Assembly: GCF_000316625.1 (NCBI RefSeq)
Contig: NC_019676.1
Span: 4,544,501 to 4,608,500 of the forward strand
Origin: Nostoc sp. PCC 7107
GTDB taxonomy: Bacteria > Cyanobacteriota > Cyanobacteriia > Cyanobacteriales > Nostocaceae
Length of the DNA: 64,000 nucleotides
Reading direction: 5' to 3'
Positions 1 to 64,000 of this stretch are shown one piece after another. The translations under genes and the position numbers were made by a program. The notes under the pieces were generated by a model. That model saw only the letters and a list, made by a program, of their open reading frames with translations, was not told where the DNA came from and did no database searches. The number at the start of each line of letters is the position of its first letter. The stretch's first letter is position 1.

Positions 1-1
1 A

Positions 2-103
2 AGTATTTTGTTACTCACAATTTATGCCAAATCTGACCGAGAAGATATTGGTGCAAATGAAATTCGAGATATTGTAGCTAATTTTGATAGTGAAGAAAGC
101 TAA
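2..103 (+). CDS. C-terminal end of a RelE/HigB-like toxin (partial, runs off the window)
   Basis: Only the last 33 codons are inside the window, in the frame starting at base 2 and ending with TAA at 101-103. The visible tail contains the string LLLTIYAKSDREDI followed by an acidic end. A hydrophobic strand followed by YAKSDREDI is typical of the C-terminus of RelE/HigB-like (Gp49-type) toxins, where it forms the last beta strand and a short helix. Such toxins cleave mRNA on the ribosome and normally sit beside an antitoxin gene; no antitoxin lies downstream, so one would have to precede the window. A strong terminator follows within 30 bases. The call rests on one short motif. Confidence 0.5.
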   Translation, partial: SILLLTIYAKSDREDIGANEIRDIVANFDSEES

Positions 104-122
104 AACTTGATAAATTACCAAC

Positions 123-155
123 AAAAAACCCCGCATTGAAGCGGGGCTTTTTGTT
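123..155. terminator. Bidirectional rho-independent terminator
   Basis: A perfect 6-bp GC stem (CCCCGC at 129-134, GCGGGG at 141-146) is flanked by six A on the left and CTTTTT on the right, so it has a T-tract on either strand. It lies between the convergent toxin tail (plus) and the porin gene (minus) and can serve both. Confidence 0.85.
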
Positions 156-182
156 GACAGTTATCTCAAGATTTGCAACTTC

Positions 183-1940
183 TTAGAATGTGAAGGTTGT
201 TCTGAGAGTACCGATGAATGCGTCGTCATTGTTGTCGTTCTGGCCAGGAGAAGACAACCAGATTACACCAGGAGTGATGGAAATGTTATCAGAGACGCGA
301 TATTTGTAGAAGCCTTCAACTTGAAATGGTAGATCGTTGTTACCGCCTGATACTGAGGTTCGACCAATAGCATAAGGTTGAACGCCACCAAAAATACCGA
401 GAACGTTTCCTCTCTTACCAAAGTCAGGTAGTGCTATACCAGCACCATAGCTCCAAACTTCTTTGTCATCACCTACACCAAAGCCGGTGACATCGCTGTA
501 AGAGATAAAGCCACTGATGGAGAGTTTTTCGCTGGGTCTAAATGCTGCTGACAGACCGAAGGAATTTGATGAAGATGCGTTTGGCAGATTATTGGCGAAG
601 CTAGTGCCTACAACACCTGCGCCGGTTGTTCCACCAGCTAGTGTCAGACCTTCACCATTATCAAATAACGCACTACCTGCACCATTATAACTGTGAACGT
701 AGGTAGCAGCGACAGCTACGCGATCGCCAATCCCAAAGTTCAATTGTCCCAAAGCAGAGTAGTTACCGTTAAACAGACCTTCACCAGAAGTTGGACTATC
801 AGCTTCAGATGCTAAGTAACCTACGGTGATAGAACTGGGCTTGATAATACTGCCACCTTGGCCAAAAGGTATGTTAAAGGCGATACCTGCGCCACCACCA
901 ATGCGGTAAATGGGGTTTTCGGAGGAGAAGGTGGACAATGCACCGTTACCACCGTCAGTTTTGTCAAAGAAGTAGGGGTTGTTAACAGCAGCGTAGTGGC
1001 TGTGTTTACCACCAGCAGCAGCTAAGTAAACTTGCACCGGGCCAAGGGGAGCTTCGTAAGTTAGGCGGTCTACTTCTACGCCGTTGTTACGGTCTTCGTT
1101 ACCGCCTACATTAAAGGTTTGAGTAGCTTCTGAACTACCGATAGCAGCATTATTGCGGTCTGTTAAATTAAAAGCACTTGAGTTACTAGCTGTCAAACGA
1201 GTAGTCAACACGTCTCTACCGGTGAAGCTAGTTTGCAAGCCTAGGCGGACTCTGTCTTGGAAGACAGTGTTATTGTTATTCCCGCTGTTATCGCCAAATA
1301 CATCGCTAACAGCAAAAATTGCTTCACCAACGAGTTTGGTTGTGGTTGAGAATTGATTAGCTTCTAATTCAGCAGTGCGTGCTTCTAAAGCATCTACACG
1401 ACCACGCAAGGTTGCTAATTCAGCGGAAAATTCTTCTTGTAACCGCTGTAAAGTTGCTAAATCTTGTTTGGTTACTAAATCAGCTGTTGCTGTTGCAATC
1501 AATTCGTTTACCCGATCCAAACAAGCGTTCAAACCAGCAGCGAATTCATAACGGGTGAGAGCGCGATTACCACGGTAAGTACCGTTAGGATAACCAGCAA
1601 TACAACCGTAACGCTCTACCAAGGACTGTAATGCTTGGAATGCCCAGTCTGTGGGTTGTACGTCAGAAAACTGGGAGACTGAAGTTACTTGAGACAGCGA
1701 ATTGCTGGTTTTGCCTTCGTTGCTGTAACGGTTAACTTGGTCTAAAACTTTGCTGTCGTTGTTAGTAGGAGCCGCTTGTGCCAAAATTTCTGGCTGGGTA
1801 ACTTCTACTGCAACGGTTTTTTCAGTTGTTGAAACTTCTGCACTGGCATTAGGAGCTGCAATCGCTGTTGCTGAAACGAGTAGGGTTGCTCCTAAGACTG
1901 CCGGGCTAACCACGAGTGATTTCCACAAGAGATTAGACAT
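183..1940 (-). CDS. SLH-domain outer-membrane porin (OprB-like / cyanobacterial iron-uptake porin family), copy 1
   Basis: 585-residue outer-membrane channel. I place the start at the ATG at 1938-1940, not at the ATG 57 bases upstream, because an AGGAG ribosome site lies 10 bases before it and the protein then opens directly with a signal peptide (hydrophobic LLVSATAIA, cleavage near Ala-Ser-Ala around residue 34). An S-layer-homology domain follows (about residues 90-145, FSDVQPTDWAFQAL and TRYEFAAGLNACLDR), which anchors the protein to peptidoglycan. Next comes a short coiled coil (LQRLQEEFSAEL to ELEANQ), then a Gly/Asn-rich beta barrel ending in TFTF, the aromatic C-terminus expected for barrel assembly. 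A close paralogue lies at 26407-28056. The transported solute cannot be read from the sequence; iron or small organic solutes are family-based guesses. The gene is monocistronic with its own terminator. Confidence 0.92.
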   Translation of the reverse strand: MSNLLWKSLVVSPAVLGATLLVSATAIAAPNASAEVSTTEKTVAVEVTQPEILAQAAPTNNDSKVLDQVNRYSNEGKTSNSLSQVTSVSQFSDVQPTDWAFQALQSLVERYGCIAGYPNGTYRGNRALTRYEFAAGLNACLDRVNELIATATADLVTKQDLATLQRLQEEFSAELATLRGRVDALEARTAELEANQFSTTTKLVGEAIFAVSDVFGDNSGNNNNTVFQDRVRLGLQTSFTGRDVLTTRLTASNSSAFNLTDRNNAAIGSSEATQTFNVGGNEDRNNGVEVDRLTYEAPLGPVQVYLAAAGGKHSHYAAVNNPYFFDKTDGGNGALSTFSSENPIYRIGGGAGIAFNIPFGQGGSIIKPSSITVGYLASEADSPTSGEGLFNGNYSALGQLNFGIGDRVAVAATYVHSYNGAGSALFDNGEGLTLAGGTTGAGVVGTSFANNLPNASSSNSFGLSAAFRPSEKLSISGFISYSDVTGFGVGDDKEVWSYGAGIALPDFGKRGNVLGIFGGVQPYAIGRTSVSGGNNDLPFQVEGFYKYRVSDNISITPGVIWLSSPGQNDNNDDAFIGTLRTTFTF

Positions 1941-2312
1941 TTTTACTTTTCTCCTCACACCTTGTATAGACAATTGTTTCGTGACACCTTTTCTCAAAAA
2001 TACGATATTTTTTGGAATTTCGTTAATGAGCTACAGTGAGACTATTACAATTTTAGTTTTTGCAAAGGCAACATCTGCTTAACTTAATGTTAAAAATTGA
2101 TGTAATTAACTTATGCAAAAACATACCTTTATATCTTATTATTATAGAGCATTAGCCGTAGATGACAAGCTATGTGCGATCGCCTCCTAAACTGTCACAA
2201 TCAAACTTCTATCTTTTCTGGGCAAGAGTAGGGTTGAGAGCATTTAAATTTCCCATGCACCTCCACTACAGAAGTTTATATTACCCAATTGTAGCTGGGC
2301 AAAGCAATCGCT
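1941..2312. other. Intergenic region upstream of porin 1
   Basis: An AT-rich stretch holding the promoter side of the porin (minus strand) and the 3' side of the pterin dehydratase. One near-HIP1 site (TGCGATCGCC near 2176) is present. I see no RNA gene, strong terminator or convincing ORF. Confidence 0.5.
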
Positions 2313-2594
2313 TTAAACGATTTGAGAAATTATAGCTGCTAGGTCAAAGTCTTTTTTGGTTAACCCACCTGCATCATGAGTGGTGAGTGTAATTTTGACT
2401 TTATTATAAGAAATTTCTATGTCTGGATGATGTCCTGCTGATTCAGATGGTTCCACTAATTTATTCACGAATGCAATTGCTGCAACAAAATCTTTAAATT
2501 TACGTAGAGTCTGTAACTTGCTACTCTCTATAGTCCAATCTGATAAACCATCTGCACGTTCTTGAATTTCTGCTCCAGTCAGTAGTTGTGCCAT
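2313..2594 (-). CDS. Pterin-4a-carbinolamine dehydratase (PCD/DCoH family)
   Basis: 93 residues, a normal length for the family. The enzyme dehydrates 4a-hydroxytetrahydrobiopterin and so recycles pterin cofactor in the cytoplasm. The core motif is clear: SAGHHPDIEISYNKV (about residues 52-66), with the paired histidines that act in catalysis, followed by LTTHDAGGLT. The N-terminal WTIE and the central helix also fit. It lies 31 bases downstream of the unknown 201-residue gene on the same strand and may be co-transcribed with it. No aromatic hydroxylase gene is nearby, so the partner pathway cannot be inferred; many cyanobacterial PCDs are suspected to act in molybdopterin or pterin maintenance. 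Confidence 0.92.
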   Translation of the reverse strand: MAQLLTGAEIQERADGLSDWTIESSKLQTLRKFKDFVAAIAFVNKLVEPSESAGHHPDIEISYNKVKITLTTHDAGGLTKKDFDLAAIISQIV

Positions 2595-2625
2595 ACCACA
2601 AAAATCTTAATTTATATTGTATATC

Positions 2626-3231
2626 TTATGTGAATGCAGATGCGATCGCATCTGTAATTTTTTGATGCCCTACATTTCTTGTATGAAGTGCTGAGTTTGT
2701 ACTAGCTTCAGCAATAATTGTGAACAGTGCAGGAGAATCTGAATGAGCTTTTGTTAAATAGAGCAAAGCTTTGATTAAATGATCATCTGAATTTTTCTGC
2801 TCAAGCTCTTTGAGTACATCATAATTATTTCTGGCAGCTAGAGCTAATTGGTGATATTCAGTGATGGGCGTGAGGAATCTGAGAATATTTTCGGTGACAC
2901 TCCCAACTATATCAGTGGATTCAAAAGCGATCGCATGACCATGACTCATTTCATCTAAAGCTTTCACCTGTGCATGATCAGCGGCTGCATTTGCTGCGGC
3001 AGACAAAACCTTACTGAGGTTAGGATTTGTGTTTGTAGCATTGACTAAAAATCCTAAGCATTTACAGTAAAAATCTCTTAGATGACTGGCGGAAGTTTTT
3101 TTTGCTTCCTGCACATTACCATTTTTATATTGTTCTAATGCCTGACACTGCCATTCATTACTCGGTTCACTCAGAACCTCAAAAATTACATTTATTGCGA
3201 TTTGGACGTTGGGTGTAGTAGTGGTAGTCAT
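2626..3231 (-). CDS. Unknown alpha-helical cyanobacterial protein
   Basis: 201 residues, no recognised family. It opens with a run of threonines (MTTTTTPNVQ) and is otherwise predicted helical and soluble, with no signal peptide or membrane segment. Two cysteines form a CKC motif (about residues 56-58). Histidines recur in the second half (DHAQVK, SHGHAIAF, RNVGHQK). The ATG at 3231 is the only plausible start. It sits just upstream of the pterin dehydratase on the same strand and about 100 bases downstream of the terminator of the structured RNA at 3333-3628. If that terminator is conditional, this gene and the dehydratase would be its targets. Confidence 0.7.
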   Translation of the reverse strand: MTTTTTPNVQIAINVIFEVLSEPSNEWQCQALEQYKNGNVQEAKKTSASHLRDFYCKCLGFLVNATNTNPNLSKVLSAAANAAADHAQVKALDEMSHGHAIAFESTDIVGSVTENILRFLTPITEYHQLALAARNNYDVLKELEQKNSDDHLIKALLYLTKAHSDSPALFTIIAEASTNSALHTRNVGHQKITDAIASAFT

Positions 3232-3332
3232 ACGTTGCTACTTTTTAACCAATCGTGACTTTATTTAAAGTTTCAAATCTAGAGTTGACATATTCAAAAT
3301 AATTTTAGGAGCCTTTGCGATCAAAATTACCC

Positions 3333-3383
3333 ATAAAAAACTATCCGCTCTGATTTAGGTCTGTTGACCTAATATCAGAGCGG
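3333..3383 (-). terminator. Strong rho-independent terminator ending the structured RNA
   Basis: On the minus strand a long hairpin (arms at 3345-3361 and about 3366-3383, outer arms CCGCTCTGA and TCAGAGCGG, about 17 bp with one mismatch and a 4-base loop) is followed by six T at 3340-3335. The length and quality of the stem indicate a real transcript end coming from the right. Confidence 0.85.
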
Positions 3384-3484
3384 TCTAGCGGGTCTTCAGG
3401 TTGCAACCAGACTGCCGGGAGGAACTCCCAGGCTTGCCTAGTCAATTGAGATAACTTAAGTTTCTCAACTAACTAAAGCTAACT

Positions 3485-3556
3485 TTAGAGAACAGCCCCG
3501 GCGCACAGCCGGCTAACTGCAACCTGACGACCCATGCGTTTACTACTTTCTATCAT
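3485..3556 (-). CDS. 23-residue ORF with consensus Shine-Dalgarno inside the structured RNA
   Basis: On the minus strand the sequence AAGGAGGTGAT (3571-3561) is a full-length match to the 16S anti-Shine-Dalgarno. The ATG at 3556 sits 8 bases after AGGAGG; a second ATG at 3562 is too close to be used. The product starts MIESSKRMGRQVA and ends LCAGAVL, basic then hydrophobic. Codons for GRQVA form one arm of the 16-bp RNA helix, so a translating ribosome would open that helix. This arrangement is typical of regulatory leader peptides, but no run of one amino acid is present to name an effector. It is too short for homology by eye. Confidence 0.5.
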   Translation of the reverse strand: MIESSKRMGRQVAVSRLCAGAVL

Positions 3557-3671
3557 GGGCATCACCTCCTTGTTGCCTAAACGGACTTAGTTTCAATAAG
3601 GCAGAGTAATCACTCTGGGCTTTAACCTGGAATCAATATAACACATTAATTTTAGAAAGATATACGCCATA

Positions 3672-3701
3672 TAAAAAATCCCCCGCCCAAGAGCGGAGGA
3701 T
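3672..3701 (-). terminator. Terminator of psbD
   Basis: On the minus strand the stem ATCCTCCGC (3701-3693) pairs with GCGGGGGAT (3686-3678) with one mismatch, followed by a T-run. It lies about 50 bases after the psbD stop and shows that psbC is not co-transcribed here. Confidence 0.8.
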
Positions 3702-3751
3702 AAATCAAAAATCACTGAATAACGAATGATTCCATCCAAAATTCAGGAAAA

Positions 3752-4810
3752 TTAGAGAGCGTTACCACGAGGCAATACCTCCTCAGGGAATATAAATTGT
3801 TCGTGAGGCTGATCTTGAGGAGCCATCCAAGCGCGGATACCCTCGTTCAGCAAAATGTTTTTGGTATAGAAAGTTTCAAATTCTGGATCTTCGGCTGCCC
3901 GCAATTCTTGGGAGACGAAGTCATAAGCCCGCAGGTTGAGAGCTAAACCGACAATGCCAACCGCACTCATCCACAAACCTGTGACTGGTACAAACAACAT
4001 GAAGAAGTGCAACCAGCGTTTGTTGGAGAAAGCAATCCCGAAAATCTGTGACCAGAATCGGTTTGCTGTCACCATTGAATAGGTTTCTTCTGATTGGGTG
4101 GGGTTGAAGGCGCGGAAGGTGTTAGCTGCTTCACCGTCTTCAAACAAGGTGTTTTCGACTGTGGCACCATGAATTGCACACAATAGCGCTCCACCAAGTA
4201 CACCTGCTACTCCCATCATGTGGAAGGGGTTGAGTGTCCAGTTGTGGAACCCTTGTAAGAACAACAAGAACCGGAAGATGGCAGCAACACCAAAGCTGGG
4301 TGCAAAGAACCAAGACGATTGTCCCAAGGGGTACATCAGGAAGACGCTGACGAATACCGCGATTGGTGCTGAGAATGCTAAGGCGTTGTATGGACGGATG
4401 CCTACTAGTCGCGCAATTTCAAATTGCCGCAACATGAAGCCGATTAAGCCAAAGGCTCCGTGTAGTGCTACGAATGGCCATAATCCACCTAACTGAATCC
4501 AACGGGTGAAGTCCCCTTGCGCTTCTGGCCCCCACAACAGCAATAGGGAGTGTCCCATGCTGTCTGCTGGTGTTGATACTGCTACTGTCAGGAAGTTGCA
4601 GCCTTCGAGATAGGATGATGCTAATCCGTGGGTGTACCACGAGGTGACGAAGGTTGTACCGGTTAACCAACCGCCTAGTGCTAGGAAGGCGCAGGGGAAT
4701 AATAATATTCCTGACCAACCTACGAATACGAAGCGATCGCGCTTTAACCAGTCGTCTAGTACGTCAAACCACCCTCTTCTACTGGGGGCGCGTCCTACTG
4801 CGATGGTCAT
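3752..4810 (-). CDS. psbD: Photosystem II D2 protein
   Basis: 352 residues, full length. D2 forms the reaction-centre heterodimer with D1 in the thylakoid membrane and holds the primary quinone QA. All key residues are in place: Tyr160 (TyrD), His117 (peripheral chlorophyll), His197 (P680 ligand), and His214 and His268 (non-haem iron). The start [13 protein letters not shown] is the standard D2 N-terminus. psbC normally overlaps the end of the psbDC copy of psbD. Here a terminator follows instead, so this is the monocistronic psbD copy, which in cyanobacteria is usually the high-light-induced one; that last point is family knowledge. Confidence 0.98.
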
Positions 4811-5157
4811 GAGAGTGAATCTCCAAATATTTTCTTATAAGTACAGTTCTGCTTGCAGGCTCTTTTGTAGCAGCCTCTTCAATGCAGGTTTTTAACTGGT
4901 TTGTCAATCCAGTTTACAATTTTTTACTGACTCTAATAATTCTAGGTGAAAATCGTTAATTTTTCCAGGGGATTCTGAATCAAATTTAATCTTGGGAAAG
5001 TTAGGGAGTGGAAAGTCGGGAGTCGGGAGTTGGGTTTGAGGAAATTTTCTTAGTTCCAGAATTCTCTAATTTGAATTTTATGTTCTAGGCTTTAACCCCC
5101 AATCCTTAATCCTCGAACGCTAAAATGGGTGCTACAGCTATTTTTGATTAATCCTAA
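4811..5157. other. Divergent intergenic region between psbD and the UPF0367 gene
   Basis: It carries the psbD leader on the minus strand (GGAG 10-14 bases before the ATG) and the upstream region of the plus-strand gene. Near 5010-5030 there is a short heptamer-type repeat (GTCGGGA twice, then GTTGGG), of the tandem kind common in Nostoc genomes. Nothing else is supported. Confidence 0.5.
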
Positions 5158-5430
5158 ATGTTTACCATTGACATCAGTGTAAGAAACACCGCTTTCCCTA
5201 TATCTGTACAGCGTAAGTCAACAGAGGATGCTGAGGCTGTCTATCAGCTAATTTTGGCAGCGATGCGCTCTGGCAATCCTGATATTGTGGAACTCAAGTG
5301 TGAAGGTAAGACAGAGAAGAAAATCGCTGTCCGTGCTAGTGAAATTTCTGGGGTACAGATTATTCAGAAAGATGGTGTCAATACTAGTAGTGGCAGACCA
5401 CCTGGCTTTTTTGCCGTGGCTGGGGAGTAA
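5158..5430 (+). CDS. UPF0367-family cyanobacterial protein
   Basis: 90 residues, matching the small cyanobacteria-specific UPF0367 family in length and pattern (opening MFTIDIS, NTAFPISVQRK, central VELKCE, closing SGRPPGFFAV). No function is known. No membrane segment or signal peptide is present; the predicted fold alternates strands and helices. The stop is 9 bases before the ATG of the ATP-binding protein that follows, so the two are almost certainly one transcript. The pairing is a clue that the product may assist that transporter, which is inference only. Confidence 0.85.
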   Translation: MFTIDISVRNTAFPISVQRKSTEDAEAVYQLILAAMRSGNPDIVELKCEGKTEKKIAVRASEISGVQIIQKDGVNTSSGRPPGFFAVAGE

Positions 5431-5439
5431 GGTGTAGCA

Positions 5440-6117
5440 ATGGCAGAAGTGGGCATTCAAGTCAAAAACTTAAATTTCAGTTGGCCAAATGGTGAGATAG
5501 CCGTTAAGTCTTGCTCTCTAGAAGTCCCCAAAGGTGAATTTTGGATGCTTTTGGGTACGAATGGCAGTGGCAAATCAACTCTACTCCGACTACTTGCGGG
5601 ACTGTTACCACCTCAGTCTGGTGAAATTGGTATTTTACCTCCTGTGGGTTTTGTGTTCCAAAATCCTGATCATCAATTGGTAATGCCAACAGTTGGTGCA
5701 GATGTGGCTTTTGGTCTGGTGGAAGAAAAATTGCCGCCTGCTATGGTTAGAGCCAGGGTTGAGGAAGCTTTAGGGGCGGTGAATTTGCTGCAACTGCAAT
5801 TACGCCCTATATATGCTTTGAGTGGAGGACAGAAACAGCGTGTGGCAATTGCAGGTGCGATCGCTCGTCACTGTGAAATCTTATTATTAGATGAACCCAC
5901 AGCTTTACTCGATCCTGATAGCCAACTAGATTTAGTGGCTGGTGTCCACCGCCTAGTCAAAAGTCGAGGTATTACAGCTTTATGGGTGACTCATCGCCTA
6001 GATGAGTTGAATTACTGCGATGGTGCTTTCTTACTAGACCAAGGCTCTTTAGTTGATTGGGGTGAACCTCAACGCCTCAAACAACGATTAATGACAGTGA
6101 ATGATGAATTACCCTAA
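5440..6117 (+). CDS. ECF/CbiO-type ABC transporter ATP-binding protein
   Basis: 225 residues forming one nucleotide-binding domain. Walker A is GTNGSGKST (about 39-47), the Q-loop region reads VFQNPDHQ (about 72-79), the signature is LSGGQKQR (about 127-134), Walker B is ILLLDEPT (about 147-154), and the switch histidine is in THRLDE. The QNPDHQ string is typical of energy-coupling-factor ATPases (CbiO/EcfA) that power cobalt, nickel, biotin or other vitamin uptake. No membrane T subunit or S component lies beside it, so the substrate is open and the partner must be encoded elsewhere. It is coupled to the UPF0367 gene upstream and followed by a terminator. Confidence 0.9.
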   Translation: MAEVGIQVKNLNFSWPNGEIAVKSCSLEVPKGEFWMLLGTNGSGKSTLLRLLAGLLPPQSGEIGILPPVGFVFQNPDHQLVMPTVGADVAFGLVEEKLPPAMVRARVEEALGAVNLLQLQLRPIYALSGGQKQRVAIAGAIARHCEILLLDEPTALLDPDSQLDLVAGVHRLVKSRGITALWVTHRLDELNYCDGAFLLDQGSLVDWGEPQRLKQRLMTVNDELP

Positions 6118-6438
6118 ATGCTGAAGCTAATTCATCAATAATTATTAACATTTACAGCGCGTCTTAATTAAAGGCGCGTTTATATTTTTTATCCAAGAGA
6201 ATAGGTTATGGGGAGGAGTAAAAACGCCAGTAACAAAAGGGTTTTCAGCCTCTCAATTAATTGATGAAATTTTCCCCTCTGCTACTCTTCTTCTTAAATT
6301 GGCAGCTTTTTCTAGTTTAATTTTGTAATCTCTTCGCATTATTTTGTGATTTGTAACATAGTGTTACAGGTAATGCTTCAATTACTATAAAAGTTATGAA
6401 TGGATTGTGTTAACTCTCTTAAATTGTGATTAAAAACC
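6118..6438. other. Intergenic region before the NYN nuclease gene
   Basis: Apart from the terminator at its left end it is AT-rich and holds the upstream region of the NYN-domain gene. No further RNA, ORF or repeat is evident. Confidence 0.45.
6157..6190 (+). terminator. Likely terminator after the ABC ATPase gene
   Basis: GCGCG ... CGCG arms around a TTAATTAA-containing loop are followed by TTTATATTTTTT. The stem is short but the T-rich tail is good. Confidence 0.6.
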
Positions 6439-6990
6439 ATGCCCCGTTCTTCAGCCCCAGCCGTTCTATTAGTGGACGGCTACAACATAATTGGCGCTTG
6501 GCCTTGTCTGAAAAACACCCGTGATAGCGCTGGCTTAGAGGCAGCACGAGGAGAACTGGTCGAAGCAATGATCGGTTACAGTTCTTTTCAAGGTTATGAA
6601 ACGCAAATAGTTTTCGATGCCCAATATCATAACGCCTCTAGTAATCGGGAAGTAATTACAGAACTTGTTTCAGTTTATTACACTGATTTTGGGCAAACAG
6701 CAGATACTTACATCGAAAAATTTTGTGCCTCTTTGCGTCCACAAATTGCTGCTTCTCGTGTTTCACGCATGATTGTGGCTACTTCAGACAGAGCGCAACA
6801 ATTGGTGGTACAAGGGTACGGGGCAGAATGGTTATCAGCACAACAACTGTGTAATGCTGTGGAAACGACAGTTTGTCGAGTACGTCAAAAATATCAAACT
6901 CGCAAAAAATCAAATAGTAGATTTTTAGCTAGTGCTATTGATGATAAAGCGCGGCAAAAGTTGGCTGCATTACGAATGAGATTGCAGTAA
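6439..6990 (+). CDS. NYN-domain ribonuclease (YacP/Rae1-like)
   Basis: 183 residues. The NYN (PIN-like) fold is visible in LLVDGYNIIGAW (about residues 10-21, first catalytic Asp), VFDAQYH (about 59-65), and the late MIVATSDRAQQ (about 117-127) with another acidic metal ligand. The Lys/Arg-rich C-terminal tail fits RNA binding. Family members such as Bacillus Rae1 cut mRNA on the ribosome; in cyanobacteria the role is not established. It is monocistronic, followed after about 150 bases by tRNA-Asn. Confidence 0.85.
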   Translation: MPRSSAPAVLLVDGYNIIGAWPCLKNTRDSAGLEAARGELVEAMIGYSSFQGYETQIVFDAQYHNASSNREVITELVSVYYTDFGQTADTYIEKFCASLRPQIAASRVSRMIVATSDRAQQLVVQGYGAEWLSAQQLCNAVETTVCRVRQKYQTRKKSNSRFLASAIDDKARQKLAALRMRLQ

Positions 6991-7138
6991 CTGTTGCTAT
7001 CCAAAACTTTCTAATCTGCCTCTAGAAAGGGTTATTGGGAAAAATCATCGAAAACATTAGGGTTGGGAAAAAAGTTGGCGAAGGTACTTGCTATTTCTTA
7101 GTGACTACGCTAACATTAGAAAATGTGAGAGACAGCAT

Positions 7139-7210
<72 letters not shown>

Positions 7211-7235
7211 TTTTTAAAAGTGTGAACGACAAAGT

Positions 7236-8447
7236 ATGAAGTATGAAAAATTGGGTTTCAAACTTCAGCCTTCATATTATCAAGAGCTATGGTCACTTGA
7301 TGACAATGTAGTTTTTCTTAATCATGGTTCTTATGGTGCGTGTCCGAAAGCTGTATTAGAAGAGCAACAGATTTTGCGATCGCAGTTGGAACAAGACCCA
7401 GTAAACTTTTTTGGCAGAAAGTGGGAACCACTGTTAGACAACGCCAGAAGTAAGTTAGCAGCTTTTATTAATGCTGATATCCAGGATTTAGTATTTGTCC
7501 CGAATGCTACAACAGGTGTGAATTCAGTGTTGCGTTCTCTGACTTTTTCACCTGATGACGAAATTCTGACAACTAACCATGAGTACAACGCTTGCCGTAA
7601 TGCTTTAAACTTTATTGCAAGTAGCACTGGTGCAAAAGTAGTCGTAGCCAAGATTCCTTTCCCTTTAGAGTCGCCACAGCAAATAATTGCCGCAGTATTA
7701 GAGAAAGTTTCAGCCAACACCAAATTAGCACTACTAGATCACATAACTAGCCAGACAGGATTAATCTTTCCGATGCAGCAGCTAGTGAAAGAGTTGCAGG
7801 CGCGGGGTGTTGACACATTAATAGATGGCGCTCATGCACCAGGAATGATTTCCCTTAATATCCAAGAGATTGGTGCAACTTACTATAGCGGGAATTGCCA
7901 TAAATGGCTTTCTGCACCTAAAGGCGCAGCATTTTTGTATGTGCGGCGGGATAAACAACCAGAAATTCATCCATTAACAATTAGCCACGGTGCTAATTCA
8001 CCACGTACTGATAAAAGCCGCTTTCAATTGGAATTTGACTGGACAGGTACAGATGATCCTACAGCTTATATGTGCGTACCGGAAGCGATCGCTTTTATGA
8101 GTTCTCTGTTACCTGGTGCTTGGCTAGAATTAATGCAGCGAAACCATCAACTAGTTTTACAAGCAAGACAGCTACTTTGTACAGAGTTAGAAGTACAACC
8201 ACCTTGTCCAGAAGAGATGATTGGTTCTATGGCTGTTGTACCCATACCTGTCAGTTTGGCAAATCGTGGTCATATCTGGCTACATGACGAATTATTTGAT
8301 CAATTTGGCATTCAAGTACAAGTAGTGCCTTGGCAGGAATCACCGCGAATGCTCATCAGGATTTCAGCACAGATTTACAATACTTTAGAGCAATATCAGT
8401 TTTTGGCAACAGCACTTAAAAGTCTAGGAAAAAACGAACATAGTTGA
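7236..8447 (+). CDS. Class V aminotransferase, isopenicillin-N-epimerase-like
   Basis: 403 residues with a fold type I pyridoxal-phosphate architecture. LNHGSYGACP (about 29-38) is the substrate loop typical of the isopenicillin N epimerase-like branch. NATTGVNSVLRS (about 89-100) holds the phosphate, VDTLIDGAHAPG (about 191-202) carries the Asp that pairs with the PLP ring nitrogen, and GNCHKWLSAPKG (about 217-228) has the Schiff-base lysine just after His. Members catalyse desulfuration, epimerisation or transamination, and the exact reaction cannot be read here. No beta-lactam genes are near. It begins 25 bases after tRNA-Asn. Confidence 0.88.
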   Translation: MKYEKLGFKLQPSYYQELWSLDDNVVFLNHGSYGACPKAVLEEQQILRSQLEQDPVNFFGRKWEPLLDNARSKLAAFINADIQDLVFVPNATTGVNSVLRSLTFSPDDEILTTNHEYNACRNALNFIASSTGAKVVVAKIPFPLESPQQIIAAVLEKVSANTKLALLDHITSQTGLIFPMQQLVKELQARGVDTLIDGAHAPGMISLNIQEIGATYYSGNCHKWLSAPKGAAFLYVRRDKQPEIHPLTISHGANSPRTDKSRFQLEFDWTGTDDPTAYMCVPEAIAFMSSLLPGAWLELMQRNHQLVLQARQLLCTELEVQPPCPEEMIGSMAVVPIPVSLANRGHIWLHDELFDQFGIQVQVVPWQESPRMLIRISAQIYNTLEQYQFLATALKSLGKNEHS

Positions 8448-8527
8448 CACTAACTTTTTCACAGTATCTTCTATGTTCGCCAAAATCTTGCCCGTTATGA
8501 TTTATTAGCCCAAATTTCACAATCGAT

Positions 8528-9334
8528 TTAAGATTTTTCAGCAGCTATCTTTTGTCTCTTGAACACTGCTGCACCTGTTATGGTAGCTAAGAATATCGCG
8601 CCAAGGGTACTAGGTTCTGGAACAGATTGAGAAGTACCTACTTTGATTTGAAAAGCGAGATTAGAACGACTAGGCGCAGTACCTACCCAGCTAAATGCTG
8701 TTTTACCAGTTAGTGTAAAGGGAGTAGAAATACCAGCAAGATGAAGATAATCTAGATCCGCAGTAGTATTTGTACTTGCTGATCCTAAGCTTCCTAAAGC
8801 TGTATTATTAAAGGTCAGATTAGTTAAAGAAACAGCGTTTTGAAGGTTATTACCACTACCTTTATTAGCAAAGGTGCGGAAAAAGATATCTGTAACAGCG
8901 CCGTTGAACTCTTGCGTCATTAATTGGTAAGTTTGGTTGGCATCAAAAACTTTGTAAGTTACTTTGCTACCCGTATATTCCAAACTAAAATCCCAGATTT
9001 TGCCATTACCCCAAACTAAATCGCTTTTAGCAACAGGTTGTCCAGCATTAACGATGGCTCTTACATCTCTATTAATTCCTAATTCTCGCTCATTGTTGCC
9101 GCCAAATCCATTGTTACCAATTCGACCTTCCGCAACGAACAATTCCTGGAAATCTCCTTTATCTAGAAGCAAGTTAAAATCTGTGTCATCAAAATCTGCG
9201 TCAGCATCTTGGGATGTCAGAGGAACAAGTGTTACAGCTTTTGCTGAGTTGGGTAATATGAATAATCCCAGCGCAACTAATCCTAAAGTCAACAATAATT
9301 GACCATTATCTTTAGATTTGCTTAAAAGTGGCAT
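8528..9334 (-). CDS. PEP-CTERM sorting-domain protein
   Basis: 268 residues. An N-terminal signal peptide (hydrophobic LLLTLGLVALGLFILP, cleavage after AKA near residue 33) is followed by an Asn/Gly/Thr-rich extracellular region. The C-terminal sorting signal is VPEPSTLGAIFL, a hydrophobic helix, and a basic tail (FKRQK). This is the substrate signature of exosortases, which process such proteins for export to the exopolysaccharide layer. No exosortase is in the window. The ATG at 9334 has GGAG 5 bases upstream. The body is not recognised beyond a secreted beta-rich domain. Confidence 0.88.
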   Translation of the reverse strand: MPLLSKSKDNGQLLLTLGLVALGLFILPNSAKAVTLVPLTSQDADADFDDTDFNLLLDKGDFQELFVAEGRIGNNGFGGNNERELGINRDVRAIVNAGQPVAKSDLVWGNGKIWDFSLEYTGSKVTYKVFDANQTYQLMTQEFNGAVTDIFFRTFANKGSGNNLQNAVSLTNLTFNNTALGSLGSASTNTTADLDYLHLAGISTPFTLTGKTAFSWVGTAPSRSNLAFQIKVGTSQSVPEPSTLGAIFLATITGAAVFKRQKIAAEKS

Positions 9335-9509
9335 AATTTCTCCAAAAAGCAGCTATTATTCGTTAATTATCGACAAGTGGGTAATCTACACTTGTTTAAT
9401 TTGGGTTAATTTTTTACTTAGTACAAAAATCTAGTCCTAATAAATTTCCCAGCCTTCCTGTTTACTCATATTTTGATGAGCAAAGTAGATTTGATACTCG
9501 TACTATCGC

Positions 9510-9553
9510 TATATGTGAGTTTGTTTTTTCAGCGTAAAACAGACTCACATATA
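9510..9553. repeat. 18-bp inverted repeat with 8-base loop
   Basis: The left arm 9510-9527 (TATATGTGAGT then TTGTTTT) pairs with the right arm 9536-9553 at 17 of 18 positions. Weaker pairing extends outward to about 9501 and 9566. It lies about 180 bases before the PEP-CTERM start. No T-run follows on either side, so it is not a classical terminator. Confidence 0.7.
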
Positions 9554-9874
9554 CTGTCGATAAGTAGTGAGCGATTTTGACAGAAACTTTATATAAGATA
9601 AAATTTTAACTAACTAGCTAGTTATACTTACGTATATAATTTACAGAGTAGTACATCTTTGAGCGTTAATAAACTGAAATCTTTGACTTAACGAGCAAAA
9701 TACCTATTTATATTGCACACAACCAAAACTTGTATGCCAACTCCTGGTGGTGAAAATCAGCCAATATGGTTGCAAACAGGGCTTGGTTAGAGTTCTGTGA
9801 TCTTCCTGATGGAATGTGAACTTAACCTTAAACTAAATTTCTTTCTGTAAAACAGAATACTATTTGCCAAACTT

Positions 9875-9880
9875 TCCGGA
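9875..9880 (+). promoter_or_regulatory. TCCGGA (DIF+-type) -35 motif upstream of patX
   Basis: TCCGGA stands 56 bases before the patX ATG. In heterocyst-forming cyanobacteria this hexamer, placed near -35, marks promoters switched on after nitrogen step-down in differentiating cells. A TAGCAG at 9900-9905 could serve as -10, with 19-base spacing. Placement fits; activity is inferred. Confidence 0.6.
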
Positions 9881-9936
9881 TACACATTCAGAAACTGAGT
9901 AGCAGTGGATATGAGAGTTCACAATAAATATCTGCT

Positions 9937-10176
9937 ATGCGTGTTACATTTTCACTTCTAGTTTCTGGTTTGGTGTTCGGTTCTTTGGTTTTTAACGGTT
10001 CAGACAAGTTCAATCGCTCACATACACTGATTGGTGACGCAGGAGGAAAAATGTTGTTATCGGCAAAGCCTAAACCTAAACCTAAATCTAATGAGCCAGA
10101 AAATCCCACTCCTCATCGTGGTAGTGGTCGCAGAGATTTAATTGAATCTCTCAACAATGCTTTTCCTGTTGCCTAG
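9937..10176 (+). CDS. patX: PatX-type heterocyst inhibitor precursor (RGSGR peptide)
   Basis: 79 residues. The N-terminus is a secretion or membrane signal (FSLLVSGLVFGSLVF, residues 5-19). A KPKPKPK run sits at 44-50, and the C-terminal part holds HRGSGR (residues 60-65). RGSGR is the PatS/HetN pentapeptide that binds HetR and blocks heterocyst formation. PatX is a small protein family with exactly this layout: leader, linker, His-RGSGR. The TCCGGA motif upstream supports nitrogen-step-down expression. Its product would be processed, exported or passed between cells to inhibit neighbours, as known for the family. No strong ribosome site is seen. A 74-codon ORF antisense to it has no support. 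Confidence 0.88.
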   Translation: MRVTFSLLVSGLVFGSLVFNGSDKFNRSHTLIGDAGGKMLLSAKPKPKPKSNEPENPTPHRGSGRRDLIESLNNAFPVA

Positions 10177-10508
10177 AACTTGTTCTGGCTAAAATAAGCT
10201 TGTGGCGAAATAATCCCACAAATCCCGAAACAAATTTAACATTATCTCAGTATTCCAGCCTTAAACTCTTTTTCTAGAACTTGTTTGCATCTTTTCATTA
10301 GCAACACCAAACAAGCGTACTGAATTTATAACATCACCTATTCCTTGAATCAGATAATTTTTTGATATTTTACACTTCAAAATCAAGGGCATCTCATTCA
10401 AATATTTTTTACACTGGCGGAAAAATCTGCATCTAGCCAGATCATAAGTGCGATCGCTTCGTCCCTTTACAGAGAGCGATAACATAAGAACACACCAATA
10501 TTCATGCT
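10177..10508. other. Intergenic region between patX and a Uma2-like gene
   Basis: AT-rich with one HIP1 site (GCGATCGC near 10450). A minus-strand reading frame of 74 codons is present but lacks a ribosome site and any recognisable motif, so I do not call it. Confidence 0.45.
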
Positions 10509-11249
10509 GTGTTTATGGCAACTCAACTCAGTGAAGCTAAATCGCCAGCTGAAATGGTAATCTCTTGGCAAGCGTTGCCCGATGATTATCAATTAGAGGA
10601 TGAACCTGTGGAGAATACTAATCAGCCACTTTTGGCTGGGGCTTTGCGTGAAAGCCTGGAAATTAGTGGATTCATTCAACCACAAATGTTGATAGCCTCA
10701 AATTTTGGTCTTTGTGCAACTGTCAACGGACAATTGATTTTAAAAGCACCTGATTGGGTTTATGTTCCTGCGGTTAATCAAGTTTTAAGCGATCGCAAAA
10801 GTTATACTCCTAATTTAGAAGGTGAAGTACCCGCGATCGTCATGGAATTTTTATCCGACAGGGAAGGTGGGGAATATTCTGTCAAGCGCACCTATCCACC
10901 AGGAAGGTGGTTTTTCTACGAGCAAATTTTGCAAGTTCCCATCTATATAATTTTTGAACCAGATGGTGGTTTATTAGAATTTTACCAACTGGAAAATAAA
11001 CGTTATGAGTTGCAGCTACCCGACGAAAACGGTCGTCATTTCGTTGCGTCAATGAATTTATTTTTGGGTACTTGGCAAGGTACTAAAGAAGCTCGAACAG
11101 GTTATTGGTTGCGCTGGTGGGATACACAAGGTAATTTATTACCGTGGGCTGTAGAACAAATTGAACAAGAACGCCAGCAAAAAGAAGGATTGATGGCTTA
11201 TTTAGTATCTCAAGGTATCGACCCGAATAATTTACCACCCTTGGAATAG
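10509..11249 (+). CDS. Uma2-family (DUF820) putative restriction-endonuclease-fold protein
   Basis: 246 residues. The family core is visible: ALRESLEISGF, LKAPDWVYVPAV (PDW-type active-site Asp), PAIVMEFLSD (the second acidic site, usually E-x-x-S), and the basic YSVKRTYPPGRWFFYEQ region followed by VPIYIIFEP. Uma2 proteins are greatly expanded in Nostocales and have a PD-(D/E)XK fold; their role is unproven. Two start codons are possible, ATG at 10509 or at 10515; the second fits the usual short N-terminus. The extended C-terminal tail rich in Glu/Gln (EQIEQERQQKEG) is common in one subgroup. Confidence 0.8.
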   Translation: MFMATQLSEAKSPAEMVISWQALPDDYQLEDEPVENTNQPLLAGALRESLEISGFIQPQMLIASNFGLCATVNGQLILKAPDWVYVPAVNQVLSDRKSYTPNLEGEVPAIVMEFLSDREGGEYSVKRTYPPGRWFFYEQILQVPIYIIFEPDGGLLEFYQLENKRYELQLPDENGRHFVASMNLFLGTWQGTKEARTGYWLRWWDTQGNLLPWAVEQIEQERQQKEGLMAYLVSQGIDPNNLPPLE

Positions 11250-11284
11250 CCAGTAAAGGCGAACAGATGTTCGCCTTTACTTAT

Positions 11285-12184
11285 TTAAATGCTAGTTTTC
11301 TCTTTTTCTATCTCGCTCTTTTTGATGCCGTTGATGAACATTGGCACAAACTTTTCCATAAACTCTTGTGGGTTACGCTGCCAAGCTTTTTGTGCTGCTT
11401 GAATTCTGGTAAATTGCAACTCAGGCGCTAGTAAAGCTTGTGGTAGGCGTTCCATCAGATATTGGGGACGTTCCCACAATGGCATAGTATTTGCAACGTC
11501 TACCAGCCTTGTAACGCGGCGCAGTTCTGCACCTAGGGTAATATCCATACCTGATTCGTAGGCGGCTTGTTCAATTGCCGCATATTTAAGCTTGGCTTGC
11601 TCAACTTTTTGTCGGTGTTCTGGACTTTTATCAGCTATTTTGCCTAACCAACGGTTTCCCCAACGGACGTGTCCGGCTTCTTCTGGCAGAATTTTTTCTA
11701 TAGTTTCGCGGATTTTGATATTTTCTTCGGTTTGTGGTGCTTGCTTTAACGCATAAATGTGAGCAGAGAAATACTCACAGCCGCGTTTTTCGGTGATGTT
11801 AATTGCTGCCATACCAGCAATTATGGTGTCGTCCAAGTTAGTTTTTGGGTCGTGAGTATTTTTATCCAGTAGCCATTCAAATTCATCGATATAAGGCATT
11901 CCAGGGGGATTACCTACAGTTGCTCCCAGTTCGATTAATAAATCAGTTAACCACATAGCGTGACGAGCTTCATCAGCAATGTGATGTGATAAATCTCGGA
12001 CTAGTTCTCGTGGCTGTCCGTTGAGTTTTTCAATGACCTCTGTGAGGTCTTTACAACTGCGTTGTTCACTGTAGCGGTAGCGGTTGAGGGTCATGAGATG
12101 TAGTTCGCGATCGCTCACTACCCGTTTTAAAATATCTCTTGCACCTAGACTATTTTGGAATTTCCGTGGGTAAGTAACTGTCAT
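11285..12184 (-). CDS. Ferritin-like di-iron protein of unknown substrate
   Basis: 299 residues. A four-helix di-iron site is suggested by a first Glu (SEQRSC), DEARH (about residues 91-95), a third Glu region (TEKRGCEYF, about 151-159) and EEAGH (about 192-196), two ExxH-type motifs in the order seen in ferritin-like oxygenases and MiaE-like enzymes. No signal or membrane helix is present. It could be an oxygenase, hydroxylase or iron/peroxide handler; the sequence does not tell. Nearest neighbours are the Uma2-like gene and gifA, both on the other strand. Start ATG 12184 is preceded by no strong ribosome site, but the next Met would delete conserved sequence. Confidence 0.75.
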   Translation of the reverse strand: MTVTYPRKFQNSLGARDILKRVVSDRELHLMTLNRYRYSEQRSCKDLTEVIEKLNGQPRELVRDLSHHIADEARHAMWLTDLLIELGATVGNPPGMPYIDEFEWLLDKNTHDPKTNLDDTIIAGMAAINITEKRGCEYFSAHIYALKQAPQTEENIKIRETIEKILPEEAGHVRWGNRWLGKIADKSPEHRQKVEQAKLKYAAIEQAAYESGMDITLGAELRRVTRLVDVANTMPLWERPQYLMERLPQALLAPELQFTRIQAAQKAWQRNPQEFMEKFVPMFINGIKKSEIEKEKTSI

Positions 12185-12383
12185 AGTATGAAGTTTTATT
12201 AACTGTTATTTTTGATGCTATCTCAGTTTTTTCTTCCTTGCCGGAAACTAGCATGATTGTTGTTTATAAAAGGTCAGAATATCACCAATTCCTGACTTTT
12301 ACGATTTCAATCCACGCAATAATACTCATTACAGACACCAAAATATTAAGTTTTATTTGAATTAGGCTATAAAAGTCAAAACG

Positions 12384-12397
12384 GTAACTTAAGCTAC
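12384..12397 (+). promoter_or_regulatory. NtcA box over the gifA promoter (repressor position)
   Basis: Exact GTA-N8-TAC (GTA 12384-12386, TAC 12395-12397). A TATATT -10 box lies at 12409-12414, so the NtcA site occupies the place of the -35 element. Bound NtcA would block RNA polymerase, which agrees with the known repression of gif genes under nitrogen shortage. Confidence 0.8.
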
Positions 12398-12474
12398 AGA
12401 ATTTTTGCTATATTAACAAATGAAAGGACTATCAGCTAAAAATATATAACTAAAACCTTAAGGGGGACTGAATT

Positions 12475-12675
12475 ATGTCTATTCAAGAAAAATCTCGTGC
12501 ATTGATGGTGCGTCAACATCAACAAGTTAAAAACCGTCAACAATCAATGTTGATGCGGGCTGCACAAGAACTCGGTCTTCCTGAAGAAGCATCCCACTAT
12601 TGGAATCCCATTCAAGGCAAGATAGACCAAACTGCACGCACGATTTATGGTAGTAGCAACGCTTCGATGAGCTAG
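12475..12675 (+). CDS. gifA: Glutamine synthetase inactivating factor IF7 (GifA)
   Basis: 66 residues, small and basic, largely unstructured as the family is. The opening MSIQEKSRALMVRQHQQVKNRQQSMLMRAA matches the IF7 pattern, with the arginines (R8, R13, R21, R28) that contact glutamine synthetase. The protein binds GlnA directly and inhibits it when ammonium is plentiful. A good ribosome site (AAGGGGG) lies 9-15 bases upstream. It stands tail-to-tail with glnA, its target, across a terminator. The promoter carries an NtcA box placed for repression. Confidence 0.92.
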   Translation: MSIQEKSRALMVRQHQQVKNRQQSMLMRAAQELGLPEEASHYWNPIQGKIDQTARTIYGSSNASMS

Positions 12676-12706
12676 GTTGAAAGAGTTGTCAATAGCGTTA
12701 ATTCAT

Positions 12707-12732
12707 AAAAAAAGCCACCTCTAAAGGTGGCT
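12707..12732 (-). terminator. glnA terminator
   Basis: Stem AGCCACCT/AGGTGGCT (12713-12720, 12725-12732) is followed on the minus strand by seven T. On the plus strand the downstream sequence is CTGAAAAA, so it is a weaker stop for gifA. Confidence 0.85.
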
Positions 12733-12756
12733 CTGAAAAATCACTACTGAATACAA

Positions 12757-14172
12757 TTAGCAGTCGTAATAGAGATAAAACTCATAAGGATGAGGACGTA
12801 ACTGCATCTGCTCAACTTCATTAGCCAGTTTGTAGTCAATCCAATTTTGGATGAAGTCTTCTGTGAACACGCCTGTTTCGGTTAAGAAAGCGTGATCATT
12901 CTCTAAGGCTGCTAATGCTTTATCCAGAGAACCAGGAGTAGAAGGAACCTTCGCCAGTTCTTCTGGAGACAGTTCATAAATATTCTTATCTAAAGGCTCA
13001 CCTGGATCAATTTTGTTCTTGATGCCATCCAAGCCAGCACAAAGCATAGCTGCAAATGCCAAGTAAGGGTTAGAAGTAGCATCTGGACAACGGAACTCTA
13101 GGCGTTTTGCTTTGGGGTTAGTGCCTGAAAGCGGAATCCGCACAGAAGCAGAACGATTACCTTGGGAGTAAGCCAAGTTAACAGGTGCTTCATAACCTGG
13201 TACGAGACGCTTGTAAGAGTTTGTGGTGGGGTTAGTGATAGCTAACAATGCTGGTGCGTGTTTAAGAATGCCACCAATGTAGTGTAATGCCATTTCACTC
13301 AAACCAGCATACTTGTCGCCAGCAAATAGAGGCTTGCCATCCTTCCAAATAGACTGGTGACAGTGCATACCGGAACCGTTATCGCCAAAAATTGGTTTTG
13401 GCATAAAGGTAACAGTTTTGCCGTATTTCTTGGCGACGTTCTTAATGACATATTTGTAAGTCATCAGCCAGTCACCAGCTTCAATTAACTTACCGAAACG
13501 GAAGCCGAGTTCGCACTGACCACCAGTTGCAACTTCGTGGTGTTGTTTTTCAATGGGGACACCGCATTTCGCCATTGTGAGCAACATTTCTGTCCGAATG
13601 TCTTGGAAACTGTCGGTTGGCGAAACTGGGAAATAACCTTCTTTGAAGCGTGGTTTGTAACCCAGGTTGGGGCCTTCTTGTCTACCAGAGTTCCAACGAC
13701 CTTCTACAGAGTCTACGTAGTAGTAGCCGGAGTTAGCAGTTTGGTCAAAGCGGACATCATCAAAAATGAAGAATTCAGCTTCTGGCCCAAAGAAAGTAGT
13801 ATCACCAATACCCGTAGAAACTAGATAATCAACAGCTTTTTGGGCAATAACGCGTGGGCAACGGTTGTACCATTCCCCTGTGCGGGGTTCCTTAATGCTA
13901 CAAATTATGCTTAGGGTTGGCTCTGCCATGAATGGGTCAATCCAAGCTGTGTTGGGATCTAACACCATTGTCATGTCTGATTCTTCGATACCTTTCCAAC
14001 CCCGAATGCTGGAACCGTCGAAAGGTACGCCATCAGAGAAAGAACTTTCATCGATTTGGTTCTGGTACACGGTTAAGTGCTGCCATGTTCCTGGTGTATC
14101 GATGAATTTCAGATCAATCATCTGAATGTTTTGGTCTTGGATCAACTTCAAGACTTCTTGTGGGGTTGTCAT
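12757..14172 (-). CDS. glnA: Glutamine synthetase type I
   Basis: 471 residues, full length. It makes glutamine from glutamate, ammonium and ATP and is the entry point of nitrogen assimilation in vegetative cells and heterocysts. Motifs seen: DGSSIRGW near residue 52, FFGPEAEFF (metal-ligand Glu), GMHCHQSIW and NRSASVRIP, and the NIYELSPEE region where the adenylylation tyrosine lies in enterobacteria; cyanobacteria instead use the GifA inhibitor encoded next door. Start ATG 14172 lies shortly after GGAGTAAC. Transcription should come from the NtcA-activated promoter at 14270-14312. Confidence 0.98.
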
Positions 14173-14269
14173 TGTTACTCCTTCTCTGCCAATTTCCTAT
14201 TGTAAAACCAGAATCTGCCAAAGCATTCTAACCCTACTGATCCGCACCAAGTTGTGACACACCTGGATT

Positions 14270-14312
14270 ATCGTAAAGATTTGAGATTAGAGAATTATGT
14301 AGTTTTTGTTAC
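14270..14312 (-). promoter_or_regulatory. NtcA-activated glnA promoter
   Basis: On the minus strand an exact GTA-N8-TAC (14312-14299) is followed after 23 bases by TACGAT (14275-14270), the TAN3T -10 element. This is the class II NtcA layout, giving induction when 2-oxoglutarate rises. It places the transcript start near 14263, about 90 bases before the glnA ATG. Confidence 0.85.
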
Positions 14313-14530
14313 AGATTCTCTGGATTACAGGTTATATTAACCTTTCGCACGTCATCTGTACAAAACTGGAAAGTTCATTTCATCGGGGACAACTTTGGCA
14401 TAGAATCCTTAAATAGCGGATAGATTGTTTTTGTGCAGAACTTATTTTAAATAGCACAAAAATTTACTGGTGCGTAAGTGCAGCCAAATAAATATCAAAC
14501 CATAGATAGCAACGATTGGGAGAAAAAGGA

Positions 14531-15040
14531 ATGCGTGATGCAGTCACAAGTTTAATTAAGAATTATGACGTAACTGGACGTTATTTTGACCGGAATGCGA
14601 TCGACAGTCTGAAATCTTATTTTGATAGTGGTACAGCACGGGTACAAGCTGCGGCTGCTATCAATTCAAATGCTGCTTCAATTGTCAAGCAGGCTGGTTC
14701 TAAATTATTTGAAGAACTACCAGAATTGATTCGTCCCGGTGGAAATGCGTACACAACTCGTCGTTATGCGGCTTGTCTGCGGGATATGGACTATTACCTC
14801 CGCTACGCTACTTATGCGCTGGTTGCTGGTAACACAAATGTTTTGGATGAGCGTGTACTCCAAGGTTTGAGAGAAACTTACAATTCTCTAGGTGTACCCA
14901 TTGGCCCAACAGTTCGTGGTGTCCAGTTAATGAAGGATATGGTTAAGGAACAAGTAGCAGCAGCAGGTGTAGCTAATACTGCTTTTGTGGATGAACCTTT
15001 TGACCATATCACGCGCGAGTTGAGTGAGCAGGATGTTTAG
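14531..15040 (+). CDS. apcF: Allophycocyanin beta-18 subunit (phycobilisome core)
   Basis: 169 residues from the ATG at 14531; the ATG 15 bases earlier would add MGEKG, which is really the ribosome site (GGGAG). It is a biliprotein of the phycobilisome core. The chromophore cysteine is Cys82 in RYAACLRDMDYYLRYATYALVAGN, and the N-terminal MRDAVTSLIKNYD is typical. ApcF differs from ApcB by substituting for one beta subunit in a core trimer next to the terminal emitter ApcE. It is divergent from glnA, with the two promoters sharing a 350-base region. Confidence 0.94.
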   Translation: MRDAVTSLIKNYDVTGRYFDRNAIDSLKSYFDSGTARVQAAAAINSNAASIVKQAGSKLFEELPELIRPGGNAYTTRRYAACLRDMDYYLRYATYALVAGNTNVLDERVLQGLRETYNSLGVPIGPTVRGVQLMKDMVKEQVAAAGVANTAFVDEPFDHITRELSEQDV

Positions 15041-15126
15041 AAGTCAAGCATGAAACAGAGACTAGAGACTAGGGACTAGTAATCTGTATTTTTATTGCTG
15101 CTGTGGATGTCTGTTATCTAAATTTT

Positions 15127-15175
15127 TGTAAAGCGATCGCCTCTTGTTTTTGAAAAAGAGCGATCGCTTTTTTAC
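15127..15175 (+). terminator. apcF terminator built from HIP1 octamers
   Basis: A long stem: outer TGTAAA/TTTACA arms, inner arms each containing a HIP1 octamer and CTCTT/AAGAG, with one bulged base and a T-rich right side. It would stop transcription from apcF and works structurally on both strands. Confidence 0.75.
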
Positions 15176-15267
15176 AAAAATTATACTTTTAGTAGGTTAC
15201 AGGAGACAGGTAACAGAATTACAAGTCTTTTGCTATCTGACGGGCTACTAGAGAGAATTATTAAATT

Positions 15268-15438
15268 AATAAACTAACTCGCTATCGGGAAATTATCCGT
15301 CAATTGATATTTGAATATGATGGTACGTCTGAGCCAGTGGCAGAAGCATTGTTAGCAGCAGGTATCCCACACGAAGATATTGTTTTGGGTTTCCATCCCG
15401 CAAAACTGCGCCAATACACCGATTTTGCTATATCTTGA
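15268..15438 (+). pseudogene. xisI remnant with internal deletion and lost start
   Basis: A 56-codon open frame reads NKLTRYREIIRQLIFEY, typical of the N-terminus of XisI (fdxN-element excision control factor family), joined directly to a C-terminal XisI end (LLAAGIPHEDIVLGFHP, RQYTDFAIS, stop 15436-15438). Intact XisI proteins are about 110 residues, so the middle is missing in frame. The codon where ATG is expected reads ATT, and TAA lies just before it. No xisH partner is nearby. XisH/XisI genes are common as scattered copies in Nostocales. I judge this a decayed copy. Confidence 0.75.
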
Positions 15439-15562
15439 TTGATGTATTAAATCTTACCTAAATGTCAATTGTTAAAGATAAAGAAACTTCGACATAAGCA
15501 ACTGTGCTATCGTCAAGAGCAATTAGCTGTAAGCTGTTGTAGTGCGTATTTCACTATCGACT

Positions 15563-16798
15563 ATGGCAACGATTAACGACAACTACCTGAAGCTCAAAGC
15601 TGGTTATCTGTTCCCGGAAATTGCGCGGCGGGTAAACGCTTTCGCCGAAGCTAACCCTGATGCAAAAATAATTCGTTTGGGAATTGGCGATGTTACTGAA
15701 CCTTTACCAGAAGCTTGTCGCACAGCGATGATTAAAGCTGTGGAAGAAATGGGCGATCGCACAACTTTTAAAGGCTACGGGCCAGAACAAGGCTATGCTT
15801 GGTTAAGGGAAAAAATTGCGGCTCACGACTTCCACGCACGCGGCGCAGAAGTAGATGCTGACGAAATCTTTATTTCTGATGGTTCCAAGTGCGACACAGG
15901 TAATATTCTCGACATCTTTGGTAACAACAACATCATTGCTGTAACTGACCCTGTATATCCTGTATATGTAGACACCAATGTGATGGCAGGACACACAGGT
16001 GTAGCCAATGATAAAGGTGAATTTGCAGGTTTGGTATATCTACCTGTTACCGCAGAAAATAACTTTACAGCGGAAATTCCAAGGGAAAAGGTCGATTTAA
16101 TTTATCTGTGTTTTCCCAATAACCCAACTGGTGCAACTGCAACCAAAGAATATCTTCAAGCGTGGGTAGACTACGCCAAAGCCAACGGTTCAATTATTTT
16201 CTTTGATGCAGCCTACGAAGCATATATTACAGATCCGAGCTTACCCCATTCTATTTATGAAATTGAAGGTGCAAGAGATTGTGCGATCGAATTTCGTTCC
16301 TTTTCTAAGAATGCAGGTTTTACGGGAACGCGTTGCGCCTTAACTGTTGTACCTAAAACCTTAAAAGCCAAAGCCGCCGACGGTTCCGATGTGGAACTGT
16401 GGAAACTTTGGAACCGTCGCCAGTCTACCAAGTTTAACGGTGTGTCCTACATTGTGCAAAGAGGTGCGGAAGCAGTTTATTTTGAAGATGGACAAGCACA
16501 AACTAAGGCTTTGGTGAGTTTCTATTTAGAAAATGCCAAAATTATTCGAGAAAAACTGATAGCCGCGGGACTGGCTGTTTACGGTGGTGTGAATGCGCCT
16601 TACGTGTGGGTGAAAACTCCCAATAGTCTTTCGAGTTGGGATTTCTTTGATAAATTGCTGCATACCTGCAATGTTGTCGGTACACCTGGTTCTGGCTTTG
16701 GCGCTGCGGGTGAAGGCTACTTCCGCATTTCTGCATTTAACAATCGGGAAAATGTAGAAGAAGCAATGAAACGAATTACTGAGAAGTTTAAGGTGTAG
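15563..16798 (+). CDS. dapL: LL-diaminopimelate aminotransferase
   Basis: 411 residues from ATG 15563. The upstream in-frame ATG at 15542 adds MRISLST, which the family lacks; [20 protein letters not shown] is the usual start. DapL converts tetrahydrodipicolinate directly to LL-diaminopimelate with glutamate as amino donor, feeding lysine and peptidoglycan synthesis. It is a fold type I PLP enzyme: [13 protein letters not shown] at the N-terminus, FPNNPTGA (about residue 184), and the Schiff-base lysine in [12 protein letters not shown] (about residue 262). It is monocistronic. Confidence 0.96.
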
Positions 16799-16919
16799 AT
16801 ATTTGTGGTGGGCGATGCCCACCTTGCACTATCAAATTAGAATAATTAAATACAGCGGCTATTGATTGATGAGAGCTAGTAAATGTAGCCTGTTAAATAT
16901 GAGATGGGAACGCCCTGAA

Positions 16920-17639
16920 CTAAAACCGTACTTTATATAATTCAAATAATTCGCCTGATTGCTGGGCAACAACTTTAGCACCAGCAGCTTTGATCATTTT
17001 TTCCCACTCAGTTAGAGGTTCTAAAAATACTTCTGCACCTAAATAAGTTTCTAACACAGCCCAATCTTCGGATAGGGGCTGTTGTGGGTTGAGGATATCA
17101 AAGACGAAATGTCCCCCAGATTTGAGAACTCGTTGAACTTCTCCCAAAACAGTGTTCCAGTATTCCAAGGGAAAATAGCAACTAAATCCGGTTGCGATCG
17201 CCAAATCAAACTGATCTAAACCATAATTTAAATGATGCGCCCCGCCTAACTCTACACCTTTGAATAGCTTGGAGTTAAGTTGAGAACCACGAGAATTAAG
17301 GGTATCTCGCGCTATATTACTAATTTCTTGCCCATAAAAAAATGCTTGCCAATCACGCCAAGGATAAATCAAAAAGCTGACACCGCAACCAATATCTAAG
17401 CAATGTTGATTTTTCTGCGGTTGTGCAATTTCCCAGAAAGGAGAAACAGCCCTCCCAGCCAATATCCCCGCTTTCCATTCTTGATATATTGGCATGGATT
17501 GAACTTCTGGTGGCAGTTCAAAAGTTTGGTTTTGATATTGGCGGTTGAAGCGATAAGCTACTTGTGATGTTCTTTCCTGCCATTTATCGGAGTGAGGATT
17601 ATTGGAGTTAAACGGAAAACTGGGAGACTGCTTAGACAT
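16920..17639 (-). CDS. SAM-dependent methyltransferase (class I)
   Basis: 239 residues from the ATG at 17639. A longer frame to 17759 is open but its extra 40 codons run through an SDR-like repeat (17699-17757) and have no coding look. Motif I is CLDIGCGVSFLIYPW (SAM binding), with FDLAIATGF (motif II region) and VQRVLKSGGHFVFDI (motif III). The family includes many small-molecule and quinone methyltransferases; the substrate is unknown. It is divergent from the acyltransferase gene, with the repeat between them. Confidence 0.8.
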   Translation of the reverse strand: MSKQSPSFPFNSNNPHSDKWQERTSQVAYRFNRQYQNQTFELPPEVQSMPIYQEWKAGILAGRAVSPFWEIAQPQKNQHCLDIGCGVSFLIYPWRDWQAFFYGQEISNIARDTLNSRGSQLNSKLFKGVELGGAHHLNYGLDQFDLAIATGFSCYFPLEYWNTVLGEVQRVLKSGGHFVFDILNPQQPLSEDWAVLETYLGAEVFLEPLTEWEKMIKAAGAKVVAQQSGELFELYKVRF

Positions 17640-17698
17640 TAGCTTATTTTCTGCTGTGGATGGTTGATTATAGACTGTAGTTGGCGGGAAAAAATGGG

Positions 17699-17757
17699 CG
17701 CGATGTCTCACGACAAGACGCTTTTCTTCGAGACGCTGGGCGAACGTGTCAACGCTC
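17699..17757. repeat. SDR-like small palindromic repeat module
   Basis: The stretch contains CGACAAGACGCTTTTCTTCG and GAGACGCTGGGCGAACG. The second string differs by two bases from GAGACGCTACGCGAACG at 41918-41934. Such GACGCT...GCGAACG modules are the small dispersed repeats found throughout Nostoc genomes. Here it lies between two divergent genes. Confidence 0.6.
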
Positions 17758-17815
17758 ACACTACAACCTAAAGCTCATATTGTACAATCGCAAGAAACAT
17801 CATCTGGAGAGACGC

Positions 17816-19207
17816 TTGCCTAAAACGATACACTCCACTCAACCACCATTAAAATTTATTCCCCAAAATTTTAACCCCCTGGCGCTCCAGATGATGCGGT
17901 GGTTATTGCCATTTATCTTACGGTTTCGCACACGACCTTGGTTAACTGCGGGTGTGGTGAAAATAGAAGCCGAGAACGCAGAGATATTAGCCGAACTATA
18001 TCAGAAATTCCAAGCAGGCAAAATCCGCTTTTTGATCGCATTTCGCCACCCAGAGGTAGAAGATCCACTGTGTATGCTGTATCTGCTGTCGCGCCTTGTC
18101 CCCAAAGCCGCCCGTCAGCATGGTATCAAGTTACAAGAACCAATTCATAGCCACTTTATTTATGAACGAGGGATGACTTTATGGGCGGGAAACTGGCTGG
18201 GTTGGTTATTTTCCCGCGTTGGCGGTGTTCCTGTACGCCGGGGGAGACGAGTTGACAGGTTGGCTATTCAAACAGCACGAGATTTATTTGCTAATGGGAA
18301 AATGCCGATCGCCGTTGCCCCAGAAGGTGGTACTAATGGTCATAGTGGCATAGTTAGCCCCTTAGAACCCGGTGTGGCGCAATTAGGTTTTTGGTGTGTA
18401 GACGACTTGCAAAAAAGCGATCGCACTGAAACAGTATTTATAGTACCAGTAGCCATTCAATATCGTTATGTTCAGCCACCTTGGACAAAACTAAATTGGT
18501 TATTAAGTAAATTAGAAGCAGATAGCGGTTTAGCAGTGCAGTCAATTTCTCAGTCTGCAATTAACAACTCAGCCGAAATTTATCATCAGCGCATTTGTCG
18601 GCTGGGTGAACATCTCATTACCGAGATGGAAGAATTTTATCGGCACTTTTATCATCAAGACTTACCCCAAATACCTAATCAAACATTAATTCCTCGACTG
18701 CATCGTTTATTAGATACAAGCTTAAAAGTTGCTGAACAATATTTTAATATCCAAGCACAGGGAAACTTTATAGACCGCTGTCGCCGTTTAGAAGATGCAG
18801 GTTGGAATTATATTTACCGAGAAGACATTGCCGATATTCATAAACTACCACCTTTGAAACGCGGACTGGCAGATTGGATTGCTGAAGAAGCAGATTTGCG
18901 AATGCAGCACATGAGAATAGTAGAAAGTTTTGTCGCCATCACCGAAACATATCTCCAAGAACAACCTACATCCGAAAGGTTTGCTGAGACAGCCTTACTT
19001 ATGTATGATATGCTGACCCGAATCAAAGACTCAACATTACCAGGAAGACCAAGCTTAGGTTTGCGACAAGTGCAAATTAGTGTAGGTGAACCAATTTCCG
19101 TCACCGAACGCTGGAAAAAAGCGCAAAATAACCGTCATGCAGCCAGACAAGCAGCCAGTACTTTGACACAAGATTTGCAGACAGCATTGGAGAATTTGAT
19201 TAGTTAA
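17816..19207 (+). CDS. 1-acyl-glycerol-phosphate acyltransferase-like (PlsC family) protein
   Basis: 463 residues if started at the TTG at 17816, which has GGAG 6 bases upstream. The open frame extends to 17681, but those 45 codons overlap the SDR-like repeat. The acyltransferase block I is FRHPEVEDP (H-x4-D catalytic pair), followed by a hydrophobic segment WAGNWLGWLFSRVGG, block II VPVRRGRRVDRLA and block III VAPEGGTNGHSG. The long C-terminal half (about 250 residues) is helical and unlike typical PlsC, so the acceptor may not be glycerol-3-phosphate. Membrane attachment is likely through the N-terminal MMRWLLPFILRF. Confidence 0.78.
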   Translation: MPKTIHSTQPPLKFIPQNFNPLALQMMRWLLPFILRFRTRPWLTAGVVKIEAENAEILAELYQKFQAGKIRFLIAFRHPEVEDPLCMLYLLSRLVPKAARQHGIKLQEPIHSHFIYERGMTLWAGNWLGWLFSRVGGVPVRRGRRVDRLAIQTARDLFANGKMPIAVAPEGGTNGHSGIVSPLEPGVAQLGFWCVDDLQKSDRTETVFIVPVAIQYRYVQPPWTKLNWLLSKLEADSGLAVQSISQSAINNSAEIYHQRICRLGEHLITEMEEFYRHFYHQDLPQIPNQTLIPRLHRLLDTSLKVAEQYFNIQAQGNFIDRCRRLEDAGWNYIYREDIADIHKLPPLKRGLADWIAEEADLRMQHMRIVESFVAITETYLQEQPTSERFAETALLMYDMLTRIKDSTLPGRPSLGLRQVQISVGEPISVTERWKKAQNNRHAARQAASTLTQDLQTALENLIS

Positions 19208-19455
19208 TTTATTGTTGATTTTGACCAAAAGCGCGGATGGGTAGGTGTAGAAAATTAGCATTCCGCAAAAATGGCTGTATTCCTTTCAGCGCAGGGTTTT
19301 GCAGAAAAAATAAATTAAAATCGTCCGCGCAGATTATTCTGCCTGGGTTTCAGAGATTTCACGCAAATCAATTGACATTATCTGGTGTTATAATTAGCCC
19401 ATCCGCGAAATCGAACCTTGAAAACCAAATACAGACCGCCTTTCTGGCTCCCGCG
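19208..19455 (+). promoter_or_regulatory. CRISPR leader
   Basis: A non-coding stretch immediately before the first repeat, on the side expected from repeat orientation (repeats end in GAAAC and the degenerate repeat is at the other end). It has paired strings such as GCGCGGATGGGTAGG (19233-19247) and CCCATCCGCG (19399-19408), which could pair with each other, and a TATAAT at 19389-19394. A TTGACA at 19372-19377 is too close (11 bases) to be its -35. Confidence 0.7.
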
Positions 19456-22400
19456 ATTGCAATTCAAACTAATCCCTATTAGGGATTGAAACAGAATTTA
19501 AATCGCCGCTACCATTAGCAAAAGATTGCAATTCAAACTAATCCCTATTAGGGATTGAAACATGCAGAAGTAGGAAACAGAATTGTTTTACCTAATAAAT
19601 TGCAATTCAAACTAATCCCTATTAGGGATTGAAACTATTAACAGTAATAATATTAAAACTAGTTTTAGCATTGCAATTCAAACTAATCCCTATTAGGGAT
19701 TGAAACTTACTAACGCTGGCTCAAGTATTTGTTTGAGCCTTTGATATTGCAATTCAAACTAATCCCTATTAGGGATTGAAACCTCAACCTTGATTTGCAC
19801 TAAAGCACCCCATCTTTCTATTGCAATTCAAACTAATCCCTATTAGGGATTGAAACGTAGCAGCCCAACAAGGATTGAAGCAAACAAAACAAATTACATT
19901 GCAATTCAAACTAATCCCTATTAGGGATTGAAACGAGGGCAAAGTCACCAAACCGAACGGTGGTGAAAATTGCAATTCAAACTAATCCCTATTAGGGATT
20001 GAAACTTAAAGTCTCTACTGAAGCATACTTTTCTGGCGTAAAAATTGCAATTCAAACTAATCCCTATTAGGGATTGAAACAGCAAAGCCTTTCCCAGCTA
20101 ACTTGCATCAAATTAGATTGCAATTCAAACTAATCCCTATTAGGGATTGAAACTTGGAACATCGCCGTATTAAACCCAACCCAGCTAATTGCAATTCAAA
20201 CTAATCCCTATTAGGGATTGAAACTGTTGCAGAGATGAATAACAAATTCTCTGCCAGATTGCAATTCAAACTAATCCCTATTAGGGATTGAAACTATGCC
20301 CTTTGAGGATTTCATTTTTTTCATCAATAACTAATTGCAATTCAAACTAATCCCTATTAGGGATTGAAACATCGGATCTACTTATCAGCAAAAGCAGCAA
20401 AATAAATTGCAATTCAAACTAATCCCTATTAGGGATTGAAACTGTTGGTTTAGCTGCGGTGTAGCCTCCGCGGTCGCCAATTGCAATTCAAACTAATCCC
20501 TATTAGGGATTGAAACATAGATGCAAGGCCTATCAGGAGGCTAACTCTAGTAGAATTGCAATTCAAACTAATCCCTATTAGGGATTGAAACTTCGGATAG
20601 CACAGCATTGCAGTTCATAAGTACCAAATTGCAATTCAAACTAATCCCTATTAGGGATTGAAACTGCTGCATCGCTGGGCATTGTATTTATAATAAACTT
20701 ATTGCAATTCAAACTAATCCCTATTAGGGATTGAAACTACCAGTACATGAGCGTCCCCGGTGGATTGAGAAAATTGCAATTCAAACTAATCCCTATTAGG
20801 GATTGAAACGAGAATATCGACCATTGCCCGACCAGTCAAAATGATTGCAATTCAAACTAATCCCTATTAGGGATTGAAACTTTCCTGAGCCGCACCTAAG
20901 CGGCTTTTTATTTGATATTGCAATTCAAACTAATCCCTATTAGGGATTGAAACGCTTACCTGTAAAAGTAAAATATTTAGGACAAGCATTGCAATTCAAA
21001 CTAATCCCTATTAGGGATTGAAACTACCGTAAACAATATACCATAGCGTGCAACACAAATTGCAATTCAAACTAATCCCTATTAGGGATTGAAACTTTTC
21101 ACCTTGAAAATAAGACACTTTTGCAGCATATTGCAATTCAAACTAATCCCTATTAGGGATTGAAACATCTCCAGTTTGCCAGCCCTTACGTCCAATTAAC
21201 CATTGCAATTCAAACTAATCCCTATTAGGGATTGAAACAGATACTATCATATCTAACTCTTTAGACGTTAAGATTGCAATTCAAACTAATCCCTATTAGG
21301 GATTGAAACGGTTAGTTTCAGCATCTTCCTTGCTTACTAAGTCATTGCAATTCAAACTAATCCCTATTAGGGATTGAAACAATTACGGATACGAGCGTAT
21401 TCGCAAATTAGAGAATTGCAATTCAAACTAATCCCTATTAGGGATTGAAACATTGACCAAGCAAACAGGCGATCGCCACCTCAATATATTGCAATTCAAA
21501 CTAATCCCTATTAGGGATTGAAACTAGTCATTTGTTTGTAGTTTGCAAGTATTTTGATAGTGATTGCAATTCAAACTAATCCCTATTAGGGATTGAAACG
21601 AGGCTGGTTGTGCTGGAGAAAGTAAACTTGTCCAGTTATTGCAATTCAAACTAATCCCTATTAGGGATTGAAACATTTCATATTTAGTAATGCCTCCAGT
21701 ATCTACTCTATTGCAATTCAAACTAATCCCTATTAGGGATTGAAACTTGATTTGCGATCGCATTCACAAGTGGCCTGCATATTGCAATTCAAACTAATCC
21801 CTATTAGGGATTGAAACAAATTTATAATCTTCATAGGCTTTGAGAGCTTTAATCGTTATTGCAATTCAAACTAATCCCTATTAGGGATTGAAACCTCAAT
21901 TTCTGCTTGTCTTTTGACAGACAAGCCTGATTGCAATTCAAACTAATCCCTATTAGGGATTGAAACAGCTATAAATATCGCGTATGACATAGACGCTGAA
22001 ATTGCAATTCAAACTAATCCCTATTAGGGATTGAAACATAAACAGGTACTTATAAAGCTTTCCGATGATTAAAATTGCAATTCAAACTAATCCCTATTAG
22101 GGATTGAAACTCTTTGAAGTACAAGACACTAAAGGAGGTTTTTTCTAAGATTGCAATTCAAACTAATCCCTATTAGGGATTGAAACAAAAATTAATATCG
22201 TATCTAAATATTCGTTTTGTGGTAGGTAATTGCAATTCAAACTAATCCCTATTAGGGATTGAAACACGCATGGGAATCATGCCATCGGGGAATAGTTCTA
22301 AGATTGCAATTCAAACTAATCCCTATTAGGGATTGAAACAATGCGAATTATGAAGACTATCACGAACTCAGACATTGCAATTCAAACTAATCCCTATTAG

Positions 22401-22563
22401 GGATTGAAACTTTCTAATGATGAATTTTCTAAATTGCGTAAACACATTAAATTGCAATTCAAACTAATCCCTATTAGGGATTGAAACCGGTATATACAGT
22501 GTCGCCAACCTTGCATTGAAACTGGTATTGCAATTCAAACTAATCCCTATTAGGGATTCAATA
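19456..22563 (+). CRISPR. CRISPR array, 43 repeats of 37 bases and 42 spacers
   Basis: The repeat starts ATTGCAATTCAAACTAATCC and ends TATTAGGGATTGAAAC. I placed 43 copies by hand: the first at 19456-19492, the last at 22527-22563. The last is degenerate at its 3' end (ATTCAATA in place of ATTGAAAC), which marks the trailer and sets the direction as plus. Spacers are 32-42 bases, mostly 34-38. AATCCC/GGGATT within the repeat forms a stem. Neither flank has a cas gene (acyltransferase left, FAD monooxygenase right), so the array must use Cas proteins encoded elsewhere. Repeats ending GGGATTGAAAC in cyanobacteria go with type I-D or type III systems, which I cannot separate here. Confidence 0.99.
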
Positions 22564-22859
22564 TAATTCAGTGAAGCATTTATTATTCTCTTTGTGTCCT
22601 TTGCGTCCTTTGTGGTTCGTTTAAAAAAAGAGTTTTAACCTGCACTAAACTCTATTAGCATTTAATTCTTTGCGCCTTTGCGCCTTTGCGTGAGACTTAA
22701 AATTATTCTTTTCCAAAATTCAAATATTTTGATATTGTTGGGTTACACTTCGTTCCACCCAACCTACATTTTTATTCTAAAAAAAGAATCAAGAATGTTG
22801 GATAATTGCGGGATGATATATCTCACGCAGAGGCGCAGAGAGAATAACGAGTTTATTGA
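22564..22859. repeat. CRISPR trailer region with Nostoc-type short dispersed repeats
   Basis: Beyond the last repeat the sequence holds CTTTGCGCCTTTGCGCCTTT (22672-22691) and, inverted, TCACGCAGAGGCGCAGAG (22823-22840). CTTTGTGGTTCGTTTA near 22610 resembles CTTTGCGGTTCGTTA near 47839. A 64-codon plus-strand frame here has no support as a gene. Confidence 0.5.
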
Positions 22860-24116
22860 CTATTTAACATGAACAGGAAACACACCCAAAGCAATCAATC
22901 TGGCGGGTAAGTCGCGCAAAAATGGCAAACGTAAAAACCCTGGGGGTTGAAAAGTGCCATTAGTAGATAGTACTGGGGCAAATACTCGCTTTTGAATTAA
23001 TGTCTGAAATGCTTGGATGATGCGTGTGGGTAACCCTCGTTGACGCTGCACTTTGGCTAAATCATTTAGTTCTATGTGTTTGCGTTGTAGAGGTTTACTC
23101 AAAACGTTGGCGGCTACGACTGCATCTTGAATGGCGTAGTTAATCCCTACTCCCCCAACGGGTGACATAATATGAGCCGCATCACCAATAAGTAATAATC
23201 CCGAACGATACCAACGCTTCACACGGCTTGATTCTACTGAGAGAAAGGCGACTTGTGACCAATCTTGAACGCTAGATAGGCGATCGCTTAATTCTGGCAT
23301 AACTTCAACTACAGATTTTTTTAACTCTTCCAAACCCGCCGCCCGCAGTTGATGATATCCTCCTTTGGGAATCACATAAGCAATTTGCCACTCATCACCA
23401 CGGTCAAGCATCGCTACGATATGACCAGGCGCAAAACGCCCCATTCCGCCTTCAAAATCTTCGGGATGGCGGGGTAAGCGAAACCAAAGTATATCCATCG
23501 GTGGCGAAGTTTCAATGGATTCAAATCCGCCCATCTGTCTTAGCCGTGAGTGGCGACCATCTGCACCAACTGTGAGCATAGCGCGGACTTCGTGCCAACC
23601 ACCCCCACCGCGATAACGGACTCCTTTAACTGTGCCATCTTCCTCAATTAATTCTTGGACATTCGCACCCATAACTAACTGAAAATGACGATATTGTTGC
23701 GCTTCTTGGGTGATAAACTCCAGAAATTTCACTTGTGGCAACATTGTGATGTAAGGATAAGGTGTTTTGAGGTGGCTAAAATCTGCCAAAGTAAAACTAC
23801 CTTCTGGGGTTTTGACATTAATTTGGCGTATTTTGGTATGGGGTAATTGTAATAAGCGATCGCTTAAACTCAATTCATCCATAATTTGCATGACTGATGG
23901 ATGAATTGTGTCTCCCCGAAAGTCGCGGTCAAAATCCTTATGCGCTTCTAGCAACATCACCGATATGCCTTGACGCGCCAATAACAACGCTAAAACAGCC
24001 CCGCCTGGGCCACCACCCACAATGCAACAATCGGTGGTTTGTGAGTCTACAATCTCATGGGCTGGGTTAACACTTGAGTCTGGGATAGGATTTGTCGGTA
24101 GATGGTTAGTCATCAC
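22860..24116 (-). CDS. FAD-dependent monooxygenase (UbiH/PHBH-like)
   Basis: 418 residues. The Rossmann motif CCIVGGGPGGAVLALLLARQG binds FAD near residue 30. The mid-protein VGADGRHSRLR is the DG motif that contacts both FAD and NAD(P)H. The second FAD motif is GLLLIGDAAHIMSPVGGVGINYAIQDA (about residues 309-335). The architecture is that of group A aromatic hydroxylases. The substrate is not evident; quinone, carotenoid or aromatic targets are all possible. It has no operon partner, and the gene on its left is the CRISPR array. The start at 24116 or the Met immediately after it are equivalent. Confidence 0.88.
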   Translation of the reverse strand: MMTNHLPTNPIPDSSVNPAHEIVDSQTTDCCIVGGGPGGAVLALLLARQGISVMLLEAHKDFDRDFRGDTIHPSVMQIMDELSLSDRLLQLPHTKIRQINVKTPEGSFTLADFSHLKTPYPYITMLPQVKFLEFITQEAQQYRHFQLVMGANVQELIEEDGTVKGVRYRGGGGWHEVRAMLTVGADGRHSRLRQMGGFESIETSPPMDILWFRLPRHPEDFEGGMGRFAPGHIVAMLDRGDEWQIAYVIPKGGYHQLRAAGLEELKKSVVEVMPELSDRLSSVQDWSQVAFLSVESSRVKRWYRSGLLLIGDAAHIMSPVGGVGINYAIQDAVVAANVLSKPLQRKHIELNDLAKVQRQRGLPTRIIQAFQTLIQKRVFAPVLSTNGTFQPPGFLRLPFLRDLPARLIALGVFPVHVK

Positions 24117-24298
24117 AACACCTCTAGGTAGCCCTAAATCAAGGGTAGTTGGCTTTTTCTAGTGGCGGCGATTTTTTTAACTTTTTGTAGTCATAGGGAA
24201 GATGTATTATCGCTAAAATGTCCTTGGTCATTGGTCGTTTATTTTTTAGTAATGATCAATGACTTATGATTAATGACTTATGACAATAACTAATACCT

Positions 24299-25552
24299 GT
24301 GGCACAAGTAATTTTAGAAAACGTTTATAAAAGTTTCCCCCCTCGTAAGGGCGAAAGTAATGCAGCCCAAGAACGTGCAGATAATCTTAATGTTTTGCGA
24401 CGCATTAACCTGACTATCGCCGATGGTGAGTTTATGGTGCTGGTGGGGCCTTCTGGCTGTGGTAAAAGTACCCTATTGCGGTTAATTGCTGGCTTGGAAA
24501 CGCTGACTGGTGGCAATATTTTAGTAGGCGATCGCTTAATCAATGATCTACCACCCAAAGAACGAGACATTGCAATGGTGTTTCAAAATTACGCCCTCTA
24601 TCCCCACATGACGGTGTATGACAACATTGCTTTTGGGTTGCGTCGGAGGGAACAGGGAAGCCGGGGAGAGAAAATGCCTAATTGGGCGGAAAATCTTTTG
24701 GTGGGGGGAACGAAGAAATTACCTAAAGGGCTGCGTTATGTTTCGCCAAAAGAAAGATTAATTGAGACACAGGTGCGGTCTGTGGCGCAGTTGTTACAAA
24801 TTGAAATGCTGCTGAATCGCTTACCCAAACAACTTTCTGGGGGACAAAGACAACGGGTTGCATTAGGAAGAGCGATCGCCCGTGATCCTCAAGTATTTTT
24901 AATGGATGAGCCATTATCTAACTTAGATGCCAAATTGCGGGCGGAAACTCGCGCTCAAATTGTCAAATTGCAGCGACAATTAGGCACAACAACGATTTAT
25001 GTGACTCACGACCAAACAGAAGCAATGACAATGGGCGATCGCATCGCCATCATGAATCAAGGGCAAATTCAACAGCTTGCTTCTCCATTAGAACTCTATA
25101 ACCGTCCAGCTAACCGCTTTGTGGCTGAATTTATTGGTTCACCACCGATGAATTTTATTCCTGTAGAATTTCATGCACCATTGTTAATTACCCATTCCCT
25201 ATTTCGTTTCACACTCCCAGAAACTTGGGGAAAAGCACTGCAAAAATATGATAAACAAACTTTAATTTTAGGCATTCGTCCCGAACACTTAAACCTGAGT
25301 TTACCTGCGACTAAAAATCTGCCAGTAAAAGTAGACTTGGTAGAAAATCTGGGTAACGATGCTTTCTTGAGTGTCAGACTAACTGAACCAGACTCGCCAG
25401 TAGCTTCTAGTGCGCCTTACTTGCAAGTTAGAGTTCCCACAGACAGACAGCTAAGTGTTGGTGAACAATTATGGTTATCAATAAATCCCGAAAAAATTCA
25501 CTTTTTTGACCCAGAAACGGATTTAGCTATATTCTCGACGAATAATTCTTAA
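24299..25552 (+). CDS. MalK/UgpC-type sugar ABC transporter ATP-binding protein
   Basis: 417 residues with a GTG start. Walker A GPSGCGKST (about 52-60), Q-loop FQNYALYPHMTVYDN (about 96-110), signature LSGGQRQR (about 179-186), Walker B VFLMDEPLSNLDAKLR, then C-terminal TOBE-type regulatory domains (RPANRFVAEFIGSPPMNF, GIRPEHL). This subfamily energises sugar, glycerol-phosphate or compatible-solute importers and is often shared by several transporters. No permease or binding protein is adjacent, in line with a shared ATPase. The protein is longer than usual because about 35 extra residues sit between the Q-loop and the signature. Confidence 0.9.
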   Translation: MAQVILENVYKSFPPRKGESNAAQERADNLNVLRRINLTIADGEFMVLVGPSGCGKSTLLRLIAGLETLTGGNILVGDRLINDLPPKERDIAMVFQNYALYPHMTVYDNIAFGLRRREQGSRGEKMPNWAENLLVGGTKKLPKGLRYVSPKERLIETQVRSVAQLLQIEMLLNRLPKQLSGGQRQRVALGRAIARDPQVFLMDEPLSNLDAKLRAETRAQIVKLQRQLGTTTIYVTHDQTEAMTMGDRIAIMNQGQIQQLASPLELYNRPANRFVAEFIGSPPMNFIPVEFHAPLLITHSLFRFTLPETWGKALQKYDKQTLILGIRPEHLNLSLPATKNLPVKVDLVENLGNDAFLSVRLTEPDSPVASSAPYLQVRVPTDRQLSVGEQLWLSINPEKIHFFDPETDLAIFSTNNS

Positions 25553-25570
25553 CAGTAAAATAGCATTTCC

Positions 25571-25927
25571 ATGATTCTGTTGTTACGCGATGGCTGCGCC
25601 AACGTCTTGGACGAACGCGCCACACCTAAACAACTTGAACAGATGCTGCAACAGCACAAATTCAATATCAAAACTGCTGTTGATATTGAATGGCGGGTAC
25701 TGGTTGGTGGAGGTGGTCTGCACGCTGATTGTGAAGAAAAATTGCTAGATGATGGTAGTAGGCAGCAAGTTATTTGGGCTGCCAGCTTTATGCCTTTAAC
25801 CCAAAAAATTATCTATGATTCTATGGTTAATCTTCGTCCTCGGCAAAATCGCTCAATGGAGATTTTAGACCCTAATATTAGAGAAAGAGTCGCTCAAATT
25901 ATTGTCGAATTCCTAGGAAATCTATGA
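25571..25927 (+). CDS. DUF5674-like small protein with in-frame repeat insertion
   Basis: 118 residues. The conserved part reads RATPKQLEQMLQ, then a central GGGGLHADCEEKLLDDGSRQ and LRPRQNRSMEI, a pattern I recognise as the DUF5674 family of short proteins found with toxin/antitoxin-like small genes. The family normally opens MILLLR followed at once by ERATP. Here about nine extra residues (DGCANVLDE) are inserted, encoded by a palindromic SDR-like stretch. The next gene starts within its stop (ATGA overlap at 25924-25927), so the two are translationally coupled. Function unknown. Confidence 0.7.
   Translation: MILLLRDGCANVLDERATPKQLEQMLQQHKFNIKTAVDIEWRVLVGGGGLHADCEEKLLDDGSRQQVIWAASFMPLTQKIIYDSMVNLRPRQNRSMEILDPNIRERVAQIIVEFLGNL
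25585..25621. repeat. SDR-like insertion inside a coding region
   Basis: GCGATGGCTGCGCCAACG followed by TCTTGGACGAACGCGCC: the GCGCCAACG and GACGAACGC strings belong to the same Nostoc small-repeat vocabulary as the modules at 17699-17757 and 41895-41960. The frame stays open through it. Confidence 0.5.
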
Positions 25928-26298
25928 TCGAAGTGACCCCAAAACAGCAAATTTTTATGCAAGATGATATTCCTACTCGATTGCATCATGTAGCTACACA
26001 TTTGTCACAAATTCAATCTTTGTGGACTCAGGCATCATCCTCAGATTTAATACTGGTTTTGGTTGATGAAATCCGATACTTTATTGAATGGACTGTACCA
26101 GATATGGTAAAAGCAGATGATATTGACCGAGCCGCAGAGTTAGTTGACTTAGTTCGTCTTCTGACTCGTTGGCTATTCCATTGGGACAACATCTGGTCTG
26201 ATTCTGAACAAAAGCAATTTGCATTCCAACAAATACAGGATTGGTTACATCGAGTTTTAGAAATAGCTGCCACAGAACCAGAATCACTCAGCGCATAA
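25924..26298 (+). CDS. Unknown helical protein coupled to the DUF5674-like gene
   Basis: 124 residues, no family recognised. It is predicted helical and acidic, with conserved-looking patterns LVLVDEIRYFIEW and RWLFHWDNIWSDSEQKQFAFQ rich in tryptophan. No signal peptide or membrane segment. Its ATG overlaps the stop of the upstream gene by four bases, which strongly suggests joint expression. With the small partner it has the size and arrangement of a two-gene toxin-antitoxin-like unit, but there is no motif to prove that. Confidence 0.65.
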   Translation: MIEVTPKQQIFMQDDIPTRLHHVATHLSQIQSLWTQASSSDLILVLVDEIRYFIEWTVPDMVKADDIDRAAELVDLVRLLTRWLFHWDNIWSDSEQKQFAFQQIQDWLHRVLEIAATEPESLSA

Positions 26299-26350
26299 AC
26301 TTGATTCACCTGTTAGTTTTTCACAAATGCTACTAACCAAAATCCTCAAA

Positions 26351-26387
26351 AATAAACGGTATTTCTTATTGAGAAATACCGTTTATT
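26351..26387. terminator. Bidirectional terminator between the convergent gene and porin 2
   Basis: A 16-bp perfect stem (AATAAACGGTATTTCT with its complement) around a short loop, flanked by A-rich sequence on the left and T/A-rich on the right. It separates the plus-strand unknown gene from the minus-strand porin. Confidence 0.75.
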
Positions 26388-26406
26388 GATGAAAACCTGA
26401 AAACCT

Positions 26407-28056
26407 TTAGAAAACAAAGGTGGTTCTTAAAGTACCGATGATGGCATCATCAGAAGTTTGACCAGGATTAGTTAACCAAATCACACCAGGTGTAATGGAA
26501 ATGTTATCGCTAACTCGGTATTTATAGAAACCTTCAATGTGGTATGGAGTGTTGTTATTACCACTCCCAGCATAAGGTTGAGCACCGCCAAAAATACCTA
26601 AAACATTGCCTTTTTTACCTAAATCAGGTAGAGCTACACCTAATCCATAACTCCAAATATCATCATCATCATTAGCGCCAAAGCCTGTCACTTGGCTGTA
26701 CAGCACAAAACCACTAATGGAAAGTTTATCGCTAGGTTTGAAAGCTGCTTCAAAACCATAGGAATTACTGACAAAGGCGCTACCGCTACCATCAAAGTCT
26801 TGGCGGTTAGCTTGTCGAGTACCAACAACACCAGTGGATACTGAGCCGAAATCAAATAAGGCGCTACCTGCACCATGATACCCGTTAACGTAGGTGGCAG
26901 CTAAGGTCAGGCGATCGCCCACATTCAAGTTTAATTGTGCTAAGGCTGCATAGTTACCATTAAATAAACCTGAACCCGAATTGGGATTATTTGGTTCAGA
27001 TGCCAAATAACCCAAAGTTAAAGAAGGTTTAAAAGTTCCACTACCACCAAAAGCTAAGTTTAGCGCCGCACCTGCACCGCCACCGATGCGATAAATTGGA
27101 CTTTCCGAAGCAAAGGTAGATAAAGCACCATTACCACCGTCAAAATCTTCAAAGTAGGGGTTAACGGTAGGAACGTAATCGCTATGAATACCGCCAGTAG
27201 CTGCAACGTAAATTTGCGAGTTACCGACAGGGAAGTAATAAGCTAACCAATCGATAAACGCGCTATTGTTGCTACCGAGGAACACGTTAAATGTTTGCGT
27301 TCCTTCGTAAGTGTCGTTTGCTAAAGGTAAAACACTGGCATTACCAGTGGCAATCCGGGTATGTAGGATATCTTTACCAGTAAAGCTGGTTTGAAAATCG
27401 AGACGCACCCTATCTTGGAAAACGGTGTTATTGTTGTCGTTGTCGCCAAAGCTATCGGTGACAGCAAAAACAGCCTCACCAACAAGTTTGGTAGTGGTAG
27501 AAAATTGATTGGCCTCCAATTCGGCGGTGCGTGCTTCTAGTGCATCTACTCTGCCGCGTAAAGTTGCCAATTCTGCGGAAAATTCTTCTTGCAAACGCTG
27601 AAGGGTAGCTAAGTCTTGTTTTGTTACTAAGTCAGCCGTTGCTGTCGCAATCAGTTCATTAACTCTATCTAAACAAGCGTTTAACCCGGCGGCGAATTCA
27701 TAACGTGTCAAAGCACGATTACCGCGATAAGTGCCGTTAGGATAACCAGCAATACATCCGTAGCGTTCAACTAAAGATTGCAATGCTTGAAATGCCCAAT
27801 CTGTGGGCTGTACATCGGAAAACTGCGAAACTGATGTGACTTGAGATAAAGAATTTTGGTTTTTACCGTCAAGACTATATTGGTTGACTTGTTCTAAAAC
27901 TTGATTTTCTTCAGTTTTGGCTTGAGAAATTAACTGTTGTTGAGGTGTTGGTGACTCGGTTTCAATCTCAGCTGCTACTACCTTCGCGGAAAATAAAACA
28001 GCTACGCCTAAGCATACTGGAGATAACACTAGTGTTTTCCACAATAAATGAGACAT
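26407..28056 (-). CDS. SLH-domain outer-membrane porin (OprB-like / iron-uptake porin family), copy 2
   Basis: 549 residues. Same plan as the protein encoded at 183-1940: signal peptide (MSHLLWKTLVLSPVCLG, cleavage near AEA/VVAAE about residue 29), SLH domain, coiled coil, and a Gly/Asn-rich beta barrel ending in TFVF. From VSQFSDVQPTDW through the coiled coil to STTTKLVGEA about 120 residues are identical in the two proteins. The barrel differs by loop-length changes and substitutions, so selectivity may differ. It is monocistronic with its own terminator. Substrate not determined. Confidence 0.92.
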   Translation of the reverse strand: MSHLLWKTLVLSPVCLGVAVLFSAKVVAAEIETESPTPQQQLISQAKTEENQVLEQVNQYSLDGKNQNSLSQVTSVSQFSDVQPTDWAFQALQSLVERYGCIAGYPNGTYRGNRALTRYEFAAGLNACLDRVNELIATATADLVTKQDLATLQRLQEEFSAELATLRGRVDALEARTAELEANQFSTTTKLVGEAVFAVTDSFGDNDNNNTVFQDRVRLDFQTSFTGKDILHTRIATGNASVLPLANDTYEGTQTFNVFLGSNNSAFIDWLAYYFPVGNSQIYVAATGGIHSDYVPTVNPYFEDFDGGNGALSTFASESPIYRIGGGAGAALNLAFGGSGTFKPSLTLGYLASEPNNPNSGSGLFNGNYAALAQLNLNVGDRLTLAATYVNGYHGAGSALFDFGSVSTGVVGTRQANRQDFDGSGSAFVSNSYGFEAAFKPSDKLSISGFVLYSQVTGFGANDDDDIWSYGLGVALPDLGKKGNVLGIFGGAQPYAGSGNNNTPYHIEGFYKYRVSDNISITPGVIWLTNPGQTSDDAIIGTLRTTFVF

Positions 28057-28321
28057 GTTCTTTCTTCCTCACACTGTTTTGTTAGAATGACGCGATCCCG
28101 GTCTTCTAAATGTATCCCATAATACTTTATTTTCTCTTTTGCTGATTTAGCTGCTATTGTGCCAAAACTTCTCTATTTTTTTATATTTCTCAGTGTAAAC
28201 TCTTGGTTTAGCGGTTTTATCTCCATTATCTCGGCATCAAAATTAGCTTGATGTTTTCAGCAATGCCGACCATTAAGCGATCAGAGATAATAAACTAAAC
28301 CTTCAAGGAGATGCGATATTT

Positions 28322-28879
28322 ATGACTCAAATCAAATCTCAACTCACACTCAAAGAATTTCTCGCCCTACCGGAAGGCGATATCACCTACGAATTAGTGA
28401 ATGGAGAAGCAAAACCCAAAATGGCACCAAAAAGATTTCATTCACGTTTAACTTTGGCTTTGACTCAACTTTTAACGCCGTGGGCGAAAAATCGTGGTGA
28501 AGTTGGTGTTGAATGGGCAGTTACGTTAAAACGCCAAAGTCGAGACTGGGTTCCTGTACCAGATTTACTTTATGTTTCATACTCTCGCCTCACTAGGGAT
28601 GTCATTGAAGATGAAGCTTGTCCCATACCGCCAGACTTAGCAATAGAAATTATCTCGCCTGACCAAACTTTTGGTGAAATGAGTGCAAAAGCAACAGATT
28701 ATCTGGAAGCAGGTGTTTTGAGAGTTTGGGTTGTGGATGCAAAAGCTAAAACCGTTACTGTTTTTTATCCTGATGCACACCCACAAACAAAAGCTGGTGA
28801 AGATAGTTTAGAAGATTCTTTATTTGAAGCCCTACAAATTACACCCGCACAAATTTTTCAACAAGCGGGAATACCATAA
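28322..28879 (+). CDS. Uma2-family (DUF820) protein
   Basis: 185 residues, the standard Uma2 length. Visible features: LTLKEFLALPEGDITYELVNGEAKPKM, with the Glu of YELVNGE; WVPVPDLLYVS with the PD pair; LAIEIISPDQTFGEMSAKATDYLEAGV, the E-I-I-S-P core and Lys; and the closing VWVVDAKAKTVTVFYP. This is the PD-(D/E)XK nuclease-like fold. Biological role unproven; many copies per genome are normal in Nostocales. AAGGAG lies about 15 bases before the ATG. Confidence 0.88.
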   Translation: MTQIKSQLTLKEFLALPEGDITYELVNGEAKPKMAPKRFHSRLTLALTQLLTPWAKNRGEVGVEWAVTLKRQSRDWVPVPDLLYVSYSRLTRDVIEDEACPIPPDLAIEIISPDQTFGEMSAKATDYLEAGVLRVWVVDAKAKTVTVFYPDAHPQTKAGEDSLEDSLFEALQITPAQIFQQAGIP

Positions 28880-28939
28880 ATATTTTCAAGTTTAATATTG
28901 GGAAATTTGTCACTATGTCCAGTATTATATCGAGATACT

Positions 28940-29269
28940 TCAATCAGATGAATTCTCAGATAAAACTTTCTTTTTGATTAAACGGTGAAGCAGACGGCAA
29001 GGCCAAATACAAGCTCCACAAATACTTACAGAGGAAATAGCCGCCAAAACACGCCACTTTTCCTCAAGTTGATTAGCCGATTCTGATGGCTGGGATTGCA
29101 TATCTTTGGTTATTTCTGGCAATGAATGAGATAGCTGACTGGCTGTACTTATCCCTTCAATCGCCGCGCCAATTAGATAAGCTACAAGCGCAATACCGAG
29201 CCAGTGACTCATCATATTTGATTGGTAAACTTTTGTATTACTTTTAATATTAGTGATTATCTGTCCCAA
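28940..29269 (-). CDS. Small membrane protein, unknown
   Basis: Up to 109 residues with two hydrophobic segments: WLGIALVAYLIGAAIEG and VLAAISSVSICGACIWPCRLL, separated by a polar loop. The frame starts with TTG at 29269, overlapping the end of the upstream gene by 20 bases, with AAGG before it. An ATG at 29215 or 29212 would give a shorter product beginning just before the first membrane segment and lacks a ribosome site. Likely co-expressed with the 78-residue gene upstream. No family recognised. Confidence 0.5.
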   Translation of the reverse strand: MGQIITNIKSNTKVYQSNMMSHWLGIALVAYLIGAAIEGISTASQLSHSLPEITKDMQSQPSESANQLEEKWRVLAAISSVSICGACIWPCRLLHRLIKKKVLSENSSD

Positions 29270-29486
29270 ACGATAATCTGCCTTCAGCAGTGTCTCGAAT
29301 TAGAGGCAGTTTAGATTGTATATAAGCATTAAGGTGGCTATCTCCCTGTATATCGTCTTCCTGGTGGGTATTTAATTGCTGGAAAAGCAGTTGTACTAAA
29401 GCCACATCATCAAATTGGAGCAAGGTGCTGACATTAGTAGACTCTATTACAGCCCACAGCTGTTGCATCATTTTAGTGGTGATCAT
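29250..29486 (-). CDS. Small soluble protein, unknown
   Basis: 78 residues, helical, acidic, no membrane segment. It contains LLQFDDVALVQLLFQQLNTHQ and a C-terminal TAEGRLSFGTD. AGAGG lies 7 bases before the ATG at 29486, which supports translation. Its end overlaps the start of the next minus-strand gene, suggesting translational coupling. No family recognised. Confidence 0.55.
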   Translation of the reverse strand: MITTKMMQQLWAVIESTNVSTLLQFDDVALVQLLFQQLNTHQEDDIQGDSHLNAYIQSKLPLIRDTAEGRLSFGTDNH

Positions 29487-30035
29487 GAGCCTCTAACCTC
29501 TTAAGCTTTTCTTTATATTTGCACAGTTTCTTTGTTTGTGCGTAATTTGTGTCTAAAAATTAATCAATCGACAAAAGTGTACTAAAATCAAGATATTAGC
29601 TGCTCGAAGAGTCAACAAAAGTTCCTGGCTCAAGAATTAAGACTTATATAGTTAATTCATAACTGTGGGTGATTTTCGACTAAAACTCCCTCTGCATCAG
29701 GATTATAGAGTTTATTGAAACAATATTTACACATAGCCTTCTTTGTAGAGGATGTTATGATTAGATGGGCGAGAATTATTTTCGGCTATGTGATCGACTA
29801 CACTTAGCATTTTTTCTGTTTATTTAGTTAAAACTGCAATTTTTTTATAAAATTGTTAGATTGTGACAATAACTAAACATCAGAATCTCTGAAAAGGGAT
29901 AGTGCCACAAGAGTAAATTGGTTTGATCACAAGACTATCTAATACGTATCTTGCTCTTGGGCATTAGTTACATAACTTAGCATAGTCTATTTATATATAG
30001 CAATGCCCTGATAAAAGATAAAAAATGGTGAATGT
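29487..30035. other. 550-base AT-rich intergenic region
   Basis: Promoter region for divergent small genes. I find no RNA gene, strong hairpin or coding frame. Confidence 0.4.
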
Positions 30036-30224
30036 GTGGCAATAGTAAAATATAAACAAACAGGCAAATATCTTCCACCTCATATACTTATTTTAGGGAT
30101 GTGTTTTGTGCCTGGAGAAACTGAAATTAGCAGTGAACAGCTAACGGAAATTCGGGATTTTATTAAGAATGATAAATTACTTCAGCATTATTTGAAGCAG
30201 AAAATTCTCATTATTCAGGATTGA
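30036..30224 (+). CDS. Short hypothetical protein
   Basis: 62 codons with a GTG start and a GGTG-type weak ribosome site. The product opens AIVKYKQTGKYLPPHILILG, contains VPGETEISSEQLTEIRDFI and ends KILIIQD. It looks like a compact strand-helix-strand protein. Some phage-derived small proteins have a similar K-x-TGKYLPP-x4-LLPG opening, but the match is by impression only. Low certainty that it is expressed. Confidence 0.4.
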   Translation: MAIVKYKQTGKYLPPHILILGMCFVPGETEISSEQLTEIRDFIKNDKLLQHYLKQKILIIQD

Positions 30225-30584
30225 ATATTTCACTTTAAATTGAGCGCGATAAAAATGACAAACATGTCTCCTAAATCCAAACCTCTGCACACTGGTGATT
30301 TGGGAGACAATGTATGTCATTGAGTTTAATCTCTATTGTGTGTGAGGTAAGAACCTATTTTGCCAATAAATTATCAAGATGCGATCGCTCAACTGTTAGC
30401 AACACTACTGTGATATGAGCGTAAACATAAGGTAACACCAAAAAAATCCTCAAAAATTTAACTGCAATCTTATAAATAATGTGGTTTAAACTACGCTATT
30501 GGATTGGATAAATAAGATAAACTTGCGAAATGAATGTCATTAAACAGTGACTTTTGTTTACTCGCAAAACAGGATAAGCTAACT
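30225..30584. other. Intergenic region with an imperfect hairpin
   Basis: GTCTCCTAAATC (30266-30277) pairs with GATTTGGGAGAC (30297-30308) at 11 of 12 positions around a 19-base loop, with some outward extension. A HIP1 site lies near 30382 in a short frame that stops at once. Nothing else is supported. Confidence 0.5.
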
Positions 30585-30857
30585 ATGAGTAGAGATATTG
30601 TTAAAGTAATATTATGGGAAGAAAAACAAAAAGATTATCTAAAAAAACTCTATGATTTACCATTTATTCCCAGAATAGGCGAAGAAATTTACATCAATAA
30701 AGAAAATTGGAAGGTAACTAAAATTGAACATGATGTAGAAGTGAGTGAGATTAATATTTATATGGAATTAGTCAAAAAAGCCAAGCAGGAAAAATCATCT
30801 GAAAAATCATCTGAAAGATCGTCTGAAAGATCATCTGAAAAATCATTTAATTCATAA
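30585..30857 (+). CDS. Hypothetical protein with a Ser-Ser-Glu-Lys/Arg repeat tail
   Basis: 90 residues from the ATG at 30585; a longer frame from 30534 lacks a better ribosome site. The N-terminal part reads as a small beta domain (IVKVILWEEKQKDYLKKL, FIPRIGEEIYIN, WKVTKIEHDVEV). The tail is KSSEKSSERSSERSSEKS, encoded by a 12-base near-perfect tandem unit (four copies, 30789-30848). A charged repeat tail of this kind is likely disordered. No family recognised. Confidence 0.5.
   Translation: MSRDIVKVILWEEKQKDYLKKLYDLPFIPRIGEEIYINKENWKVTKIEHDVEVSEINIYMELVKKAKQEKSSEKSSERSSERSSEKSFNS
30789..30848 (+). repeat. 12-base tandem repeat encoding SSEK/SSER
   Basis: Units of the form AAATCATCTGAA, with A/G changes that swap Lys and Arg codons. 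Unit length is a multiple of three, so copy-number change keeps the frame. Confidence 0.75.
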
Positions 30858-31019
30858 ATAAGTAGTAGATAAGGTGCATTTACCTGAATATTAGACTTGG
30901 CTCTGTTAAATGAGCTATACCGCTTCAAACTCAGGCTCAAATCTCACTAAGTACCGTGCGCGTCGGTTTATGGCTGCATCTCACCAAAAACTAGAGTTTG
31001 CTGACACAATACTGCTATT
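30858..31019. other. Intergenic stretch before MITE copy 1
   Basis: No feature seen. A minus-strand frame across the SSEK repeat region is a shadow of the repeat. Confidence 0.35.
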
Positions 31020-31249
31020 TATAGCATTTCCTAATTTGCTGAAGTACTAAATACATTGCTAATAAAATTAGGCAACCCCACCGAAGTTTGCTTGGAGGGT
31101 TTCCCTCCAAGCAACTTCTCTCTGGGTCGGCAGTCGCTCATGTGGGAAACCCCCCCAAGATCGCGCTGCCTCAACTTTGTGCTTGACTCTGCGCCCCTCT
31201 GCGTTCAAAAACATTAGTTCTGTACCTCACTTAACTGGAAATAGCTATA
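31020..31249 (+). mobile_element. MITE, copy 1 (about 230 bp)
   Basis: This block recurs in opposite orientation at 46266-46491 with high similarity over its whole length. The ends are imperfect terminal inverted repeats: TATAGCATTTCC at the left and GGAAATAGCTATA at the right. TA at both outer edges fits a target duplication of the IS630/Tc1-mariner type. Inside is a perfect hairpin GCTTGGAGGG-TTT-CCCTCCAAGC (31090-31112). There is no ORF, so mobilisation would need a transposase elsewhere. Confidence 0.8.
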
Positions 31250-31528
31250 GTACATATAAACTAAATACACATAAAAACTCATCGTCCTTTGATAATTAGC
31301 TCTTGAGATTTTGTTAAGAGAGCGATCGCTCATCCTTACTAACTGTTTTCTAAAGATTGTAGCCAGAAAGTTAACTGGTGTATAGTTATGCGAAAAAGCA
31401 TTTAGGTGAGAAAAAGGCGATCGCTTTTTGTGACATAGCAAAGTACTCAGTAAATATTGTCAAGTGTTCATTGTCACTGAAGTATCATAACAAGCAACCG
31501 TTTAGACTCTGAACACAACATTCCATCT
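31250..31528. other. Intergenic region between MITE copy 1 and the acyltransferase gene
   Basis: Two HIP1 sites (near 31322 and 31418) and otherwise AT-rich sequence. No further feature. Confidence 0.35.
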
Positions 31529-32656
31529 ATGCGCCTGACTTCACTGGATGTTTTTCGTGGCATCACCATTGCTGCAATGATTCTCGTCAACATGGCGGGA
31601 GTAGCAGATGATGTGTATCCTCTCTTAGCCCACGCTGATTGGCATGGTTGCACACCAACTGATTTAGTATTTCCCTTCTTTTTATTTATTGTTGGTGTGG
31701 CAATGACATTTTCTTTGTCAAAATACACCGCAGACAATAAACCAACTTCTACTGTTTATTTGCGAATCTTCCGCCGTGCAGCCATCTTGTTTGCTTTAGG
31801 TTTATTGTTAAATGTATTTTGGAACAAAGGCGTTGGGACTTTTGATTTCAGCAGCATCCGCATCATGGGAGTGTTGCAGCGCATCAGCTTAAGTTACCTG
31901 TTAGCTTCCTTGGCAGTTCTCAACCTACCACGCAAAGGACAATGGATACTAGCCGCAGTCTTACTCATCGGTTATTGGTTAACCATGATGTATGTACCAG
32001 TTCCCGAATATGGTGCTGGTGTACTGACACGGGAAGGTAACTTTGGTGCATATTTTGACCGCCTAATTATCCCTCAAACGCATCTGTATGCTGGTGATGG
32101 TTTCAAAAGCATGGGAGACCCAGAAGGACTTTTCAGCACCATACCTGCTGTTGTTAGTGTTCTTGCTGGCTACTTCACAGGGCAATGGATACGTAAACAG
32201 CCAGTGCAAACACGGACAAGTGTAGGGTTGATTTTATTTGGTATGGGCTGCTTAATTATTGGTTGGGCGTGGGGTTGGGTATTCCCCATTAACAAAAAAC
32301 TGTGGACAAGTTCTTACGTTATTTTTACCAGTGGTTGGGCATTACTCTTACTAGCTGCTTGTTACGAACTGATTGAAGTGCGATTAATCAAACGCTGGAG
32401 TAAACCATTTGAAATTATGGGCTTAAATGCGATCGCTCTTTTCGTCGCATCTGTATTATTAATTAAAATCCTCGCCAAAACCAAAATCGGTACAGGCGAA
32501 ACCGTCCTCAGCACCTACAACTGGATTTATCAAAACATCTTTGCATCTTGGGCAGGCACTTTTAACGGTTCACTACTATTTGCCTTAGTCACAGTCTTAT
32601 TATGGTGGGCTGTAGCGATATTAATGTATCGCCAACGCTGGTTTCTCAAAGTCTAA
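31529..32656 (+). CDS. Multi-pass membrane acyltransferase of the HGSNAT/NagX type (DUF5009-like)
   Basis: 375 residues with about ten hydrophobic segments. The N-terminus MRLTSLDVFRGITIAAMILVN holds the hallmark SLD-x-FRG motif. HADWHGCTPTDLVFPFFLFIVGVAM carries the conserved His-Gly-Cys-TPTDL-x-FP block expected in the active site. Relatives move acetyl groups from cytoplasmic acetyl-CoA to amino sugars across the membrane (human HGSNAT, bacterial NagX). The likely substrate is therefore a cell-wall or extracellular sugar, by analogy. It stands alone. Confidence 0.88.
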   Translation: MRLTSLDVFRGITIAAMILVNMAGVADDVYPLLAHADWHGCTPTDLVFPFFLFIVGVAMTFSLSKYTADNKPTSTVYLRIFRRAAILFALGLLLNVFWNKGVGTFDFSSIRIMGVLQRISLSYLLASLAVLNLPRKGQWILAAVLLIGYWLTMMYVPVPEYGAGVLTREGNFGAYFDRLIIPQTHLYAGDGFKSMGDPEGLFSTIPAVVSVLAGYFTGQWIRKQPVQTRTSVGLILFGMGCLIIGWAWGWVFPINKKLWTSSYVIFTSGWALLLLAACYELIEVRLIKRWSKPFEIMGLNAIALFVASVLLIKILAKTKIGTGETVLSTYNWIYQNIFASWAGTFNGSLLFALVTVLLWWAVAILMYRQRWFLKV

Positions 32657-32667
32657 TCGAATTTATA

Positions 32668-33249
32668 TTACTCCTCCACACTAAAATCCACTTTATCGTA
32701 AATATCCCCCAGCAAAACCTGACAAGGAACAGCAGCTAAACTTAACAGCACATCTGCATCTTCATATTCAGAAAATATCCACTTATTATTTTCAGTTTTG
32801 CAATACTGCTCAACGTGTATTTTATACTGATCAATCAGAATATATTCTTGAAAGCTAGGAATTGTCCGATAAGCAGCAAACTTTTCATCGCGGTCATAAC
32901 TTTTAGTAGATTTTGACAACACCTCAGCAATAAATACTGGGTTAACTAAAGTGTCTCGTCTTCCTTCTTGGAATTCCAAAGGAGTTTTCATCACCATCAC
33001 ATCAGGGTAAGTGAGAATTCGCCTGTTAGGTATCCATAGACGCTGATCTGTAACAAAGGCTCGATAAGGCTGACGCTTGAGAAGGAAGTTGACTATACCA
33101 CCTAAATTAAGCGCAATTTGACTGTGATCTGGTGTTCCACCTGCCATTAGAATGATTTGCCCATCAATATATTCATGTTTTTCCTCAGAATTTACCTCTA
33201 GTTCGAGGTATTCTTCCGGCGAATAATAGCGTTGTTCTTGTAACTGCAT
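32668..33249 (-). CDS. Uma2-family (DUF820) protein
   Basis: 193 residues from ATG 33249; a TTG start at 33276 would add nine residues. It shows the family core: YYSPEEYLELEVNSEEKHEYIDGQIILMAGG, with the EYIDG element; LTYPDVMVMK with the PD pair; PVFIAEVLSKSTKSYDRDEKFAAYRTI, with E-V-L-S and Lys; and YILIDQYKIHVEQY. This is the third Uma2 gene in the window, from a different subgroup than 10509-11249. Role unproven. Confidence 0.88.
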   Translation of the reverse strand: MQLQEQRYYSPEEYLELEVNSEEKHEYIDGQIILMAGGTPDHSQIALNLGGIVNFLLKRQPYRAFVTDQRLWIPNRRILTYPDVMVMKTPLEFQEGRRDTLVNPVFIAEVLSKSTKSYDRDEKFAAYRTIPSFQEYILIDQYKIHVEQYCKTENNKWIFSEYEDADVLLSLAAVPCQVLLGDIYDKVDFSVEE

Positions 33250-33350
33250 AACTATGAGACTTTTAACAAAAGCCAAAATAATTAGTAATTAACCGCAGAT
33301 AGACACAGATAATTTATCTGAGTATATCTGTTGTTTTATTTTAAGTTAAC

Positions 33351-34379
33351 TCAACTCAATACCTGCTCTGCTTCAACAGCATTCATTTGATCGAGAATTC
33401 CCCAAAGTTCCTGTAACATTGGATCTAAGCCAGTTCGAGTAACCGCAGAAATCACAAAAACCGGAGCATAAGCAAGATGATTTAATTGGGTGGATAGTGC
33501 TTCTAAATCAACTTCTTCTCTATCAACTGCGTCAATTTTATTCAGTGCTAAAATTTGCGGACGATTTGCTAAACCTCGTCCATAAGCTTCCAATTCTTGT
33601 TGAATTGTATTGTAATCTCTGATGACATCATCACTAGTTGCATCAATCAAGTGTAATAGCACTCGTGTGCGCTCAATATGACGTAAAAAATCATGTCCCA
33701 AACCTGCACCGTCGGCTGCGCCTTCAATTAATCCGGGAATGTCGGCAAAAACTGTACCATCACCACTAGGCTTCCGTACTACACCCAAATTTGGCACCAG
33801 GGTAGTAAAAGGATAATCGGCAATTTTCGGACGTGCTGCTGATAAAGATGAAATTAAGGTAGATTTACCAGCATTTGGCAAACCAATAATTCCCACTTCT
33901 GCTAGTAGTTTCAACTCCAGCCGGAGCATTTTTCTTTCCCCTTCTAAACCTGGGAGGGCGTATTCTGGGGCGCGGTTGCGGTTACTTAAGAAATACTGAT
34001 TTCCTAGCCCACCTTTACCGCCTTCAGCAATGACTAGAGTTTGTTCTGGTTTAATTAAATCGCCAATAATTTCATCAGTTTCAGCATCATAAATTGTTGT
34101 CCCGCAGGGAACTTCGATGATTAAATCTTTGCCAGATGCACCCGTGCAGTTATTCGGGCCGCCTCGACCGCCGTTTTCTGCCTTAAAAAGATGGTTATAT
34201 CTAAAGTCCAATAGGGTTTGGAGGCTTTCTACAGCCTTGAAAATGACAGAACCACCACGTCCACCATTTCCGCCAGACGGGCCGCCAGCAGGTACATACT
34301 TTTCTCTGCGGAAGGCGACAATACCATCGCCACCTTTACCTGCTTCAACTTGAATTTCTACTTGATCAATGAATTTCAT
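33351..34379 (-). CDS. obgE: Obg/CgtA GTPase
   Basis: 342 residues. The glycine-rich Obg domain (residues 1-157: [30 protein letters not shown]) is followed by the G domain: G1 GLPNAGKST (about 166-174), G2 with the TTLVPNLG loop, G3 DIPGLIEGA (about 213-221), G4 NKID (about 283-286), G5 SAVT. Obg binds the 50S ribosome and links its assembly to the GTP/ppGpp state. The C-terminal extension is short, as in many cyanobacteria. Genes to either side are unrelated. Confidence 0.97.
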
Positions 34380-34521
34380 ATTCTGAAAGCGCTGAGGAGT
34401 GAGTTTTAAATTATAAGTTTTTTAATCAATGCTTTATCTTTATTCTCTACTTTTAACTCACCACTCAGCGAGAAGTTGCAAAGAGGGTTTACATCTCGGC
34501 AAATTTTTAGTGACTCAGCAC

Positions 34522-35193
34522 TCAAATATACGGCGTGACATCCTCGCCACAGTCATCTGCTAAATAGGAAAGGGCGCGGAAACGTAAACCAACGAGTTGC
34601 TCGTATAGTGGATTAATCTTACACAAAGGTGGGATGTGAACAATTTTGCGTCCAAATAAAGTAACATCGCGCTCAAAGGGACACTGAGAGGGAATCATTT
34701 TACATAAGAATCTGGCAACTCTGGGGTCTTGTACATCTAACCCATCTAACCATTCGCGCAGAGAGTTGAGTGGTAAATGGGGTGGTATTTGAGATAGACC
34801 TGGTGCAGAAACCAGATGGTCTTGAATTTCCAGGGTATGACGTAGGGCTTCGATGATGTTTTCTGGTTGTCCTAAAGCTTGGCAAAATTGGTGGAGAACT
34901 TGATCTTCGCTAGAAGAATATGTACCATCAGCGATCGCTACCATCACAGCTGTACGTAAAAAATTTTCGGCGGCTGGTGTACCTTTACCTAGGGCGGCCG
35001 CTAAGTCCTCTGGGGTAATTACCTCTAAAGACTCCCATTTTAGGCTAGGTGCTAATTCTTCTTTAGTGAAACTGGCAATAAATTGCTGTTCATGGTCATC
35101 AAAGTTACCATCTGCCCAAGCAATTGTTAGCAGTCCACGTAACCAAGCGGCAATTTGTTCGCTACTGTATGGAGATTTCACAACACTAGTCAT
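34522..35193 (-). CDS. TerB-like protein with Mo-dependent nitrogenase C-terminal domain
   Basis: 223 residues from ATG 35193. The N-terminal half (LLTIAWADGNFDDHEQQFI, AVMVAIADGTYSSSEDQVL) is TerB-like, two helical repeats each with an A-x-ADG motif. The C-terminal half (ARFLCKMIPSQCPFERDVTLFGRKI, IPPLCKINPLYEQLVGLRFRALSYLADDC) is the cyanobacterial 'Mo-nitrogenase C-terminal' domain, found beside nitrogenase proteins and in free-standing form. Conserved cysteines are visible. No nitrogenase gene is near. Function unknown despite the domain name. Confidence 0.82.
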   Translation of the reverse strand: MTSVVKSPYSSEQIAAWLRGLLTIAWADGNFDDHEQQFIASFTKEELAPSLKWESLEVITPEDLAAALGKGTPAAENFLRTAVMVAIADGTYSSSEDQVLHQFCQALGQPENIIEALRHTLEIQDHLVSAPGLSQIPPHLPLNSLREWLDGLDVQDPRVARFLCKMIPSQCPFERDVTLFGRKIVHIPPLCKINPLYEQLVGLRFRALSYLADDCGEDVTPYI

Positions 35194-35390
35194 ACACTTA
35201 AGCCTCAAACTTCTCTCAGCGAATACTAGGCTACCCTTGAAGGTAACTGATTGTGCCTTTAACTAACAGGCTTTTAAGATTTGCTATTTTCCTAACTACA
35301 AGTTATGAGCGATCGCTTCCTGATGACGCTGCAAGTTAAAATACTCTTAATTGAGAATTTTTTCTAATTAAACTTATCCCCGTATAAGCG

Positions 35391-36491
35391 ATGTTTTATT
35401 TTGGCATTGAACATGAAGTGGCATTCTTAAACCAAGAAGGAAAGTTTGCCGATTTTACTCACACTAAGTTTGCAGATTTTGCTCAAATTGTAGAAAAATT
35501 GCCTACCTATCCCAGCGACTATCCTCAACTGCGGGTAGGCGATGCGGGGATTAAAAAGAAAAGATGGTATATCGAAGGGTTTGAAAGATTTGCTGATTCT
35601 GATCAACCAATCGATTGTTCAGCTAAAGGTATCGAAATTAGAACAACTATACATACTACTATTCAAGGTGCAGTCAAAGAATTATCCGAAAGTTTTCATT
35701 TATTGCGGGATGTAGCGGAGAGTTTTGGATATATACCAGTTTTAGCTAGTTTTAACCCTTATAGAACTGTTTTTTCACCTCAACCCCCATTAAATGATTA
35801 CGAAATCAAACAACTACAAGCTTATCCAGACGAACAAACAGCTAATATTTATATGGTTAGCTACGGGCCAGATTTAAATATATCTGTAGCAGATATGTCT
35901 ACTGATCATTTAATTGATATTGGCAAAAAATTAACTTATTACAGTCCCTATATTGTCCCGTTTACTTATAGCTCTCCTTTTTACAATGGGAGTTTATGGG
36001 AAGGACTTTCTGTGAGGACTTTTATCAGAACAGGTAAACGTTCAGCGGCTTTAGTTTTTGTCGAAAAATCAGAAGAATTAATTCTGAGTATCCCTTCATT
36101 AACAAAAGTTGCCCGCATTCCCGCAGAAATTGGACGCATTGAATTTAAAGCTTTTGATAGTTGCGATGATTTTAATATTTATGCTGCATTACTAGCATTA
36201 TTAAAAGGTTTGATATTAGATGAAACTTTACAGGGTAGAGTGACTACACCCGATGCAGCTTTACACCAGATTTCCGCTAAAGAAGGCTTTGATAATGAAG
36301 ATATTTTTGCTAATGCCACAAAAGTTATTCAATCTGCTGAATTCGCCTTGAATAATGACCCTGATCTTAAGTTAATAACACCATTGAAAGTAATGTTAGA
36401 GCAGCGCAATAGCAAATCACATGAATTAATAGAAATGTTTCAAAAATTAGGTTCAATAGAAGAAGTATTACGACAAACTTATCAAGATTAA
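35391..36491 (+). CDS. Glutamate-cysteine ligase (GCS2)-like carboxylate-amine ligase
   Basis: 366 residues. The N-terminal FYFGIEHEVAFLN is the G-x-E-x-E metal/ATP motif of the GCS superfamily. CSAKGIEIRTTIHTTI and GRIEFKAFDSCDDFNIYAALLALL are the second and third family blocks, with Glu and Arg placed for nucleotide and substrate. The cyanobacterial GshA proper has a different N-terminus, so this is a relative that ligates an amino acid or amine to a carboxylate. Substrate unknown. It stands alone between an unrelated minus-strand gene and a convergent peptidase gene. Confidence 0.75.
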   Translation: MFYFGIEHEVAFLNQEGKFADFTHTKFADFAQIVEKLPTYPSDYPQLRVGDAGIKKKRWYIEGFERFADSDQPIDCSAKGIEIRTTIHTTIQGAVKELSESFHLLRDVAESFGYIPVLASFNPYRTVFSPQPPLNDYEIKQLQAYPDEQTANIYMVSYGPDLNISVADMSTDHLIDIGKKLTYYSPYIVPFTYSSPFYNGSLWEGLSVRTFIRTGKRSAALVFVEKSEELILSIPSLTKVARIPAEIGRIEFKAFDSCDDFNIYAALLALLKGLILDETLQGRVTTPDAALHQISAKEGFDNEDIFANATKVIQSAEFALNNDPDLKLITPLKVMLEQRNSKSHELIEMFQKLGSIEEVLRQTYQD

Positions 36492-36507
36492 AAATCCTGT
36501 TGCCTGT

Positions 36508-37341
36508 TTAAAGAGGTGTTAACCAATAAGTAATTCCTTGAATAACTTGATTTTTAAAACCCAACTTCGGCAAATCTTCTGCTGCCACACCAAGATAAGT
36601 CCAGTGGGGTACATCTTTAACTACAGTTTGAAACCAACCATTTTGATTTAAAATTTGTCTTTGTTTTGGATTCGATACACCTAAATCAATCGCTAATCCC
36701 CAAATATGCTGCGATGTTCCTGGTGGTGCAACTAATCCTAGAATTGCAGTTTCTCTACCTTGTTTGACTTTTTCTAAAGTTTTATTGTTAGCATATTTAT
36801 GCCAAAATCTTAAGTTCGTGGCAAAACTACGCATACAATCACTAGCACCATACCCTGATTTCAAGGGAATATTCAACTGTACTCTGGCTTTATTTAAAGC
36901 ATCTGCTGCTGATTTTTGTAAATAACATTCATTTGTTCCAGTAACTTTCTCTAGTGTCAGTTGAGATTGGAATTCTTGTGTATCTTCTTCATTGTCAAAA
37001 ATCAATTTTGGCGGCAATTTCACATTATCGGCTGGATTGATAAATGCAGCACCGTAGGAACGTAATAAAGTATATTCAAAAGTTCCAGGTGTCGGCATTA
37101 CTTTTAATTTCGGCATAATTGCAGCAACAAAACGCTCTTCCTCAGTTACGGGCTGGTTAGGAGGAATACTTGGTTCTTGGGCATTAGCACTACAGCCAGT
37201 CACAGCGGTAACTAAGCATTGATTTATTGATGGGGAATTTGTTGCAATTTGAAAGCGTTGGATACTATTACTAGCGACCAATGACATACAAATGAAAATA
37301 GCAATAAAAATGAATTTCGCTTTTTTAATTAGATGTTTCAT
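36508..37341 (-). CDS. Periplasmic D-alanyl-D-alanine carboxypeptidase (VanY/M15 type)
   Basis: 277 residues from ATG 37341; a longer frame adds 22 residues ahead of the signal peptide and is less likely. Signal peptide: KKAKFIFIAIFICMSLVAS. The M15 zinc site is visible: SxHxxGxAxD as TSQHIWGLAIDLGV and the downstream HW in PHWTYLGV. Other conserved points are SGYGASDCMRSFATN. Such enzymes trim the terminal D-Ala of peptidoglycan stem peptides. It lies divergent to mnmG with no partner gene. Confidence 0.85.
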   Translation of the reverse strand: MKHLIKKAKFIFIAIFICMSLVASNSIQRFQIATNSPSINQCLVTAVTGCSANAQEPSIPPNQPVTEEERFVAAIMPKLKVMPTPGTFEYTLLRSYGAAFINPADNVKLPPKLIFDNEEDTQEFQSQLTLEKVTGTNECYLQKSAADALNKARVQLNIPLKSGYGASDCMRSFATNLRFWHKYANNKTLEKVKQGRETAILGLVAPPGTSQHIWGLAIDLGVSNPKQRQILNQNGWFQTVVKDVPHWTYLGVAAEDLPKLGFKNQVIQGITYWLTPL

Positions 37342-37732
37342 TAAATTATTAAAATTATAGATATATTTTCTGCTTGTGATATGCGTAAATACTAGAAAAT
37401 TAGTCACATTTGAGACATTTTGGTTAAAATAAACTAAATTTGTTTATCTAAACTCAGCTAATAATTATAATTCCTAAATTTTAGAAATTCACTACTACTA
37501 GATAACTAGTTCTTTTGATAGCTTTTTTATTAACAAGCCGCATCCTTGAAAGCACTGGATCAGCTAAAATATCAATGACCATACTGAATTTTGAGTTTTG
37601 GATTAGTTTTTCGGTACAACTCCTGTCCTGTCTGGATAGAATAAACCTAAAATCCCCAAGATGCTTAACCTTAATAGGCGCATCAATCTAAAATCCAAAA
37701 TTTTTTGACTCTTAGCTCTCTGTTGTATAAGT
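37342..37732. other. Divergent intergenic region before mnmG
   Basis: AT-rich. Near its right end (37684-37711) is a short dispersed string, TCTAAAATCCAAAATT followed by TTTTGACT, found again at 41561-41584. No other feature. Confidence 0.5.
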
Positions 37733-39655
37733 ATGACCATGCACAATTCCATTGAATTCCAAGACGCTTATGATGTCATTGTCGTCGGTGCAGGTCACTC
37801 CGGTTGCGAAGCCGCCCTGGCCGCTGCCCGTCTTGGTTGCCGGACTCTGCTATTGACGCTGAATTTAGATAAAATTGCTTGGCAACCTTGTAACCCAGCG
37901 GTGGGTGGCCCAGCTAAATCTCAGTTAACCCATGAGATAGATGCCCTCGGCGGGGAAATTGGCAAAGTGGCAGACCGCACATATTTACAAAAGCGTATCC
38001 TCAACTCTTCACGGGGGCCGGCTGTTTGGGCATTACGCGCCCAAACAGACAAGCGTGAATATGCTGCTGTGATGAAAGCTATTGTCGAGAATCAAGAGAA
38101 CTTGAGCATCCGAGAAGGGATGGTAACAGATTTAGTTTTGGGCGCTAACGATGAAGTTGTTGGCGTGGAAACTTATTTCGGTGTGGGATTTGAATGTAAA
38201 ACAGTAATTTTAACCACTGGTACTTTTTTAGGTGGCAAGATTTGGGTCGGTAACAAATCAATGGCGGCGGGACGCGCAGGAGAATTTGCTGCTGAGGGTT
38301 TGACACAAACCTTAAATCGCTTGGGTTTTGAAACAGGAAGACTGAAAACTGGGACACCCGCACGGGTAGATAAGCGATCGGTTGACTACAGTAAAATGGA
38401 AATCCAGCCGGGAGATGCAGAGGTTCGCTGGTTTAGTTTTGACCCAGATGTGTGGGTAGAACGGGAACAAATGCCTTGTTACATGACCCGTACCACCGCC
38501 GCCACCCATCGCTTAATTCAAGAAAATCTACATTTATCGCCTGTTTATGGTGGTTGGGTAGAGGCGAAAGGCCCCCGTTATTGTCCCAGTATTGAAGATA
38601 AGATTGTCCGCTTTGTTGATAAAGAAAGTCACCAAATCTTTATTGAACCGGAAGGGCGTGATATTCCCGAACTATATATTCAAGGTTTTTCCACTGGGTT
38701 GCCAGAAAATTTGCAGGTACAAATGCTGCGGAGTCTTCCTGGGTTAGAAAATTGTGTGATGCTGCGTCCGGCGTATGCTGTGGAGTATGATTATTTACCA
38801 GCAACACAGTGTTATCCCACGATGATGACTAAAAAAATTGCTGGGCTATTTTGTGCTGGTCAAATTAACGGGACAACAGGCTATGAGGAAGCAGCAGCCC
38901 AAGGAATTGTGGCGGGAATTAATGCGGCGCGGCTTGTGCGTGGTCAAGAAATGATTGTGTTTCCGCGTGAGCAAAGTTACATCGGTACGCTGATGGATGA
39001 TTTGTGTACAAAAGACTTGCGCGAACCTTACCGGATGCTGACTAGTCGGTCTGAGTATCGCTTGCTGTTGCGTTCTGATAATGCTGACCAACGCCTAACT
39101 CCTTTGGGACGAGAAATTGGCTTAATTGACGATCGCCGTTGGGAATTATTCACCAGCAAACAAGCCCAAATTACTGCGGAAAAAGAACGGTTATACGCCA
39201 CTCGCATCAAAGAACATGATGAAATAGGAAAAGCGATCGCAGCTAATACTCAACAAGCAATCAAAGGTTCTATTACTCTCGCTGACTTGCTGCGGCGACC
39301 AGGATTTCATTATGTTGACCTGGAGAGATACGGTTTGAACAATCCCAGCCTGACAACAGCGGAGAAAGAAGGCGCAGAAATTGACATCAAATACTCTGGC
39401 TATCTCGCCAGACAACAAAACCAAATTGAACAAACTGCCCGTCAAGCACACCGCCAGCTACCTGCGGATTTAGATTATGCTAAAATTGATACCCTTTCTA
39501 AAGAAGCACGGGAGAAATTAACTAAGGTAAAACCACTGACTATTGGTCAAGCCGCCCGTATAGGAGGTGTGAATCCTGCGGATATTAACGCACTGTTAAT
39601 ATATTTGGAATTGCGTAAAACAAAGAACCAGAAAGACTTTCCGGCGTTAACGTAA
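37733..39655 (+). CDS. mnmG: tRNA uridine-5-carboxymethylaminomethyl modification enzyme
   Basis: 640 residues, full length. With MnmE it makes the cmnm5 modification at wobble U34. The N-terminal FAD fold is [22 protein letters not shown] (about residues 14-35), followed by the signature [25 protein letters not shown]. Later family blocks include [16 protein letters not shown] and the [26 protein letters not shown]-contact region. The C-terminal helical domain ends [19 protein letters not shown]. MnmE is not in the window. Confidence 0.97.
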
Positions 39656-39880
39656 CTTAAAGTTTTAACAAGCGTGAGTATAGTAGAAGGAAGGAGATTG
39701 GTATGATAGATGACACGAATTCATAACTGGCATCACTAGCTATCTCCAGACTACAGTTGAAATTAATACCACATAAAAATAAACTCGTCAAGTTTAGGCT
39801 GGCAGTTTGATATCTTTGCAAAACCCTGATTTCCAGGTATCAAGAGCATTTCTTAATCCTGGCAAATAAAACCCAAAATC

Positions 39881-41236
39881 ATGCCTATGTTACAAGAATT
39901 CAACACCCATCTCATCTTTCCGGAGCCATCAGAAGAATTAATTACCAACGAGCCTTGGTCAATCGAAATTTATGCTGATGGCTTGATGGATGATCTGTTT
40001 GCCGATATTGACGATATTTTAGATGGGAGTGGCACTTTATCTTCCCATACTGTCAGGTATGGTGGTCGCATACCACAGCGTTCTAGAGAAGAAACATCTG
40101 TAAACGATTGGTACTACTCAGATTACGAGCCTCTGCAAACACTGAGTATACCGCAGATTGTCTTACCAAACACGCTGAACCGCACTGTCCAAAGCGTTCC
40201 CCAAATTAGAAACCAGCATCCTAGTACAGTTGTAGTTGATACGCCAGCGACGGCTTCCGGGATCAGAAAACCTAGAAAAATCAGACTCGCTTTTCGCAAA
40301 CTGGTGATTTTAGGAACTGCCGTTGGGATAGCGATCGCTGGTACGATTTACTTACTACGCGCTGAATTTCTCTCTTTTGTGACTGGCAAATATACCCAGC
40401 AAAACATTTTAGTGTCAGGGGCGCAAATACCTACACGCGCAGATATTGAGGCAGATTTAGCTGACTATCTGTTAGGTTCTTTAGCCATCATCGATCAGCA
40501 AAACCAAACATCTTTTCGCAGTGGAACCAGCAACAGGATAACTTCTAGTCGTACATCCGTTGCATCTGCTAGTAGTTTACCAATCGGTAATTTACCATCT
40601 CCCCTAACTTCCAACAACACAGCCCCTACCGCTAACCGTTCTGCAAGCAACGTTGTTGAACGCATCTATATTCCTGTTTATCAAGCGCCGTCACCTATGC
40701 GCTATGGGCTACCACGGCTTCCTGGGACTCCTATAGTTTTACCGCCCATAGCCAATGCTAAACAAACAAATCAGTCTAATGCGGTCAAAACTGCCTTAAA
40801 CACTATTAAGCAACCAGGTAAACCTGTCAGTGTCAATATGTTGGCGGCTGCTGTGCGGACAGATATCAAACCTGTGGCTGTGCGTACCACACCAATTGCG
40901 GTGCGGCAATCTGCTAGTCCAATTCCGTCCCTACCAGTTGCACCATTGCGTGCGGCACAACCGCCAGTAGCTAGTTTAGCTGCATCGCCAAAAACTACTC
41001 AACAAGTATATGTGGGATCCAGCGCTCAAGCTACCCCCAGTCATACTTTAGAAGGTGTGCTGGAGTTAGGTAATAAATCTGCGGCTTTATTTCAAGTTGA
41101 CGGTGTGACTCGCCGCATCAATATCGGAGAAAGCATTGGTACTAGTGGCTGGACATTAGTAGAAGTAAACAATGGAGAAGCGATCATTCGCCGGAATGGA
41201 GAAGTTCGCTCAATCTACACAGGGCAGAAGTTGTAG
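39881..41236 (+). CDS. Membrane-anchored protein with GspC/PilP-like C-terminal domain
   Basis: 451 residues. An N-terminal cytoplasmic part (about 140 residues, acidic, contains DDLFADIDDILDG) is followed by one membrane helix (LVILGTAVGIAIAGTIYLL, about 144-162). A long Ser/Pro/Thr-rich periplasmic linker comes next, then a C-terminal domain of about 60 residues (LEGVLELGNKSAALFQVDGV, RINIGESIGTSGWTLVEV, AIIRRNGEVRSIYTGQKL). That last block resembles the small beta-domain of type II secretion GspC and pilus PilP, which binds a secretin. An envelope-scaffold role is plausible but inferred. Conserved-looking only at the two ends. Confidence 0.7.
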   Translation: MPMLQEFNTHLIFPEPSEELITNEPWSIEIYADGLMDDLFADIDDILDGSGTLSSHTVRYGGRIPQRSREETSVNDWYYSDYEPLQTLSIPQIVLPNTLNRTVQSVPQIRNQHPSTVVVDTPATASGIRKPRKIRLAFRKLVILGTAVGIAIAGTIYLLRAEFLSFVTGKYTQQNILVSGAQIPTRADIEADLADYLLGSLAIIDQQNQTSFRSGTSNRITSSRTSVASASSLPIGNLPSPLTSNNTAPTANRSASNVVERIYIPVYQAPSPMRYGLPRLPGTPIVLPPIANAKQTNQSNAVKTALNTIKQPGKPVSVNMLAAAVRTDIKPVAVRTTPIAVRQSASPIPSLPVAPLRAAQPPVASLAASPKTTQQVYVGSSAQATPSHTLEGVLELGNKSAALFQVDGVTRRINIGESIGTSGWTLVEVNNGEAIIRRNGEVRSIYTGQKL

Positions 41237-41323
41237 TTAGCGATCGCTTTGACTTCTAAAGGCAAACTTGTTGACTAAAAATACAAAAATTAAAGGCTGA
41301 CTAAAATGTTCATACAATGGGCA

Positions 41324-41427
41324 GAGTAGACTAACGTTGTATCCTACTCTTATTTAGACATGTTAAAAGGCGCTATGCTTTATTTAGCGCTAGTAAACAT
41401 CTAAGAGCCTGCTCATGCAGGTTTTTT
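41324..41427 (+). ncRNA. Candidate small RNA (about 104 nt) with own terminator
   Basis: A TACAAT at 41313-41318 could be a -10, placing the start near 41324. Three helices follow: GAGTAG/CTACTC; a bulged TTAGACATGTT/AACATCTAA arm enclosing an AGCGCTA/TAGCGCT hairpin; and CCTGC-TCAT-GCAGG followed by TTTTTT (41408-41427). The ordered pairing and terminator argue for a stand-alone sRNA rather than a bare 3' end, although it might also be the processed tail of the upstream gene. Confidence 0.45.
41408..41427 (+). terminator. Terminator
   Basis: CCTGC/GCAGG stem with TCAT loop and six T. It ends the candidate sRNA and possibly the upstream gene transcript. Confidence 0.75.
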
Positions 41428-41479
41428 ATTTTCTGTAATCCTGCTTAGATAATATAACATACTTTTTTTGCTTATCCAG

Positions 41480-41618
41480 TAATATTACCGTAATATATTT
41501 TTATATAGAGAAAATCTGCACCCCTAATATTTACGGTAATATTCCAGAATTTGTAGTAAATCTAAAATCCAAAATTGTTTGACTGTCTATAAGCTTTAAA
41601 AAAGTGAAATATTACCTT
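41480..41618. repeat. AATATTACC-type short repeats in both orientations
   Basis: TAATATTACCGTAATAT (41480-41496), its near-inverse AATATTTACGGTAATATT (41526-41543) and a partial copy AAATATTACC (41609-41618). The two complete copies form an imperfect inverted repeat spaced 29 bases apart. Confidence 0.55.
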
Positions 41619-42101
41619 GGCGACGAATATTATCTTTAATTCGTAAACCAATTCCAAATTTTATAGTGGTCGTGATGAACAAGAAGCGGATGTTACACCC
41701 AGCCAACTTGTCCTAGTACAGGTCGTCGTAAATAAACAGACCATAAGGAATTGGTAAAAGGCTTGTGGTATCAATATTCTTTCTTTTTCCTTTTGCCCTT
41801 CGGATCGTCATTTGACGACAGTTGCCTCAAGTCGGGAGACCCGCCCACGGCACTGTCTCCTTTATGCCAGGAAACCCTTCCACCCTTCGGGTTCAGCAGT
41901 CCCCCATCTCCTGACGGAGACGCTACGCGAACGACGGGAACCGCCAAGATGGGGGCTGCTTTACCGCAATGGCTCACTTTTTACTTTTGCCTTGTTGTAC
42001 CAGTCTGGCTGTTAGTCCAAGGTGAAGAGATTATTCCCATCCCTGCTACAAAACGCCGTGTTTATTTAGAGGAAAATATTGCTGCTATTACTTTTGTCTA
42101 A
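41617..42101 (+). pseudogene. Aldo/keto reductase C-terminal remnant broken by a repeat insertion
   Basis: Two separated pieces read like the end of an aldo/keto reductase. The left piece (41686-41719) encodes EADVTPSQLVLV, corresponding to the family string xxxTPAQLALAW. The right piece (about 42000-42101) encodes VWLLVQGEEIIPIPATKRRVYLEENIAA, the classical LAQGxDIVPIPGTKRRxYLEENxAA end. Between them lie about 280 bases of palindromic repeat. Upstream, WRR near 41617 may be the frameshifted WRR of the same family. The N-terminal barrel is absent. An apparently open 116-codon frame across the right half is an accident of the insertion. Confidence 0.72.
41720..41999. mobile_element. Composite palindromic repeat insertion
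   Basis: This block separates two halves of the aldo/keto reductase remnant. It includes CGTCA/TGACG (near 41808-41819), and a large hairpin with AGCAGTCCCCCATC (41895-41908) against GATGGGGGCTGCT (41948-41960) that encloses the SDR-like string TCCTGACGGAGACGCTACGC. No ORF with coding look. It appears assembled from several Nostoc repeat modules. Confidence 0.6.
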
Positions 42102-42305
42102 CTACACCTTGATTTCTCCTTGACAGGGCTGATATTAAGGAATAAATTAAGAAGTGTATACAAGTATAAATTAAGCAGTTACAGCTAATAGACTTCTTCA
42201 ACTCAGCAATTTGCCTGCATTAATACCTCATTCATAGTTAAACAACACTACATAAGATCGGAAAACGTAAATTTTGTTGGAGTAGTGCTTGTTTTTATAA
42301 ATGTC

Positions 42306-42355
42306 TTGACTAGGCAAACTTTCACTAGTAAGTTATAAATAACGAGCGTTCGATA
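42306..42355 (+). promoter_or_regulatory. Promoter and likely TetR operator ahead of the tetR-dev operon
   Basis: TTGACT at 42306-42311 with TAAGTT (42329-42334, 17-base spacing), or TATAAA just after it, as -10. At the expected transcript start sits AACGAGCGTTCGATAT (42340-42355), an imperfect palindrome around CGAGCGTTCG of the kind TetR-family regulators bind. It would give autorepression. Confidence 0.5.
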
Positions 42356-42371
42356 TAAATAAAATTGACTT

Positions 42372-42962
42372 ATGCCCAAAATTGTTGACCATGACCAATA
42401 CCGCAAAGAACTTCTATGCAAATGCTTTGATTTATTTGCTCAAAAAGGTTATGGCTCAATTACTATGCGGCAGATTGCTCAAGGTATGGGGGTTTCTACG
42501 GGAACTTTATATCATTACTTTTCTAGTAAAGAAGCATTATTTGAACAATTAGTAGAAGAGATTTCGCAACAGGATGTGAGTGCAGCTTTGGCGGAATTAG
42601 AAGGCAAAGAAACTCTATCCGCAGCAATGGCAGCGTTAGGAAGATATCTAGTGAAAAACGAAGATTATTTTATTAAATGGACATTTGTTTGGGTTGATTT
42701 TTGTCAGCACCAAGACGCAAAAAAAATGCTGCATCGTGGGAGTGTTTTTAAAGGTGCTAATCAGCGTTATCAGCAAGCAGCTTGTAAGTTTTTGGGAGTT
42801 CAAGATAAAGTATTGGCCTCTTTTGTCTTGAGCTTTATTAATGGGTTAATTTTGGAGAAATTATGCGGTAATGAAACGATTGATTTTGTTGAACAATGTG
42901 CTTTATTGGGAAAAATGTTGACTGTTTATTTGCAACAGAACGTTACTAGTTCTGTTAATTAG
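42372..42962 (+). CDS. TetR-family transcriptional regulator
   Basis: 196 residues. The N-terminal helix-turn-helix is typical: CFDLFAQKGYGSITMRQIAQGMGVSTGTLYHYFSSKEALFEQLV (about residues 15-58). The C-terminal half is the helical ligand domain, with aromatic residues (YFIKWTFVWVDFCQH). It is first in a run of four genes, 24 bases before the DevB-like gene, so it very likely controls the exporter downstream in response to a molecule the exporter handles. A palindrome at the promoter is a candidate operator. Confidence 0.9.
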   Translation: MPKIVDHDQYRKELLCKCFDLFAQKGYGSITMRQIAQGMGVSTGTLYHYFSSKEALFEQLVEEISQQDVSAALAELEGKETLSAAMAALGRYLVKNEDYFIKWTFVWVDFCQHQDAKKMLHRGSVFKGANQRYQQAACKFLGVQDKVLASFVLSFINGLILEKLCGNETIDFVEQCALLGKMLTVYLQQNVTSSVN

Positions 42963-42986
42963 AGATTTTATTTTTTAGAGGGGAAT

Positions 42987-44273
42987 ATGGGACAAAATCT
43001 ACTATTGAAACCTGCTAATAAAAAATTACTGGGTTTAGTACTTGTAGCTACCGCCATTACTGGTGGAATTGTGGTTTATGGCATTTCCCAGTTTGGGCAA
43101 ATTGGTAGAACTGCTTCTCAGGAGCAGACTGTCACAACATCAGTACCGAAAATCACAGCTTTAGGCAGACTAGAACCAGAAGCAGAAGTAATTAGCTTAT
43201 CTGCACCATTAGTATTGGATGGCGATCGCGTCCAAGAAATTCGTGTCCAAGAAGGTGATCTTGTTCAGACTGGGCAGATAGTGGCAATTTTAGATTCACG
43301 CGATCGCTTAGAAACTGCGGTACTGCAAGCCGAAAAACAAGTACGTGTGGCTCAAGCCAAACTTGATCAAGTCAAAGCTGGTGCGAAGACTGGCGAAATT
43401 TTGGCACAACAAGCCAGCATCGAACGCTTACAAGCTCAATCTGTAGGAGATTCCATTGGACAACGAGAAGCGATCGCTCGTATCGAAGCCCAATGGGAAG
43501 GTGATAGAATCGCCCAAGCAGCCGCAATTAGAAGGCTAGAAGCAGAATTAAACAACGCCCAAGCCGAATATCAACGTTATCAAAAGCTATATACCGAAGG
43601 CGCAATTTCTAACTCAGCCTTTGACAGTAAACGCCTGCTTGTTGAGACAGCAAAACAACAACTAGACGAAGCCAATGCAATTTTGGCGCGAATTAACTCC
43701 ACAGCAAGCAGACAACTAGCGGAAGCGAAAGTTTCCCTGGCGCGAATTAACACTACGGGTAACAAGCAAGTCAGCGAAGCTAAAGCCACACTCACCAGTA
43801 TTGCTGAAGTCCGCCCCGTGGATGTGCAAGCCGCCAGAATGGAAGTTGAAAATGCGATCGCCTCACTCAAACGCGCTCAAACTGATTTACAAGCAGCTTA
43901 TATCAGATCGCCAATGACCGGACAAATACTCAAGATTCATACCAGAGTTGGCGAAAAAATGAGTGATAACGGTATTGCAGACTTAGCACAAACCGAACAG
44001 ATGATTGCAGTTGCCGAAGTCTATCAAACAGATATCGGCAAAGTCAAACTCGGACAATCAGCAATAGTTACTAGCCAAGCATTTAACGGCGAACTGCGCG
44101 GTGAAGTTTTCTACGTTGGTTTACAAGTCAACCGCCAAAACGTCTTTAGTAACCAACCCGGAGAAAACTTAGATAGCCGAGTTGTGGAAGTGAAAATTCG
44201 CCTCAACCCTGAAGATAGTAAAAAAGTTGCAGGTTTCACTAACTTACAAGTGCAAGCAGCAATTGAAATTTAA
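42987..44273 (+). CDS. DevB-like HlyD-family membrane-fusion (periplasmic adaptor) protein
   Basis: 428 residues. One N-terminal membrane anchor (LLGLVLVATAITGGIVVYGI), the split lipoyl domain (TALGRLEPEAEVISLSAP and the later AAYIRSPMTGQILKIHTRVGEKM), a long coiled-coil hairpin (about residues 110-290, rich in Ala/Gln/Arg repeats), and a beta-barrel end (VAEVYQTDIGKVKLGQSAIVT). It joins the DevC/DevA ABC pump to an outer-membrane TolC-type channel. AGAGGGG stands just before the ATG. The founding DevBCA exports heterocyst glycolipids; several paralogues exist per genome, and this TetR-linked set need not be that one. Confidence 0.92.
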   Translation: MGQNLLLKPANKKLLGLVLVATAITGGIVVYGISQFGQIGRTASQEQTVTTSVPKITALGRLEPEAEVISLSAPLVLDGDRVQEIRVQEGDLVQTGQIVAILDSRDRLETAVLQAEKQVRVAQAKLDQVKAGAKTGEILAQQASIERLQAQSVGDSIGQREAIARIEAQWEGDRIAQAAAIRRLEAELNNAQAEYQRYQKLYTEGAISNSAFDSKRLLVETAKQQLDEANAILARINSTASRQLAEAKVSLARINTTGNKQVSEAKATLTSIAEVRPVDVQAARMEVENAIASLKRAQTDLQAAYIRSPMTGQILKIHTRVGEKMSDNGIADLAQTEQMIAVAEVYQTDIGKVKLGQSAIVTSQAFNGELRGEVFYVGLQVNRQNVFSNQPGENLDSRVVEVKIRLNPEDSKKVAGFTNLQVQAAIEI

Positions 44274-44311
44274 AAAAGTCTGAAGCGTCATTCTTGGGAT
44301 ATTGACCAAAT

Positions 44312-45472
44312 ATGAAACTTTTTCTGAAAACGCCGTTAGCATGGCGGCAATTATTAAAAGAAAGAACTCGTTTATTAATAGCAGTCGCAGGTATTACCTT
44401 TGCTGACATGTTGATATTTATTCAGATGGGATTTGAAGGGGCATTATTTGATGCGGCTATTAAACCACATCGCAGTTTACAGGCAGATTTGGTATTAATT
44501 AATCCCCAATTTCAAACCCTATTTTCCGTTAAAAGTTTTTCGAGAGATCGACTGTACCAAACATTAGGTTATGATGGTGTGAAGTCAGTGAATCCAGTTT
44601 ATATCAGCACTGGACAATGGCGCAATCCCGAAACAAGATTAGAACGTGCCATTTTAGTTTGGGGTATCGACCCGGCAAAATCTGCGTTTAATTTTCCCGA
44701 AATTCAACAAAATCTAGACCCCATAAAACAATTAAATCAAGTTCTGTTTGACCAAGCAGGTCGTCCAGAATACGGCGCGGTGGGGGATATTTTTCAAAAA
44801 ACAGGTCAGTTTGACACGGAGTTGAATAATAAAAATATCCGCGTCAAAGGCGTTTTTAGTAATGGTGCATCTTTTGCAGCGGATGGTAATGTCATCACCA
44901 GTGACTCTACTTTTTTACAAATCTTTCCTGACCGGAAACCAGACCGCATTGAGGTTGGGTTAATTACTCTCAAACCAGATGCTAATCCCTTGAAAATACA
45001 AGCGCAACTAGCTACTGGATTACCCAAAGATGTTGTAGTTTTAACCCCAGAAGAATTCGCCCAAATCGAAAAATCCTACTGGTCTAACGGTACAGGGATT
45101 GGCTTTATTTTTGGTTTAGGTGTGGGAGTCGGTTTTATTGTTGGTATCGTTATTGTTTACCAAATTCTTTATTCTGATGTTTCTGATCATTTGCCAGAAT
45201 ATGCCACATTAAAAGCGATGGGCTACACCGATCGCTATCTGTTGGTAGTCTTATTTCAAGAAGCATTATTTCTCGCTTTCTTAGGTTTTATTCCGGCATT
45301 TTTCCTTTCTATCGGACTCTATCAACTCGCATACACTGCCACTATGTTGCCCATCTTCATGAATTCGCAACGGGCAATCACGGTGTTTATTTTAACAGTC
45401 ATCATGTGTACAGGGTCTGGGGCGATCGCTATGCGTAAACTCAGTTCTGCTGATCCTGCGGATATTTTCTAA
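44312..45472 (+). CDS. devC: DevC-like ABC exporter permease
   Basis: 386 residues. It matches the DevC subfamily: opening LKTPLAWRQLLKERTRLLIAVAGITFADMLIFIQMGFEGALFDAA, a large periplasmic domain (about residues 40-260), then three more membrane segments (FIFGLGVGVGFIVGIVIVYQIL, LFQEALFLAFLGFIPAFFL, ITVFILTVIMCTGSGAIAM). This is the MacB/LolE topology with four helices. It lies 38 bases after devB and 13 bases before the ATPase gene. It acts in the inner membrane as the moving part that pushes substrate through the adaptor. Confidence 0.94.
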   Translation: MKLFLKTPLAWRQLLKERTRLLIAVAGITFADMLIFIQMGFEGALFDAAIKPHRSLQADLVLINPQFQTLFSVKSFSRDRLYQTLGYDGVKSVNPVYISTGQWRNPETRLERAILVWGIDPAKSAFNFPEIQQNLDPIKQLNQVLFDQAGRPEYGAVGDIFQKTGQFDTELNNKNIRVKGVFSNGASFAADGNVITSDSTFLQIFPDRKPDRIEVGLITLKPDANPLKIQAQLATGLPKDVVVLTPEEFAQIEKSYWSNGTGIGFIFGLGVGVGFIVGIVIVYQILYSDVSDHLPEYATLKAMGYTDRYLLVVLFQEALFLAFLGFIPAFFLSIGLYQLAYTATMLPIFMNSQRAITVFILTVIMCTGSGAIAMRKLSSADPADIF

Positions 45473-45485
45473 CCATTAAAATTTT

Positions 45486-46238
45486 ATGTTACAAGAATCT
45501 TTGCCAGTCAACTCCTTTAACTCATCTGCTAATTTAGAACCTGTAATTACCGTCCATCAATTGAATCATTACTTTGGGGAAGGCGGACTAAAAAAACAAG
45601 TTTTATTTGATATTAATTTAAAGATTAACGCAAGTGAAATTGTCATTATGACCGGCCCCTCTGGTTCGGGTAAAACTACTTTGTTGACCTTATTAGGTGG
45701 GTTACGTTCTGCTCAAGAAGGTAGTTTAAAAATTTTGGGACAGGAAATTTGTGGCGCTAGTAAAAGAAAACTAACAGTACTACGCCGTCAGATTGGCTAT
45801 ATTTTTCAGGCGCATAATTTGATGACATTTCTGACAGTAAAAGAAAATGTCCGTATGTCTTTAGAATTGCATGATGAATATCTTAATGAAAATATGGATG
45901 CCAAAGCGATCGCCATGCTGGAAACAGTTGGCTTAGGCGAACGTGTAAATTATTACCCAGAAAAACTTTCTGGCGGACAAAAACAACGAGTTGCGATCGC
46001 TCGCGCTTTAGTCAGTCATCCTAAAATTGTCTTAGCAGACGAACCCACAGCCGCCCTCGATAAGAAATCTGGACGCGATGTTGTGGAATTAATGCAGAAA
46101 CTTGCCAAAGAACAAGGCTGTACAATTTTGCTAGTTACCCATGACAACCGGATTTTAGATATTGCTGATCGCATCATTTATATGGAAGATGGAATACTCA
46201 AAAGTGATGGTGTAGATGTAGCAACCAAAATGCACTAA
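45486..46238 (+). CDS. devA: DevA-like ABC exporter ATP-binding protein
   Basis: 250 residues. Walker A TGPSGSGKTT (about 56-65), Q-loop IFQAHNL (about 103-109), signature LSGGQKQR (about 160-167), Walker B IVLADEPTAALD (about 182-193), H-loop THDNR. The long acidic loop after the Q-loop (LHDEYLNENMDAKA) is usual for this MacB/LolD-like branch. It powers the DevBC pump. It is the last gene of the operon; the MITE begins 28 bases downstream. Confidence 0.94.
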   Translation: MLQESLPVNSFNSSANLEPVITVHQLNHYFGEGGLKKQVLFDINLKINASEIVIMTGPSGSGKTTLLTLLGGLRSAQEGSLKILGQEICGASKRKLTVLRRQIGYIFQAHNLMTFLTVKENVRMSLELHDEYLNENMDAKAIAMLETVGLGERVNYYPEKLSGGQKQRVAIARALVSHPKIVLADEPTAALDKKSGRDVVELMQKLAKEQGCTILLVTHDNRILDIADRIIYMEDGILKSDGVDVATKMH

Positions 46239-46265
46239 GTCGAGGTGCAGGGTGCAGAGGGAAAA

Positions 46266-46491
46266 TATAGCGATTTCTGGTAAATTGAGGTACAAAACTA
46301 ATGTTTTTGAACGCAGAGGAGCGCAGAATCAAGCGCAAAGTTGAGGCAGCGCGATCTTGGGGGTTTCCCCCATGAGCGACTGCCGACCCAGAGAGAAGTT
46401 GCCAGGAGGGTTTCCCTCCAAGCAAACTTCGGTGGAGTTGCCTAATTTTATTAGCAATGTATTTAGTAATTCGCAGATTAAGAAATGTTAT
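46266..46491 (-). mobile_element. MITE, copy 2 (about 226 bp), opposite orientation to copy 1
   Basis: The reverse complement matches 31020-31249 along the full length, including the internal TCTCTGGGTCGGCAGTCGCT and AAACATTAGTT strings. Ends are TATAGCGATTTC and, on the other side, GAAATGTTATA. It lies between devA and an exbB remnant that starts about 10 bases beyond its right end. Confidence 0.8.
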
Positions 46492-46502
46492 AACTAATGA
46501 CT

Positions 46503-46789
46503 AATGACAATAACATTTTTGACACAATCATCGGTCTTGCACCATTATTAGGTTTGTTAGCTACAATTTTAGGGTTAATTGCATCCTTTGCTTTTTTAAA
46601 TATTGGTGATATTATGGGTTGTTACAACAACAGTTGGTCGCATCAGGATTAGTCATGGCTATTTTCACACTGTTGTTTGCAAACATCTTCCGTGGACTTT
46701 ATCAGCGCCAACTTGCACGGATTCAAGAGTATGGCGGACAGTTAGAATTACTATATCGTCGTTGTTATGAAAGAAGAGGTGACAGGTAA
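46503..46789 (+). pseudogene. exbB/tolQ-type proton-channel remnant
   Basis: Two pieces in different frames. The first encodes FDTIIGLAPLLGLLATILGL and FAFLNIGD, the classical ExbB second membrane segment region. The second, after a deletion and frame change near 46630, encodes GLVMAIFTLLFANIFRGLY and EYGGQLELLYRR, the third segment and cytoplasmic end, stopping at TAA 46787-46789. The N-terminal part is missing and its expected place is taken by the MITE. No exbD is present. It is a broken gene, not a functional short form. Confidence 0.75.
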
Positions 46790-46871
46790 CAGGTGAGAGA
46801 GTTCAAAGTCTTTTGCTGTTCAAGTTTGCTTATTTCTTGATTTCAAAAAATTAACTTTCAGACTTCAGACT

Positions 46872-47768
46872 TCAGTCGATTCTTTCTGCTATCCTGAGTT
46901 TGGCAGAACGCGATCGCGGGTTATTGGCAATTTCCAATTCTTGGGCTGTGATTGGCTTTTTCGTAATCACCCGCAACAGTGGAGAATTGCGTAAACTATG
47001 TTTAACTATGCGGTCTTCTAAACTATGAAAACTGATAACAGCAATTCTCCCACCCGGAACCAGGGCGTTTGGTGCTTTTTCTAAAAAAGTTTCTAAAGAC
47101 TTTAACTCATCATTGACGACAATTCGCAAGGCTTGAAAAGCGCGGGTTGCTGGGTGAATTCTACCATAACGGTATTTGGGGGGAACAGCAGATGCGATCG
47201 CTTCGGCTAACTGTGTCGTTGTAGAAAAAGGACGGCGTTCGACAATGCGTCTAGCAATACGTCGGGATAGTCGTTCTTCACCGTATTTAAAGAAAATATC
47301 CGCAAGTTCCCGTTCATCCCAGTCATTAATCACATCAGCCGCATTGAGTAAACCTTGCTTATCCATCCGCATATCTAAACTTGCAGTATGGCGAAAGCTA
47401 AAACCTCGTTCTGGAGTATCTAACTGATAAGAACTCACTCCTAAATCGGCGAGAATACCGTTAAAAGTTGCTGTGGGAAAGGGATAAGACGCAAAGTTAC
47501 TTTTAATAAATTTTACACGTTCACCAAACTCAGCTAATTCTTTCCTCGCTGCGGCTAAAGCATCCTCATCTTGGTCAATAGCAGTTAACTGTATGTCCAG
47601 CGCAGTTTGCAAAATCAAGCGACTGTGACCACCACCGCCTACAGTTGTATCCAGATAATAACCTCCCGCAGACACCCCTAAACCTGTAATTACTTCTTGC
47701 GGTAACACAGGTAAATGAGAAAATATCTGTTCGTCGATAATCAGCGATGGGGAAAAATCAGAATTCAT
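46872..47768 (-). CDS. rsmH: 16S rRNA (cytosine-1402 N4) methyltransferase
   Basis: 298 residues. [13 protein letters not shown] and [13 protein letters not shown] (SAM motif I, about residues 38-50) open the fold, with FKSN-type NPF variant [30 protein letters not shown] as the family hallmark. The C-terminal [22 protein letters not shown] completes it. RsmH methylates C1402 in the ribosomal P site. In many bacteria it heads the cell-division cluster, but here no mra/fts genes follow, which is usual in cyanobacteria. Confidence 0.96.
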
Positions 47769-47967
47769 TAGAATTAGAGAAAAAATCTGTAGTAGTTCTA
47801 AATAATTTGTGAAACTTTTCTTAGCGCCCTCTGCGCCCTTTGCGGTTCGTTAAAAATATTTTCACAAATAAAATAGAATTTCCCTACAATAGTACCACAC
47901 AGATTTATTATCTATTTTAATCTGGATAGAAATTTACTTCACGCAGAGGTATAAATAATCATAGTGA

Positions 47968-49878
47968 TCATTTTTTGATTTTCTGTTGGTAAATTGCTGC
48001 GTCTGGTATTTGTTTGAATGTCTTCTCAAAATTGAGATTATTGTTCAAAATAAAGCAAAATACTCCCCCAGGTAATTCAATTTCTTTTAACAGAGCGTCC
48101 ACAAGTTGGGCGTTATCAACATCATGATTATTTTCCCAAAAGCTGAATTTTCGCATAACAGCCAAAACATAAAGCGGTTTTTCTGGGAAATATTGCACAA
48201 CTTTTTGAACTAAGTAAGCAGTTGTGATATGTGGGTAACGAGATAACTGCTGATGCAGTTTATTTATCTCTGCATTGGACAGATTATGAGATTTAAAATT
48301 ATCACTCGCTTTTAGACTAGAACGTTCTTCTTGACCGCGCATTACCAAATCATAATGCTTTTCGGCACGCTCTTGATATAATTCGGCTCTATCATTTTGC
48401 CCATGTTTTTTCAGGAAAGAAAAAATTATCTGATAACCGTCAATTCCTATGTCTATATCTTGAGCGATCGCTCTTTCAATATATTCAATTCCGCTGGCAT
48501 CTTCTTGTTTTAATAAGATTTGTCCTAATAAATAATTAGCTGAAGCATGATTACTATCTAAATTAATAACTTCTTGGAGTAATGGCACTACAGCTTCTTC
48601 ACCCTCCAACTCAAATGTGAGCAATGCTCTTGTAGTCGCTTCTCCTAATGATAATTGCTGTCTCTCGGCTTTAGCATTCAACTTATCTAATATGGCTAAT
48701 GATTGTTGAACTTCAGCATATTTTTGTCGCCAAGGAGTTGCTATTTTTTCGTACCAAGTGTGACTAAACTCATCTCTAAATTTTTCTAAGGAAGTACCTA
48801 AATATTCTTGAGCCGCACTGAGTCTGATTGGTGCAGATACAGATAATTCTTCCTGAACACCGGGAGTAAATCCTAAAGCTTTTAATCTATCTGTTAAGCA
48901 AGGATGAGTATCGGCATTATCAGTTTTTTCAGCCAATGCTTGAGCTAAATAAATACTCGCCTCTTTCAGAGGTATCCCCTGATTTAAAGCTGTTTGCATG
49001 GCTGTATAACTTGTTTTTGGTGGTTCAACCTCTGTCTGTACTTGCTGATAAATATCAGACCAAAAGTAATTTTCTAAGAATCTAGCTTTTACCTTGACAT
49101 TCATCAGGGTTTTAGCAGAATTTTCTACTCCTGCTATCTCAACAGCACATCTATCAGCTTCATATTCATTCAAGCGTGCTAACACAAAAGAATAGGCATA
49201 AAAAAATGGAATGTACCACTCTAAAAATCGGTTAAAAATAAACCATGATGATTCATTACCACCTTTTCCTAGTCCTTCTTCAATACGATACCAAGTTATA
49301 CGTTGACGATAAATCCAAGCACTAAAACGACTGTGATTTCCCGAAATATGTCCCATTTCATGAGCCAGAACAGCCCGAAATTGTTCAGGCGGTAATGCTA
49401 ACATCAGCGGTAAACCCACAATCAGATAATTTTGATACCAGCCAAATAAACCTAAGCGTGGTCTTTGGACAACGCTGGCGTTAAAATCTGTTGTCAGTAA
49501 GATGTGATGAAACTTTGGAGCCTGGAGTTTTGATGAGATATCGTCAACTAGGCAAAATAGGCTAGGTACATCTTTGCGCCGCAATATTAACCCTGTGGGT
49601 GGGGGAAATGATACCCAAAGCGATCGCACCAGTATAATAGCGATCGCTAGTAAAAAAATCACAGCTTTTAGCGCTGAAGTATGAAATGATTTAGCATTGA
49701 GCATCAACCAGACAATACCCACCAGTAATGCCACTGTTACAGCTATAATCAGTAATATATAGGCGTAGCCCAACACAGCCAAAAATGCAACGTGCAATCT
49801 ATAAATCGGCGGCTGTTGACTAGCAAAAGCTTCTAATCTCTGAATCAACCTATCAAAACGTTGTTGATCGAAAGCCAT
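47968..49878 (-). CDS. M48-family membrane metalloprotease with TPR-like C-terminal half
   Basis: 636 residues. Two N-terminal membrane helices (YAYILLIIAVTVALLVGIVWLML and AVIFLLAIAIILVRSLWV) precede the zinc site: H173-E174-x2-H177 in AVLAHEMGHISGNH, with the third ligand Glu in LNEYEADRCAVEI. After about residue 350 comes a helical tail with TPR-like repeats (EEAVVPLLQEVINLDSNHASANYLLGQILLKQEDASGIEYIERAI). Relatives (HtpX, BepA) degrade or refold envelope proteins. The catalytic residues are intact. No partner gene is adjacent. Confidence 0.88.
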   Translation of the reverse strand: MAFDQQRFDRLIQRLEAFASQQPPIYRLHVAFLAVLGYAYILLIIAVTVALLVGIVWLMLNAKSFHTSALKAVIFLLAIAIILVRSLWVSFPPPTGLILRRKDVPSLFCLVDDISSKLQAPKFHHILLTTDFNASVVQRPRLGLFGWYQNYLIVGLPLMLALPPEQFRAVLAHEMGHISGNHSRFSAWIYRQRITWYRIEEGLGKGGNESSWFIFNRFLEWYIPFFYAYSFVLARLNEYEADRCAVEIAGVENSAKTLMNVKVKARFLENYFWSDIYQQVQTEVEPPKTSYTAMQTALNQGIPLKEASIYLAQALAEKTDNADTHPCLTDRLKALGFTPGVQEELSVSAPIRLSAAQEYLGTSLEKFRDEFSHTWYEKIATPWRQKYAEVQQSLAILDKLNAKAERQQLSLGEATTRALLTFELEGEEAVVPLLQEVINLDSNHASANYLLGQILLKQEDASGIEYIERAIAQDIDIGIDGYQIIFSFLKKHGQNDRAELYQERAEKHYDLVMRGQEERSSLKASDNFKSHNLSNAEINKLHQQLSRYPHITTAYLVQKVVQYFPEKPLYVLAVMRKFSFWENNHDVDNAQLVDALLKEIELPGGVFCFILNNNLNFEKTFKQIPDAAIYQQKIKK

Positions 49879-50103
49879 ATATGTATACTAGCTTGTTCAA
49901 TTTGCAATATAACTGAGATAATATCTGCTTGACTTACGTAAAAATGCAGAAGTCTGAAGTCATTTATTTCTTATTTCATTCTAAGTAAAGATATAATCCT
50001 CCTCAACGATATATTTGCCTGAATTTAGTTCAAATTTTTTAGGACAGGTATTGCCCCCGTCCTAAATGTTGACTAATCCAAAGTTAAATTGTGTAAAGCA
50101 TTC

Positions 50104-50799
50104 TTAGTTAGAGCTAGGAATGTAAGGTCTGTGAGGTTTTTTAGATTGATTAGAAACATCAGAAGCAGAACGACTAGAAGCAGAAGTACTAGCTGCTGAA
50201 GACACCTCTGCTTCGGGAGAACCAGGAGAAGCAAGGGTTAAGAAATCGATAAGTGTCAGCACACGACGACTAATTTTCCAGTTGCCATTTTTCTTGATAA
50301 CTGTATCCACGTAGGTACCATTAGCAACATCAATACTTGTATCTGAAAGCTTATGAGTTGCATGAAGGTAAGAAGACATAGTTGCTGTATTATTTTGGAC
50401 TTGGATATTGAACGTACCCAGTAAATGTTGAGTAGCTGTATATCCATTACCTTGAAATACTGAATAGACAAAATCAGCCCAAGCACTTGTACCATACTGT
50501 GTAACACTAGCGCCATTGGGAAAAATAGCAGTTATCTCAGCATCTGGAGTAAAACAATTTTGGTAGATGTTTTTTCCTTCTTGAAGATTTCCGCGACCAA
50601 TAGCATCAGTTCCTAATGCGTAACAAACTGCCAAGTCTTGAATGTCAGATTCTGTATTCGGTTGTGATGCACTTGCCGCATCAAACTTACTTCCCACTAG
50701 CAGAACCATCACACCAGCCAGTAAAATCAAGCTTAACCGCTTTACAAGTAATGAAAATAGATTTGAAGCTACTTGCTTAATTTCTCTGCTCTTTTTCAT
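50104..50799 (-). CDS. Secreted SnoaL/NTF2-like protein
   Basis: 231 residues. A basic N-terminus then a hydrophobic stretch (LILLAGVMVLLVGS) forms a signal peptide or anchor, with a possible cleavage after ASAS near residue 46. The middle (about 50-190) reads like a SnoaL-type cone fold: DLAVCYALGTDAIGRGNLQEGKNIYQNCFTPDAEI, ATQHLLGTFNIQVQNNTATMSSYLHATH, TYVDTVIKKNGNWKISRRVL. The C-terminal Ser/Ala-rich tail (SSAASTSASSRSASD) is low-complexity. SnoaL-like folds serve as isomerases, dehydratases or binding proteins; no specific role can be given. Confidence 0.75.
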   Translation of the reverse strand: MKKSREIKQVASNLFSLLVKRLSLILLAGVMVLLVGSKFDAASASQPNTESDIQDLAVCYALGTDAIGRGNLQEGKNIYQNCFTPDAEITAIFPNGASVTQYGTSAWADFVYSVFQGNGYTATQHLLGTFNIQVQNNTATMSSYLHATHKLSDTSIDVANGTYVDTVIKKNGNWKISRRVLTLIDFLTLASPGSPEAEVSSAASTSASSRSASDVSNQSKKPHRPYIPSSN

Positions 50800-51119
50800 G
50801 GAATTAACTGTTGATACCTAAGTTTATTTTGGGAGTTTTGCTATGATTTATTAATGCAAACATGAGCTTGTTTAACTAATTGAAATTACAACTAGCTAAA
50901 ATTTATTTATTTCACCAGTGAAAACTTATCCCTCAAGATGTGTTTATTAACTTGTGGGCATATAAATATTCATAACAGTTTATATATAAGATGTAACTGA
51001 GGATTCTAACTAATTTATGATGATAAAAATAGTTTAAAATATATTTTTTATCATTAAAGATTTGTCAGTATAACCACTTCTGATCGATAAAAAATTCATG
51101 AATCAAATATAAAAAAATA
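50800..51119. other. AT-rich intergenic region
   Basis: Upstream region of the SnoaL-like gene (minus strand) and 3' region of the giant kinase. Strongly AT-rich, with no gene or repeat that I can support. Confidence 0.4.
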
Positions 51120-51147
51120 ATACCCGTTCTTTAAAAAAAACGGGTAT
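51120..51147 (-). terminator. Terminator of the giant kinase gene
   Basis: ATACCCGTT/AACGGGTAT 9-bp stem, followed on the minus strand by a T-rich run (TATTTTTTTATA). Confidence 0.8.
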
Positions 51148-51177
51148 CTGAATTGAAGTGCTATTTCTAATTGAGAA

Positions 51178-54100
51178 TTAACTAGAAATAGGAATAGAAA
51201 TTATAAATTCTGTACCCACTCCTAAAACAGATTCACAATTTAAAGTACCACCATGATTATCGACAATGATTTGCCGACTTATAGACAGACCTAATCCTGT
51301 TCCTTTACCGACAGTTTTAGTAGTAAATAAATGGTCGAAAATACATACTTCTACTTCTTCTGGCATACCTTGTGCATTATCTTTAATTTTAATTACTACA
51401 TGTTTCCGAAGATTATCAACCTCTGTTTTAATAGTAATTATGTTAGTAATGTCTGCTGAATTATTAGTCACTTTCTGGACAGAATAAGCTTCTTCTAAAG
51501 CATCAATGGCATTAGCCAAGATATTCATAAAGACTTGATTAAGCTGTCCAAGATAACATTCTACTGAGGGAATATTGCCATATTCTTTAATAACTTTAAC
51601 ACCAGGATGGTCATAGTTGGCCTTTAAGCGATGTTGTAAAATCATCAAGGTACTATCAATACCATCATGGATATTCGCTGATACTTTAGATTTAGTATCG
51701 GCGCGTGAAAAGGTACGCAGTGAAGTACTGATTTCCCTAATCCGTTTTGTACCTGTTGTCATCCCATCAATCATTTTGGGTAATTCATCCAACAGGATAT
51801 CTATATCTATTTCCTCCGCTTTATCTGCAATTTCATCTCCAGGGCTAGGAAAGGTTGCCTGATAAAGTTGCAGGTAGTCAATTAAATCATGAACAGCATC
51901 TTTGGCTAAGTCAAGGTTGCCAGAAATAAAGCTCAATGGATTATTAATTTCGTGTGCTACTCCGGCAACTAAATTACCTAAAGATGACATCTTTTCACTT
52001 TGGATAATTTGTAATTGTGCCGCCTGTAGGTCTTGTAAAGAGTGTGATAATTGTCGGGATTTATCTTGTTCGTTGGCATATAAGCGAGCATTTTCAATAG
52101 CAATAGCCATTTGAGAAATCAAGACTTTTAATACTTGCACTCTTTCGGGAATAAATGCTCCAGTTGACAGTTTATTTTCTAAATAAATAATCCCAGTGAG
52201 TTTTGATTGATAGATAATTGGTAAACAAAGTAATGATTTTGATTTCGATGCTTGGATGTACTTATCGAAGTTAAAAGGTTCAGTAGCGATCGCATCATTT
52301 AAGATAAGATTTTCCTGAGTGCGGAAAACATAATTAATCACAGATACAGGTAAATCTTGATAACTCTCAATAGGCATTGAATGTAAAACTATGGCTATAT
52401 CATCTACAGCATTACCCGCAGCTTCGATATATAGCTGATTTTCTTTTACTAGGAGTAATACGGCTTTTTGGGCAGCAGCATTTTCTAATAAAATTTTGAT
52501 TAACTTACCCAACAAATTTTCTAAAACAATTTCATTGGTGATTGCTTGAGAAACTTTAACAAAGGTATTTAAATCCAAGAAATCACTCAAACTACTACTG
52601 GTAGTAGTGGTAGTTGTCATGTGAGTGACATCTGGTTTGAGGATAAAAGTTTCGGTAGTTGTAGTTTGTTTGACGAGAAAAGGATATTTTACTTCTAAGT
52701 GTTTAACTTTAGCGATCGCACCCCAACGAATACAGGCATAATAAGCTTTAGTGATATAAGCTTGCTGGATTAATTCTTTCCCGAAAGACTGATAAAATTC
52801 TCCTGCTAACTGGTATGCTAAAACTTCATCCAAGAGATAACCATTTGCTTGTGATGTTTGAATTGCAAGCTCATAGTAATCCATCGCTTCTAAGTGGCGC
52901 TGCAAAACTCTAGATATTTCTGCCTCAACCAAATAAAATTTATGCAGGTGATTCATGGGTGCATGAGTTGCCCAGAGTTCCATTTTCTGCTGATTACTTC
53001 GGACTTTTTCTAAAATTTCTGACTGCGTTGATTCTGAAGCTGTCTGATAATTTGCCAGTTGTGCTAAAGAATCATAAAAATAAAATAAGGGAACTACAAA
53101 TAACCCTGTAACACCACCCAAAGATTTTTCCGCCATTGCTGCATATTCTACAGCTTGCTGATATTCCCCAAATATATAAGCCAGCATCAGCTTATTAATA
53201 AACAGGTGATTCATGGTGTACAAGTCATTCACCTGCTGATGCACTGGTAACATCACTCGTTCATCGTAAGCTTCACCCATTAAACAGCAAACATTCTCTG
53301 GACTGCCTTTCAAATTTAATACTGTTTGCAAATATATTGAATTCCAAGTAAAGGCGACTTGTTGCTGAATTTTTTTCAGTGATTCACAATAAGCAGCCAG
53401 TTCTTTTTCTAAAATCCAGAGTTCTTTACCCAACCAAAATGAATGATAAGGATAGATATATCCACAATAACCGGCATATTCTAAATCCCCTGTTTCTAAA
53501 CCACTAGCATATCCTTGTTTAGCTGTGATAAATGTCTCTTGAATATGGTCTTGCCAGTGCATCACATGGGCGCTAACAACTGTGAGAATTTTCGCTTTTA
53601 ATTCTGAAGAATTAAATTGCGAGACTAAATTTAATGCCAGTTTACCAAATCCATAGCCAACATCAATTTTTCCTTGGACTCCGCAAAGCAGTAATCCATA
53701 TAAACTGTAACCGTATGCAGAAACAGATGTATTGCCATATTTTAAAGATAAAATTACCATTTCATAGGCAATCAGAGGCATTAACTCAGGCGCAGTTTGG
53801 AAAGCAGCGGGGAGAACACCCATGAGGATTCTCATGGCTGCTATTTTTTGCGGATCGGTCATTAATGGTAAGTTAATTAAATCTGCGATCGCTCTGCCTT
53901 GTAAATTAGCTGTAATCTCCTCTATCCTTTGTTCATACTCAACCGCTGTTGGTTTATCGGGAATTTTAATTCCCAGTAGTTGCAGTACTGATAATGCTGT
54001 CTGAATGGCTCTTAATTGTTGACGTTGGATAATCGAGGCAATAATTTGTACTTCATAGACTTTCACTTTCTCTAGTAAAGTTTGCGCCTCTAGCAGCACT

Positions 54101-56607
54101 ACATCAGCCCATTGCTGCATCTGGACAAAATTTCCCCCAAGATAAGCGACTTCAGCGCCGCCTTCATATAAACCTAGAGCTAAGTTATATTCAGTATGCC
54201 AAGCATCTACACTTAAAAGTTCTATGCCAATTTTGTAATACTTTAAAGCTGCTTCATAAGCTGTCGAGGTTTTTGCCTTACGTCCAGCAATTAAATTTAA
54301 GTTTGCTAATTCTGTTTTTGGCGATTGCTCAGTTAACGCATTAACACCTACATTTAATTGGTTAACTATATCAAAAATATTAGCTTCTATTTCCTCTTTA
54401 GGAGTGTTTTGAACAAGCAACTGTCCTATTTTTAAATGAGTAGCTTGCTTTTGCGATTGGGGAATTAATGAATAGGCTGCTTGTTGTACTCTATCGTGTA
54501 AAAATTTATAACTGATTTTGGCAGGTTCAAATTTTAACTTGAGCGCTTCTTCTTGATTAAAAACTAAAGGAATACGATAATTTTCGTTTAAAGGCAGAAT
54601 TAATCCTGCTTGTAAAGCAGGATATAATTCATTGGCTGTCATTGATGGTGATTTTTCATTGATGATTGTCAGCACATCTAAACTAAATCTATCACCTACA
54701 CAAGCTGCTAATTTCAAAACTTCTTGGGTGACTTGAGGTAGCTTTTCTAGACGACTGGCAACAAGTTCCACTACATTTTTATCAGTAATGCCAATTGATT
54801 GGATTTTTTCTAAATTCCACTGCCATTGTTTACTATTAAAATCAAAGCTCAACAAGTATTCTTGATAAAGTACTTGTAGCAATTGGGTTAAAAAGAAGGG
54901 ATTACCGCCTGTTTTATTAAAAATTAATTCGGCTAATTGACTAATTTGCTGTTCAAAAGCTGTAGAATTTACATCTTTCTCTTGGTTATGGCGACTTGCT
55001 TGTAGAGTCTCAGCAATCAGTTGATTAACATGATTTAAATCTAAAGGCTGTAAGACAACATTATTAACAATTGTGCCAGCCAACTGAATTTCTTCAATTG
55101 TTTGAATTAAAGGATGAGTAGGGCTGACTTCATTATCTCTATATGCACCAATAAATAATAAATATTGGCTTTTAGTGTTAGTCGTGAGCAGCTTAATTAA
55201 GTTTAAAGTTGCAGAATCTGCCCATTGTAAATCATCTAAAAAGATAACTAATGGATGTTCCTTTTGAGTAAAAACTTGGATAAAATCTTCAAAAACACGA
55301 TGAAAGCGATTTTGGGATTCTGTTGCTCCTAGTTCTGGAACTTCTGGTTGTTTACCAATAATTAATTCTATTTCAGGAATAACATCAGTAATAACCTTGC
55401 CATTGCTACCTAATGCTGCTAATATTTTTGTTTTCCAGGTTGCTATTTTTTCCTGATTTTCAGTCAATAAACAGCGAACTAAATAGGTGAAAGCCTGAAT
55501 TAATGAAGCGTAGGGAATATTCCGCTTTAATTGGTCAAATTTACCGGAGATAAAGTAACCTTGGCGTTGAGTAATGGGCTTATTGACTTCATTAACTAAT
55601 GCAGATTTGCCAATACCAGAATATCCAGAAACTAGCATAATTTCACTAGTTCCAGAATTAACTCGCTCAAACGCAGCTAAAAGCTCGTTGACTTGTGCTT
55701 CTCGTCCATATAACTTTTGTGGGATTAATAACTGACTTAAAACATCTAAACGGCCAGGAATAAAGTTAGCAATCTCTCCTCTACTTTCTAATTCTTCCAG
55801 ACATGTTTCTAAATCAACTAATAATCCTGTTGCACTTTGATACCTATCTTCAGCATTTTTAGACATCAGTTTCATGACAATTTCGGAAACTGCACTAGGA
55901 ATTTCGGGATTTAATGACCGAGGATTTATTGCGGGAACTGCAATATGTCGGTAAACAACCTCTAGGGGATCTGGGCTGAAAAAGGGTATTTGCTGAGTAA
56001 GCATTTCATATAAAGTTATACCCAGGGAATAAAAATCGCTACGATAGTCAAGAATGCGGTTCATTCTCCCTGTTTGCTCAGGAGACATATAAGCGAGTGT
56101 CCCTTCAACACAGTTAGGATTAGTAAATTGGGGAGTTTCTTTATTTAAACGAGAGGCTATACCAAAGTCGGCAAGTTTAACTAAATTTGTTTGCGAATTA
56201 ATGATGATGTTACTAGGTTTAATATCTTTATGAATAATTTGGTGTTGATGAAGATACTCTAAAGCTTTAGTTAAGTTAATAGCGATTTTTAAAGATTGAG
56301 TTAATTCAAGTTCATTAGTTTTAATAATTTGTGCTAGAGACTGCCCACCAAAATCTTCTAATATTAGTCCTACACGATGATCAAAATTCTCTAAAAAGAG
56401 GGACTTAATAATATAAGGAGAATCTAGATTTTGCTGAATTAAATACTCATTTTTTAGGCGAGTAAATGCTTCCAGTGTGGGATATTCGTTTTTCAGCAAT
56501 TTGAGAATAACTTGCTGTTTAGTTTCTGGTATTTCGGTGCGATAGATAATAGTTTGGATTCCTTCATAGAGTGTAGCTTTAATTGGATATTCTGTAATAT
56601 GTGCCAT
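51178..56607 (-). CDS. Giant Ser/Thr kinase-ATPase-GAF-histidine kinase hybrid (HstK type)
   Basis: 1809 residues. Domains in order: a Ser/Thr kinase at about 8-270 (HKDIKPSNIII catalytic loop, LADFGIAS DFG motif, GTLAYMSPEQTGR); an AAA/STAND ATPase with Walker A GYSGIGKSALV and Walker B LVIFLDDLQWAD (about 300-570); a long TPR-like helical middle; a GAF domain (about 1400-1510, LLVLL/CLPIIYQSKLTGIIYLEN); a histidine-kinase dimerisation helix with His1552 in GVAHEINNPLSFI; and an ATPase with N-box NILANAIDAL and G-box GTGLGLSISRQI. Both kinase catalytic sites look intact. This architecture is a hallmark of filamentous cyanobacteria. Ligand and partner regulators are unknown. Confidence 0.93.
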   Translation of the reverse strand: MAHITEYPIKATLYEGIQTIIYRTEIPETKQQVILKLLKNEYPTLEAFTRLKNEYLIQQNLDSPYIIKSLFLENFDHRVGLILEDFGGQSLAQIIKTNELELTQSLKIAINLTKALEYLHQHQIIHKDIKPSNIIINSQTNLVKLADFGIASRLNKETPQFTNPNCVEGTLAYMSPEQTGRMNRILDYRSDFYSLGITLYEMLTQQIPFFSPDPLEVVYRHIAVPAINPRSLNPEIPSAVSEIVMKLMSKNAEDRYQSATGLLVDLETCLEELESRGEIANFIPGRLDVLSQLLIPQKLYGREAQVNELLAAFERVNSGTSEIMLVSGYSGIGKSALVNEVNKPITQRQGYFISGKFDQLKRNIPYASLIQAFTYLVRCLLTENQEKIATWKTKILAALGSNGKVITDVIPEIELIIGKQPEVPELGATESQNRFHRVFEDFIQVFTQKEHPLVIFLDDLQWADSATLNLIKLLTTNTKSQYLLFIGAYRDNEVSPTHPLIQTIEEIQLAGTIVNNVVLQPLDLNHVNQLIAETLQASRHNQEKDVNSTAFEQQISQLAELIFNKTGGNPFFLTQLLQVLYQEYLLSFDFNSKQWQWNLEKIQSIGITDKNVVELVASRLEKLPQVTQEVLKLAACVGDRFSLDVLTIINEKSPSMTANELYPALQAGLILPLNENYRIPLVFNQEEALKLKFEPAKISYKFLHDRVQQAAYSLIPQSQKQATHLKIGQLLVQNTPKEEIEANIFDIVNQLNVGVNALTEQSPKTELANLNLIAGRKAKTSTAYEAALKYYKIGIELLSVDAWHTEYNLALGLYEGGAEVAYLGGNFVQMQQWADVVLLEAQTLLEKVKVYEVQIIASIIQRQQLRAIQTALSVLQLLGIKIPDKPTAVEYEQRIEEITANLQGRAIADLINLPLMTDPQKIAAMRILMGVLPAAFQTAPELMPLIAYEMVILSLKYGNTSVSAYGYSLYGLLLCGVQGKIDVGYGFGKLALNLVSQFNSSELKAKILTVVSAHVMHWQDHIQETFITAKQGYASGLETGDLEYAGYCGYIYPYHSFWLGKELWILEKELAAYCESLKKIQQQVAFTWNSIYLQTVLNLKGSPENVCCLMGEAYDERVMLPVHQQVNDLYTMNHLFINKLMLAYIFGEYQQAVEYAAMAEKSLGGVTGLFVVPLFYFYDSLAQLANYQTASESTQSEILEKVRSNQQKMELWATHAPMNHLHKFYLVEAEISRVLQRHLEAMDYYELAIQTSQANGYLLDEVLAYQLAGEFYQSFGKELIQQAYITKAYYACIRWGAIAKVKHLEVKYPFLVKQTTTTETFILKPDVTHMTTTTTTSSSLSDFLDLNTFVKVSQAITNEIVLENLLGKLIKILLENAAAQKAVLLLVKENQLYIEAAGNAVDDIAIVLHSMPIESYQDLPVSVINYVFRTQENLILNDAIATEPFNFDKYIQASKSKSLLCLPIIYQSKLTGIIYLENKLSTGAFIPERVQVLKVLISQMAIAIENARLYANEQDKSRQLSHSLQDLQAAQLQIIQSEKMSSLGNLVAGVAHEINNPLSFISGNLDLAKDAVHDLIDYLQLYQATFPSPGDEIADKAEEIDIDILLDELPKMIDGMTTGTKRIREISTSLRTFSRADTKSKVSANIHDGIDSTLMILQHRLKANYDHPGVKVIKEYGNIPSVECYLGQLNQVFMNILANAIDALEEAYSVQKVTNNSADITNIITIKTEVDNLRKHVVIKIKDNAQGMPEEVEVCIFDHLFTTKTVGKGTGLGLSISRQIIVDNHGGTLNCESVLGVGTEFIISIPISS

Positions 56608-57235
56608 TGGTTTTTAATTTTAAAGGGACAAAATTTTAAATAAAATCTTAGCTAGTTATGGAAGAGCTTCTTATTTAATTATTCCCATTAATCCAGCAAT
56701 TATCACAATCATGTATCTTAGTTAATGCCTCATATCAGTTTTTTTTAGTCAAAACTTGCAGTTAAAACTGATAGAAATATACAGAGACAGATTTACAACA
56801 GAACATTTTGGATTATGGGAAATTAGTTAAATTCAGCAAGTTACCAAGCTCACCTACAAGATGACCCCTAGGGATATTCTAAGTACAATTTTGCTTTAAA
56901 AGCTACTGTGCTTGTACTTAAAAGAATAAAAAGTTAGCGATCGCACTTTAGGAGAAAAACGGATTTACCAACACAGAGTTGAAAAAATTCCGATGCCTCA
57001 ATTTCCGGCATCTCAAGCTCCATATAATAGTTGAAGAAGTGAAACAAAAAGAAACATCATAAAATCCCTCTGCTGCCACCTCTTCTCCAACAAACTTCTG
57101 TATTGGCAATGGATGTAGGGTTTACCCTCAAGATATTGCCCCTACAAACTTGATTTTGGCAGACACGATTTTATCGGTCTGGTTGGCATCTACGCGGTTC
57201 CATTCAATTTTTGATCATGGGAGAACACGGAATTT
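56608..57235. other. 630-base intergenic region between the giant kinase and ndhH
   Basis: Divergent promoter region. A short hairpin GATGCC/GGCATC (56992-57012) and a HIP1-like GCGATCGC (56937-56944) are the only motifs seen. Confidence 0.45.
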
Positions 57236-58420
57236 ATGGCAAGACTAGAAACCCGTACTGAACCAATGGTGCTGAATATGGGGCCACACCACCCCTCAAT
57301 GCACGGGGTTCTGAGGCTAATTGTCACATTGGATGGCGAGGATGTCATTGATTGTGAACCGGTAATCGGCTACCTACATCGAGGTATGGAAAAAATTGCC
57401 GAGAACCGCACCACTGTTATGTACGTCCCCTACGTTAGTCGATGGGACTATGCAGCGGGAATGTTTAACGAAGCTGTCACTGTTAACGCCCCAGAAAAGT
57501 TGACTGGTGTTGCTGTACCAAAACGCGCCAGCTACATCCGCGTTATCATGCTGGAACTAAATCGCATCGCCAACCACTTGCTGTGGTTCGGCCCGTTCCT
57601 GGCTGACGTGGGCGCACAAACTCCCTTCTTTTATCAGTTCCGAGAACGGGAGATGATTTACGATTTGTGGGAAGCGGCTACAGGCTACCGTATGGTAAAT
57701 AACAACTACTTCCGCGTTGGTGGTGTAGCTGCCGATTTACCTTATGGTTGGGTAGATAAATGTGAAGAATTTTGCGACTACTTCTTACCTGTAGTTGATG
57801 AATACGAAAAGTTAGTTACCAATAACCCCATCTTCCGCCGTCGTATTGAAGGTATTGGCACAATTACCCGCGAAGAAGCAATTAACTGGGGGCTGTCTGG
57901 CCCTATGTTACGAGCTTCTGGCGTAAAGTGGGATTTACGCAAAGTCGACCATTACGAGTGCTATGACGATTTTGACTGGGACGTTCAGTGGGAAACGACT
58001 GGTGATTGTTTAGCCCGTTACATGGTGCGGATGCGAGAAATGCGCGAATCCGTAAAGATTATCAAACAAGCCATCAAAGGACTACCAGGCGGCCCCTACG
58101 AAAACCTAGAAGCCAAACGCCTAGCTGCGGGCAAAAAATCTGAGTGGGATGCTTTTGATTACCAGTTTATTGGCAAGAAAGTTTCCCCCACTTTTAAAAT
58201 GCCTAAAGGTGAAATTTATGCCCGTGTCGAAAGCGGTAAAGGTGAATTAGGCATTTATCTAGTTGGTGATGATAATGTCTTCCCTTGGCGCTGGAAAATT
58301 CGCCCCGCAGATTTCAACAACCTGCAAATTCTGCCTCATTTATTGCGGGGTATGAAAGTTGCCGATGTTGTGGTGATTCTCGGTAGTATTGACGTAATCA
58401 TGGGATCTGTAGACAGATAA
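57236..58420 (+). CDS. ndhH: NAD(P)H-quinone oxidoreductase subunit H
   Basis: 394 residues, full length for the 49-kDa-type subunit of the NDH-1 complex. Typical blocks: [17 protein letters not shown] (residues 13-29), [34 protein letters not shown] and the late [29 protein letters not shown]. NdhH helps form the quinone site in the peripheral arm; the complex runs cyclic electron flow, respiration and CO2 uptake. It stands alone here, as cyanobacterial ndhH commonly does. Confidence 0.97.
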
Positions 58421-58426
58421 CCTAAA

Positions 58427-58449
58427 TTAGGTGGGTATTACCCACCTAA
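58427..58449 (+). terminator. Hairpin after ndhH (terminator-like, weak tail)
   Basis: TTAGGTGGG/CCCACCTAA 9-bp perfect stem immediately after the stop codon. The following sequence lacks a T-run, so it may stabilise the 3' end rather than terminate. Confidence 0.5.
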
Positions 58450-58628
58450 TGTATGAGTACATTTAGTGAAAAGCAAATAGATACCTTGCCAGTTTTTCTC
58501 ACAAATATTTATATTCACGGTAAAGAGGAATAGTCTCAATTTATCCTGTAGAGATCGCCACTCTGAAAAGTATCACACCTTAAATTTATCCAGAGTGAAG
58601 TTTTGGCTGATACACAATGATGAATGCT

Positions 58629-59240
58629 TTAATTTTTTGGTGTCTCTCGCAGACTTCCCGCTTGACAATCTCGCAGCCAAGCTTTTACCCCTTGGGCAAC
58701 TGTACCATTAGTACTATCACGCGGTGGCGTAGGTGGTTGTTTATTAGTAGAAGAACCCGTTTGCGTCAACATCGTGACCAAATACCAGCCGCTTTGATTT
58801 TTGGTCAAAAACAACCAATGAAATTCTTGTAATTCAATAGCTTTACTGTTTATATACTGGCGTTCTAAAGTAGTAAAAAACACTTGTTCAACTTTTGTGT
58901 TTGCACTTTTTTGCTCATTCAGATCATCGCCAGCAGGATTTAATGGTAGAGGTTGAAATTCTGGTCTACCTGCTACTAGAACATAGCTGAACAAATCGCT
59001 ACTTCTTGTAAGCCGACGAGCGCGTTGACTGGCACGATTAGCATAGCTAGGTAAATCGCGCAAAAGATGAGTAGTTAATATTTCGAGATTTTTTTCTATG
59101 CAGGCAGAGTTTACACTGCTGTGTGCGGTTTGAGAAAATGCTGAGTTATCAGCGGTCTTGGTAATTATGAGGCAGAAGATGGAAGCTATGAGATGGAGTA
59201 GGGAGTAGGGAGTAGGGAGTAGGGAAGAAACGATTTTCAT
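58629..59240 (-). CDS. Secreted protein of unknown function
   Basis: 203 residues, no family recognised. A signal peptide is likely (SLLHLIASIFCLIITKTA), then a soluble region containing IEKNLEILTTHLLRDLPSYANRASQRARR and a beta-rich second half (SYVLVAGRPEFQPLP, QVFFTTLERQYI, FHWLFLTKNQSGWYLVTML). The C-terminal tail is polar with one or two cysteines. Its first codons overlap a heptamer tandem repeat (59197-59224), which supplies part of the signal peptide (SLLPTPYSLL). This suggests either a very recent N-terminal change or a start further inside. Confidence 0.65.
   Translation of the reverse strand: MKIVSSLLPTPYSLLHLIASIFCLIITKTADNSAFSQTAHSSVNSACIEKNLEILTTHLLRDLPSYANRASQRARRLTRSSDLFSYVLVAGRPEFQPLPLNPAGDDLNEQKSANTKVEQVFFTTLERQYINSKAIELQEFHWLFLTKNQSGWYLVTMLTQTGSSTNKQPPTPPRDSTNGTVAQGVKAWLRDCQAGSLRETPKN
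59197..59224. repeat. Heptamer tandem repeat (STRR), AGTAGGG x4
   Basis: Four perfect copies in a row, 59197-59203, 59204-59210, 59211-59217, 59218-59224. Short tandemly repeated heptamers are a known feature of Nostocales genomes. This one lies inside an ORF's signal-peptide region. Confidence 0.9.
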
Positions 59241-59317
59241 GTTTGCTTGTGGTTTTTCCAGAGGCTAATTTTAATTGTGAACTGACATTGTTGATTAAAA
59301 AAACTAGCCTCTAGCCT

Positions 59318-60025
59318 CTAGTTCAATTCCTCAGAAATGCGCTTCCAGGCTAACTCAGGGTCAGCAGCAGCAGTGATGGGACGACCAATTACTAAGTAGT
59401 CTGCACCAGCGAGTATGGCTTGGGAAGGAGTGAGCGATCGCATCTGATCTCCTTTTTCTGCCCAAGTTGGACGCACCCCTGGACAAACTAGTAAAAAGTC
59501 ATCCCCACAGGTTTGCCGCAACTGTACGACTTCTTGGGGCGAACATACAGCCCCATCTAACCCTGATTCTTTGGCCATCAGTGCCATTTCTAAGGCAAAT
59601 TCAGGCAACTCTAGGGGAATTTTCAAGTCAAACGCCAATTGTCGCGCCGAAATACTCGTCAGCAGCGTAATCGCAATTAATTTAGGTGGTTGAACACCTG
59701 CTTGGGCTGCACCTACTTGGGCTGCTTCTGTGGCGGCTTTGAGGGCATCTTTCCCAGATGTAGCATGAATTGTTAGTAAATCTACGCCATAACGCGCCGC
59801 ATTGCGACAAGCCCCAGCTACTGTATTGGGGATATCGTGAAACTTTAAATCAAGGAAGATGCGCTTTTGCCGAGATTTTAAGATTTCTAAAATTTTCGGC
59901 CCGGTGCTAGTAAACAACTCTAACCCAACCTTCCAAAAACTGACTGATTCGAGTTTGTCTACCAAAGCGATCGCACTTTCTAAATCCGGCACATCCAAAG
60001 CCACTATGATTTTGTCATTTGTCAT
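59318..60025 (-). CDS. pyrF: Orotidine 5'-phosphate decarboxylase
   Basis: 235 residues. The barrel motifs are [15 protein letters not shown] at the N-terminus, the catalytic D-x-K-x-x-D as [13 protein letters not shown] (about residues 56-68), and the late [15 protein letters not shown] with [11 protein letters not shown] for phosphate binding. It performs the last step of UMP synthesis. The ATG at 60025 lies inside a heptamer repeat; only this ATG keeps the correct frame, since the next repeat ATG leads to a stop after four codons. Confidence 0.96.
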
Positions 60026-60041
60026 TTGTCATTAGTCATTG
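60014..60041. repeat. Heptamer tandem repeat (STRR), GTCATTN x4
   Basis: GTCATTT twice, then GTCATTA and GTCATTG, at 60014-60041. On the minus strand it reads AATGAC units and includes the pyrF start codon. Confidence 0.85.
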
Positions 60042-60191
60042 ATGATTAGTTAACTTCAGTTCGGGTTAAGGCTATTTTGTTGTTCTTTCGACGAGATAAT
60101 AAGATTTTTAGCTAACGATAGAATCTGGTTTTCACCTTATCCCGAACTCAGGTTAGTTACTTTAGCTTGTCTCCTTTACAGCCCTCAAACT

Positions 60192-61433
60192 TTACAAAAT
60201 GTCAAGTATCTCTTGTAATAATTGTTCGTTACTCTTCTGCATAACAAGTCGGATAAACTTGTTTTTACCCACTTGTAGCACACGCCCGTGCAACTCACTA
60301 GCTTCTGAGAAAGTAGTATCAACATCGGTAATGCGATCGCCATCTAAGCGTACACCACCTTCTTGAATTTTCCGCCGACCTTCACCTGTACTTTTACACA
60401 AGCCACAAGCACCAAGTATAAAAGCCAACTTTGCTGGAAATTGGGGTATTTCTGCGAGAGAAAATTCGGGAACAGCACCTTCCTTACCACCACTTTTCGC
60501 TGCTTCTTTGGCTTCATTCGCTGCTTGTTCGCCGTGGTATTGTTTAACCACTTCCCAAGCTAACAGCATCTGGCGATCGCGCGGATTTTCTGGCAGTGTA
60601 TCTAAAGGTAAATCTGTCAGTAGTTCAAAATACTGTCCCAGCAAATTATCAGGAACCCCTTGTAACTTCTGATATTTTTGTCCTGGATGTTCCGACAAAC
60701 CGACATAATTGCCCAGAGACTTCGACATTTTCTGTACGCCATCTGTACCAATTAAAATTGGTAACAGTAAACCAAATTGTGGTGTTTGCCCAAAATGACG
60801 TTGCAAATCCCGTCCCACAGCAATGTTAAACTTTTGGTCAGTTCCCCCTAGTTCTACATCTGCCTCAACGGCCACAGAATCATAGCCCTGCATTAACGGA
60901 TAAAGGAACTCATGCAGGAAAATCGGATTCTCTTTTTTATAACGTTCAGCAAACCCCTCCTTGGCTAACATTTGCCCTACTGTCATGGTAGACAGTAACT
61001 CCAAAATCTTTCCTAAATCAAGCCGGGAAAGCCATTCGGAGTTATAACGCACTTCTAACAGTCCTGGTGTGTCAAAATCCAAAATAGGACGCACTTGGTC
61101 TAAGTAAGTTTGAGCATTTTGTGCCACATCAGCTTCTGTCAGCTGGCGACGCACCTCAGATTTACCTGTAGGATCACCAATGCGAGCCGTAAAATCACCG
61201 ATGATCAGAACTGCCGTATGACCAGCATCTTGAAACGCTCGCAGTTTTCGTACTGGTATGCTATGACCAAAGTGAATATCAGCACCAGTAGGATCAATTC
61301 CCAATTTGACCCTCAGAGGTCTGTTACTATTTGCTAAACGTTTCTCTAAACTTTCAATTTCGCTATTAATATCAGTCGGTTGGGGGAATACTTCTACTAT
61401 CCCACGATGCAGCCAAGAAAAATCTTGCGCCAT
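60192..61433 (-). CDS. tyrS: Tyrosyl-tRNA synthetase
   Basis: 413 residues from ATG 61433. The frame is open back to 61643, but those 70 residues ([11 protein letters not shown]...) have no place in TyrS and overlap the start of the next gene on the other strand. Class I motifs: HFGHS (HIGH variant, about residues 54-58), the tyrosine-binding [22 protein letters not shown] region, and KMSKS in [12 protein letters not shown]-terminal S4 RNA-binding domain closes it ([21 protein letters not shown]). It stands divergent from the PBP gene. Confidence 0.95.
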
Positions 61434-61607
61434 AATAGGAGATTCGCTATTAACTACACTTTTTATTTGAGAAGTTAGGTTGGTTACATTCACTGGCAAT
61501 TTGTCCGTTTTTTCATCTGCCAAATTAATATAATTGCAAAAAATTAACCACCTTGCTGCATTTAGATGAATTACAGTTAAATTTACAAGTGAGGAAGTGA
61601 TATCACC

Positions 61608-63530
61608 GTGTCGTCTAGGACTCTTGAAAATAAGCAGCCACAACGTCGGCCTTCATCGGGTTTTGAGTTTTTGAAAGGCGTAGGTCAGATAACTGGCGGT
61701 ACTTTGTTATCTATAACCATGCTGACAAGCTCTATTGTAGCTGGAGGGCTAGTTGGTTTAGCGATTAGTTTCCGCAATTTGCCAGATGTCAGACAACTGC
61801 GTAACTTCTTGCCATCAGAAACGACTTATATTTATGACATTAAAGGTAAATTGCTCGCTAGTGTTCACGGGGAAGCTAACCGTGAAGTTGTACCTTTAGA
61901 TAGAATTTCACCCAATTTAAAACGGGCGGTACTAGCCAGTGAAGATGGACATTTTTACTCTCACCACGGAATTAATCCTACAGGGATTGGGCGTGCTATT
62001 GTTGTGAACGCCGTAGCAGGTGGTGTGAAAGAAGGTGGTTCTACCATCACCATGCAGTTGGTTAAAAATTTGTTCTTGTCGCAAAAACGCGCCATCACTC
62101 GGAAATTAGCCGAGGCTGTATTGGCCATTCGCTTAGAGCAAATTTTGACCAAAGACCAAATATTAGAAATGTACCTCAATCAAGTTTATTGGGGTCATAA
62201 TAATTACGGTGTGCAAACAGCCGCACGCAGTTACTTTGATAAGTCAGCCGAAACCCTAACCTTGGGAGAATCGGCAATGATGGCGGGTTTAATTCAAGCG
62301 CCAGAAGAATTCAGCCCCTTTGCGAGTATGAAGCTGGCAAAACAAAAGCAAAAAGAAGTGCTGGGGCGGATGCTGGAATTGAAATGGATTACCCAGCAAG
62401 AATATGATAATGCCTTAAAACAAGAAATCAAACTAGGCAGAATTAGGTCTTTTCAAGGTAGTGCTTTACCTTACGTTTCTAACACTGTGTCTCAGGAATT
62501 AGCGAAGAAGTTTGGGCGTGACGCACTACTTAAAGGTGGGATGCGAGTTCAAACTACAGTTGATGCTAAATTCCAAACTATGGCAGAAGATACTGTCAAA
62601 AAATGGCATAAAACACTTAGTGGACAAGGGTTATATAAGAACCAAATTGCTTTGGTTGCCATTGATCCACGGACACATTTTATTAAAGCATTGGTGGGTG
62701 GTGTAGATCCTAAAGTCAGTGAGTTTAACCGAGCGACTCAAGCTTTACGTCAACCAGGCTCATCTTTTAAACCATTTGTTTACTATACTGCCTTTGCTAC
62801 TGGTAAGTATGGGCCAGACAGTACGGTAATTGATGCGCCAGTAAGTTACCGCGATGGTAATGGTTGGTATTATCCCAGGAACTATGATGGTAGTTTTGGT
62901 GGAGCAATGACCATTCGTAAAGCTCTATCTGTATCTCGCAACATTCCTGTAATTAAACTGGGTAAGGCGGTAGGGATGTCAAAGGTGATCGAAACTTGCC
63001 GAACTTTGGGAATTATGAGTCCGATGGAACCCGTGACTTCATTACCTTTAGGTGCGATCGGTGTGACACCTTTAGAAATGACTAGTGCTTATGCTACTTT
63101 TGCCAACTATGGGTGGCAATCACCACCAACAATTATTGCTCGGATAACCGATAGTAGCGGCAATGTGTTATTAGATAATACCCCGAAGCCCCAATTGGTG
63201 CTTGATCCTTGGGCATCAGCGGCAATTATTAATACAATGCAATCTGTAATTACTGAAGGTACTGGTAAAAATGCGGCAATCGGCCGCCCATCGGCTGGGA
63301 AGACAGGAACAACATCTTCGGAAAAAGATATTTGGTTTGTTGGTACTGTACCCCAATTGACAACTGCTGTTTGGGTGGGTCGAGACGATAACAGACAATT
63401 AGCCAGCGGTGCTACTGGTGGTGTTATGGTAGCTCCCATCTGGAAGGATTTTATGACCAAAGCACTTAAAGGTGTACCAGTGGAAAATTTCAAACCACCT
63501 TCTCAGTTTCCTCGCCCTAAATCAAATTAA
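61608..63530 (+). CDS. Class A penicillin-binding protein (PBP1A-like)
   Basis: 640 residues with a GTG start. One N-terminal membrane helix ([21 protein letters not shown]) follows a short basic tail. Transglycosylase domain: [21 protein letters not shown], with the catalytic Glu; [14 protein letters not shown]; and [13 protein letters not shown]. Transpeptidase domain: SxxK in [13 protein letters not shown], SxN in [13 protein letters not shown] in [17 protein letters not shown]. It polymerises and cross-links peptidoglycan at the outer face of the inner membrane. All catalytic motifs are present. Confidence 0.95.
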
Positions 63531-63642
63531 AAGCATTTTTCCAAAGCCAACGACAGGTGTAGACGGGCGCGGAGGGGAAATTTCTTCTCTGCGCCTTTGC
63601 TTTTCTGCGCGAAAGTCTTTGATAACAGATACTTAATTACCT

Positions 63643-63966
63643 CTAGGGCTGTTTTTCCAGTTCGGCTTTCATCCGTTCTAGGGTGAAGTTCATTTGATCA
63701 AACATCTGTTGTGGAGTTATGCCAAACTGACCTAATTGGGTTTTTAACTGTTCTACTGTCATTTGCGCCATAAAATCTTCTGATAGCTCGAAGCGCTTCA
63801 TAAAGATGCGATAGCGATCCATCATGGCTTCCATTTGGTCAATGAACAGTTTTTTGCCTTCGCGGTCAAATTTGCCATAGTTGTTACCAAGTTTGATTAG
63901 GGCTTGGTAATCTTCAAAAAGCTCTTTTGCTTCTTGCTGAACTATTTCAGAATCAAAGAATCCCAT
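63643..63966 (-). CDS. DUF1825-family cyanobacterial protein
   Basis: 107 residues, matching the small cyanobacteria-specific DUF1825 family in length and pattern: MGFFDSEIVQQEAKELFEDYQ, then LIKLGNNYGKFDREGKKLFIDQMEAMMDRYRIFMKRFELSEDF. It is helical and soluble, with no membrane segment. Function unknown; it is conserved in nearly all oxygenic cyanobacteria, which hints at a basic role. The end of the window follows shortly. Confidence 0.9.
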   Translation of the reverse strand: MGFFDSEIVQQEAKELFEDYQALIKLGNNYGKFDREGKKLFIDQMEAMMDRYRIFMKRFELSEDFMAQMTVEQLKTQLGQFGITPQQMFDQMNFTLERMKAELEKQP

Positions 63967-64000
63967 GTTGCTTATGTTTAACTGAGTAATGAAACTCAGC

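Follow-up and report, generated by a model that had tools for sequence, protein, structure and literature searches.

A minus-strand RNA encoded beside the photosystem gene psbD of Nostoc sp. PCC 7107, at about 3628-3335 of the window (the whole 64,000-nucleotide stretch of DNA analysed here), belongs to a family of RNA genes whose reality we regard as practically certain. The reading that we favour, with a probability of roughly one half, is that it is a stand-alone RNA whose fold gates the loading of ribosomes on a tiny open reading frame (ORF) and that its family is an old one, shared by Cyanobacteria and Chloroflexota. The family itself, the covariation of its helices, the kept reading frame and the Shine-Dalgarno (SD) site are direct results of the computations described below.

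Results

The RNA gene and its surroundings

On the minus strand of this part of the 6.33 Mb host chromosome the order is psbD (3752-4810, TIGR01152 match), its own terminator-like site (3701-3678), the RNA, ORF201 (2626-3231) and pcd, a pterin-carbinolamine dehydratase gene (2313-2594), so that the RNA lies 3' of psbD. ORF201 is without a Pfam or NCBIfam match and was found by tblastn in 3 of 57 loci, its own included, many of these loci being short. Elsewhere in the window, a CRISPR array at 19456-22487 (CRISPR-DR5, RF01318) accounts for 42 of the 43 Rfam matches, and the remaining match is a tRNA.

The original prediction described a structured minus-strand RNA, and its description agrees with the sequence nearly throughout (Table 1). 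The RNA has a minimum free energy (MFE) of -120.6 kcal/mol, compared with -83.1 (sd 4.9) in 200 shuffles, none of which equalled it (z -7.6). The predicted 16-bp helix (3533-3518/3405-3390) is present, although the MFE structure shows it as 15 pairs with one interruption, and codons 9-23 of the short ORF do make up the 5' arm of the long helix, as had been proposed. Also confirmed were the consensus SD, with a gap of 8 nt from GGAGG to the ATG at 3556, and a strong terminator (3388-3335) about 100 nt before the downstream gene, the ATG of ORF201 being at 3231.

A simple sigma-70 scan gave no promoter at the RNA. Six aligned relatives retain the TATATT at 3640-3635, one of them with a single base changed, and this conservation fits a transcription start near 3628. 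The terminator scan listed psbD's terminator alone and did not report that of the RNA, whose stem carries a conserved internal loop. In the alignment described below this terminator helix (helix 5) is paired in 97.1% of cells, and the arm GCGGATRG-T is found in 172 of the 181 cyanobacterial loci having enough sequence. Judged from such sequence features, it is highly probable that the RNA is a stand-alone transcript with its own predicted promoter and terminator, the transcript ends being those that we infer. Within the terminator (3341-3388, minus strand) the GA/A internal loop and the bases CTAGACCGC/GCGGATAG are almost invariant, which would seem to exceed the apparent need of a plain terminator; its 5' arm resembles an upstream element, AGACCGCTTAGG, of relatives.

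Table 1. Features of the RNA and its putative promoter, with positions in the window.
Feature	Positions	Strand	Basis or remark
Putative -10 element TATATT	3635..3640	-	Alignment of relatives
5' hairpin CAGAGT/ACTCTG	3601..3620	-	Sequence, alignments, MFE; varies among families
5' element CCGTTTAGG (CCGnnnAGG)	3576..3584	-	Pattern counts against expectation
SD AGGAGGTGAT	3561..3570	-	Sequence; complement of the 16S tail (tail from L248/L249); kept in both phyla
Start segment CCCATG, able to pair with CATGGG at 3531-3536 (predicted masked state)	3554..3559	-	39 sequences folded with the 3' part and again without it
Short ORF, 23 codons + TAA, MIESSKRMGRQVAVSRLCAGAVL	3485..3556	-	183 distinct related ORFs
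Long helix, 5' arm, lower, GGGTC..CAGGTTGCA, from codon 9	3518..3533	-	Pairs with 3390-3405; helix 2
Long helix, 5' arm, upper, GCC GGCT..GCCGGGG..CTC, to codon 23	3488..3513	-	Helices 3 and 4
Long helix, 3' arm, upper, GAG..TCCCGGC AGTC.GGT	3406..3427	-	Helix alignment
Long helix, 3' arm, lower, TGCAACCTG..GACCC	3390..3405	-	Alignment; in the folding model, within the start-releasing 3' sequence
Terminator CTA.GA.CCGCTCTGAT ... ATCAGAGCGG.A.TAG TTTTTT, conserved GA/A internal loop	3335..3388	-	Helix 5; arm count

Conservation and covariation in Cyanobacteria

By blastn the RNA is present in 57 of the 60 genomes of the host's order, its own included. An alignment of 27 diverse members, chosen from 40 non-redundant sequences with the divergent L052, L054 and L057 dropped, contains five helices in which 98.0% of cells are paired, whereas slid-structure controls pair in 31-49% of cells. 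Changes on both sides occur in 21 of the 46 pairs, a number that 0 of 500 shuffles reached; the lower part of the long helix (helix 2) has them in 9 of its 11 pairs, and helices 3 and 4 are paired in more than 99% of cells. Covariation of helices in homologues was one of the checks that the original prediction had named, and the RNA passed it.

Of 292 genomes sampled from the phylum, a covariance model built on the cyanobacterial RNA (R1) matched 104, once in each; 20 of the 188 misses were listed, and these comprise 4 genomes of the same family, 3 of the same order and 13 of the same class. Another model, the third, matched 74 of 121 genomes of a small-genome family that we infer to be picocyanobacterium-like, as a single copy in 73 of the 74. 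This type measures about 154-179 nt from SD to terminator and has the ORF M..SC..QGLLIAENAG, and its ORF and helix meet at codon 9, as they do in the host RNA. The RNA gene is usually single-copy. A mobile origin was rejected on finding no match in phages or plasmids and no occurrence of the pattern in viral contigs.

One locus of the cyanobacterial phylum that lies outside the class, L212, carries AGGAGGTGATGCCTATG and a 23-codon hydrophobic ORF at 1500-1600. It is matched by R1 and by the model R2 described below, and is possibly a relic or a homologue; the hydrophobic peptide of this doubtful locus is unlike the other peptides inspected.

Relatives in Chloroflexota

A pattern scan of species genomes returned at least 117 stretches; of the 80 matches listed, 75 carry cyanobacterial names and 5 belong to Chloroflexota. 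Since the strict pattern found only the starting genome among 301 Chloroflexota genomes, the case for that phylum rests on a relaxed pattern and on a second model, R2, built from 16 sequences. The relaxed pattern matched 16 of 249 Anaerolineae, with none in the reversed control among the matches listed. R2 matched 168 of the 249 (11 of them twice) and, with weaker scores, 46 of 120 Chloroflexia at E <= 0.01. An SD, a start and an ORF of 14-21 codons were located by script in 15 of the 16 Anaerolineae and 25 of the 30 Chloroflexia loci inspected, and the Chloroflexota hairpin shows both-side changes in 8 of 12 pairs, as did 1 of 500 shuffles.

The models also find each other's sequences. R1 matched 21 of the 22 Chloroflexota loci given to it (L236 was missed) as well as L212, at a worst E of 0.0019; R2 missed three of 14 cyanobacterial loci (L206, L208 and L221) and matched the other 11, 9 with E <= 0.001, along with 9 of 9 Chloroflexia loci. 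Common descent of the cyanobacterial and Chloroflexota RNAs is strongly suggested by these matches, in which much of the cross-phylum score comes from the initiation region, the helices not being aligned between the phyla. New here are the shorter relatives in the small-genome family, in Anaerolineae and, more weakly, in Chloroflexia. In several Anaerolineae loci tRNA clusters stand at least about 600 nt from the RNA (L236:2252-2967, L242:2240-3012).

The short ORF

Among 183 distinct related ORFs, 168 have 23 codons and the remainder 17, 18, 24 or 25, the 18-codon ORF (L158) being of the Chloroflexota type; they stop at TAA (114), TAG (67) or TGA (2). The 168 distinct ORFs that are cyanobacterial encode 23-25 amino acids in 164 cases, stop at TAA, TAG and TGA in 102, 64 and 2, and all start with ATG, which the pattern required. 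Because the set of 183 had required an SD and a start, the openness of these frames cannot count as independent evidence. The exchange of one stop codon for another and the whole-codon changes in length can, and they bear out the expectation that homologues would keep the frame. The exception is L051, outside that set, which has a -1 shift in the ORF and comes from a genome that is 86% complete.

In 135 of the 136 distinct cyanobacterial ORFs of 23 codons, codon 3 encodes D or E. Variation within codons 16-23 is concentrated at third positions (0.55 vs 0.23-0.24 bits), and codons 2-15 show no third-position excess. The amino-acid entropy of the ORF, 0.973, is below that of all 300 column permutations (mean 1.044), a small gap obtained with a permutation that ignores relatedness. 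Codons 9-23 are constrained in addition because they are also a helix arm. The Chloroflexota peptides, of 14-21 amino acids, have little in common past an MxDSS(T)K(R)-like start; across the phyla the initiation region is kept and the peptide mostly is not. That the ORF is translated is, on the sequence evidence, quite probable.

The ribosome site

The 6.33 Mb genome contains 13 copies of the 10-nt SD AGGAGGTGAT and 3 of its reversed form, which served as a control. An ATG stands 2-7 nt behind it at only two of the 13 sites, in the RNA and before a 42-codon ORF; one further site has a TTG start with a 26-codon frame, and the rest are two 16S-tail complements, six copies of one repeat and two sites without such a start. 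An SD of this kind before a start is nearly unique in its own genome. The 42-codon ORF, MNTYKFHDEYTLAETADQLGKK..., follows the second AGGAGGTGAT with ATG at L256:1500, which is C1:4825317-4825326 on the minus strand of the same genome.

GGAGG begins 13 nt before the start in 39/41, 18/19, 23/30 and 26/27 loci of the four groups, with one and three further loci in which no site was found. In 23-codon cyanobacterial ORFs the hairpin that includes the ORF body starts at +25, and 16 Chloroflexota loci place it within +21 to +26 (folding from +19); folding from +16 puts its median onset at 22 in Anaerolineae and 21 in Chloroflexia, all quartiles lying within 17-23. This onset, about 17-26 nt past the start codon, coincides roughly with the edge of an initiating ribosome's footprint. 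The constant spacing and hairpin onset thus suggest that the constant part of the RNA is approximately what an initiating ribosome covers.

Upstream of the SD, CCGnnnAGG occurs in 128 of 168 cyanobacterial sequences (0.22 expected) and 16 of 24 Chloroflexia sequences (0.09 expected), in sets that had been selected for GGAGGTGATG-like sites. It was found in 0 of 31 Anaerolineae, 28 of which have an ATCC- or ATCAT-type element instead.

Predicted masking and release of the start site

All 17 Chloroflexota loci examined contain a segment complementary to the SD, a near copy of the 16S tail that mostly lies within the ORF (past the stop in L230). Its pairing with the SD (-18 to -23 kcal/mol) is about equal to that of the SD with the 16S tail (-19.6). 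No both-side changes were seen in this pairing, which therefore rests on complementarity. For cyanobacteria we rejected a universal anti-SD (0 of 50 loci below p 0.05, median p 0.73); by eye, the 3' loop UUCCUYCC had resembled one. The small-genome type has an anti-SD in 1 of 6. Since cyanobacteria are without an anti-SD, masking there would fall on the start codon, through the short hairpin CCCAUG/CAUGGG, whose sequence is tied to both the start codon and the long helix, so that covariation cannot test the masking.

Release was computed by equilibrium folding only. In 39 cyanobacterial sequences the predicted openness of the AUG is 0.43 in the full RNA, 0.05 in the truncated RNA and 0.06 with a shuffled 3' part; with the native 3' part the start becomes more open in 30 and less open in 3. 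The corresponding values for the Chloroflexota SD are 0.47, 0.17 and 0.14, with an increase in 15 of 16. Release is predicted in 30 of 31 Anaerolineae and only weakly in Chloroflexia, where 10 of 24 go up and none goes down. Among 15 sequences of the small-genome type the effect is absent (openness of the AUG 0.32 in the full RNA, 0.33 when truncated and 0.35 with a shuffled 3' part; 2 up, 6 down), and a universal release switch was accordingly rejected; the model predicts release in three of the four groups, weakly in one of these. That two lineages arrive at one predicted masking arrangement by different sequences speaks for selection, but the folding is at equilibrium, and release is to be expected of any hairpin that consumes the masking segment. 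We put a fold-gated start in cells at somewhat less than an even chance. The original prediction held that translation and folding exclude each other. This stands insofar as ribosomes must melt the helix, but in the folding model the completed helix exposes the start codon.

Comparison with known RNAs

Rfam 15 has no family above its gathering threshold at the RNA in the window, and in 20 related loci no match up to E 0.5 falls on the RNA. 6S RNA (RF00013) was rejected, the one match in the genome lying elsewhere (C1:3756460-3756642). The original statement that no named family fits therefore holds for Rfam; it does not hold for the literature, where ncl0160 fits (PMC4734099). In the available excerpts of that paper ncl0160 is an sRNA of Synechocystis 6803 and Nostoc 7120, reported in 2016 with no function given and first described by Mitschke 2011a, as cited there. 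It has 83 homologues and is widely conserved, the marine lineage having been excluded from the study; its ORF encodes 23-25 amino acids, starts mostly with ATG and in a few cases with GTG, always has a ribosome site, stops at TAA, TAG and TGA in 47, 34 and 2 of the 83, and is concluded by the authors to be likely translated (PMC4734099). The RNA described here resembles it as a conserved cyanobacterial sRNA with a ribosome site, an ORF of that length, the same order of stop codons (TAA > TAG >> TGA) and breadth outside the marine lineage. The differences are the GTG starts, which our ATG-requiring pattern did not yield among 168 ORFs, and Chloroflexota, of which those excerpts make no mention. 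Matched by described features and not by published sequence, the RNA is very probably the ncl0160 orthologue. Our literature search met the name ncl0160 in one paper and found no link of the RNA to Chloroflexota, and the available parts of PMC5126843 and PMC12475003 contained nothing on it.

Other systems share single traits. In aapA3, a Helicobacter type I toxin mRNA, metastable hairpins, one of them within the ORF, hide the SD and are proposed to act during transcription, avoiding premature translation (PMC6733600). For the present family, equilibrium folding predicts masking in cyanobacteria and Anaerolineae, weakly in Chloroflexia and not in the small-genome type; unlike aapA3, the finished fold is here predicted to open the site, the peptide looks polar, and the RNA is a conserved, usually single-copy gene. 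On inspection the peptide, with its polar start and not hydrophobic throughout, is not the small hydrophobic membrane peptide of a type I toxin. The dual-function RNAs RNAIII and SgrS/SgrT are likewise of regulatory size with a short ORF, whereas here most of the ORF is a helix arm (PMC2518516). The yfr6 or Downstream-peptide RNA is cyanobacterial, about 250 nt long and has a short ORF (PMC2864571, PMC2518516), but its peptide has 33 amino acids (PMC2518516) and the RNA here has no Rfam match. Yfr103, of 290-328 nt, has seven paralogues in strain CC9605 (PMC5069720); judged by copy number it is unlikely to be the small-genome form, which is single-copy in 73 of the 74 genomes that have it and spans about 154-179 nt from SD to terminator.

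Discussion

In the mechanism that we propose, transcription would start at the RNA gene's own promoter and end at its own terminator, giving an RNA with an unusually strong SD and an ORF of 14-25 codons, the body of which doubles as the 5' arm of a hairpin. In the nascent RNA an ORF-internal segment would pair back on the initiation site, masking the start codon in most cyanobacteria and the SD in Chloroflexota. The completed 3' arm would capture the masking segment and expose the site, so that ribosome loading would await the completed and released RNA. In translating the ORF, a ribosome would then melt the hairpin and free the masking segment again, which would limit reloading.

The RNA could instead be an attenuator or translation-coupled leader of the gene downstream, ORF201 or pcd, as the original prediction had suggested in part. 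Of 98 cyanobacterial loci, 79 have a same-strand ORF next and 5 have none, a pcd-like gene being the commonest neighbour (47 of the 98); in Chloroflexota the next ORF is on the same strand in 11 of 19 loci. It lies on the opposite strand in 14 of the 98 and 8 of the 19, however, by a simple ORF caller that is rough in G+C-rich loci; the downstream ORFs form 39 clusters, and the terminator arm is kept nearly everywhere. Such varied neighbours argue against a cis attenuator, no conserved same-strand regulated gene was found downstream with that caller, and we consider a leader very improbable. The RNA might also be simply the mRNA of a conserved micropeptide, with structure only tuning expression. 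The kept frame with its interchanging stops, the nearly constant acidic codon 3, the third-position variation of codons 16-23, the low amino-acid entropy and the opinion of the ncl0160 authors (PMC4734099) all speak for this; yet the Chloroflexota peptides are alike in little but their start, codons 16-23 are also a helix arm, in which tolerance of G-U pairs could yield the same pattern, and the entropy difference is small and comes from a permutation blind to relatedness. We regard this as rather unlikely, and as less probable still a dual-function sRNA, by analogy with SgrS/SgrT, that would pair in trans with mRNAs besides having a translated ORF. Invariant stretches outside the helices of this conserved RNA unit would suit such pairing, as would a conserved loop GUUCCU in the 3' arm of the cyanobacterial form, although by eye this loop is not common to the Chloroflexota or small-genome types.

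Within our preferred reading of a fold-gated, stand-alone RNA, the function that has been kept may be the contact with the ribosome and not the peptide, which we put forward tentatively and consider doubtful. To our knowledge few RNA genes are kept across phyla, and those belong mostly to the core machinery. A bolder view, which we likewise hold to be improbable at present, is that this is an ancient class of RNA engaging the small ribosomal subunit, a ribosome sensor or buffer and not the messenger of a particular peptide. The finished RNA would offer a start codon together with a sequence almost perfectly complementary to the 16S tail, with the hairpin held just outside the initiation footprint and the site masked again after each passage, and the class would either predate the split of the phyla or have been exchanged between them.

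The RNA is absent from Rfam and kept in two phyla, and the ribosome site is its most constant part. On a modest reading, ncl0160 is a member of a much wider family, for which a possible gating of the start site is suggested; if the engagement of ribosomes is true, the RNA would represent a new way of sensing or buffering translation.
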